NCBI GenBank assembly: GCA_017513625.1
Contig: JAFXEW010000002.1
Coordinates: 1 to 37,294, forward strand
DNA: 37,294 bases
Direction: 5' to 3'
DNA from: Lachnospiraceae bacterium
GTDB lineage: Bacteria; Bacillota; Clostridia; Lachnospirales; Lachnospiraceae
The notes beneath the pieces are model-generated. The model worked only from the letters and a program-made list of their open reading frames with translations. It was not told the DNA's origin and searched no databases. The position numbers and the translations under genes are program-made. Shown here one piece after another: positions 1 through 37,294 of this stretch; positions within the stretch are counted from its first letter, which is position 1; each line of letters opens with the position of its first letter.

Positions 1-1
1 G

Positions 2-577
2 ATGCAGGTGGTGAACCTGTTAAACTGGGACGACAGGTCCTTAAGCTATTTATGCCGCAGCTACGACCAGCTGTGCAGGGGACAGGACTATGCCGCCGCC
101 CTGCCTGTGATACATATCGGCTTCCTGGACTATTCACCCTTTAAAGGGTCCACGGAATTCTATGCTGACTACCGGCTCATGAACCCTAAAACAGGCCGGA
201 TTTATAGTGACAAGTTCAGTTTACGTGTGGTAGACTTAACACAGATAGATAATGCCACTAAAGAGGACAAATTGCACAGGATTGACCACTGGGCACGCCT
301 CTTTAAGGCCACTACATGGGAGGAGATTAAGATGATGGCTGCCGCAAATGAATACCTATCAGAAGCTTCCAGAGCACTGTTTGAAATGAATGCTGACGAC
401 ATCGCCCGTCAGAAAAGTCTCGCCCGTCAGGACTACATGCGCCTGCAGAATTCTATTGAGAAGAAATTGGCTGAACTGGAGCGGGCTTTGGCAGAAAAGG
501 ACGACGCTCTGGCAGAGAAAGACGCTGAAATCGCACGTTTGAAAGCCATGATGACCCAAGGACAGACTGAGTCCTGA
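2..577 (+). CDS. Rpn/PD-(D/E)XK nuclease family protein, 3' part
   Basis: C-terminal 191 residues of a protein resembling the Rpn family of recombination-promoting nucleases/putative transposases (PDDEXK_2 type). The frame is open to the left edge, so the first ATG at base 2 is probably internal and the nuclease core may lie partly outside the window. What is visible is a mixed alpha/beta region (to about residue 125) with the HRIDHWARLFKA stretch, then a charged coiled coil (about 130-185) ending in repeated EKD/LAEKDAEIARLK heptads, which is typical of the tails of this family. Family members promote RecA-independent recombination or are mobile-element relics. No inverted repeats or IS ends are visible next to it. 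Assignment rests on overall similarity and tail, not on a seen active site. Confidence 0.7.
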   Translation: MQVVNLLNWDDRSLSYLCRSYDQLCRGQDYAAALPVIHIGFLDYSPFKGSTEFYADYRLMNPKTGRIYSDKFSLRVVDLTQIDNATKEDKLHRIDHWARLFKATTWEEIKMMAAANEYLSEASRALFEMNADDIARQKSLARQDYMRLQNSIEKKLAELERALAEKDDALAEKDAEIARLKAMMTQGQTES

Positions 578-644
578 TTATCCTGCACATGACAGAATCG
601 TGATAAGGCCTAACCGCTTGATCACTTTCTTCACGAATTAGTAT

Positions 645-677
645 GCCCTACATCCAAAACACGTTTGAATGTAGGGC
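645..677 (+). terminator. Hairpin after the Rpn-like gene, possible terminator
   Basis: Nine-base perfect arms (GCCCTACAT at 645-653 and ATGTAGGGC at 669-677) around a 15-base loop, 68 bases after the stop codon. The following bases are AT-rich but lack a clean T-run, so termination is inferred. Confidence 0.4.
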
Positions 678-727
678 TATAATTTATTACCCAACCATGG
701 TCCCGACCATCTTTTGAATATTAAACC

Positions 728-761
728 GGCCACATAAACTCTCCTTGTAGTTTATGTGGCC
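728..761 (-). terminator. Perfect 13-bp hairpin between convergent genes
   Basis: Arms GGCCACATAAACT (728-740) and AGTTTATGTGGCC (749-761) with an 8-base loop, 26 bases beyond the iorB stop. It sits between convergent genes and could end either transcript. T-runs are weak on both sides. Confidence 0.5.
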
Positions 762-787
762 CAAATTAACAAAAATTATAAAGTTAT

Positions 788-1354
788 TTAGCCTCTGCCC
801 AGCATAAATGCCTTATGGTTCAGCTCTGCGAACTTAGCAGGCACACAAGCATCAATAGCGCTCTGCCATTTCTCCAGGGGAATGTCAAAGTACTTGGACA
901 ATCTGCCCATGAGCACGATATTAACAGCCTTTGAGGAACCTGCTTCATTTGCCAGAGACAAACAATCCATGGCATCTACTGCAATACCCTGCGCCTCCAT
1001 CTTTTCAATCAGATTTTCAGGATAAGCCATAGCTCCGGTGATAACGGGCATGGGATCAATTTCCTGGGTATTTACCACGATGCGTCCATCGGGGCGCAGA
1101 TATTCTACATATCTGGCAGCTTCCAGCTTTTCAAAGGAAACAATGAAGTCGGCCTCCCCCTTATCAATAATGGGAGAATATACTTTTTCACCAAATCTTA
1201 CATAGGTCACTACGCTACCGCCACGCTGGCTCATACCGTGTACCTCGGATACTTTTACGTCATAGCCTTCGGATAAAAGCAGATATCCGAGAAGCTTGCT
1301 GGCAAGCAGGGAACCCTGTCCGCCAACACCTACTATCATAATATTCTTTGTCAT
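788..1354 (-). CDS. iorB: Indolepyruvate:ferredoxin oxidoreductase, beta subunit
   Basis: 188-residue gamma-type subunit of a 2-oxoacid:ferredoxin oxidoreductase. With IorA it converts aryl pyruvates (indolepyruvate, phenylpyruvate) plus CoA to aryl-acetyl-CoA and reduced ferredoxin in the cytoplasm during aromatic amino acid fermentation. The N-terminal GVGGQGSLLASKLLG loop (about residues 8-22) and the VSEVHGMSQRGGSV segment (about 36-49) are hallmarks of this subunit. Length is normal for IorB (about 190). The ATG start at 1354 lies 18 bases after the iorA stop, with GGAAGG in the gap, so it is the second gene of an iorA-iorB operon. A hairpin follows the stop. Confidence 0.93.
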   Translation of the reverse strand: MTKNIMIVGVGGQGSLLASKLLGYLLLSEGYDVKVSEVHGMSQRGGSVVTYVRFGEKVYSPIIDKGEADFIVSFEKLEAARYVEYLRPDGRIVVNTQEIDPMPVITGAMAYPENLIEKMEAQGIAVDAMDCLSLANEAGSSKAVNIVLMGRLSKYFDIPLEKWQSAIDACVPAKFAELNHKAFMLGRG

Positions 1355-1372
1355 ATCTCTGTACCAACCTTC

Positions 1373-3097
1373 CTAATTCAATGCGTCTAATCTACACAGC
1401 TGCTTGCAGACACCACAGCCCACACAGAGGGTGGCATCCACTACTGCCTTGCCGTCCTTCATACTGATAGCGGGACAGCCCAGTCTCATACAGGACTTAC
1501 AGCCCACACATTTCTCAGGATCACATTTTAAGGGTGCACTATGCTTTACATATTTCAGCAGTGCACAGGGACGGCGGCTGATGATTACGGAAGGTTCCTC
1601 CGCCGCCAATTCTGCCTTGATAACCTGCTCGCAGGCAGCCAGATCATAAGGATCTACTACGGTGACGCGGCTAAAGCCCAGGGCGCGGCACAGTTCTTCC
1701 AGATTGATTTTTCCGGCAGGATCACCTTTGATATTGTAACCGGTAGTAGGGTTCTGCTGATGTCCCGTCATACCGGTAATGGAATTATCCAAAATAATTA
1801 CGGTAGAATTGCTTCCGTTGTATGCAACATTAGCCAGGCCTGTCATGCCGGAGTGCATAAAGGTGGAGTCACCGATTACTGCTACGGTTTTTCCTTCACT
1901 TTCCTCGCCAAGTGCCTTATTAAATCCATGCAGAGAGCTGATGGACGCACCCATGCACAAAGTCATCTCCATAGCATTCAAAGGAGCCACTGCACCCAGG
2001 GTATAACATCCGATATCTCCCAGTACGGTACATTTCAGTTTGGATAATGTATAGAATAAGCCTCTGTGAGGGCAGCCTGCGCACATAACGGGAGGTCTGC
2101 CGGGCATTGCTTCTTCTAAGGATTTCACAGGTGACAATTCCATTCCCAGCTTCTGTGCGATTAAATTCTGGGAGAATTCACCTTCCAGGGGCAGAATGTC
2201 CTTGCCGGACACTTCCAGTCCCAAGGCTTTACAATGATTTTCGATAATGGGATCCAGTTCTTCGATAATTACCAGCTTATCCACTGCTGCCGCAAAATCC
2301 AGAATCTTCTTCTCAGGCAGAGGATAAGTCATACCCAGCTTCAAAATGCTGACCTTATCACCAAATACTTCCCTTGCATACTGATAACTGGTGGAAGAAG
2401 TGATGATACCCAGAGAGGTATCTCCCATCTCTGTCTTATTGATTTCTTCTGTTTCAGCCAGTGCGATAAGCTTACGGGTACGCTCTTCCACGAAAGGATG
2501 ACGCTTAATGGCATTACCGGGCATCATTACGTATTTAGGAATATTCTTCTCATAGGGCTTTACGGGAGGCTCCATGCGCTCACCGGGTTCTACGATACTC
2601 TGGGAATGTGCCACTCGGGTAACCATCCTGACAATGACAGGCGTGTCATATTCTTCTGAGATTTCAAATGCTTTTTTTGCAAATAAATATGCCTCGTTGG
2701 AATCAGCGGGCTCTAAAATCGGCACCTTTGCAGCTCTTGCGTGATGACGGGAATCCTGCTCATTCTGGGAAGAATGCATGCCCGGGTCATCTGCCACACA
2801 AATCACCATACCACCGTTAACACCTGTATAGGAACAGGTATACAGAGGATCTGCAGCCACGTTCAAACCTACATGCTTCATACCGCAAAAGCTTCTTTTG
2901 CCTGCAAGGCATGCGCCGAAGGCCACTTCCATGGCTACCTTTTCATTGGGCGCCCACTCACAATAAATATCATCATATTTTGCAATTTCCTCAGTCACTT
3001 CCGTACTGGGGGTACCGGGATAACTGGATACCACGGCACATCCTGCTTCATACAAGCCTCTTGCCAGAGCCTTGTTACCTAACATTAACTGTTTCAT
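1373..3097 (-). CDS. iorA: Indolepyruvate:ferredoxin oxidoreductase, alpha subunit
   Basis: 574-residue large subunit of the thiamine-diphosphate enzyme that oxidatively decarboxylates aryl pyruvates. The N-terminal pyrimidine-binding region has SSYPGTPSTEV (about 24-34); the TPP/pyrophosphate region carries CAGCPHRGLF, GDIGCYTLG and GDSTFMHSG; the C-terminus has two 4Fe-4S ferredoxin motifs, CVGCKSCMRLGCP and CVGCGVCKQLC. Length fits the family (about 580-600). A longer frame opens at 3145, but I chose the ATG at 3097 (MKQLMLGNKALARG) because AAAGGA lies 7 bases upstream and this matches the family N-terminus. Co-transcribed with iorB downstream. Anaerobic, oxygen-sensitive chemistry fits a gut Clostridium. 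Confidence 0.95.
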   Translation of the reverse strand: MKQLMLGNKALARGLYEAGCAVVSSYPGTPSTEVTEEIAKYDDIYCEWAPNEKVAMEVAFGACLAGKRSFCGMKHVGLNVAADPLYTCSYTGVNGGMVICVADDPGMHSSQNEQDSRHHARAAKVPILEPADSNEAYLFAKKAFEISEEYDTPVIVRMVTRVAHSQSIVEPGERMEPPVKPYEKNIPKYVMMPGNAIKRHPFVEERTRKLIALAETEEINKTEMGDTSLGIITSSTSYQYAREVFGDKVSILKLGMTYPLPEKKILDFAAAVDKLVIIEELDPIIENHCKALGLEVSGKDILPLEGEFSQNLIAQKLGMELSPVKSLEEAMPGRPPVMCAGCPHRGLFYTLSKLKCTVLGDIGCYTLGAVAPLNAMEMTLCMGASISSLHGFNKALGEESEGKTVAVIGDSTFMHSGMTGLANVAYNGSNSTVIILDNSITGMTGHQQNPTTGYNIKGDPAGKINLEELCRALGFSRVTVVDPYDLAACEQVIKAELAAEEPSVIISRRPCALLKYVKHSAPLKCDPEKCVGCKSCMRLGCPAISMKDGKAVVDATLCVGCGVCKQLCRLDALN

Positions 3098-3200
3098 ATG
3101 TTTTTCCTTTCCATTCCTGCACAGGCCTTTAGCACTGCACTTCACGTATGTAACATGAATAGATTAACATGAAAATACTCTTGCGTAAAGCATGTTTTGC

Positions 3201-3248
3201 AAAAAAAGAGGCCGCCGTCCCCAAGCAGGGGAAACAGCGGGCTTCTTT
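3201..3248 (-). terminator. Intrinsic terminator of the membrane protein gene
   Basis: GC-rich imperfect hairpin (CCCC/GGGG core at 3219-3231, flanked by GGC/GCC pairs) followed on the minus strand by seven T. It lies 28 bases after the stop at 3276 and separates that gene from iorA. Confidence 0.75.
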
Positions 3249-3275
3249 AAATTTGTCGTATGGTTTGCAGGGTCC

Positions 3276-4166
3276 TTATGCAGCCTGTGTCTGACCCTTA
3301 TTAAATAATTCTTTAAACTTAGCAGAAAGCTTGCAAAGCTTGCCGTATAGGTCAAATGTGATTTCAGTGGCAGGAGCCACTTCCATGTAGGAAACCATCA
3401 TCTTTACCATCATAAAGCTGTCTACAAAAGCACTCTTTAATACCCATGCAATGAGCAGGGCAAGCAGGAATGCGATAAAGGTAGGCGCTTCGATTGCCTT
3501 AAAGATGGGCACCAGTACCAGGAAGGGTACCAGGAATGCCGCAAAGCTTAAGCCGATTACAATCACGGCGGTTAATGCAGCATTCTTTAACAGTTTCTTC
3601 CAGTTCTGGAAGTAGATTACCACACCGTCAGCTGCACTCTTAAAGGCAGACTGTTCCGGATGGATGAAGGTATAACCCAGGCAGCATTCATCCACATAAC
3701 CAAGTGCAATCTTTACAAACAACTGCAGGAAGCTTACTACTGCACTGATGCCGGGGATGTTACCAAAGATACGATCCACGGTCTGCAGGCCCTTTTGAAG
3801 CTGGGATACTGCACCGCTTACCAGACCGTCTACTACAAAGTATACGTTGGATGTACCAAAGCGCCGGGTCACCAGATCCTTACCGGTTTCAAATACCTTC
3901 TCAGGCACCTGTCCGGTAGCCACTGCGGTAGAAACCACTGCAACATGTCCTGCCTTCAACATGTATCCCATGTAGCGTGACACCCATATACATACAACCA
4001 GGTCAAAAATAATCCAGAAGTAAAGCAGAAATGCCAGATTAGTCCACACGGCAATCGCCATTGTAATAGCAAAGGTGATTAAGGAAAACAACACCAACGC
4101 TCCACCCAGAGCTAACTTTAACCATACGAATTTAATTGTTTTGAAATAAACTTCTTTTGCACCCAT
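3276..4166 (-). CDS. Conserved-looking multi-pass membrane protein, unknown function
   Basis: 296 residues, no family I can name. Two long hydrophobic segments near the N-terminus (about 14-37 and 40-62), a central amphipathic region with FGTSNVYFVVDGLVSGAVS (about 103-121) and a hydrophobic stretch near 140-155, then two more strong transmembrane segments (about 195-220 and 226-246), and a basic C-tail. The layout is reminiscent of choline transporter-like or DUF-type membrane proteins, but I see no diagnostic motif. Start ATG at 4166 has GGAGG 9 bases upstream (TTAGGAGGGTTTATAA). It has its own promoter (4226-4254) and terminator (3201-3248), so it is a single-gene unit. Function cannot be assigned. 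Confidence 0.75.
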   Translation of the reverse strand: MGAKEVYFKTIKFVWLKLALGGALVLFSLITFAITMAIAVWTNLAFLLYFWIIFDLVVCIWVSRYMGYMLKAGHVAVVSTAVATGQVPEKVFETGKDLVTRRFGTSNVYFVVDGLVSGAVSQLQKGLQTVDRIFGNIPGISAVVSFLQLFVKIALGYVDECCLGYTFIHPEQSAFKSAADGVVIYFQNWKKLLKNAALTAVIVIGLSFAAFLVPFLVLVPIFKAIEAPTFIAFLLALLIAWVLKSAFVDSFMMVKMMVSYMEVAPATEITFDLYGKLCKLSAKFKELFNKGQTQAA

Positions 4167-4225
4167 TTATAAACCCTCCTAATAAGTATTTTGGTTTTAT
4201 CTCTTATCCGGTACCTGATGATTCT

Positions 4226-4254
4226 ATTGTAAATGTATACATATTAATTATCAA
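4226..4254 (-). promoter_or_regulatory. Sigma-A promoter of the membrane protein gene
   Basis: On the minus strand TTGATA (4249-4254), 17-base spacer, TACAAT (4226-4231), about 60 bases upstream of the ATG at 4166. Confidence 0.65.
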
Positions 4255-4255
4255 C

Positions 4256-4293
4256 GCAAAAATATGCACGATACATGGGATATCGTGCATATT
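4256..4293 (-). terminator. Intrinsic terminator of the cysK-like operon
   Basis: Perfect 13-bp stem (AATATGCACGATA at 4261-4273 with TATCGTGCATATT at 4281-4293), 7-base loop, then TTTTT on the minus strand. It is 93 bases beyond the cysK-like stop and just upstream of the next gene's promoter. Confidence 0.8.
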
Positions 4294-4385
4294 CAATGTG
4301 CATTTATGTATTTTTATTCATTTTTGGTGTATTTGGGACTTTTTATTCATTTACATAGGCATACATTCAATATCTATATATAATC

Positions 4386-5312
4386 CTATTCAAAAAGAGG
4401 CGTGGAAAAATACCTCTCTGCAGTATCCGGCAATACGGTAACCACGGTCTTACCCGGTCCCAGCTTCTTTGCAAGCTTTATAGCCGCAGCCACATTGGTA
4501 CCGCTGGATATTCCGCACATAATTCCTTCTTTAGATGCAAGCTCCTGGGCTGTACGGATAGCTTCATCATCTTTGACAATACAAATATCATTATATATTT
4601 CAGTATTTAGTATGGCAGGAATCAGTCCGTCACCGATACCCATCTGCAAATGTGTACCAATGGAACCGCCTGACAGAATAGCCGCATGCTCAGGTTCCAC
4701 TGCCCATATCTCCATATCCGGGTTAACCGCCTTCAGTGCCTCGCCGATTCCGGTAATGGTGCCGCCTGTTCCGATACCGGAGCAGAAACCGTGAATAGGC
4801 CCGTTTACCTGTTCAAGGATTTCTATACCGGTCTGTTGTCTCTGAATAGCAGGATTTGCCGGATTTTCAAACTGCTGGGGCACAAATACATTGGGGTCCT
4901 CCGCCTGCATCTTAAGTGCCAGCTCCAGACATTCCTCAATACATGCACCGATATTCCCTGCATCATGAACCAGAATAACCTCTGCACCATAATGCTGTAC
5001 CAGCTTTCTGCGCTCCTCACTTACGGAGTCAGGCATGATAATACGGGTCTTATATCCGCGCACTGCACCTACCAGTGCAAGTCCGATTCCCTGATTACCA
5101 CTGGTAGGCTCCACAATAATAGTATCCTTACTGATTTTGCCCTGCTTTTCCGCCTCACATATCATATTAAAAGCCGTACGGGTCTTGATGGAGCCTCCTA
5201 CATTCAGACCTTCGAATTTAACCAAAATGTCCGCGCAGTTCTCTCCTCCCATTTTGTTCAGTTTTATAATGGGTGTGTGTCCCATTGCTTCCAGTATATT
5301 ATTGTAAACCAT
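4386..5312 (-). CDS. cysK: Cysteine synthase-like PLP enzyme
   Basis: 308-residue fold-type II PLP protein of the cysteine synthase / cystathionine beta-synthase group, expected to make cysteine from an activated serine and sulfide. Length is normal. The PLP lysine is in NVGGSIKTRTA (about 37-47), the substrate loop is PTSGNQGIGLA (about 69-79), the phosphate-binding glycine loop is GIGTGGTITG (about 175-184), and SSGTN follows near 265. Two positions differ from textbook CysK: SIKTR instead of SVKDR, and SGNQG instead of SGNTG, so another beta-replacement substrate is possible. It is the last gene of a probable operon after the M20 amidohydrolase (63-base gap). Start ATG with AAAGG about 12 bases upstream. 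Confidence 0.85.
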   Translation of the reverse strand: MVYNNILEAMGHTPIIKLNKMGGENCADILVKFEGLNVGGSIKTRTAFNMICEAEKQGKISKDTIIVEPTSGNQGIGLALVGAVRGYKTRIIMPDSVSEERRKLVQHYGAEVILVHDAGNIGACIEECLELALKMQAEDPNVFVPQQFENPANPAIQRQQTGIEILEQVNGPIHGFCSGIGTGGTITGIGEALKAVNPDMEIWAVEPEHAAILSGGSIGTHLQMGIGDGLIPAILNTEIYNDICIVKDDEAIRTAQELASKEGIMCGISSGTNVAAAIKLAKKLGPGKTVVTVLPDTAERYFSTPLFE

Positions 5313-5349
5313 GCCTCTATCGTACCTTTCCGTAGAATGTATCTTTCTG

Positions 5350-5372
5350 ATTATAGCAGAAGAGCGTCTCTT
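5350..5372 (-). promoter_or_regulatory. Possible internal promoter with dyad before cysK-like gene
   Basis: The short gap before cysK holds TATAAT (minus strand, 5350-5355) and, just upstream, a dyad AAGAG-CGT-CTCTT (5360-5372). No good -35 is present at 17 bases. A regulated internal start of cysK is possible but weakly supported. Confidence 0.33.
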
Positions 5373-5375
5373 TTG

Positions 5376-6626
5376 CTACTGTTTTTCGAAACTTCCCAGT
5401 CGGCTTATGGCAGAATATGCGTATACGGCCGCTCCCACAGGCAGCGCCTGCCTGTCAAACCGCACCTTGGGATGATGAAGGGGGTACACATATCCCTGAG
5501 ACGAGGAGCCTGCCACCAGGGCCACCATGACAGAAGGGACTCTGTGACTTACATAAGCAAAGTCCTCCGAACCGCTCATTCCGGTATTGCGGCCGTTTCC
5601 GCCGTTACTTTGCCGGGCAAAGCTGTCACTTCCAAAGCATTTATCATGTCCGAGTAATTCCTCCAAAGATTTTTTCACTGCTTCGGACAATTCCTTCTCA
5701 TTTACCAGTGTAGGACACCCGCTGCCAAATTTCACCTCTGCTTTTGCCCTGAATGCTTTTGCAATATCCCCTGTTATATCTATAATTCTCTTATGCAAAT
5801 AGGAACGTAATTCCTCACCAAAGGCCCGTAGAGTGCCTTCCAGAATCACCTTGTCCGGTATTACATTGGCTACCTCTCCTCCATGGAATGAACCGATGGT
5901 CAGTACTGCCGCCTCCGTAGCTCCCATCTCTCTTGCTTTGATTTCCTGCAGCGCTATCAGAATATGGGCTGCCGCAGTCAGAGGATCGATTCCGGTGTTG
6001 GGCGATGAACCGTGACAGCCCTTTCCCTGTACTTCTATGGTAAAGTAGTCCGCCGCAGGTGCACTTACTCCCGGTGCAGAGACAATGCATGTGCCTGTGG
6101 CAAGGGGCAACCCCGTCAATACATGAATCATAAGTGCCCCGTCCACCTGCGGGTCCTCAAGCACCCCGTCACGTATCATGTCCTTGGCTCCCTCCAACAA
6201 CTCCTCCGCCGGCTGAAACATCATCTTTACATTGCCGCACAGTTCCTCCCTGTGATTTTGCAGAATCCTCGCAGCTCCAAGCAGCATGGCAGTATGAAAA
6301 TCGTGTCCGCAGGCATGCATATATCCGTTTTCCGACTTTTCCTTATCATCATTTTCCTCTGCAATGGGAAGAGCATCCATATCCGCCCGCAGCAAAAAAG
6401 TGGGGCCGGGGCAACTGCCTTCCAAAAGTGCAGTGATTCCGGCCTTTCCTACCCGTTTCGGGAGATAACCCATTTCTTCCAATTGCTGATAGACATACTC
6501 GCAGGTTTCCTTTAATTCAAAACCCACTTCCGGATGTTTATGCAGCCGCATCTGATGCTTTTCCATCTCCTCCTGCAGCTCCATCGCCTCTTCCCGTACA
6601 AGCTTTGCCAATTCCACTAATTTCAA
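5376..6626 (-). CDS. M20 family amidohydrolase (N-acyl amino acid deacylase type)
   Basis: 416-residue metallo-amidohydrolase of the M20D group (hippurate hydrolase, IAA-amino acid hydrolase, YxeP/N-acetylcysteine deacetylase relatives). Visible ligands: RADMDALPI (80-88), HACGHDFHTAM (104-114, Cys106 and His108 metal-side), PAEELLEGA (about 138-146), a GSEDFAYVSH segment near the C-terminus and LHHPKVRFD at the end. Length is typical (380-420). The start is a TTG at 6626: it has AAAGGGG 8 bases upstream, while no such site precedes the later ATG codons. No signal peptide, so cytoplasmic. It lies 26 bases after the Fic-like gene and 63 before a cysteine synthase-like gene; removal of an acyl group from a cysteine derivative is a reasonable inference from that pairing. 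Confidence 0.88.
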   Translation of the reverse strand: MKLVELAKLVREEAMELQEEMEKHQMRLHKHPEVGFELKETCEYVYQQLEEMGYLPKRVGKAGITALLEGSCPGPTFLLRADMDALPIAEENDDKEKSENGYMHACGHDFHTAMLLGAARILQNHREELCGNVKMMFQPAEELLEGAKDMIRDGVLEDPQVDGALMIHVLTGLPLATGTCIVSAPGVSAPAADYFTIEVQGKGCHGSSPNTGIDPLTAAAHILIALQEIKAREMGATEAAVLTIGSFHGGEVANVIPDKVILEGTLRAFGEELRSYLHKRIIDITGDIAKAFRAKAEVKFGSGCPTLVNEKELSEAVKKSLEELLGHDKCFGSDSFARQSNGGNGRNTGMSGSEDFAYVSHRVPSVMVALVAGSSSQGYVYPLHHPKVRFDRQALPVGAAVYAYSAISRLGSFEKQ

Positions 6627-6652
6627 ATATAAATCCCCTTTAAATAATTTGA

Positions 6653-7429
6653 TTATATCCCGTCAACCTTACGGTATTTTTGTCTACTGCTGTTGGGCAT
6701 CTCCGGAATAGTCATTTCCACCAAACCCAGTTCCATTGCCGGCAACAGGTAATTATCCCGGAAAGTAGGCCGATGCTTCAACCCCAGCAGTTCCATTAAT
6801 TCCCTGGTACTGTAGGTACCTTCTCCCATATGCTCCAAGAGCCGCCCAATCTTTTCATTAGGCAATGTGCTTTTCACACTTCCTCCATAGGCTTGCACAT
6901 CGGAGCCAAAATCGTCTGCCATCTCTCCCACTTTCTGCATAAAATATAGCAGGAACGGACCGCACTCTCCGTACATATCACTTTGTTCCATGGCTTTTAT
7001 GAAACCGTCTCCCATGACTTTTTCTGAAATGTGCGGCATTTGCTTTAATTGTTCCAGATAAATACACGCTTTCTCCAATGCATAACATGTGTTATTTTCT
7101 TCAAATGGCTGAATCATTATATATTGATATAGAATCATCCCCGCTTTTATCAGCGGATGTGCGCCTGTCCGATGCAGCCATTGTTCCAATTCCTCCATCA
7201 GGTCCGGTACAAACTGTGGCATGGGCGCCCTGCACAATAAATGCTCCCCTGCAAATACACCCGCACCTTTATCACGATAAGGCGGCATCTGTGTTGCTGA
7301 CACCAATATGCCTCCTTCTGATACAGGAATTTCTCCCCGTATTCTTCCCAGTTTCACTGCAGTATCCACCGCCGCGCACAACATATCATCTGTTATTTTA
7401 TATTCAGGTATATGTCCTTTCCAATTCAT
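6653..7429 (-). CDS. Degenerate Fic-fold protein with winged-helix C-terminus
   Basis: 258 residues. The layout is that of Fic proteins that carry a C-terminal winged helix: a central helical core with HPLIKAGMILYQYIMIQPFE (91-110) and a C-terminal DNA-binding-like part beginning YSTRELMELLGLKHRPTF and ending NSSRQKYRKVDGI. In active Fic enzymes the loop reads HPF-x-(D/E)-GNGR and transfers AMP or another phosphate-linked group to a protein hydroxyl. Here it reads Q107-P-F-E-E-N-N-T-C115: the catalytic His, both loop Gly and the phosphate-binding Arg are all replaced. Enzyme activity is therefore unlikely; binding of DNA or protein may remain. ATG start with AGAGGA upstream; it heads an operon with the M20 and cysK-like genes. 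Confidence 0.72.
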   Translation of the reverse strand: MNWKGHIPEYKITDDMLCAAVDTAVKLGRIRGEIPVSEGGILVSATQMPPYRDKGAGVFAGEHLLCRAPMPQFVPDLMEELEQWLHRTGAHPLIKAGMILYQYIMIQPFEENNTCYALEKACIYLEQLKQMPHISEKVMGDGFIKAMEQSDMYGECGPFLLYFMQKVGEMADDFGSDVQAYGGSVKSTLPNEKIGRLLEHMGEGTYSTRELMELLGLKHRPTFRDNYLLPAMELGLVEMTIPEMPNSSRQKYRKVDGI

Positions 7430-7511
7430 TCCGTTTCCTCTTTCCGTATCACTGCTTTTATTTTGCCCGCTTCAGTTCTTTTTATACAGCAAAGCTCTGT
7501 ACCACTTGTAC

Positions 7512-7540
7512 ATTATACCGTACAAGCCGTAAAACAACAA
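7512..7540 (-). promoter_or_regulatory. Sigma-A promoter of the Fic-like/M20/cysK operon
   Basis: Minus strand TTGTTG (7535-7540), 17-base spacer, TATAAT (7512-7517), about 85 bases before the ATG at 7429. The -35 touches the azlD terminator stem. Confidence 0.62.
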
Positions 7541-7567
7541 GCACTCCGGATAAATCTCCGGAGTGCT
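7540..7567 (-). terminator. Terminator after azlD
   Basis: Perfect 11-bp stem AGCACTCCGGA / TCCGGAGTGCT with a 6-base loop, 34 bases beyond the azlD stop. The minus-strand tail is T-rich (TTGTTGTTTT) rather than a pure T-run. Confidence 0.65.
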
Positions 7568-7600
7568 GTAAGAAAAAAACTTTTATACAAATACAGAACA

Positions 7601-7912
7601 CTAAAATCCCATAATCTGCACCGCTAATACAGCCAGAGCCGCTCCCACCGCCACCGTAAGGAGTCCTTTCCCTTTATACGCCAAAAGCACTGCCACTGCA
7701 CATCCCGCACATGCTCCCGCCAAAGAACCCGTACTGCCGAACACCGCAGGAAAAGTCATCGCTGCCAGCACCACATAAGGCACATAATATAAAAAGGATT
7801 GTACAAATCTGTTGGTTATCTTTTTTCTGAATATTACCATGGGTAATGTCCTGATCAGGTAAGTGGTAAATGCCATTACAAAGATTGCAAGCAATAAATA
7901 TCCTGTTTTCAT
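7601..7912 (-). CDS. azlD: Branched-chain amino acid transport protein, small subunit
   Basis: About 103-residue AzlD-family membrane protein, partner of AzlC in exporting branched-chain amino acids and their analogues. Three to four hydrophobic helices are visible, beginning YLLLAIFVMAFTTYLIRTLP (residues 4-23), which is the family signature region. I used the ATG at 7912 rather than an upstream in-frame codon at 7993, because the upstream part would lie wholly inside azlC in another frame and is Arg/Cys-rich. The ATG overlaps the azlC TGA in an ATGA, a classic translational coupling. Terminated by the hairpin at 7540-7567. Confidence 0.88.
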   Translation of the reverse strand: MKTGYLLLAIFVMAFTTYLIRTLPMVIFRKKITNRFVQSFLYYVPYVVLAAMTFPAVFGSTGSLAGACAGCAVAVLLAYKGKGLLTVAVGAALAVLAVQIMGF

Positions 7913-8673
7913 GCGTGCACCTCCTGTTCCTGTGCTGCCGGCGTATCTTCTGCTGCAGAAACACTTTCTTCGTCTTCTATGGGGCGGAGCCATGCCGCCA
8001 ACGCGCTAATAACAACCGTTATTATAATAATTGACCAGCCGCCTGATATCTCCTTTAATACAGGCATGTATGCAAAGGCATATGATGCAGCCACTGCCGC
8101 CAACACTGCAAAGAGTACATTCCTGTGCTCCCTTGCCGGAGGTACGATAATTGCAATAAACATACCGTACAAGGCGATACCCATGGCATCCTGCAGTATA
8201 GCCGGCATTACTGACGTAGCCACCGCTCCTACCAGCGTACCGCCTGTCCACCCCAGCACAGGCATAAGAATCAGTCCTGCCATATACACTGCCGTCAGTT
8301 CACCTTTATGTTGCATGGACACCGCAAAAATCTCATCCGTAATGCCATAAGATACCGCCAGACGCTGACCGGTAGTCATCCTGCTCTCAACCTTTTGTGA
8401 TACGGACAGAGACATCAGAAAATAACGCATATTAATAATAAGTTGTGTAAAAGCCAGTTCAATCATGGAACCGCCCGCCACAATGATACCGACGCCGGCA
8501 AACTGTCCCGCACTGGTTACATTGCTGAGTGAAGTCAACACCGCTGCCCACACGGGCATGCCTGAAAGCACCGCCGTGATACCGAATGCCATGGATACGG
8601 AAAAATATCCCAGACAAATAGGCATACCATCCTGTATGCCCTGCAAAAACTTCTTCTTTTTCATAAAATTCAC
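7909..8673 (-). CDS. azlC: Branched-chain amino acid exporter, large subunit
   Basis: 254-residue AzlC-family integral membrane protein forming an exporter with AzlD. Family features seen: N-terminal GIQDGMPICLGYFSVSMAFG (about 12-31), SNVTSAGQFAGVGI (about 50-63), an INMRYFLMSLS segment (about 79-89) and YGITDEIFAVS (about 109-119). Several transmembrane helices follow, then an acidic hydrophilic C-tail (about 230-254) longer than I would expect. The start is a GTG at 8673 with AAAGG five bases upstream; the ATG three codons later would be too far (14 bases). Transcribed from a near-consensus promoter (8711-8739), coupled to azlD. Confidence 0.92.
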   Translation of the reverse strand: MNFMKKKKFLQGIQDGMPICLGYFSVSMAFGITAVLSGMPVWAAVLTSLSNVTSAGQFAGVGIIVAGGSMIELAFTQLIINMRYFLMSLSVSQKVESRMTTGQRLAVSYGITDEIFAVSMQHKGELTAVYMAGLILMPVLGWTGGTLVGAVATSVMPAILQDAMGIALYGMFIAIIVPPAREHRNVLFAVLAAVAASYAFAYMPVLKEISGGWSIIIITVVISALAAWLRPIEDEESVSAAEDTPAAQEQEVHA

Positions 8674-8710
8674 GATTACCTTTCCAAAATAGGCCGTTCA
8701 GGCCGCTAAA

Positions 8711-8739
8711 ATTCTATCACAATGCCTACTTATTGTCAA
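8711..8739 (-). promoter_or_regulatory. Near-consensus sigma-A promoter of azlCD
   Basis: Minus strand TTGACA (8734-8739), 17-base spacer, TAGAAT (8711-8716); leader of roughly 30 bases to the GTG at 8673. No T-box or other leader structure fits in such a short leader. Confidence 0.8.
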
Positions 8740-8812
8740 AACATGTACAGTTTTAACAAACAAGAGCCTATTTTAGCTTAAAATTTCTATTTCCCTGTAA
8801 TGCAAAAGAAAA

Positions 8813-8841
8813 TTGTAATTCTGCGTCATTTGTGCTACATT
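8813..8841 (+). promoter_or_regulatory. Probable promoter of purC
   Basis: TTGTAA (8813-8818), 17-base spacer, TACATT (8836-8841), about 50 bases before the purC ATG. The leader is too short for a purine riboswitch. Confidence 0.5.
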
Positions 8842-8897
8842 TACTTTGGTACTCTATTTAATGCCAAATTTATTCCATAATGGAAGGGGACACATCA

Positions 8898-9581
8898 ATG
8901 AAAAAAGTTTATGAAGGTAAAACCAAAGACGTATACAGCCTTGACAACGGCAATGTAATGCTGAAGTTCAAAGACGACTGCACCGGCAAGGACGGCGTAT
9001 TTGATCCCGGCGAGAATTCCGTTGGTCTGACCATCGAAGGTATCGGTAAGGCAAATCTTGAGACCTCCGTGCATTACTTTGAATTATTAAAGGAAGCAGG
9101 AATCAAGACTCACTACGTAAGTGCAAATGTAGAAGATACAACCATGGAAGTTCTTCCCGCAACCGTATTCGGTCACGGCTTAGAGGTTATCTGTCGTCTG
9201 GTTGCTACCGGAAGTTTCATCCGCAGATACGGTGAGTATATTCAGGACGGAACCGTTCTGGAAGGCGGATATGTAGAATGTACTTTTAAGAATGATGCTT
9301 TAGGTGATCCCCTTGTAACCGGTGAAGGTCTGGCTGCTCTGGGCATCATGACTCCTGCCATGTTTGAAAGCATGAAGGAGCAGACCTTAAAGATTACCAA
9401 GATTGTTGCTGACGATTTAAAGACTCTCGGTCTTGATTTGTGGGATATTAAGTTTGAGTTTGGTTACAACAACAACGAAGTTATCCTGATTGACGAAATC
9501 GCATCCGGTAACATGAGAGTATACAAGGATGGCAAGATTGTTGATCCCGTTGAATTAACCAAAATCATTTTAAACAGATAA
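8898..9581 (+). CDS. purC: SAICAR synthetase (purine biosynthesis)
   Basis: 227-residue phosphoribosylaminoimidazole-succinocarboxamide synthase: ATP-dependent condensation of CAIR with aspartate in de novo purine synthesis. Motifs: GKTKDVY near residue 6, [14 protein letters not shown] (about 88-101) and the C-terminal [13 protein letters not shown] (about 195-207), all typical. Length matches the short bacterial form (about 230-240). An in-frame ATG at 8880 exists, but the one at 8898 has GGAAGGGG eight bases upstream and gives the usual [10 protein letters not shown] start. It runs divergently from azlCD and is followed after 18 bases by a CofE-like gene; no other pur gene is in the window. 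Confidence 0.97.
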
Positions 9582-9599
9582 TAAGAAGGTAGCATAATA

Positions 9600-10790
9600 A
9601 TGGAAAGAAAAGTCGGAACTATATCAAGAGGAATTCGTTGTCCCATCATCAGAGAAGGTGATAATCTGGTAGATATGACCGTAACCAGTGTTATGGAAGC
9701 AGCCCAGAGCGAAGGTTTCTCTTTAAGGGACAGAGATGTTATTGCATTAACAGAATCCATCGTGGCAAGAGCACAGGGTAATTATGCTTCCGTGCAGAAT
9801 ATTGCCGACGATGTTAAGGCAAAAACCGGCGGAAAGACCGTGGGGGTTATCTTCCCCATCCTTTCCCGTAACCGTTTTGCCATCTGCTTAAAAGGTATTG
9901 CCATGGGTGCAGAAAAGGTTGTGCTGATGCTGAGCTACCCCAGTGATGAGGTAGGAAATGCACTGCTTACCTACGACCAGCTGGATGAGGCTGAGATCAA
10001 TCCCTACAGCGATGTACTGACTCTGGCTAAATACCGTGAGCTTTTCGGTGAAAACAAGCATGAGTTTACCGGTGTGGATTATGTTGATTACTATGCAAAT
10101 ATTATTAAGGATGCCGGCGCTGAGGTAGAAATCATTTTTGCAAATCAGCCCAAGACCATTCTGAATTATACTGATGCAGTCATTACCTGCGATATTCATA
10201 CCCGTGCAAGAACCAAACGTCTGTTAACAGCAGCCGGCGCACGCGTGGTACTTGGTCTGGATGACATTCTTACCGCTTCCGTTAACGGCAGTGGTTACAA
10301 TACCAAGTTTGGTCTCTTAGGCTCTAATAAGTCTACCGAAGACCAGATTAAGCTTTTCCCCAGAGAATGTCAGGATCTGGTAGACAGTATCCAGTCCAAG
10401 ATTCTGGAGCTTACAGACAAGCATGTGGAAGTTATGGTGTACGGAGACGGTGCATTCAAGGATCCCCAGGGTAAGATTTGGGAACTTGCCGACCCCGTTG
10501 TATCTCCCGCATTTACTTCCGGCCTGGTAGGTACACCCAACGAATTAAAGTTAAAATATCTTGCAGATAATGATTTCAAAGATTTAAAGGGCGCTGAGCT
10601 GAAGGAAGCGATTTCCAAGAGTATCAAGGAAAAATCCTCCAATCTGGTAGGTAACATGGCCTCTCAGGGTACTACCCCCAGACAGTTAACTGACTTAATC
10701 GGTTCCCTTTGTGACCTTACCAGTGGTTCCGGTGACAAGGGTACTCCTGTTATTCTGATTCAGGGTTACTTTGATAACTTCACCGATTAA
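9600..10790 (+). CDS. CofE-like (F420-0:gamma-glutamyl ligase family) protein
   Basis: 396-residue homologue of CofE, the GTP-dependent ligase that adds glutamates to coenzyme F420-0. Features that place it: N-terminal GTISRGIRCPIIREGDNL, ALTESIVARAQGNYAS (about 49-64), LSRNRFAICLKGIAMGA (about 88-104), and DDILTASVNGSGYNTKFGLLG region (about 221-241). It is longer than archaeal CofE (about 250), with an added C-terminal part containing GNMASQGTTPRQLTDLIGSL. The organism type suggested here does not make F420, and no cof gene is nearby, so the substrate is likely something else; polyglutamylation of a folate is one idea given the purC neighbour. ATG with GAAGG ten bases upstream; co-transcribed with purC. 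Confidence 0.8.
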   Translation: MERKVGTISRGIRCPIIREGDNLVDMTVTSVMEAAQSEGFSLRDRDVIALTESIVARAQGNYASVQNIADDVKAKTGGKTVGVIFPILSRNRFAICLKGIAMGAEKVVLMLSYPSDEVGNALLTYDQLDEAEINPYSDVLTLAKYRELFGENKHEFTGVDYVDYYANIIKDAGAEVEIIFANQPKTILNYTDAVITCDIHTRARTKRLLTAAGARVVLGLDDILTASVNGSGYNTKFGLLGSNKSTEDQIKLFPRECQDLVDSIQSKILELTDKHVEVMVYGDGAFKDPQGKIWELADPVVSPAFTSGLVGTPNELKLKYLADNDFKDLKGAELKEAISKSIKEKSSNLVGNMASQGTTPRQLTDLIGSLCDLTSGSGDKGTPVILIQGYFDNFTD

Positions 10791-10809
10791 TCCGCATTAC
10801 ATTATAATT

Positions 10810-10845
10810 AAACGGGTGACTCCTTTAAGGAGCCACCCGTTTTTT
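10810..10845 (+). terminator. Terminator of purC-cofE-like operon
   Basis: Strong stem AACGGGTGACTCCTT / AAGGAGCCACCCGTT (one mismatch, tiny loop) followed by T6. It lies 20 bases after the stop codon and ends at the stop of the convergent acyltransferase gene, so it may serve both. Confidence 0.9.
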
Positions 10846-12982
10846 AATTCAGGCCGTCTATAAATTCCTGCATTATTTCAGCTGCCATCTCCGGAGAGCG
10901 GTACACAAAATACGGATCTCCCCGCACCACGGTCATCATCTGAATGTCTGTGTTAGTACATAAATCCTCATGTAGCTTTCTCCAATCAGAACCCACATAT
11001 AATTTGCCTTCGTAGCTGTAATTACTGAGCAGCTGTAATACAGGCATATTTTCCGCATACTTCTTCCCTGACAGCAGCAGGTGACTGTCGTACTCCATTG
11101 CCATCTCTTCTGCGGTATTCCTGCCGGAAGTTCTGCTGATAAACATTTCTTTTAGTACATCCTTGCTGTCCTTAGATGTTTTAAATATCGGAGCATATAT
11201 TTCCCATTGTATTCCGCTAAAGCCCGTTATCTGCAAACACTTTTGTCCCCAATACTGAACCAGCCCCTGTTTTTTAAGTATCCGGCGATACTCCTCAGGC
11301 GTCCTTCCCGTAGCCGCAAGCATCTCATCCGGCTGAGCCGCCACAGACGCATCCAAACCGATAATCGCCTCCACCTCTTCCGGGTATTTCTCCGCATAAA
11401 GCTGTGTATACAGGCCGGACAACTGATGCCCTGCCAATATATAGGGGCTCTCTTCCCCTAAAGCCTTCAGCGCATCATGGATTTCAGACACCAGATTCTC
11501 CGCAGTCCGCTCTTTATCCGTATCATCACTGAATCCGCAGCCGGGATAATCCAATATAATCACTCTATTATAAACAGCCAGTTCATCCGCCAGGGTACGC
11601 AGTGTGATGGTAGGACAGGGATTGTAAAAACCGCGCAAAAGCACCACTGTGTGCTCTCCTTCTCCTGCTACATAGGCTGCTATCCGTACACCGTCCACTT
11701 CTGCATAGGTAATATTTTCCCGGGCATATGCCTCTACTTTTTCCTCCATAGCCGCACTTTTCCGATGGGCAGATATGCAAGTGCCGATTACAAATACCAG
11801 CACCAGGACGAGAATCACCCTTAACAATTTTTTTGCATCCCTCCATAATACTTTACGAAGTTCTGTCTGCTTCATCCAAAGTTCTGCAGCCCACACATAA
11901 AATTGGTGTAAAAAAAATGCTGTAATCACGGTACAAACCGCTATCACCAATACCAGCAACGGTACACTTTTAATATAAAACTGCCCGGGCAGATTTTCTT
12001 TATATCCGAATATCTGCAAAAACAACCCATGTACCAAATATATCTCCAGCGTCAGAGCACCCAAAAATCCTAACACCTTATTCCCTATTCTGACCTTCAT
12101 ACCCAGCAAAAGCACAAGCCATACAAAGCCCCATGCCGCCAGCATCTGACTGATCAGAATCGCCCAACGGACCACACTATAAATCGCCGCACTTCCGTAC
12201 AATCCTTCCGTTTTAAGAACATACTCAGACAGAACGAAAAAGCCTGCCGTGGATACTGCCGCCGCAACCAGCCATGCTACATAATGCTTTTTGACCGCAG
12301 TTACACTCTTTTCCTCATGTCGGGCAAATATAAGGCCCACCACAAAGAGAATCACGGAATTATACCACCAGTTACCATACATCCACCAGTCACAATGTAT
12401 GATATAGAGCACAACTGCCAAGCCTATCCACGATATGGCCGCAGACTCTTTCTTACAGAATCTGAAAGCCAAATAAAATAGCAGATACAATAACAATAGC
12501 GCATAAATAAACCATGCATATCCGTTACTCATCAATGGTCCCGTTATATGAAAGGGCGTACTGAAGCCCACTGCCTCTCCCTGTTGATATCTCACAAATA
12601 GGAATAAAAAGTTCACCGAAACAAGTCCTAATACCGGCACCGTGAAACGGCGTTCGAAGAATCCCTGCAGATAATCCGTTTTCTCTTTATAACTCTTGTA
12701 CAGACCGTAACCTGAACAAAACAAAAAGATGCCCACAAAAAAGTACCCTACCGGCACAAATACATCCAATCCATGGGTAATTACTCTCCCGGGCAGCCAT
12801 GACGCACAGGTCTTCTGTCCTATATGATGAAGCATTACGCAGACAGCACAAAAGCCTTGTAATGCCTTGGTCTGGGACAGGGACATAAACTCCTCATTCC
12901 ATTCACCGCGTTTATATATACACGCTCCGCTTAATAACAATATCCCTAACAGGGGATAGCACACATATACAAGCCAATTCAT
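10844..12982 (-). CDS. Membrane acyltransferase (OafA-type) fused to a degenerate alpha/beta hydrolase
   Basis: 712 residues in two parts. Residues about 5-375 are an acyltransferase-3 membrane domain with roughly ten helices; such enzymes O-acylate surface glycans or exopolymers. The usual R-x10-H motif appears as Q42-x10-H53. A further helix at about 386-402 leads to an extracytoplasmic alpha/beta hydrolase (about 425-712) with AGHQLSGLY, DYPGCGFSD and GLDAS. The nucleophile position in G-x-S-x-G is Gln520 (CAG codon), and the C-terminal His motif reads RGDPYFVYRSPE with no His, so hydrolase chemistry should be lost. ATG with GGAGG eight bases upstream; 40 bases after the histidine phosphatase gene, probably one operon. 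Confidence 0.85.
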   Translation of the reverse strand: MNWLVYVCYPLLGILLLSGACIYKRGEWNEEFMSLSQTKALQGFCAVCVMLHHIGQKTCASWLPGRVITHGLDVFVPVGYFFVGIFLFCSGYGLYKSYKEKTDYLQGFFERRFTVPVLGLVSVNFLFLFVRYQQGEAVGFSTPFHITGPLMSNGYAWFIYALLLLYLLFYLAFRFCKKESAAISWIGLAVVLYIIHCDWWMYGNWWYNSVILFVVGLIFARHEEKSVTAVKKHYVAWLVAAAVSTAGFFVLSEYVLKTEGLYGSAAIYSVVRWAILISQMLAAWGFVWLVLLLGMKVRIGNKVLGFLGALTLEIYLVHGLFLQIFGYKENLPGQFYIKSVPLLVLVIAVCTVITAFFLHQFYVWAAELWMKQTELRKVLWRDAKKLLRVILVLVLVFVIGTCISAHRKSAAMEEKVEAYARENITYAEVDGVRIAAYVAGEGEHTVVLLRGFYNPCPTITLRTLADELAVYNRVIILDYPGCGFSDDTDKERTAENLVSEIHDALKALGEESPYILAGHQLSGLYTQLYAEKYPEEVEAIIGLDASVAAQPDEMLAATGRTPEEYRRILKKQGLVQYWGQKCLQITGFSGIQWEIYAPIFKTSKDSKDVLKEMFISRTSGRNTAEEMAMEYDSHLLLSGKKYAENMPVLQLLSNYSYEGKLYVGSDWRKLHEDLCTNTDIQMMTVVRGDPYFVYRSPEMAAEIMQEFIDGLN

Positions 12983-13022
12983 CTCAGGTTCCTCCTCTTA
13001 CTTCTCCCCATGCAATTTATAA

Positions 13023-13640
13023 TCATACCGTATAATAGAGTTTTCCATCCTCCAGTATCTGCGCCGTACCGTCTTTAACCTCCACGATGGCTACACCGCA
13101 GTTCTTGTATACACCCCGGCCCCAAAAGTCCGCCAGATCGCATTTGGTGATATTAGCAAGAAGAGCTTTTAATGCACAGCCATGGGTGGAAATCAATATG
13201 GTTTTATCCTGATAGAAGGGATTCTGCATTAATTCCTCCAGGAATGCCCCTGTACGCCCGATAACGGCCTCAAATGACTCCCCTGAAGGTGCAGGCCTAT
13301 ATTTCTCCGGTGCCGAGAAAAAAAAGCCGAAATCGGAGTCAGGAATATCAAAATGCTCTCCCGCATAACAATGCCCCTCATATTCACCAAAACTGATTTC
13401 CTGTATTCTTTCCTCCACAATGACGGGGATATCCCGCGTTCCCTTCAATATCTCAGCCGTTTCCACAGCCCCCGATAAAGGTGAAGTAAACACCACATCA
13501 AAGTCCACCCCGGCAAGTGCATCCGCCGTTATCCGTGCCAGCTGTCTCCCATATTCATTTAAAATGGTATCGCTCTGCCCCTGCAACAGCTTCGCTTTAT
13601 TCCTATCCGTTTCTCCATGACGAATCATATATAGTATCAT
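13023..13640 (-). CDS. Histidine phosphatase family protein (phosphoglycerate mutase-like)
   Basis: 205-residue cytoplasmic phosphatase of the RHG branch of the phosphoglycerate mutase superfamily. The catalytic motif MIRHGETDRN is at residues 5-14 (His8); the second-site pieces are TSPLSGAVETAEIL (about 53-66), the acid EISFGEYEG (about 82-90), and the second His in STHGCALKAL (about 152-161). Length and motif order match CobC/GpmB-like phosphatases, but the substrate (sugar phosphate, alpha-ribazole phosphate or other) cannot be told. No cobalamin gene is nearby. ATG start with GGAGGA upstream. First gene of a likely two-gene unit with the acyltransferase. Confidence 0.88.
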   Translation of the reverse strand: MILYMIRHGETDRNKAKLLQGQSDTILNEYGRQLARITADALAGVDFDVVFTSPLSGAVETAEILKGTRDIPVIVEERIQEISFGEYEGHCYAGEHFDIPDSDFGFFFSAPEKYRPAPSGESFEAVIGRTGAFLEELMQNPFYQDKTILISTHGCALKALLANITKCDLADFWGRGVYKNCGVAIVEVKDGTAQILEDGKLYYTV

Positions 13641-13748
13641 CTATCGTTATCTCCTCCGAAAATCCCATATCTTGTGCAGACACTTAAAACATCCGTCAAA
13701 GGTCGTCGTCTTTCATTCTGTTGCCATGAATAGAACTTCTCATCTTGC

Positions 13749-14336
13749 TTAATCAGCCCAAAGTTCATTCAGCATATCCTGCACATCCTGTAAATCCAAA
13801 TCCCGTTTCAAATCGATGACTTTAATAATTTCTCCTATATTTTCATAATATTCCACGATTATATACTCATACTCATTGCCTTCTTCGAGATATTTTGGGG
13901 CATCAGAAGGTATCCCTAACGAAATTTTTTCTCCGTCGCACAGACCTACCAAATGCAAATCGCTTCTTATGCTATCTTTAATAACTGCATCTCTTATTTC
14001 CGCTGTCAGGGGACCGGTCCTGATATCCTGATAGTGCCACCAACCTGACACACCACACATAAGCATCAGCATTACTAATGCTGCGTAGGCAGGAAAGAAC
14101 TTAATTTTCCGAACAATCAATACAACCGCCAACAAAAGCAAAACGACACAAACACTCCAGTTATAAACAACGCCGGTCATAAGATAGCCATCCACCTCCG
14201 GATACTTCTTCGTGAAAACAGATAAAATACCCACGGGGATTACCACCGTAAGCAATACAGCAACAATTACAGCAAGTAATAAAATCCCTAAAAATAATAA
14301 CCATTCTTTCAAGCCCCATTTTATATTCCTTTTCAC
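13749..14336 (-). CDS. Small membrane protein, unknown function
   Basis: 195 residues, family not recognised. Three hydrophobic segments (about 12-38, 53-70 and 76-98) are followed by a soluble C-terminal part of about 90 residues rich in Asp/Glu (DLKRDLDLQDVQDMLNELW at the end). The start is a GTG at 14336 with AGGAGG eight bases upstream; no ATG is better placed. It has its own near-consensus promoter (14376-14404) downstream of the MCP terminator, so it is an independent unit. No neighbour suggests a role. Confidence 0.7.
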   Translation of the reverse strand: MKRNIKWGLKEWLLFLGILLLAVIVAVLLTVVIPVGILSVFTKKYPEVDGYLMTGVVYNWSVCVVLLLLAVVLIVRKIKFFPAYAALVMLMLMCGVSGWWHYQDIRTGPLTAEIRDAVIKDSIRSDLHLVGLCDGEKISLGIPSDAPKYLEEGNEYEYIIVEYYENIGEIIKVIDLKRDLDLQDVQDMLNELWAD

Positions 14337-14375
14337 TTCAGCTTCCTCCTTAGACCCATAGCTACTTCCTCATAC

Positions 14376-14404
14376 AGTGTACCTTTCCCGGTCCTTACTG
14401 TCAA
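14376..14404 (-). promoter_or_regulatory. Sigma-A promoter of the small membrane protein gene
   Basis: Minus strand TTGACA (14399-14404), 17-base spacer, TACACT (14376-14381), about 40 bases before the GTG start. Confidence 0.72.
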
Positions 14405-14438
14405 TGCAAAAGGAGCCAATCCGAAGATCCGCTCCTTA
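14405..14438 (-). terminator. UUCG-tetraloop terminator after the MCP gene
   Basis: Minus strand stem AAGGAGCGGATC / GATTGGCTCCTT (one mismatch) closed by a C(TTCG)G tetraloop, then TTTT. It lies 22 bases beyond the MCP stop at 14460 and just upstream of the next promoter. Confidence 0.8.
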
Positions 14439-14459
14439 AATATATCGGGATATTCTATG

Positions 14460-16412
14460 CTATTTAAACTTCTTAACCATTGCAGTCTCTGCATTAAGTT
14501 CCTCTGCAATCCTGTGGTTAATCTCCATGCCCCGGGCAATCTTATGCATATCCTTTACCATGGACCGGGTGTTATCTGCTGCATCAGTTATGCCGGTTAC
14601 GCTGTTCTCGATAGCAGCCAGAATCAAATCAATAGCACGTGTTATTGTGTCCAAAGTGTTATCCAGGCCGTTTGCACGGATATTCAGCTGTCTCATTACA
14701 CTCTCTACCTGCTGTGCATCTTCCTTGTAATTCTCACCTTCACTGACGAAGTTTTCAAATCCCGGAAGAATGGTCTCCGTCAGATAATCCAGCATCCATT
14801 TTGCGCTTTCTGCCAGATTCAGTACTGCATCCGTAACTACCGTATTCACCTTTTGAATACGGTTTGCCGCATCCTCACTGGAGCTTGCCAGCTCGCCGAT
14901 TTGACCTGCTACCACTGCAAATCCCTTACCGGCTTCCCCTGCTCTGGCCGCCTCAATGGAAGCATTCAAAGCCAGCAGATTGGTCTTATTGGCAATATTC
15001 AGAATCTCTTCCGTAAGCAGACTGACTTCCTTGATACTGTTACTCTTTTCAATCGCCGTTCCCAGACCGGCCAAAACTTCATCCACTCTTTGCCTTATTA
15101 CATCCCTGGTCTCTCTTGCCTGCTTTTCCATCCGGGTTGCACGTTGAGTCATATCTGTGGAATAAGTGCTCATGGACTTGGAATCTTCTGCAATACGTAC
15201 CACATCATCCGTAATAAATTCTGCTTTATCCTGTATTATGGCCGCATGACCTTCCACTTCCTGTAATGCCGCTGAAAGACCTCGTGTCAGATGTGCCAGG
15301 TCGCTTGCATTGATATCACTTTCTTTTACCGTATCAGCCACTTCACCTGCCAGCTTATTCAATTTTAAAGAGTTCATGCGCAGGGTTTTACTCATGCTTT
15401 GCAGCTTATCCAAAAACAAATTGGTACTCTCTGCCATGGTCCCCAGTTCATCATCATTTACCTTTGTAACACGCAGGGACAGATCCGCTTCACCGTTACT
15501 CATTGCTTTCGCAATGTCTGTCATTTCCTTCTTATTCTTCTCCAGTGGGATCAGCACCCTGCCAATCAGATTCACCAATGTCAGGCCAAAGAATATCACT
15601 GCCAATACTACCAGCACATTACTCTTTCCTGTTACGCTATGATATCCCGACTCAATATCAGCCTGCAACTCAGAAATATCTCCCTGTATCCTGCTTTCTT
15701 CTCCCGATACGGTTTTATAAATTACCTCAGCCGCCGCATCAAGCTCTTCCTTACATATCCTGTAAGCTTCTGCATTATTTCGGGCCGCGCTGGCTCCCAA
15801 TATATGTATGGTTGCCTCAACCATCCCGTCATAACTACTCCGGATAGTCTTTACCTTCTCCGGATCACCACATCCCGCATATGTAGCAATGGCAGTTTCC
15901 ATTGTAAGCTTCTGCTCGTTTATACGGTCCACAATCCCTGCCATATCTGCATAACTTACAGCCGCCATATGAGCGGTAACATGCTGCTGTAACTGCAATG
16001 TATCCTTCCTTATCTCCGAAAGTGCATGCAGCTCCTGCATATAGTCCGAGACAATGCTTTCCGCATTCCCGTTCATCTTTTTTGCCTGTCCTACAGCGCC
16101 TGCACCTGCACAGATTGCTATCAGTCCAAGCAAAAGCACGGGAATAAGTACTACTACAGGTACACTACGCATATACTTAGCCAAAAGTTTACGACGTTCC
16201 TGATTCCTTTTTTCTTTTGCCCGACGCCGTAATCTGTCTTCTCTTTCGAACTGCTTCAATTCATCCGGAGTCATATCAGACTTCTTAATCTTAACCTTCT
16301 TTTCCTTCAAAGACATCTCTTCCGACGTTTTTTCTCCCTGCATCACCACTGCGTTATCCGGAGTAACCTGCTCTGCATTCTTTTGAATCTTCATTCTTAT
16401 CCTATTGAACAT
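14460..16412 (-). CDS. Methyl-accepting chemotaxis protein paired with a binding protein
   Basis: 650-residue transmembrane chemoreceptor. Order: an unusual, highly charged cytoplasmic N-tail (1-80), TM1 (about 84-106), an extracytoplasmic helical sensor (about 110-260), TM2 (about 264-286), HAMP (about 287-340), then the coiled-coil signalling domain with its CheA/CheW-binding tip [20 protein letters not shown] (about 484-503). The ATG at 16412 lies inside the upstream solute-binding protein gene (11-base overlap) and has AGGAG nine bases upstream, so translation is coupled. The sensor likely reads the liganded lipoprotein rather than the free ligand (inference from gene pairing). No CheR-docking pentapeptide at the C-terminus. 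Confidence 0.93.
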
Positions 16413-17850
16413 CAGTAATCACTCCTTCTTCCGTAGTTTCTTCGTAAGGTTTACAGGCCTCATATACCTCTTCCCAGGTATCGTATCCTACCGGAAGTTC
16501 CACTACCGGATAAGTCACCGGTACCGGCACGAAGACACCTCCGTTTTCTATGGCCACCTGCAGATTATCCAGATTTTCCTGATAATCAACTACGCGTGCA
16601 CCCGCCTTTACCAATATAGTTCCTGTCCCCGTTTCTGTCAGCTGTTCATACTCAGGGAACTTGCTTTCATAGAGCCAGAGTGCATACGCCGAAAAAGCAG
16701 CTTCATATCCGGGCAGAGTCTCCTCTGCATAACAGAACTTCTCCTGCTGATTGATTGCTTTAATCAGCTGATTAGCCGTAGCTTCCGTGCTGTTTGCCAA
16801 AGAACTGTCAGTAGGCCTGTCTCCTTTCTCCTGCAAACGCAGACGCTGGTTCTCTTCATTGGTAAGATAGGAAGCCAGCTTGTGTGCCCAATCTGCATCC
16901 CTTGAATATGCATTTACGCCAACCAGACGATAATTTATGGGCGCACTCATATCCACCTGTCCCCCGGGGAATGCCACGGTAGGAATCCGCGCTATTCCAA
17001 GCTTATCTCCCCAAAGAGCCTTCAAATCCTCCAGCATATTCTGACTTCCGATAAGTCCCACTACTTCACCGTTCCTAATTCCCTCAAGCATTTCTCCATC
17101 GGTCAACGGTGCAAATCCGGGGCTGTTTGCAATATCTGTCATTCCCTGGGAAATCTCCGCACCGTCATGCACACCATAAATAGTATTTATATTGGTTTCA
17201 TTGCCGGTTCCTGCCTCATTTTCCCTGATATAGAGCTCTGCACTTCCCAAAAAGCAACAAAGCATATCCGGATCTGTCCAGTCCATGGCAAATTTCTTAC
17301 CCAAACGCTCTGCTTTATAAAGCGCCGTAGTTACACTGGCTGCTTCTGCCGCATTGATATAGTCCTTATTGAAAAAAGTAACATAACTGTCCGAAGTAGC
17401 CATGGGATAAGCATACAGCCTGTTATTAAATACAGCTGCATTAAAAGCATAAGATGTAACTTCCCGTTCCACTGCATCCGGCACCTGCACCGGGGCCAAT
17501 GCCCCTGCTGCCACCAGTGCATCCAGCTTCAAATGTTCAAATACAAACACATCTGCAGCTTTATCCATATCCGCAAGCACTGCTGTAGCCGCCGTTGCCT
17601 CCTCCATCTTTTCTACTTTAATATCAAATTCCGCCTGACCTCTGTTTTCCTCCTGAAAATTCTCCACCATCTTTATCAGAAGTGCCTGATCCTGTGCGCT
17701 TCCCCATACAGTCAGTTTCGCAATATTATCATCAGATTTTTCTATCATCTGCTCTACATTATCCGGTCCCTGCTGATTATCTTCTCCGCAACCGGTCATA
17801 CCAAGCACCATCGCAAATGCTAATCCCAACGCCCAAGCTTTCTTCATCAT
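16402..17850 (-). CDS. Extracellular solute-binding lipoprotein (family 1, sugar type)
   Basis: 482-residue lipoprotein of the ABC sugar-binding (MalE-like) group. Signal peptide [20 protein letters not shown] with lipobox LGMTGC; the mature Cys anchors it to the outer face of the membrane. Family hallmarks: [20 protein letters not shown] at the start of lobe 1, [18 protein letters not shown] (about 147-164), and [18 protein letters not shown] (about 267-284). The upstream TTG at 17856 lies only 3 bases from AGGAG, so I use the ATG at 17850 (9 bases). No permease or ATPase gene is adjacent; instead the 3' end overlaps an MCP gene by 11 bases. A role as a sensing rather than transport component is inferred. 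Ligand unknown, probably a sugar. Confidence 0.9.
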
Positions 17851-17882
17851 AACCAAGGTCTCCTTTGTATCATGCTACTATT

Positions 17883-17888
17883 ATTATA
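17883..17888 (-). promoter_or_regulatory. Candidate -10 of the binding-protein/MCP operon
   Basis: Minus strand TATAAT 32 bases before the ATG at 17850, in an AT-rich stretch. No good -35 at 17 bases (nearest ATGACT), so activator dependence is possible. Confidence 0.45.
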
Positions 17889-17995
17889 CTAAAAAATACA
17901 TTTCAAGTCATGCAGTTTTTTGCCATTTTCTCGCTTTTCTTTGCTTTTTTCAGATTTCTTCAGATACCCTTTTCGCAGCACTTCTTCGAAAGTTC

Positions 17996-18637
17996 AGAAA
18001 AAGAGGACTCATAGCCAATGTCATTAAGTTGCCCCCCTGTCTTGCCCCGTGTCCTGCATCGGAGCCCCAAGCTAGGCGGAAAAGCGTTGAGACAAATGTG
18101 AGCGTTTCTCAGAGGTGACCTTTCCAATCGGTTTTGTGTCTTTTCATGGCAAGAACACCTGCCACGGCTTTGTCCGCAGGGACTGTACACCGGCTATTGC
18201 GGGAAGTAAATGTGGAATTTCTAAATGTGCGTCTTTGGAAATCTGTGATTAGTCCCTGTTTTTATGAGCTGGGACAAAATAAGCGCCCTGTTCGCGGTAT
18301 TCGGAATGCAGAGTTAAAACTCTACCTTCCGCCTACCACGGACAGGGCGCTTTTTTGTTCAAGACCATAAAAACAGGAACCTGATTCCAAAGAATCGCAC
18401 ATAAGAAATTCTCACATTTACTTCTAAAGCAATATCCGGCGTACAGCTCCTGCGAACTAAGCCGGGCAGGTGTACTTCCTCGAAAAGACGCAAATAATAA
18501 GGGATTGGAAAGGTGCCTCTGTCAGAAACACCACATTTGGCGATTCGTTTTCCGCCTAGCTTGGGGCTCCGATGCAGGGCACGGGACAAGACAGGCGGCT
18601 TAACTTAATGACAATGGCACAAGACACTCTTTCTAGG
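17996..18637. repeat. Giant imperfect palindrome (about 640 bp)
   Basis: The 776 bases between the binding-protein gene and the HD-GYP gene hold no convincing gene. They form one long inverted repeat centred near 18316: a left arm (about 17996-18300) and a right arm (about 18333-18637) are reverse complements at roughly three quarters of positions by eye, including one 31-base perfect block (18053-18083 against 18548-18578). The apex is itself a tight hairpin (18281-18352). The right edge reaches the stop codon of the HD-GYP gene. Transcribed on either strand, it would fold into a long hairpin. It may be a fold-back element, two inverted copies of a dispersed repeat, or a structured RNA. Short ORFs inside (76-79 codons) look accidental. 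Confidence 0.85.
18281..18356 (+). terminator. Apical hairpin with T-run in the giant palindrome
   Basis: Nested stem: AAGCGCCCTGT (18281-18291) with ACAGGGCGCTT (18342-18352), then GGTA/TACC, CGGAA/TTCCG and AGAGTT/AACTCT around an AA loop, followed by T6. It has the form of a strong intrinsic terminator for plus-strand transcription; the minus-strand tail is also T-rich. Confidence 0.6.
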
Positions 18638-19730
18638 AATAAATAAATTCATTCTCTACTGCCTCAAAGAAATAGGGCTGCACCATTCCGAAGCACTCCA
18701 GCACAGTAGGTGAAAATGCTCCGCATTCACCTGCCAGTATCATTGCCGCAGCCGTATTGGTGGGATACGCGTCCTTATACACGCGCTTACTTACCAGGTC
18801 ATCAAATGCATCGCAAAGACCTACTATCTCGGCCCACACAGGGATATCATCTCCTCGCAGATGCTCTGGATATCCCATACCGTCATATCTTTCATGATGA
18901 TATCTTACAATATCATAACAATATTTGTAAAAATCATCATCCTCGCGCTTGAAGTTCTCCAGAATCTCACATCCCAGTATAGTATGTCTCTGATACTTTT
19001 CCGTCTCTTCTCTGGTCAGCTCTCCTGCTTTAAACAGAATAGAATCCGGTATCGCCACCTTACCGATATCATGCAGTGCAGATGCTGCCACGATATCATT
19101 AACCTCTTCCTGGCTCAAATTACATTCAGGATACATTCTCACATAATTTTCCATCATCTTTTTCACAAAATAACGGACTCTCTTGATATGTACACTGGTC
19201 TCCAGTCCTCGGAACTCTACAACGGAACCTAATGCATTTATGAGAAATTCGTGAGTCTTTTGCAGTTTTTCCTGACTCGCCAGCATCAATGCCTGGCTCT
19301 CCCTGAGCTCTTCCGTACGGTTTTCCAACTGTTCCTCAATATTCATGCGGTTTTCAAAGAGTTGGATAATATTCATGGTACGTCGCATAACCACACGCTG
19401 TGAAAAAGGCTTATATATTACATCACTGGTTCCCAGTTCATATGCTCTCTCCTCGTATTCCGGTGTAGCCTCACCCGTAATCATAATTACGGGAATGGTA
19501 TCCATATAGCCCTTCTCGTTCATGAATTCCAACACGTCAATACCGTTTTTATTAGGCATCATCAAATCCAGAAATACCACCTTTATTTCCTCATGATAAC
19601 GTTTCAACTGCTCTATCGCTATTTCACCGTCTTCAGCCATGAGAATAAAATACTGTTCCTGAAATATTTCCTTCAGTATCTCTCTGTTTATTTCTGCATC
19701 ATCCACGATTAAAACTTTATTGCTTTCCAT
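18633..19730 (-). CDS. Response regulator with HD-GYP domain (c-di-GMP phosphodiesterase type)
   Basis: 365 residues: CheY-like receiver (1-125; phospho-acceptor Asp55 in VVFLDLMMP, Thr in MITGEA, Lys107 in IYKPFS), a coiled-coil linker (about 127-160), then an HD-GYP domain. The catalytic set is complete: GLETSVHIKRV (175-185), HDIGK (220-224), H249, HHE (278-280) and DGMGYP (283-288). HD-GYP enzymes hydrolyse cyclic-di-GMP to pGpG or GMP; activity here is expected from motifs. Last gene of the chemosensory operon, 43 bases after the MCP gene, so the chemosensory signal can plausibly control c-di-GMP. ATG start at 19730 with AGGAT-like site. The giant palindrome begins at its stop codon. Confidence 0.92.
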   Translation of the reverse strand: MESNKVLIVDDAEINREILKEIFQEQYFILMAEDGEIAIEQLKRYHEEIKVVFLDLMMPNKNGIDVLEFMNEKGYMDTIPVIMITGEATPEYEERAYELGTSDVIYKPFSQRVVMRRTMNIIQLFENRMNIEEQLENRTEELRESQALMLASQEKLQKTHEFLINALGSVVEFRGLETSVHIKRVRYFVKKMMENYVRMYPECNLSQEEVNDIVAASALHDIGKVAIPDSILFKAGELTREETEKYQRHTILGCEILENFKREDDDFYKYCYDIVRYHHERYDGMGYPEHLRGDDIPVWAEIVGLCDAFDDLVSKRVYKDAYPTNTAAAMILAGECGAFSPTVLECFGMVQPYFFEAVENEFIYS

Positions 19731-19773
19731 TAAACATCATCCTTTATATCTGTCTGTTACTCGGGTCTATAGG

Positions 19774-21102
19774 TTAAAGAGATATCTGTTCACTGAATGT
19801 GATTTCCTTCGTTCTTTCACGACGTCTACTTTTCTTGATAACGGGTGCTTCTTTTTCTTCCCTGCCCAGATTATATACGGACAGTAATTCCTCCATACGC
19901 ATTACCTGATTCTCCAGTTCTTCGCCTGCTGCCGCACATTCCTCACTGGTAGCGGAATTCGTCTGTACTACTTCAGCCACCTGACCGATTGCCTGATTAA
20001 TCTGTGCAACGGCTGTAGCCTGATAATTGGATGCATCCGCAATATTATTTACCAGCTCTTCATTCTTCTTTACAGCCTCTGTTACCTCTTCCAGAGATTT
20101 GTATGTAGTATTGGCAATTTCAGAACCGGCATGTATTTTAGCGATAGAATCCTCTATCAGGTCAGCAGTCTCACTTGCTGCCTGTGCACTTTTAGCTGCC
20201 AGGTTACGCACTTCTTCTGCAACAACCGCAAAACCTTTTCCTGCCTCGCCTGCTCTTGCCGCCTCTACCGCTGCATTAAGTGCCAGAATATTGGTCTGGA
20301 ATGCAATATCATCAATTACCTTGATAATCTTGGAAATACTCTCTGCTGCTTTATTAATATCCTGCATAGCACTCAGCATCTCTACCATCTGTGCATTTCC
20401 GGCCTTTACATCTTCAATTGCCTTGGTAACTATCTCCGCTGCTTCATTAGCCTGTGACGCATTCTGTCTGGTCTTATCTGCCACCTCTGTAATGGCTGCC
20501 GTAATCTCCTCTATTGCACTTGCCTGCTCAGCAGAACCCTGTGCCAATGCTTCGCTGGCACCTGCTACCTGTCTTGCTCCGGTCATTACCTGATTAGTTG
20601 CATCCTGAATATTTCTCAATGTATAGCGATTCTTCTCTGCCATCATTTTCAGGGAATTACCGATTAAATCCTCTTCAGATCTGGGAACCACCTGCACATT
20701 CATGTTTCCTTCTGCCACTTCCTGCAGAATCATTGCCTGTTCCTTGGTGCTTTCAATCATCTTCTGATATTCATCCATCAGATCACCGAATTCATCCTGT
20801 CTGTCCTTTTTCAGTTCAATATCTACTTTTCCGATAGCAATTGCTCTGGTAGCATCTGTAATCTTACCCATGGAAGTTCTCATGGTTTTTCCTAAGGTTC
20901 TGCCAATGATTAAAAGAGCTGTGCCCATAGACAAAATACATGTCATCAGGAATGCATTAAAGGGTAAAAGCATATCCGCCGGGTTATCCGATGCCACCAT
21001 TCTAAGCGCATGCTGATAAGAAACAATCGACAGAATCAGTATAAAAATCTCGAAAATTATATAGCTTGCTACCATTTTTGTATGAAATTTCATATTCTTC
21101 AT
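19774..21102 (-). CDS. Chemoreceptor (MCP) without an extracellular sensor domain
   Basis: 442 residues from the ATG at 21102. Two transmembrane helices (about 10-32 and 46-69) are separated by only about a dozen polar residues, so there is no periplasm-facing ligand domain. HAMP follows (about 70-125, with a second HAMP-like [20 protein letters not shown] repeat), then the signalling domain with the tip [20 protein letters not shown] (about 266-285) and methylation-type helices. An upstream codon at 21174 would overlap cheW by 66 bases; I chose 21102 because AGGAG sits nine bases upstream inside the cheW end, four bases after its stop. The signal is therefore probably cytoplasmic, membrane-borne or passed from partner receptors. 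No CheR-tether at the C-terminus. Confidence 0.92.
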
Positions 21103-21106
21103 AACT

Positions 21107-21694
21107 TTATTCTCCTTTTTCCTCTGTATCATCTGCGGCTTCTTCACTGCCTTCTGCTTCGTCATTATTTTCATCCAACAGGTTCAACACTGCCAGATCT
21201 TCTTCATTGAGAAGCTTGTCCGGATCAAGCAGCATCTTTACTGCATCCCCTACTTTACCGATTGCATATACATATTTGTTCTGTGACGTATCTGCTTTGC
21301 CAAAAGTAGGTGAAGGAATAATATTCTCGTCCGTCAGTTCCACAACTTCCGCAATCTTCTCTACAATCAGTCCTACCACTGAACTGTTGTAGTTCACAAT
21401 AATAATACAGGTTCTGTCCGTATACTCTATTTCAGGTTGCTTAAAACGCATCCTTACATCAATAACCGGAATAATCTTACCGCGCAGATTAATCAGTCCT
21501 TTTAAGAAATCCACACTTTCGGGAATTGCGGTAATTTCCTGATATACGATTATTTCATTTACATATTCAATCTTTATGGCAAAAAATTCGTTGCCGGATT
21601 TAAAGGTCACATATTTACCGGCATGGGATACCATTTCCTGTTCCATTTCCTCTTCCGTTTCCACTCCCGGAATCATTTCCTTCGTTTCTTCCAT
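21107..21694 (-). CDS. cheW: Chemotaxis coupling protein CheW
   Basis: 195-residue CheW adaptor that links chemoreceptors to the kinase CheA. The SH3-like domain (about 27-165) shows [38 protein letters not shown] (about 64-81) and [18 protein letters not shown], the standard landmarks. It carries a short acidic N-terminal extension and an acidic C-tail of about 25 residues beyond typical CheW length (150-165). The frame opens with a TTG at 21700, but the ATG at 21694 has AAGG seven bases upstream. Lies 39 bases after cheA and 4 bases before the MCP, in the middle of the chemosensory operon. Confidence 0.95.
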
Positions 21695-21733
21695 AAACAA
21701 TCCTTTCTCCGATAGGTCTCCTAACGGCTTCGC

Positions 21734-23857
21734 TTATTCAACCAATCCGGCGGGATCCAAAATAAGTGCAATACTGCCGTCTCCCAACTGGGTACAACCG
21801 GATAATCCTTTCACTTTTTTAACATATCCCGGAATGGGTTTTACCACGATCTCCTGCTTTCCGATTAACCGGTCCACAAACAGACATACAGTCCGGTCAT
21901 CTACTTCCAAAATCAGAAGCATACCGTATTCGTAATCCCGCTTATAATTCTCCAGATGATACCATTCGCCCAGACTCATTACCGGGAAACATTCTCCTCT
22001 GATCATCACATACTCATTGCCGTCCGGATCCAGATGCATCTGTGTCTCCCTGACACTGATAAACTCTTTGATAACGCCTGTCTGGATTACAAAAGTAGAA
22101 TTACCGGCGCTCATTACTATGCCGTCTATAATCGCCAGTGTCAGCGGTATTTTAAGCGTCATACAGCTTCCCTGTCCCGGTTCACTGTCTATCTCCAATG
22201 TACCGCCGATAGCCTGTATATTCTGGACTACCACATCCATTCCTACGCCTCTGCCTGAATACTCGGTTACTTTTTCGTTGGTAGAAAATCCGGGCAACGT
22301 AATAAACTGGTACACTTCCTTGTCCGTATAGGAGCTGTCAGGTCTTGTATAATCCAAAAGCCCCTGGTTACGTGCCTTAGCCATAATCTTATTACGGTCC
22401 AGGCCACCGCCGTTATCCTTTACGCTGATCCAAACCTTACCCGCCTCCGTACGTGCACTCAATGTTACCTTACCGCGTTCCTTTTTACCTTTGGCTTCAC
22501 GTTCCTCAGGCATCTCTATACCATGGTCCACTGAATTTCTCACCAGATGCATCAAAGGGTCTGAGATATGTTCGATAATGTTTTTGTCCACTTCAGTGGT
22601 ATCACCTATCATCTCAAACTCTATGTCCTTACCCAGCTTCCGGGAAACATCAAATACGATACGGTTCATCTTTTGGAAAGTATTGGTAAGGGGCACCATT
22701 CGCATTGCCATAATAATATTCTGTAAATCCGTGGATATCTTAGTCATCTGCTGCGCCGCTTTATTAAAATTATCCAGTTTCAAGCCGGGCACCTTTAAAT
22801 CCGGATTCTGTAATACTACCGATTCGGAAATCACCAGCTCGCCTATCAGTTCCATAAGCAGGTCCATCTTTGCCACATCCACACTGATAAAGGATGCCTT
22901 ATCCGTCTTTCTGGCCTTATCCTTCGCCAGTTTTTTGCCCTTGCCGGGCTCTTTGGACTGGATAACGAAATCACCGGGAGCCATTTGTTCTCCGGTACCT
23001 TTCGCAGGTGCCGTGTCCGCCGCCGGGCTCTCCTGCACTTCTTCAGGACCGAAGTTGCCGCCAAACCCGTCAAAGCCCATCTGATACTGCGCCGCACTAC
23101 ACTCTTCAACGTCAACAGCTTTTATATCATAACCGATACCGATCAGTTTCCTGATTTCTTCCTCAGCACTCTGGGTCTGCAACAATATCCGGAAGCCTTC
23201 TTCCATTATCTTGCCACAGCTGCTTTCATCAGAAATAATATCTTCGGGGGAATGCAACAAATCTTCCGCAATCTCCTTCATGGAATGCACCACCTTATAG
23301 GCATGCATATTTACCATTTCGGTGTTGGGTGCAAAGGTAATGTAAATTCTGTAGAAATGACTGGCTCCTGTAGCCATAGGCGCAATGTAGAACTGTGTAG
23401 GCTCCACATGTACGTTTTCCTTAATCTCTTCTTTCTTTTCCTTCAGTTCTCCTTTAATCATTTCCAAGAACTTATCCAGACGTGCAACCAGTTCACTGCT
23501 TTGTCCGTCTGCCTGTTCTCCGTTAGAAAGCTTGTCCATCTCACCGGTAATAAAATCCGCAACTGCAAGCACATGCTCCACTAACTCTATATGCGGCACA
23601 TTCTCCGGATGGGACTCTCTCAAATAATAAAATACATCCTCCAATTTATGGGAAACTGCGGTAATCTCATCAAACATCATCATACCGGAGGAACCTTTAA
23701 TGGTATGCATGGCACGGAATATTTCGTTAATTCCTTCTTCATCAAAACAATCCGCATCCTTCTGTTCCAACACGATGTCCTGCAGTTTTTCCAGCAATTG
23801 AGAGTTTTCAAACAGGTACATGTCTAACATACCTTCCATATTGAATCCTTGGGCCAA
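21734..23857 (-). CDS. cheA: Chemotaxis histidine kinase CheA
   Basis: 707 residues with the five CheA parts in order: P1 HPt with phospho-accepting His51 (AMHTIKGSSG), a P2-like alpha/beta domain (about 150-245, FYRIYITFAPNTEM) for regulator docking, P3 dimerisation (about 320-385, MDLLMELIGELVISESVVLQ), P4 ATPase (about 390-560; HLVRNSVDHG, KDNGGGLD, GRGVGMDVV) and P5 CheW-like (about 565-707). Autophosphorylates on receptor input and passes phosphate to CheY and CheB. The start is a TTG at 23857 with AAGGAGG nine bases upstream; an ATG at 23839 with a weaker AAGG is an alternative. Lies 45 bases after the CheY-like gene. Confidence 0.96.
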   Translation of the reverse strand: MAQGFNMEGMLDMYLFENSQLLEKLQDIVLEQKDADCFDEEGINEIFRAMHTIKGSSGMMMFDEITAVSHKLEDVFYYLRESHPENVPHIELVEHVLAVADFITGEMDKLSNGEQADGQSSELVARLDKFLEMIKGELKEKKEEIKENVHVEPTQFYIAPMATGASHFYRIYITFAPNTEMVNMHAYKVVHSMKEIAEDLLHSPEDIISDESSCGKIMEEGFRILLQTQSAEEEIRKLIGIGYDIKAVDVEECSAAQYQMGFDGFGGNFGPEEVQESPAADTAPAKGTGEQMAPGDFVIQSKEPGKGKKLAKDKARKTDKASFISVDVAKMDLLMELIGELVISESVVLQNPDLKVPGLKLDNFNKAAQQMTKISTDLQNIIMAMRMVPLTNTFQKMNRIVFDVSRKLGKDIEFEMIGDTTEVDKNIIEHISDPLMHLVRNSVDHGIEMPEEREAKGKKERGKVTLSARTEAGKVWISVKDNGGGLDRNKIMAKARNQGLLDYTRPDSSYTDKEVYQFITLPGFSTNEKVTEYSGRGVGMDVVVQNIQAIGGTLEIDSEPGQGSCMTLKIPLTLAIIDGIVMSAGNSTFVIQTGVIKEFISVRETQMHLDPDGNEYVMIRGECFPVMSLGEWYHLENYKRDYEYGMLLILEVDDRTVCLFVDRLIGKQEIVVKPIPGYVKKVKGLSGCTQLGDGSIALILDPAGLVE

Positions 23858-23902
23858 GTATTTCGACCTCCTTCCGCTCTCTATAAAAAACCTTATCCGC
23901 TA

Positions 23903-24295
23903 CTAAATTAATCCCAATTTCTTTAACCCCTGTTCAAATCTGGCCTGGTCTATGGGTTTGCCGGAATAAATAGTACATCCCAGATCAAACGCCATCTTTA
24001 CATTCTTTTCCTCATTAAGTGCGGTAGCCATAATCACTTTCACGGCATCATTTCCCGTAATATTCCGTTCCTTTTCAATGTTACGGATACCCATCAGTGC
24101 CTGATAACCATCCATTACAGGCATCATAATATCCAGCACCACCACATCATAAGGATTCCCCTCTTCCAGTGCCATCATAAATGCATCCACCGCTTCCATT
24201 CCGTCCACGGTCACATCACATTCACCGTACTTGGACAAAAAGTTCATCATAAATTTACGAGTCACAAAATCATCTTCTGCCAACAAAATCTTCAT
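23903..24295 (-). CDS. CheY-like single-domain response regulator
   Basis: 130-residue stand-alone receiver. Acidic pocket in LLAEDD (4-9), phospho-acceptor Asp55 in VVVLDIMMPVMDGY, a Thr in VIMATALN (about 94) and Lys in YSGKPID (about 114). It probably accepts phosphate from CheA next door, but whether it binds a flagellar motor or acts as a phosphate sink or relay (an HPt protein is in the same operon) cannot be told. A longer frame opens at 24388 inside cheB; the ATG at 24295 is right because AAGGAG lies eight bases upstream and the domain starts there. Thirteen bases after cheB. Confidence 0.88.
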   Translation of the reverse strand: MKILLAEDDFVTRKFMMNFLSKYGECDVTVDGMEAVDAFMMALEEGNPYDVVVLDIMMPVMDGYQALMGIRNIEKERNITGNDAVKVIMATALNEEKNVKMAFDLGCTIYSGKPIDQARFEQGLKKLGLI

Positions 24296-24308
24296 ACTCA
24301 TCTCTCCT

Positions 24309-25337
24309 TTATGTCTGCAATAACAATGAATATATTCTGGGTGCGATATCAGATAGCTTTTCCTGATACTGCACAGCACCTTTATCATAAGCCGCCTTCG
24401 GCATGCCGTATATTACACAAGTGGATTCATCCTGACCTATGGTAGATGCTCCGGTCCGGCGCATGTCCTCCAGCCCCTCTGCTCCGTCTACACCCATGCC
24501 TGTAAGCAGTACACCGATTGCACCGGCTCCCGCTGCTTTTGCCACGGATTTAAACAGCACATCCACGGACGGACAATGGCCGTTTTCCCTGGGGCCCTCT
24601 TTTATTTCCACCCTGTAACCATGGGCATCCTTACGGACACGCATCTGGCGATCTCCTCCCGGTGCCAGGAGCACCTGACCCGTAATTACCCTGTCACCGT
24701 CACAAGCCTCTTTCACATGTACCATACACTGCCTGTCCAATCGCTTAGCATACATCTCCGTAAATCCTGCGGGCATATGCTGTACAATTACGGTACCCGG
24801 AATGTCGCTGTCCAGTTCCTTCAGAATAGCAGCAATGGCCTCCGGTCCTCCGGTGGAAGCACCGATAGCCAGTATCCGTTCTTCACTGCCCCCTCCTTCA
24901 TGATACTCCCTGTGTATAAACGGCGTATTGTTTACATTCCTTAATCTGGCCGTAGATGCCACTTTTACTTTCACGGGTAATTCATTTCTTAAAAAAGTAT
25001 CTAATTGCTGGGGGGATCCTGGAGTGGGTTTAGCCACAAAATCCACGGCTCCCGCCTGCAACGCATCAAATACCTTATCGCTCAGTGCACTGATCACGAC
25101 CACCGGTATGGGATACTGCGGCAACAATTTTCGCAGAAAATCTATCCCGTTCATCTTGGGCAGTTCAATATCCAAGGTCATAACATCCGGCTTATATGCC
25201 ATTATGGCATCTCTTGCCTCATAGGGGTCCCGTGCAACTGCCACCACCTTAATGGCCGGGTCCTCGTTCAGGCTACGTAATAAGAGTTCACTGAAGACCA
25301 TCGAATCTTCCACTATTAATACTTTAACCTGTCGCAA
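24309..25337 (-). CDS. cheB: Chemotaxis methylesterase/glutamine deamidase CheB
   Basis: 342 residues: receiver (1-120, Asp56 in VMTLDIELP) and a C-terminal methylesterase domain (about 150-340) with catalytic Ser (GASTGGPEA), His (VQHMPAGF) and Asp (LTGMGVDGAEG). Removes methyl groups from receptor glutamates after phosphorylation by CheA. The start is a TTG at 25337 (TTG CGA CAG GTT), with GGGAG six bases upstream and no suitable ATG nearby. Notably the methyltransferase cheR that should oppose it is not in this operon or window. 19 bases after the degenerate HD-GYP gene. Confidence 0.96.
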   Translation of the reverse strand: MRQVKVLIVEDSMVFSELLLRSLNEDPAIKVVAVARDPYEARDAIMAYKPDVMTLDIELPKMNGIDFLRKLLPQYPIPVVVISALSDKVFDALQAGAVDFVAKPTPGSPQQLDTFLRNELPVKVKVASTARLRNVNNTPFIHREYHEGGGSEERILAIGASTGGPEAIAAILKELDSDIPGTVIVQHMPAGFTEMYAKRLDRQCMVHVKEACDGDRVITGQVLLAPGGDRQMRVRKDAHGYRVEIKEGPRENGHCPSVDVLFKSVAKAAGAGAIGVLLTGMGVDGAEGLEDMRRTGASTIGQDESTCVIYGMPKAAYDKGAVQYQEKLSDIAPRIYSLLLQT

Positions 25338-25356
25338 AACGTACTCCCTTTCTTTC

Positions 25357-26424
25357 CTAACGGAACTGACGTGACACCTTACGGCATATACGGAACAAAT
25401 GCTCGCTGAATTTCACTCCCACGTCCTTTTCCAATATATCAAGCGCTTCTTCCTTACTATAGGCTTCCCTGTACTTTCTGGGCTCAGTCAATGCACAGTA
25501 TGCACTGATCAGTGCCACTATCTGGGCCGAAAGAGGAATCTCATTCCCCGCTTTACCGGCCGGATATCCGGAGCCGTCCCAGTTCTCATGATGGTTTTGC
25601 GCTATTTCCACAGACATCATCATAAAGTCATTATAATCACTGCAATTCGCTATATCCTGTAACAATTGCCCACCGAAAGTAGTGTGGGTCTTCATAATTT
25701 CCATTTCCTGCTCTGTCAGCAAACCATCCTTTTGCAGTATCTCCATTGGCACCGTCACATTCCCTACATCACAAAGGGGGGCCGCAAGTTCAATAGTCTC
25801 TATGTAAGTATCGGAAACAACTCTTTCATAATGTGGCGAAAACTGCATGGCCTGCGCCAACACCCGGCAATTATATCCCAGTTTTTCCATATGGAGCTCC
25901 GCATAACAGGAATTCTTCCGCACCACATTAGCCAAGCCGTACAATACACTTTTTTTCTCCAATTCCATCTGTTGCAACTGCTCATTTACGGAAGCATGTA
26001 GCTTACGGTTATGCTCCTTTAACTCATTATGGGCTGCATAAAATCCCAAATGCATTTTTACCCTGGCCTTTACCACCTCCGGGATAAACGGCTTGGTAAT
26101 GTAATCATCCCCCCCCATATTAAACCCTTTTACAATGGCACTGGCCGCATCATGGGCTGATATAAATATCACGGGCACATCCCTGGTATGAGGATTTGCT
26201 TTAATAATCTTACAGAATTCATAACCATCCATCTCCGGCATGGAAATATCCAAAAGTACCAGCCGGGGATTTCTCTCATGAAAAATATGCAAGGCTTCCA
26301 GACCATTCTCAGCCATTACATATTCATGCCCCATATCCTCTATGATATTGCCCAGCAAAAAACGGTTTATCTCTACATCATCAACAATCAGTATAAGTGA
26401 TTTATTTTTCGTCTGCTGTTCCAT
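25357..26424 (-). CDS. Response regulator with degenerate HD-GYP domain
   Basis: 355 residues: receiver (1-125, Asp59 in LVLLDISMP, Lys111 in ITKPF), coiled-coil linker (about 133-160), then an HD-GYP-fold domain. In the metal motif the usual H-D-x-G-K is C218-D-V-G-N222 (codon TGT for Cys), so the first His and the Lys are lost, while HHENWDGSGYP (278-288) is kept. With a broken metal site it is probably not a phosphodiesterase; it could bind c-di-GMP or the active HD-GYP paralogue at 18633-19730, or have shifted chemistry. ATG with GGAG six bases upstream. Sits between the histidine kinase (24 bases) and cheB (19 bases). Confidence 0.9.
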   Translation of the reverse strand: MEQQTKNKSLILIVDDVEINRFLLGNIIEDMGHEYVMAENGLEALHIFHERNPRLVLLDISMPEMDGYEFCKIIKANPHTRDVPVIFISAHDAASAIVKGFNMGGDDYITKPFIPEVVKARVKMHLGFYAAHNELKEHNRKLHASVNEQLQQMELEKKSVLYGLANVVRKNSCYAELHMEKLGYNCRVLAQAMQFSPHYERVVSDTYIETIELAAPLCDVGNVTVPMEILQKDGLLTEQEMEIMKTHTTFGGQLLQDIANCSDYNDFMMMSVEIAQNHHENWDGSGYPAGKAGNEIPLSAQIVALISAYCALTEPRKYREAYSKEEALDILEKDVGVKFSEHLFRICRKVSRQFR

Positions 26425-26448
26425 CCTCTTCTCCGTCTCCGAATGACA

Positions 26449-27876
26449 TTACTGTTTTTCCAACAAGTTCTTCAGTACTTCGTGGGCAGCCATGGTATCT
26501 TCGTAATTTTCTTTCTGTACCGCCATTTTTAATTTTAACATAGCCATCCTGATTTCGCCCGGCGCATCAGCAGTCAATTGTCTGAGTGCAACTGCAAACA
26601 TTTCTGCCTTTTCCCAGTTCTCCATTTCCACACTCAGGACCAGTTTCATCATCCGTTTTTTAATAGCTTCCCTGTTTTCTTCCGTACCGAATACCGTTAC
26701 ATTCCGTGTGCTTTCTTCTGATACAGATTCCGGCTCCTTAAAGACAAATGTACTTATCTGAGGGTCTACCGGAGTACTCTCCGCTTCTCCGTCAGGTAAT
26801 TCCACCCAAATGGAAAAGGAAAACATGGTGCCTTTATTCTTACGGCTGTCTACATTGATACTTCCACCCATTAATTCCACCAACTGCTTACAGATATTTA
26901 ATCCCAATCCCGTTCCGCCGAATCTTCTGGATATGGATGCATCCACCTGTGAAAAGCTTTTAAACAGCTTATCTCTGTCATCCTTGTCGATACCGATTCC
27001 GGTATCAAGCACCATAAAAAACATTTCCAGTTTCTTATCTGCAGAAGATGTAAGCAGCACCTCCAGGGATACCTTACCTACTGTCGTAAACTTACATGCA
27101 TTGGACAAAAGATTATTTAAAATCTGTACAATGCGCAGCTCGTCCGCCACAATATAATCGGGAATATCCGGTGATATCGTCACAAAAAATTCCAATCCCT
27201 TTTCTGTTATCTTCCCTATATGACTGGATTTTACATAATCAATCATATTACGGAAATGGAATTTTCTGGGTTCCAGCACAAATTTGCCCGCCTCCAGCTT
27301 GGAAAAGTCCAATATATTATTAATAATCCCGTTCATGTCCCGGCAGCTGCGCTCAATCATCTGTAGTACACGCTTCTTGCCGCCGTCAGTTTCTTTTGCA
27401 TTTAATTCCCTGACATTTCCCAAAATACCGTTTACGGGAGTCCTGAGTTCATGTGTCACGTTTGCCACAAATTCAGATTTAACACGACCCACATCGGATG
27501 CCAGTTTCGTTGCCTCTGCCAACTCCTTTTCCAGAAGCTCCACTTTGGAACGATCCGTAGCAAAACATACATAGACTCCGCTGTGCTTATCTGCAACAAA
27601 TTTACAATCTGTCGGGAAACAGGTCCTGTTTCTGCGGTATGTCATCAGCCTGACCGTTTCTCCCTCCAGACTGACCGTAGTATCTACGCCTTTACCTTCA
27701 TTTAAAAAGTCTGCAGGAAATATCTCACTGATATGTACCCCGTAGAAACCGTCAGCATATCCCAGAGCTTCCCTGACTGTTTTGTTTGCATTCAGGATGA
27801 TTCCCCGGTCATCAAAAGAAAACACCATTTCCAGTGCATCTTCCATAAATGAATTCATGAAGTTTTCCTGTTCCAA
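26449..27876 (-). CDS. PAS histidine kinase with C-terminal helical extension
   Basis: 475-residue cytoplasmic kinase without transmembrane segments. PAS sensor (about 8-110), coiled coil, HisKA with phospho-His142 (FVANVTHELRTPVNG), HATPase (about 245-365; NNLLSNACKFT, DTGIGID, GGTGLGLNIC). The kinase core most resembles hybrid kinases (BarA type) but there is no receiver; instead about 110 residues follow (about 365-475), the last 70 predicted helical (KRMMKLVLSVEMENWEKAEM). With the HPt protein encoded just upstream, it may feed a relay to the receivers of this operon. Start TTG at 27876 with AGGAGG six bases upstream; ATG at codon 7 has no such site. Confidence 0.9.
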   Translation of the reverse strand: MEQENFMNSFMEDALEMVFSFDDRGIILNANKTVREALGYADGFYGVHISEIFPADFLNEGKGVDTTVSLEGETVRLMTYRRNRTCFPTDCKFVADKHSGVYVCFATDRSKVELLEKELAEATKLASDVGRVKSEFVANVTHELRTPVNGILGNVRELNAKETDGGKKRVLQMIERSCRDMNGIINNILDFSKLEAGKFVLEPRKFHFRNMIDYVKSSHIGKITEKGLEFFVTISPDIPDYIVADELRIVQILNNLLSNACKFTTVGKVSLEVLLTSSADKKLEMFFMVLDTGIGIDKDDRDKLFKSFSQVDASISRRFGGTGLGLNICKQLVELMGGSINVDSRKNKGTMFSFSIWVELPDGEAESTPVDPQISTFVFKEPESVSEESTRNVTVFGTEENREAIKKRMMKLVLSVEMENWEKAEMFAVALRQLTADAPGEIRMAMLKLKMAVQKENYEDTMAAHEVLKNLLEKQ

Positions 27877-27958
27877 TGTTTACCTCCTGACTACTCCCCA
27901 ACCCCTGCAATATGAGAAAAAGAAAGCAACAGACCTCCCTTGTGCCTGCTGCTTCGCA

Positions 27959-28333
27959 TTATGAATCAATATTGTTGATTACGGCACATACTTCAGTGTA
28001 TTTTTCCTGCAACAAAACCAGCTCCTCCGCCAATCTCTGCTCATTCACTTCGTCCTGCGCCTTATCGCGTAGCAGCTCCGTAATCTCACTGGCATGCTTA
28101 CGCACAGACTCCAGCCCCAGATTGGCAGCCACACCTTTTAAAGTATGAGCCGCTCTGAAAGCTACAGCATAATCTTTCTTCTCAACTGTCTCCAAAATCT
28201 GGGCATAACTGCCGTCCTCCGGAAACTTCTTTAAAAACTTACACAACATCCCCTCATTGTTTAAAAAACGGTCCATGGTGCCTTCATAATCCACACCACA
28301 TTCTTTTAACTGTCGGATAATTCTCTCTTCCAT
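27959..28333 (-). CDS. Histidine phosphotransfer (HPt) protein
   Basis: 124-residue stand-alone HPt four-helix protein. The phospho-accepting His is in RAAHTLKGVAANLGL (about residues 60-74), a textbook HPt motif, within an all-helical protein of normal HPt length (100-130). HPt proteins shuttle phosphate between receiver domains. It is the first gene behind the operon promoter at 28403-28431 and is followed after 82 bases by a histidine kinase. The ATG start has no clear Shine-Dalgarno (GGTGCTGAC only), unlike every other gene in the operon, so its level may be low. CheA also has an HPt, so two phosphotransfer routes coexist here. Confidence 0.88.
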   Translation of the reverse strand: MEERIIRQLKECGVDYEGTMDRFLNNEGMLCKFLKKFPEDGSYAQILETVEKKDYAVAFRAAHTLKGVAANLGLESVRKHASEITELLRDKAQDEVNEQRLAEELVLLQEKYTEVCAVINNIDS

Positions 28334-28402
28334 GTCAGCACCACTCAGCGATGTCGCCTATCCCTTCTGTTTCCTACATACAGTTAACGAATAACTATCT
28401 AA

Positions 28403-28431
28403 ATTATAGTAAATTTGTGCGCCTTTTTCAA
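28403..28431 (-). promoter_or_regulatory. Sigma-A promoter of the chemosensory operon
   Basis: Minus strand TTGAAA (28426-28431), exact 17-base spacer, TATAAT (28403-28408), about 70 bases before the HPt ATG. It resembles a housekeeping promoter rather than a sigma-D (flagellar) one. All nine downstream genes have gaps of 4-82 bases and I saw no terminator among them. Confidence 0.82.
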
Positions 28432-28471
28432 GGCTTGAAGGGGTATTGTGTGCTCAATTAGGATAAAAGTA

Positions 28472-29785
28472 CTAGCTATTTTTCTTCTCCGGAACCAAAT
28501 AAATAAAAACCAAAGAACTAATCAACAAAACATAAGGATAATACAGGCAGGGAATTATCTGAAAAGCGGAAATTTCACCGCCTAATTCCGCCACGGCCGA
28601 AATAGCCACCAGCATCTGTGCACCGTAGGGAATGATGCCCTGGAACACACAGGAAAAGGTATCCAGAATAGACGCTGCCTTACGGGGGGAAATACCATAA
28701 TCATCCGACATTTCTTTTGCTATGGGATTAGCCATTACAATAGCCACCGTATTGTTTGCGGTTGCAATATCCATGGCACCAACCAACAGTCCCATGCCCA
28801 ACTTACCGCCTTTGCTTCCCTTAAATGTCCGCTTAATGAATCCCAGCAATGCAGCAAATCCGCCGTACTCTGCAATCAAAGCACAAATAGCGGATACAAG
28901 GATTGCCACCATGGTGGTTTCAAACATGCCTGCAGCACCGCTTCCCATATTAGCAAGCAGTTCTGTAGCCTGTGTTGCACCGGTAACCAGCATAATCACC
29001 GCTCCGGATGCAATACCGATGAGCAGTACCACAAATACATTAATACCGACAATTCCGCCTATCAGTACCAGCAGATACGGGATAATCTGAATCAGGTTAT
29101 AATCACCGACAACTCCTTCTCCTACTTCCACACCAAAGGACTGTACCAGGATTATAATCAGTGATACAACAGCCGCCGGCAATGCAATTCCGAAATTCTC
29201 ACGGAATTTATCTTTCATGGCACACCCCTGTCCGTTACATGCCGCGATAGTAGTATCCGAAATGAAGGACAGATTATCACCAAACATGGCACCTCCTACC
29301 ACTGCTCCCACACACAAAGGTAATCCAAAGCCGGAACCCGCAGATACAGCCACTGCAATGGGCGTAATCAGAGTAATGGTACCAACGCTTGTTCCCATGG
29401 CCAAGGATACAAAGCAGCTCACCAGAAACAATACTGCCACCGCAAAACGGGCAGGAATGATGGAAAGCAGGAAATATGCCACGCTTTCTGCGCTGCTACG
29501 GCCAACTACGCCTACAAAAATACCTGCTACCATAAAAATCAATATCATAGTCATAATATTTTTGTTGCCCACGCCCTTTGCCATCAGTTCCAACTTGTCG
29601 TCGAACTTCAATTTGGGATTTTGCAGACAGGCCACCAGTAATGCTACCAAAAACGCCACTACGATCGGGATGTTATAAAATCCCATGGGAATCTTTAATC
29701 CATACTCAAAAGTAAGACCCAGCCCTAAATAAAGAATCAAAAATACCCCTATGGGTAACAATGCTTTTACATTTTCATCTTTCAT
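28472..29785 (-). CDS. NhaC family Na+/H+ antiporter
   Basis: 437-residue integral membrane protein of the NhaC/ArsB-type antiporter group, with about eleven hydrophobic helices. Family marks: SLAMGTSVGTITLITPIAVA (about 147-166), GGAMFGDNLSFISDTTIAAC (about 185-204) and, near the C-terminus, ATANNTVAIVMANPIAKEMS. Expected to exchange sodium for protons or a related cation/amino-acid exchange. A longer frame opens at 29845, but the promoter overlaps that part; the ATG at 29785 has GGAGG eight bases upstream. Single-gene unit; no terminator was seen between it and the chemosensory promoter, so some read-through is possible. Confidence 0.9.
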   Translation of the reverse strand: MKDENVKALLPIGVFLILYLGLGLTFEYGLKIPMGFYNIPIVVAFLVALLVACLQNPKLKFDDKLELMAKGVGNKNIMTMILIFMVAGIFVGVVGRSSAESVAYFLLSIIPARFAVAVLFLVSCFVSLAMGTSVGTITLITPIAVAVSAGSGFGLPLCVGAVVGGAMFGDNLSFISDTTIAACNGQGCAMKDKFRENFGIALPAAVVSLIIILVQSFGVEVGEGVVGDYNLIQIIPYLLVLIGGIVGINVFVVLLIGIASGAVIMLVTGATQATELLANMGSGAAGMFETTMVAILVSAICALIAEYGGFAALLGFIKRTFKGSKGGKLGMGLLVGAMDIATANNTVAIVMANPIAKEMSDDYGISPRKAASILDTFSCVFQGIIPYGAQMLVAISAVAELGGEISAFQIIPCLYYPYVLLISSLVFIYLVPEKKNS

Positions 29786-29810
29786 CTTCTTATCCTCCGT
29801 TTCAACACCT

Positions 29811-29839
29811 ATTATAGTGGGTTCATGATATTCAGACAA
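29811..29839 (-). promoter_or_regulatory. Sigma-A promoter of the nhaC-like gene
   Basis: Minus strand TTGTCT (29834-29839), 17-base spacer, TATAAT (29811-29816), giving a leader of about 20 bases to the ATG at 29785. This also rules out the upstream start at 29845. Confidence 0.75.
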
Positions 29840-29870
29840 GTACATTTTCCACTCCCCGGGCCCGGAACCA

Positions 29871-29929
29871 AGAATGTGCGTTGCACATTCTCGCGGAGCA
29901 TTTTTACTTCATAGGAAATTCCTATGAAG
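29871..29929. repeat. Palindromic intergenic repeat (two perfect hairpins)
   Basis: Two adjacent perfect dyads: AGAATGTGC/GCACATTCT (29871-29891, 3-base loop) and CTTCATAGGAA/TTCCTATGAAG (29907-29929, 1-base centre). A degenerate relative of the second, differing at 3 of 23 bases, is at 34903-34925, also between genes. This marks a dispersed REP-like family. Confidence 0.7.
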
Positions 29930-29932
29930 CAA

Positions 29933-29961
29933 AAAACACGGCCTGTGCAAGGCCGTGTTTT
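29933..29961 (-). terminator. Terminator of the xylanase gene
   Basis: Perfect 12-bp stem AAAACACGGCCT / AGGCCGTGTTTT with a 5-base loop and T6 on the minus strand, 12 bases after the xylanase stop. Confidence 0.9.
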
Positions 29962-29972
29962 AAATATATGTG

Positions 29973-31010
29973 TTACTTTACTGCGTCAATTACTGCCTGA
30001 TATGCTGCTTTAGGTTCATAATTATTGCCAAAAAGCAGAGAATAACTGGTTTCTTTACGGAAATCCGTAAGCCAGCTTTCATCATCCTTCATACCCCAGA
30101 TAGTTACATTGGTCACATTAGCCTTTCCGTTCTTTTTTGCGTCCAGCAAAATATGGAACAATTCACTGTAAGCCTCAGCCAGCTTGTTTAATCCGTCCTC
30201 TGAAGGATCATTGTTATGAATATCCAGTTCGGTAACCTGAATCTCCAGACCCAGACCGCCGTATTTATACAGTGCCTGCTTATAACCATCCAAATCCAAG
30301 TCATTTAACACCAGATGGCTCTGCATACCCATACCATCCACCAAACCTTCTGCAATCAGTGGTTTCAGAATATTTTCAACGATAAAGTCCTTCTTAAAAG
30401 TATCAAATGTATTGTAATCATTATAAAACAGCTTCACACCGGGTGCCGCATACTTTCTGGCAAAACGGTAAGCATGAATCAGAAAATCCTCTCCGATACT
30501 CTGATACCAGCCGGACCACTGTCTCCAGCCCTGCTGTCCACGCTCCTCTACAGCTTCGTTTACCACATCCCATGCATAAACCACACCGGGATATTCGGTC
30601 TGTACAAATTCCAACACACCTTTGATGTAATTCTCCATACGGGTCAACATGATTTCACGGCTTGCCCAGGGTGCATCCTCTTCCTTACTGTATTTTTCCT
30701 TGAAAAACCACATTGGTGTCTGACTATGCCATACCAATACATGTCCACGCAAAGGAATTCCGCTCTCTTTTGCAAAATCCAAATATATCCTGGGGCTCTC
30801 AAAATGCAATGCCGGACATTCATGATACTTTTCCGGGTTTGCCAGATTTTCCTTTTCATCCAGAAAAAACATAGGTTTCATACCATTTTCGGCGGTAATA
30901 CTGCTATAATGCTTTTTCAGTTCTGCCTTTGCCTCTTCTGACATCATATTGCTCCAGGAAACGGAAGTTCCCATGGAAAAAAACTGTTCGTATGCTTTCT
31001 TTAAACTCAT
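29973..31010 (-). CDS. GH10 endo-1,4-beta-xylanase, apparently intracellular
   Basis: 345-residue glycoside hydrolase family 10 catalytic domain, cutting beta-1,4-xylan or xylo-oligosaccharides with retention. The acid/base Glu152 is in AWDVVNEAVE, the nucleophile Glu261 in QVTELDIHNND; other marks are GHVLVWHSQTP (89-99), KLFYNDYN (193-200) and TNVTIWGMKDDESWL near the end. There is no signal peptide, carbohydrate-binding module or anchor, so it probably acts in the cytoplasm on imported oligosaccharides. Start ATG at 31010 (AAAGG eight bases upstream); the GTG three codons earlier overlaps that site. A 15-base dyad upstream may be its operator. Stand-alone gene; no xylan transporter or xylosidase in the window. 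Confidence 0.95.
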   Translation of the reverse strand: MSLKKAYEQFFSMGTSVSWSNMMSEEAKAELKKHYSSITAENGMKPMFFLDEKENLANPEKYHECPALHFESPRIYLDFAKESGIPLRGHVLVWHSQTPMWFFKEKYSKEEDAPWASREIMLTRMENYIKGVLEFVQTEYPGVVYAWDVVNEAVEERGQQGWRQWSGWYQSIGEDFLIHAYRFARKYAAPGVKLFYNDYNTFDTFKKDFIVENILKPLIAEGLVDGMGMQSHLVLNDLDLDGYKQALYKYGGLGLEIQVTELDIHNNDPSEDGLNKLAEAYSELFHILLDAKKNGKANVTNVTIWGMKDDESWLTDFRKETSYSLLFGNNYEPKAAYQAVIDAVK

Positions 31011-31024
31011 ACACTCCACCTTTC

Positions 31025-31039
31025 AACACGATTCGTGTT
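31025..31039. promoter_or_regulatory. Perfect dyad upstream of xylanase, possible operator
   Basis: AACACGATTCGTGTT: 7-base arms around a single T, lying between the xylanase promoter and its ribosome site. Position and symmetry suit a repressor such as a LacI-type protein; no regulator gene is nearby. Confidence 0.5.
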
Positions 31040-31089
31040 CCTTTGTAAAATCCATGTCTTACGACATATTCTCAGCTATTCTAATTTAT

Positions 31090-31118
31090 AGTATGCCACT
31101 TTTTTCTATCTCTTGCAA
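31090..31118 (-). promoter_or_regulatory. Probable promoter of the xylanase gene
   Basis: Minus strand TTGCAA (31113-31118), 17-base spacer, CATACT (31090-31095), about 75 bases before the ATG. The -10 is weak, in keeping with regulation. Confidence 0.45.
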
Positions 31119-31168
31119 TGATTTATTCTTCTTTTAATTTGATTTATTATCATATGTCCCTTGAACGA

Positions 31169-31197
31169 TTGACGAAGATCCTCTACGACCTTATAAT
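31169..31197 (+). promoter_or_regulatory. Sigma-A promoter of the SDR gene
   Basis: TTGACG (31169-31174), 17-base spacer, TATAAT (31192-31197); leader of about 45 bases to the ATG at 31251. Confidence 0.82.
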
Positions 31198-31250
31198 GTT
31201 AGCTGTATATTTGAATACACTAAGTGATAAATGAGAGGAGATTTTTTACT

Positions 31251-32015
31251 ATGGGACGTTTAGACGGAAAAGTAGCAATTATTACAGGAGGTAATTCCGG
31301 CGTAGGTGCCGTTACGGCAGAGCTGTTTGCCAAGGAAGGTGCCAAGGTAGTCATCAGTGCCCGCCGCCTTCCCCAACTTGAGGAAGTAGCTGCCAAAATA
31401 AAAGCCGCAGGAGGAGAAGCATTAGCAGTTCCCACCGATGTATCTAAGGTAGAAGATGTGGAAAACCTGGTAGCACGCACCGTGGAAGCATACGGCAAAA
31501 TTGATATTCTGGTAAATAATGCAGGTGTATTGGAAGAAGGCCTTAAGCCCATTGACTGTTGCACCGATGAAGATTTGGAATGGGTACTGGGCATCAATAC
31601 CAAGGGTTGCCTGTACTGTACCAGAGCAGTTGTAAAAGAAATGATGAAGAACAATTCCGGTTCCATCATCAACCTGGACTCCGTAGCAGGCCAGTTCGGT
31701 ACCGGCGGTGCTTCTTATGTAACCAGTAAAGCCGCTGTTATCGGTCTTACCAAGCATACCGCAATCCGTTTTGCAGGCACCGGAATCCGTTGTAATTCCG
31801 TAAATCCCAGCACCATTATCACTCCCATGACCATGAACACCGATCCTGCATCCCTGAATATGGACATGATGGGCCAGATGAGAAAGCATATGAACCTTAC
31901 CGTACAGCCCTGCATGCCCGCTGATGTAGCAAACATCCTGCTGTTCCTGGCAAGTGACGAGTCCAGAGCCATTACCGGTCAGGTAATCGTTTCCGATTTC
32001 GGCGCTACTCTGTAA
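31251..32015 (+). CDS. Short-chain dehydrogenase/reductase
   Basis: 254-residue classical SDR oxidoreductase using NAD(P)H. Cofactor loop TGGNSGVGA (about 13-21), NNAGVLEEG (about 90-98), catalytic Ser in DSVAGQFG (about 142-149) and Tyr/Lys in YVTSKAAV (about 154-161); C-terminal region ends with a typical SDEsRAITGQVIVSDFG-type strand. It resembles 3-oxoacyl-ACP reductases, 3-hydroxysteroid and 7-alpha-hydroxysteroid dehydrogenases, but residues that fix the substrate cannot be judged by eye. A steroid or bile acid substrate is possible in a gut organism but unsupported. ATG at 31251 with AGGAG ten bases upstream, chosen over the frame's earlier codon at 31224. Monocistronic with its own promoter and terminator. 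Confidence 0.9.
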   Translation: MGRLDGKVAIITGGNSGVGAVTAELFAKEGAKVVISARRLPQLEEVAAKIKAAGGEALAVPTDVSKVEDVENLVARTVEAYGKIDILVNNAGVLEEGLKPIDCCTDEDLEWVLGINTKGCLYCTRAVVKEMMKNNSGSIINLDSVAGQFGTGGASYVTSKAAVIGLTKHTAIRFAGTGIRCNSVNPSTIITPMTMNTDPASLNMDMMGQMRKHMNLTVQPCMPADVANILLFLASDESRAITGQVIVSDFGATL

Positions 32016-32045
32016 TCTCTGTTTCGATAAATCTGCACTTATGTA

Positions 32046-32076
32046 AAAAGGGTTCCGCATTAAACGGAACCCTTTT
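32046..32076. terminator. Bidirectional terminator between SDR and methyltransferase
   Basis: Perfect 12-bp stem AAAAGGGTTCCG / CGGAACCCTTTT with a 6-base loop, between convergent genes. A/T tracts on both sides fit termination in both directions. Confidence 0.88.
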
Positions 32077-32099
32077 CTTGCTGTATGCCGGGGAACACT

Positions 32100-32825
32100 T
32101 TACTGCTTTTTCCTTACCATTATCCCTACGAAATTGGTAAAGGGCTTAATCATTTCCTCGTAAAAACTTTGGTCATTCAGTGCAAATTCATGTCCGGTGT
32201 CAAACCATTCCTGCCATGCCAAATCAAAGGAACTCATCTCCCAGGTCCTTACCTCTTCCATATCCGCATGACTTCCGATAATCCTTTTCCAGAAGTCCGT
32301 ACTTTGGAACATATAGGAATCATCTCCCGCCCATGTATTCAAGAGTTCCTCACTACGTCCTTCATACTCCTTTTTGATACCGGGAATCACTATCAGAGCA
32401 ATTCCTCCCCTTTTTATGTACGGAAGGATTTTGTCGGCAAAGAACCCTTCCTTTCCCGCAAAATAGTGATAGGCATCAATGCTTATTACAGCATCAAACA
32501 TTTCTTTTTCGAAATGCATCTCATTTGCATCTTCCTGCATGGGTATCAACTGCTCCTGCATATTCCAGTCTGCAAAGCGGCGCCCGTTATTCTCCTTGGC
32601 AATCCACAGATCATTGGCATATACCGTTGCCCCTGTTTCCCTGGCAATAAACAAACTGGTTACTCCTGTACCGCATCCCAGGTCCAGCGCCTTATTTTCC
32701 GCTGTATATTGCAGGGGATAGCATTCCAATATTTCATCCAAAAGCCTTAAACAATTAGGTCCCATCATATATTCTGCCTTAAAAAATTCTCTGTAACTGT
32801 CACTTCTCATTGCTATTCGTTTCAT
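32100..32825 (-). CDS. Class I SAM-dependent methyltransferase
   Basis: 241 residues. The SAM-binding glycine loop is ALDLGCGTGVTS (46-57); the acidic end of strand 2 is in ATVYANDLWIAKEN (about 65-78), and motif II-like DAVISIDAYHYFAGKEGF (about 113-130) and GGIALIVIPG follow. The helical N-terminal lead and the length fit small-molecule methyltransferases of the UbiE/Methyltransf_25 type; substrate unknown. ATG with AGGAGG seven bases upstream. It follows the MutS2-like gene after 16 bases, so the two are co-transcribed, though a functional link is not obvious. Confidence 0.87.
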   Translation of the reverse strand: MKRIAMRSDSYREFFKAEYMMGPNCLRLLDEILECYPLQYTAENKALDLGCGTGVTSLFIARETGATVYANDLWIAKENNGRRFADWNMQEQLIPMQEDANEMHFEKEMFDAVISIDAYHYFAGKEGFFADKILPYIKRGGIALIVIPGIKKEYEGRSEELLNTWAGDDSYMFQSTDFWKRIIGSHADMEEVRTWEMSSFDLAWQEWFDTGHEFALNDQSFYEEMIKPFTNFVGIMVRKKQ

Positions 32826-32841
32826 TTACATACCTCCTGAT

Positions 32842-34743
32842 TTACTCTTCTGTTTCAATTATTTCTTCCGTATACTTTCTTTGCATATCGTGACGCTTTT
32901 TGCGATTTTCCACCGTATCAAACACAATGGAAAAGTCGTAATCTTCGGGATAAAGTTCCGTAGCCGCCACATGCAGTTTTACGCGCTTATGGTTAATCCA
33001 AATCTTTTTATTAGGCAATTGCACCCTCAGCACACCCTTTTCATTAATGGGCACACATACAATCCCTATCTTTTTCTCCGGATAAACCATTACACTGTCT
33101 CCGATTTTATATTTAGTGCTGAGCTGCATCGGATTTTTCCGGGATTTAACTCTTGATATTTTAGCAGTTCCCTTTTTCACAAGATGACTCTCCGGATTTT
33201 GGAACAAATAAGATGCAACTGCCTCTTCGCCATATGCAGCCCTGATAGCCACCCTTAACATATCACCAGGCATACCTAACCGATCTGCAATATAAAATGC
33301 GCAGCTTTCGCCTGCTTCTCCCAATACCATTTGATACGTGGGGCGCAAAGTCTCTTTATCAAAGGTCATTCTGGCATTAATGACATCCTCTGCTTTTGCT
33401 GCATATTCTTTTATCTCCGGATAATGGGTGGTTACCAGGAATAGTGCTCCGCTTTTCCGCAGTTCCTCCAGAATCGCTATGGCGATTCCCATGCCTTCCG
33501 TAGGGTCCGTTCCGGAACCCAGCTCATCCATAATCACCAAGCTGTCTTTATTTGCCTCCCTTAGAACCTCCAGTACATTGGTTATATGGGCAGAAAATGT
33601 GGACAGATTTTCTGCCAGATTCTGTCCGTCACCAATATCACACAGATAGGCACTGTTCATGCAGATATCAGCCTCTTTGCAGGTAACATGGAGTCCGCAC
33701 TGTGCCATGACGCTGTTTAACATTACTGTCTTGATGGCCACCGTCTTGCCGCCGGTATTGGGACCTGTTATCACAATACCGCGCACGTGCCCCCCTATCT
33801 CAAACTCCAGTGGCACCGCAATATTCTTATCCATTAAAGGATGACGGGCCTCCTTCAGATTTATCCGCCGCTGCGTATTAATGGCCGGCTCTACTCCATC
33901 CATGTCCAGACTCAATTTCCCCTTGGAAAAGATAAAATCAAGTTTCTCCATCATCTCCAGGTCCTCACTCAGCAAAGGAACCGATGCCAAAACAGATGCA
34001 GACAAGGTGTAGAGAATATTGTAGACCTCGTTTTCCTCTTCTATTCTCAGTAGCTGTAATTCTTCATAATATTTGGCCACACCTGTGGGCTCTATGAAAA
34101 AGGTGCTTCCGGTGGCAGATTTGTCGATGACGCTTCCGGATATTTTCAGTTTAAAGTCTTTTTTTACAGGCAAACAAATCCGTCCGTTCCGGAAAGTACA
34201 ATAATTATCTGCCATGCATTCCTTGTGGGAACGCAGGATCTGTTCCGCCTTTTGCTTCATCTGCTCTTCACATTTTACAATCTGCTTCCGTATCTGCTCC
34301 AGATCCTTTGAGGCATGATCATCCACCGCTCCGTTACGGATTTTATCACATATCTCCCGGCGTAAATCCGGTATTTCATCCAGATTTTCTTCGTAATAGG
34401 CCAGGGCATTCTGATATACCTTACCCCTTGCCAGATAATCCTTCAACCGCCTGATTCCCACCAACACCTTTTCTATCCTTTCCAGCTGATAGGGTGTCAG
34501 ACACTCTCCCTTTTCCGCCACCGGCAAAATCTCTTTTATTTCGGAGATATTCTGAAGAGGCGGTGTCCCCAGCTTTTCAATGAGTTCCCTTGCCTGCGTG
34601 GTATCCCTCAGCTGTTTTCTCAACTCACTTTCGGCAAAGAAACAGGTGGTCTCCCAAATCTTTTCCCTGGCCTTGTCCGTAACAGCCAGACCGGCCCACA
34701 TTTCTTTTACATTATCCAATTCAATTTGTCTCTCTATATTCAT
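32842..34743 (-). CDS. MutS2-like ATPase lacking the Smr nuclease domain
   Basis: 633 residues of the MutS2 branch of the MutS ATPases. N-terminal core/clamp helices (about 1-290, with SGSVIDKSATGSTFFIEPTG), then the ABC-type ATPase: Walker A GPNTGGKT (327-334), Walker B LVIMDELGSGTDP (about 404-416), and THYPEIKEYA (about 436-445). Full MutS2 is about 780 residues and ends in an Smr endonuclease domain; here the C-terminus (about 510-633) has a KOW-like basic beta segment (YKIGDSVMVYPEKKIGIVC) but no Smr signature. It may act in ribosome-collision rescue or recombination control without cleavage, as a paralogue of a full MutS2 elsewhere. Start ATG at 34743 with AAGG seven bases upstream. Confidence 0.88.
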   Translation of the reverse strand: MNIERQIELDNVKEMWAGLAVTDKAREKIWETTCFFAESELRKQLRDTTQARELIEKLGTPPLQNISEIKEILPVAEKGECLTPYQLERIEKVLVGIRRLKDYLARGKVYQNALAYYEENLDEIPDLRREICDKIRNGAVDDHASKDLEQIRKQIVKCEEQMKQKAEQILRSHKECMADNYCTFRNGRICLPVKKDFKLKISGSVIDKSATGSTFFIEPTGVAKYYEELQLLRIEEENEVYNILYTLSASVLASVPLLSEDLEMMEKLDFIFSKGKLSLDMDGVEPAINTQRRINLKEARHPLMDKNIAVPLEFEIGGHVRGIVITGPNTGGKTVAIKTVMLNSVMAQCGLHVTCKEADICMNSAYLCDIGDGQNLAENLSTFSAHITNVLEVLREANKDSLVIMDELGSGTDPTEGMGIAIAILEELRKSGALFLVTTHYPEIKEYAAKAEDVINARMTFDKETLRPTYQMVLGEAGESCAFYIADRLGMPGDMLRVAIRAAYGEEAVASYLFQNPESHLVKKGTAKISRVKSRKNPMQLSTKYKIGDSVMVYPEKKIGIVCVPINEKGVLRVQLPNKKIWINHKRVKLHVAATELYPEDYDFSIVFDTVENRKKRHDMQRKYTEEIIETEE

Positions 34744-34785
34744 TTTAAATCCTTTCCTTTCAAACCATAGCATCGCCTTAAATAC

Positions 34786-34828
34786 AAAAAGACCATAGAT
34801 ACCCTAAATGCATTAAGATACTATGGTC
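34786..34828 (-). terminator. Hairpin with T-run upstream of the MutS2-like gene
   Basis: Arms GACCATAG (34791-34798) and CTATGGTC (34821-34828), with partial pairing inside, followed by T5 on the minus strand. Second of two tandem terminators in this gap. Confidence 0.6.
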
Positions 34829-35072
34829 ATTCAATCTAACTATAATGTTCCATATCTCCCTGAATAACAGCGCATAAAATGCAATCCACGCAAAACGCTT
34901 TACTTCACAGGAAATTCCTACAAAGAAAAAGCATGACCATACAGTCATGCTAATATCATCCAAGAAACTATATACCACAATATTAAGCAATTGTAAGGCG
35001 AAAATGTTGACAAAATCCATGCCAACAAATGGGCAGACTCCTAGCGTGAAACTAAAAATCTCCCTGCAATAT
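34829..35072. other. Non-coding stretch with degenerate repeat
   Basis: Part of the 514-base gap 34744-35257. It contains a degenerate copy (34903-34925) of the palindromic repeat found at 29907-29929. A 101-codon frame on the minus strand (34778-35083) crosses both terminator hairpins and has no credible ribosome site, so I do not call it a gene; it may be a decayed coding remnant. Confidence 0.5.
34926..34950 (-). terminator. Intrinsic terminator in the 34.7-35.2 kb gap
   Basis: Perfect 7-bp stem GCATGAC / GTCATGC with a 6-base loop (34931-34950) followed by T5 on the minus strand. It would end transcripts from the promoter at 35137-35165 or from the TauE gene. Confidence 0.68.
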
Positions 35073-35111
35073 TTATTTTGCAATTAACTCCATTACAATA
35101 ACACTTAACAC
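35073..35111 (-). CDS. Twelve-codon micro-ORF behind a strong promoter
   Basis: A GTG-initiated ORF of 12 codons (VLSVIVMELIAK, stop TAA) has a perfect AAGGAGG seven bases upstream and a near-consensus promoter. It could be a leader peptide, a hydrophobic microprotein, or the intact 5' end of a gene whose remainder decayed. The terminator at 34926-34950 follows. Confidence 0.4.
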   Translation of the reverse strand: MLSVIVMELIAK

Positions 35112-35120
35112 GTAAAATCC

Positions 35121-35165
35121 TCCTTAAACTGACTTAAGGATACATCAGCCTACAGTATTTGTCAA
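35121..35165 (-). promoter_or_regulatory. Strong promoter with dyad over -10 and ribosome site
   Basis: Minus strand TTGACA (35160-35165), 17-base spacer, TATCCT (35137-35142). A dyad TCCTTAA-N6-TTAAGGA (35121-35140) overlaps both the -10 and the AAGGAGG ribosome site of the micro-ORF, as an operator would. Confidence 0.65.
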
Positions 35166-35257
35166 GCATGTAACATATATTCCATTTCATACTTCCTCGG
35201 CAATACAAGCAATAGCAGACAGACTTTCCGTCATAATGATGCCCACGTAGTATCTCC

Positions 35258-36034
35258 TTAACTTAAATAATTGACCGTTAAAATAACAATACTGGTAACA
35301 ATCATTACAATGCCCACGGCCCTGTTTAATGTTTTTGCAGACGCTTTATTAGCAATTACCGCGGCAATTCTTGCCCACAAAAAGGTAAATACTACACAAA
35401 GCACCAGACTGAATGCATCCGGCATTCCGCCAACTGCAAAATGACTGACACCACCGGTTAATGCTGTAAATGCCATGATAAACACACTTGTTCCCACTGC
35501 CATATGCATTTCATACCCCAGGAAAGATGTCAGCACGAACAAGAGCATCATACCGCCACCTGCGCCTACTGCCCCGCATATAAAGCCAACCACAGCTCCA
35601 CCCACAATAGATTTTACGATTCTGCTGTTTTTACTCTGCTCGGCCATCTGTTCCTTTGTGCTCTGCACCGGCTTTAGCAAGAATCTCAATCCAATAAAAA
35701 TCATTGCGACCTGCATGGTTCCGCTCATAGTCTGTTCCGGCAAAAAACTTGCCGCATAACTTCCTACCGCCGTCATTGTCAGCACGGAGATAAGCAACAA
35801 AAGACTTCTTTTTATATCTAAATTGCCGTTTCTTTTATATGTCCATGCACTTACCGAGCTGGCTAATACATCACTCATAAGTCCGATTCCCACTGCCTGA
35901 TACGCCGGAATCCCTAAAAATGTCACAAGCATAGGCCCAATAACTGCTGCCGCACTCATCCCGGCGAATCCGGTCCCTATACCCGCTCCCGCTCCTGCAA
36001 AAAAACATACCAGACACTTTATAATCAACTCCAT
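35258..36034 (-). CDS. TauE/SafE family membrane transporter
   Basis: 258-residue membrane protein of the TauE/SafE (DUF81) group, which exports or imports sulfur-containing or organic anions such as sulfite or sulfoacetate. Two repeats of about four helices each are visible; family marks are GAGAGIGTGFAGMSAAAVIGP (split over about 14-34) and the matching second-half VVGFICGAVGAGGGMMLLFV (about 148-167). Length is normal (250-270). ATG with GGAGG upstream (9-11 bases). The substrate cannot be inferred; no sulfur gene is adjacent, although a cysteine synthase-like gene exists 30 kb away in the window. Transcribed alone from an extended -10 promoter. Confidence 0.9.
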   Translation of the reverse strand: MELIIKCLVCFFAGAGAGIGTGFAGMSAAAVIGPMLVTFLGIPAYQAVGIGLMSDVLASSVSAWTYKRNGNLDIKRSLLLLISVLTMTAVGSYAASFLPEQTMSGTMQVAMIFIGLRFLLKPVQSTKEQMAEQSKNSRIVKSIVGGAVVGFICGAVGAGGGMMLLFVLTSFLGYEMHMAVGTSVFIMAFTALTGGVSHFAVGGMPDAFSLVLCVVFTFLWARIAAVIANKASAKTLNRAVGIVMIVTSIVILTVNYLS

Positions 36035-36062
36035 CTATATACATCCTCCAAGTCTTTCTCTT

Positions 36063-36071
36063 ATTATATCA
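36063..36071 (-). promoter_or_regulatory. Extended -10 promoter of the TauE gene
   Basis: Minus strand TGATATAAT (TGn-TATAAT), about 30 bases before the ATG at 36034, with no good -35, as expected for an extended -10 promoter. Confidence 0.55.
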
Positions 36072-36151
36072 AAACTCAAATATTGTACCACCCCCATAAC
36101 ATATAATTTTACTATTTACATGTACCATTCGGCTTTTCATATTCTTGTATT

Positions 36152-36898
36152 CTATGTTACTTCAAGTAAGCTGATTGTATCTGATGCATTTGCCATATAC
36201 TTTTTTATGGCTTTCACAACTAATTTTGTTGCACTATCAATAAAGCAATTATATTCATCAATGGTCAGACCAATATAAGGATATTGACTAGCTTCCGCCT
36301 TTGGCATATAGCCCATAACATTCACTTTACGGACAATCGCTCCCTTAGGTAAATAATCAATATAGTCAGGAAACTCGGTTAAGCCAATTATATCTGTTAA
36401 ATATCCCGAATTCGGATGTGATTTTAAATACTCATGCTCTATTGAATAGATATCCTTCATTCGTTCTTTTCTACTAATAAGTACTTTTACAGCGTCCCAC
36501 GTCTCTTCCATTCCAACTGAAAGCTTACCCAGTTCAGGATGCTTCTTTATTCTTGCCCAAGATGCCTTTACCCTTTCATCATCCCGAATATATCTTTGAA
36601 ACTCTGCGTCTGCAATAAGATGTGCATAATATCCCAACAGAAAGGACTCTTCCTGGTTATCAAGTTTTTCTTTCCCTTCCACATATTCATGCAAAAATCT
36701 ATCGCAATCCACTGCAACCTTTCTCTTATCCCCCATCCAATGTGTTACTTCTCTCGATGGAGTAAAGCTTGTCCAATCTCGATTCTCAACATTACAATCC
36801 GGCGCAATATTACCAACCAAAAATTCATGTTTACTCAGGTTTGGAATTTGTAGCAACACATTATCTGCAATCATCAGGTGTGTAACCCATGTTGCCAT
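36152..36898 (-). CDS. Zinc-dependent phospholipase C-like protein
   Basis: 248-residue helical protein that resembles the Zn-dependent phospholipase C/nuclease P1-like group. Candidate zinc ligands: Trp3/His6 near the N-terminus (ATWVTHLMIAD), GNIAPDCN (about 30-37), VTHWMGD (about 51-57), the HEYVEG segment and LLGYYAHLIADAEFQRYI (about 86-103), the last being the most characteristic piece. No signal peptide is visible, unlike secreted clostridial phospholipases, so it is probably a cytoplasmic hydrolase of unknown substrate. The ATG at 36898 has AGGAGG eight bases upstream; the GTG at 36907 overlaps that site. Lies 18 bases after the neighbouring gene, so co-transcribed with it. Confidence 0.75.
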   Translation of the reverse strand: MATWVTHLMIADNVLLQIPNLSKHEFLVGNIAPDCNVENRDWTSFTPSREVTHWMGDKRKVAVDCDRFLHEYVEGKEKLDNQEESFLLGYYAHLIADAEFQRYIRDDERVKASWARIKKHPELGKLSVGMEETWDAVKVLISRKERMKDIYSIEHEYLKSHPNSGYLTDIIGLTEFPDYIDYLPKGAIVRKVNVMGYMPKAEASQYPYIGLTIDEYNCFIDSATKLVVKAIKKYMANASDTISLLEVT

Positions 36899-36916
36899 AA
36901 CAATCACCTCCTTTGC

Positions 36917-37294
36917 CTACTCTGCTTTCCTGCAGCAATACAGATATGTATCTCTTTCAAATGTAAACTTGTCCTGTTCATTCTTAAACTGCTCCAAAAA
37001 CTTCAAAAAATCTCTTCTCCGAATCTCTAATGCTTCTCTCACCGGTCGACATACCTGTTGAATGTACTCCATAAATTCCTCTGCCGTGGCAAAGTGAAGC
37101 GTTATTACATATGCATGCTTTTCTACCCTGAAGAAAGCGGCTTGTATTTCTTTTTCCCACGCCTCCACATGCCCCCTGTGCTTGTGATATAACTTGTCTA
37201 TTTCCGTATACTCTTCCTCTACGAAAAATTCACGCAACAAGGGCTGCAGTTTCTCATAAAAAAGCAAACCACCCCAAGTACAAATAAACACACC
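36917..37294 (-). CDS. C-terminal part of a probable SAM-dependent methyltransferase
   Basis: The frame is open to the window's right edge, so this is the last 126 codons or so of a longer protein. Residues suggest the substrate-side helices and final strands of a class I methyltransferase (FYEKLQPLLREFF, then FATAEEFMEYIQQVCRP, ending FERDTYLYCCRKAE). The SAM-binding glycine loop would lie outside the window, so the call is tentative. Followed after 18 bases by the phospholipase C-like gene. Confidence 0.45.
   Translation of the reverse strand, partial: GVFICTWGGLLFYEKLQPLLREFFVEEEYTEIDKLYHKHRGHVEAWEKEIQAAFFRVEKHAYVITLHFATAEEFMEYIQQVCRPVREALEIRRRDFLKFLEQFKNEQDKFTFERDTYLYCCRKAE

Follow-up and report, generated by a model that had tools for sequence, protein, structure and literature searches.

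The long near-palindrome between a solute-binding-protein gene and a response-regulator gene in a 37,294-nucleotide stretch of a Lachnospiraceae bacterium genome (contig JAFXEW010000002.1, positions 1 to 37,294; here called the window) is one copy of a dispersed, multi-copy, non-coding element with terminal inverted repeats. We consider it probable that the element is a REP/MITE-like mobile DNA, presumably non-autonomous, that forms a hairpin along its whole length and occupies the positions of transcription terminators. Comparison of the copies, at the level of sequence, establishes a repeat family, a layered anatomy, exchange between the arms, a preferred location and an ordinary terminator at an orthologous junction.

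The preliminary description reported a palindrome of about 640 bp, and both self-alignment and folding against shuffled sequences confirm a single whole-length hairpin of 633 bp (Table 1), corresponding to positions 1505 to 2137 of locus L001 (contig positions 16496-20137). Local alignment of the arms gives 259 identities, 41 mismatches and 31 gap positions, i.e., an identity of ∼86% over the 300 aligned bases or ∼75 to 78% with gaps counted, close to the ∼75% previously estimated by eye. The 31-base perfect block and the T6 tract directly after the apex stem, both noted earlier, are present. The RNA fold of positions 17996-18637 has a minimum free energy of −395.5 kcal/mol, compared to a mean of −188.2 kcal/mol (sd, 7.1) for 20 shuffles; at this distance (z, −29), the self-complementarity is not due to chance. 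The whole intergenic gap (17857-18632) had been described as palindromic; this holds for 633 of its 776 bases but not for the 143 bases adjoining the start of the solute-binding-protein gene. Within or immediately next to this non-palindromic part there are three sigma70-like matches, compared to 1.1 expected by chance. At its right edge the palindrome touches a TAG stop codon (CTA at 18633-18635), as stated earlier. This stop belongs to the response-regulator/HD-domain gene, whose neighbors are an MCP gene and a CheA-like gene, and the window copy itself lies between tandem genes.

Table 1. Positions of the hairpin element, its parts and its flanking genes in the window
Feature	Position	Strand	Basis or remark
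Flanking gene, extracellular solute-binding protein	16402..17856	-	Gene and domain calls
Quasi-palindrome, whole hairpin element	18000..18632	.	633 bp; alignment to own reverse complement; fold z −29
Left outer stem, copy-specific	18000..18092	.	End motif GCCAATGTCATTAAGTT at 18014-18030
Conserved body (A arm left, B arm right, apex included)	18093..18539	.	Alignment of 15 bodies
Core used for covariance model R1	18232..18393	+	Core alignment
A-arm motif TTTTTATGAGCTGGGACAAAA	18259..18279	+	≤1 mismatch across typed copies
Apex stem with A-tract and T6 tract, resembling a bidirectional intrinsic terminator	18277..18356	.	82% complementary; read from sequence
B-arm motif TTTTTATGGTCTTGAACAAAA	18353..18373	-	≤1 mismatch across typed copies
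Right outer stem, copy-specific	18540..18632	.	End motif AACTTAATGACAATGGC at 18602-18618
Flanking gene, response regulator receiver with HD domain; stop adjoins hairpin	18633..19730	-	Gene and domain calls

As judged from the alignments, each copy is built of three layers: a copy-specific outer stem, a conserved body of ∼450 bp and a terminator-like apex. In the body, the same arm is 0.90 to 0.91 identical between copies of one genome, whereas the A and B arms of a single copy, which differ at fixed places, are only 0.76 identical (nine copies from the window's own genome and five from its relative SIG330, referred to below as G000 and G029, respectively). This order is reversed in the outer 50 bp next to the body, where the arms of one copy share 0.79 identity in G000 (range, 0.60 to 0.86) and 0.89 in G029, compared to 0.59 to 0.64 between copies and about 0.5 after shuffling. 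The reversal indicates a conserved asymmetric body enclosed by self-complementary stems that are specific to each copy. The choice offered in the preliminary description, between an old element under folding selection and two diverged copies of a repeat, misses this arrangement, in which outer and apex stems change in concert around the body. Among 30 copies examined, the inner motif pair (TTTTTATGAGCTGGGACAAAA in A, TTTTTATGGTCTTGAACAAAA in B) is heterotypic in all 28 that could be typed on both sides. The aligned bodies contain fixed internal loops, and at the apex A- and T-tracts stand on opposite sides of a stem whose sequence varies while its pairing is largely retained. Most elements are about 450 to 650 bp long, but shortened copies can be as small as 114 bp; both arms are shortened in L067 (128 bp) and L068 (114 bp), and L064 is a remnant lacking the full hairpin. 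No open reading frame within any of 40 copies, partial ones included, passed a crude gene caller.

In G000, a 2.17-Mb draft that is 82% complete, a DNA search in which 40 of 48 candidates were scored returned 62 matches from 33 distinct places; the shortest match is 55 bp, and some places have matches of only 55 to 160 bp. At least 16 of the 33 places are ≤15 bases from the end of a contig, which puts the element count at some 25 to 33, i.e., at least about 25. Of 60 relatives searched, 36 of them in the same genus, one carries copies: G029 (Lachnospiraceae bacterium SIG330, SVFK01), a metagenome-assembled draft that is 84% complete. Searched with one of its own copies, G029 yielded 35 matches at 17 places (∼75% identical). 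A covariance model of the core, run against 138 genomes of the genus (G000 included) with stricter filters that lose weak matches, detected G000, G029 and, weakly, a third member of the genus, G097. The G097 element is a diverged relative whose own copy matches six places; four of these hold palindromes (111, 111, 188 and 329 bp), and the two without are cut by contig ends. Both 111-bp palindromes likewise lie at contig ends and could be the two halves of a single palindrome. The preliminary proposal of a repeat family or fold-back mobile element, which called for counting copies and asking whether they occur singly or paired, is upheld by these numbers, as the arms are paired in 27 of 27 copies with both flanks present.

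Beyond these genomes, the exact 31-mer was absent from the genome-contig collection searched. The body motif TTTTTATGRKCTKGRACAAAA occurred there in 25 stretches: all nine with a facing pair are from SIG330, as are four of the single-match stretches, and the remaining 12, from other records, are about what we would expect by chance. Viral contigs held two single matches to it. Distant blastn searches of plasmids and phages gave no match to the window body, nor to one hairpin from another genome, G030.

The coincidence of so many places with contig ends might suggest an assembly fold-back artefact, a possibility raised in the preliminary description. This is hardly credible, as the arms are non-identical, the outer stems differ from locus to locus and copies lie inside contigs of two separate assemblies.

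In a tree of 10 G000 and nine G029 bodies (L052 represented by its 161-base core only), the two genomes separate with a support of 1.000. The copies at the galE-HlyIII junction follow this split, so that site-mates are not grouped together, and separation despite one pair at a shared junction indicates species-specific amplification or homogenization. Two sites are common to both species on both flanks (galE and L021/L064), and the pair L002/L047 has only its right-hand genes in common; some copies are therefore old.

Both flanks could be assessed, with a crude codon-usage gene caller, for 27 copies (12 of the 33 places in G000 and 15 of the 17 in G029, the G029 set excluding remnant L064 and a 30-bp match). 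Seventeen lie between convergent genes, 10 between tandem genes and none between divergent genes, compared to 37 convergent, 280 tandem and 39 divergent among 356 sampled junctions with a gap of ≥30 (Fisher P for the convergent excess, 9e-10). A stop codon lies inside or ≤20 bp from the palindrome in 22 of the 27 copies and ≤58 bp from it in all 27. Purifying selection against insertion elsewhere could by itself account for the convergent bias.

The apex resembles a bidirectional intrinsic terminator, and the element may double as a two-way transcription stop. A consensus terminator scan of positions 17800-18800, where 1.3 would be expected by chance, reported no terminator; presumably a long imperfect stem does not satisfy the scan's requirements for stem and tail. 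The earlier proposal that the element insulates two operons thus keeps part of its ground: the terminator-like apex and the location of copies at gene 3′ ends make it plausible, and the blank scan goes against it.

Orthologous junctions connect the element with ordinary terminators. At the prfB-DUF975 junction, G000 holds the element, while G029 holds a plain short terminator (AAAGCGGGTGTTGCAAACTATTTTGCAACACCCGCTTT). At galE, the element lies beside an HlyIII-like gene in both species; among the top 30 of 61 searched genomes (G000 included), an HlyIII gene is close by galE in 16 of the 29 others, all of the same genus. Several relatives carry short terminator-like hairpins at the galE-HlyIII junction (e.g., L082, L087, L091 and L092), some carry no recognized hairpin, and G007 carries a 181-bp hairpin of different sequence. 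Downstream of galE in G006, where the HlyIII neighbor is absent, there is a 93-bp palindrome (L099:2558-2650).

In some hairpins, not all of the window family, the outer stem extends into a neighboring gene. At L193 of G007, one arm includes the final 26 bp of a DUF436 gene, and the other arm, outside any called gene, contains an 18-bp exact inverted copy of this gene end; the Pfam match of the DUF436 protein reaches the end of the profile two residues before the stop. In G097, the 329-bp hairpin L180:1436-1764 has 53 exactly complementary outermost bases, the first 15 of which are the end of a MatE gene. Within the window family, the prfB copy of G000 pairs the ends of its two neighboring genes over 34 columns. 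DUF975 orthologues often end in M-K/N-P, i.e., similarly regardless of any hairpin, and the prfB copy was accordingly downgraded as proof of flank capture; its pairing of gene ends is only weakly consistent with capture.

These junctions bear on the proposal that the hairpins are immobile terminators that grew to giant palindromes by repeated fold-back synthesis, their body being spread by ectopic gene conversion. Ordinary terminators at orthologous junctions, stems extending into the DUF436 and MatE gene ends and the recurrence of the same design with unrelated bodies in other genomes are all in keeping with such growth. We nevertheless regard it as unlikely, as placing a ∼450-bp body at ∼25 otherwise different sites, loci that share only a hairpin, would need frequent ectopic transfer. 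A mobile, terminator-occupying hairpin remains the preferred reading.

The two arms of each copy appear to have been copied from each other. Nineteen copies were typed at inner and outer motifs: 14 are consistent, three carry a single outer type on both arms (L010, L031 and L050) and two have swapped arms (L014 and L047). Deviation is also seen in L021 and L046, for which only one outer side was typed. According to PMC8604942, template switching between short inverted repeats yields arm homogenization and inversion of the spacer, and we take the conversions (3/19) and swaps (2/19) to be fingerprints of this process. The inner pair is homogenized in 0 of 28 copies, which suggests that the A/B asymmetry is itself kept by selection.

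Exchange between the arms is also central to whether the element is a large structured RNA, such as a rod-like 3′ untranslated region or a processed non-coding RNA, whose fold is maintained by selection, as the preliminary description had considered. Standard pairs make up 97.4% of the pair cells in the alignment of 15 bodies. Changes on both sides occur in 47 of 153 pairs, compared to a shuffled mean of 35.1 (0 of 500 shuffles as high; slid controls, 4 to 17), and in 229 cells, compared to 80.7. Together with the fixed internal loops, these values would fit a conserved RNA. However, many of the two-sided changes follow a 9:6 split between the two species and so represent fewer events than cells, and conversion and swapping of arms generate covariation without selection, so that even strong pair statistics do not by themselves establish a structured RNA. 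In 14 copies, the arm positions that depart from Watson-Crick pairing comprise 58 G·T and 72 A·C, with no wobble excess, and a transcript ending at the apex would contain one arm only. The window has no match in Rfam 15 at the gathering score; a permissive search with eight loci returned sub-threshold miRNA matches, which we take to be generic hairpin matches. Pair-preserving changes are abundant, as folding selection would predict, but copying from arm to arm explains them too, and we consider an RNA kept by its fold distinctly unlikely.

The favored mobile hairpin resembles several known systems in part. Bacterial MITEs include Correia, RUP and bcr1. As in these, the window element is non-coding, multi-copy and bounded by inverted arms; it differs in that the arms make up the entire element and no target duplication is seen by eye. 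In the usual position of its copies and in its apex of A-tract, GC stem and T-tract it resembles bidirectional intrinsic terminators of convergent genes, but it has up to about 250 bp of extra stem on each side and the same body at many loci. Integron attC sites are much shorter than the window element. They are folded imperfect palindromes of variable sequence (PMC2727003, in part), and recognition of a folded strand is an analogy only. Quasi-palindrome template switching, as far as covered in the sections of PMC8604942 and PMC7202029 considered, shares the homogenization of arms and inversion of the enclosed part but concerns short inverted repeats and a mutational process, whereas the window family is an element. 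Nematomorpha mitochondria contain coding palindromes, whose perfect inverted repeats reach 142 bp per arm (PMC6649704, in part); there too inverted repeats overlap coding sequence, but within mitochondrial genes, whereas the window family is dispersed and has a conserved body. No published description of elements like these was recognized in the literature searched, mostly at the level of titles and the beginnings of abstracts.

The closest likeness is to REP, BIME and REPIN sequences associated with RAYT (PMC3733652 and PMC3116915, both in part), which are also dispersed palindromic DNA at gene 3′ ends, mostly convergent or tandem. In the part of PMC3733652 referred to, REP units are 20 to 40 bp long and sit between unidirectional and convergent open reading frames, downstream of coding regions. 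The window family occupies the same niche, being extragenic and 3′ of genes with the orientations given above. Palindromic pairs mobilized by RAYT, a Y1 transposase, are nevertheless a highly improbable explanation. In size and repeat layout the window element does not correspond to 20- to 40-bp units with a GTAG/CGTC tag: it is one continuous hairpin of ≤650 bp with copy-specific outer stems. No Y1/RAYT transposase (PF01797) was found in the carriers G000 and G029, both incomplete drafts, in a search that covered 41 genomes other than G097, detected the domain in 12 and had Y1 as its sole class of mobilizing enzyme. The flanks, read by eye, contained no consistent direct repeat that would represent a target-site duplication, and the compared loci included no clean pair of empty and filled sites within one species.

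Long palindromes are regarded as unstable in bacteria. Loss of SbcCD was considered as a condition permitting them and rejected: SbcD (TIGR00619) scores above the cut-off in G000, G029, G007 and G097, so that in G000 and G029 the hairpins persist although the gene is present. The G030 match is in two pieces. Matches fall below the cut-off in the hairpin-poor G006 and G012; G068 breaks this pattern, with only a match below the cut-off yet a 223-bp palindrome (L114:2747-2969), which lies near prfB.

We propose the following mechanism for the mobile hairpin. The body would be the part recognized by a trans-acting enzyme, and its fixed A/B asymmetry would orient the folded strand. Copies would survive at former bidirectional-terminator sites because the apex terminates both neighboring transcripts. 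Fold-back (template-switch) DNA synthesis would copy arm onto arm, maintaining the palindrome and lengthening the outer stem into the flanks. More speculatively, the hairpins may represent a new class of mobile DNA whose moving form is a long folded strand, its strand-asymmetric body read by an enzyme, terminator hairpins being occupied and the outer stem built by copying the end of the flanking gene across, with several sequence-unrelated families in one Lachnospiraceae genus; as a whole, this wider proposal is rather unlikely.

Carrier genomes keep dozens of long palindromes despite a full SbcD match in both main carriers, and the window family provides natural replicates in which the concerted conversion, swapping and shortening of palindromes can be followed. 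It allows one to ask whether covariation arises without RNA selection and offers a route to the enzyme that spreads whole-length hairpins. Two warnings follow: covariation tests can mislead on near-palindromes, and giant-hairpin copies tend to coincide with contig breaks.

Hairpin bodies in other genomes are of unrelated sequence but the same design. A family in G007, with no detected similarity to the window element, forms palindromes of 180 to 382 bp at six of seven places. A palindrome scan (score, ≥100; N bases excluded) of a small sample, uneven across genomes, found four in 223 kb of G000, five in 376 kb of G029, one in 107 kb of G007, one in 280 kb of G030 and none in 400 kb of G006 or 100 kb of G012. 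The window family accounts for two of the five in G029; the four in G000 are on contigs with no window-family match, and the G000 sample, having left out several low-numbered contigs with known copies, is not unbiased for that family. Copies of other families (n = 17) comprise 4 convergent, 11 tandem and 2 divergent, with no convergent excess, so that the convergent bias is, as far as seen, specific to the window family.

Further hairpins were observed in these genomes. A second giant-hairpin family in G000 (L225:11566-11797, L238:7856-8116 and L238:19204-19429) has the body GCAAACGATTCAACTGCG...GTTGCAGTGTTTGC and outer stems that are largely copy-specific, and L238:2041-2338 is a further palindrome of 298 bp. 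SIG330 also has a second family, with the body GTTTGTCATCTACAGGAG...CGCAAAC at L244:4966-5197 and L249:17926-18173 and only part of that body at L244:18162-18276. In G030, the hairpins L310:17095-17291 and L308:19105-19327 have bodies bounded by GCAAAC...GTTTGC and a TTTGAGCCATTTATGGCGAGTTTT apex; several otherwise different hairpin bodies seem to be bounded by GCAAAYG. The longest of those listed is a 689-bp quasi-palindrome in G007 (L289:2668-3356).
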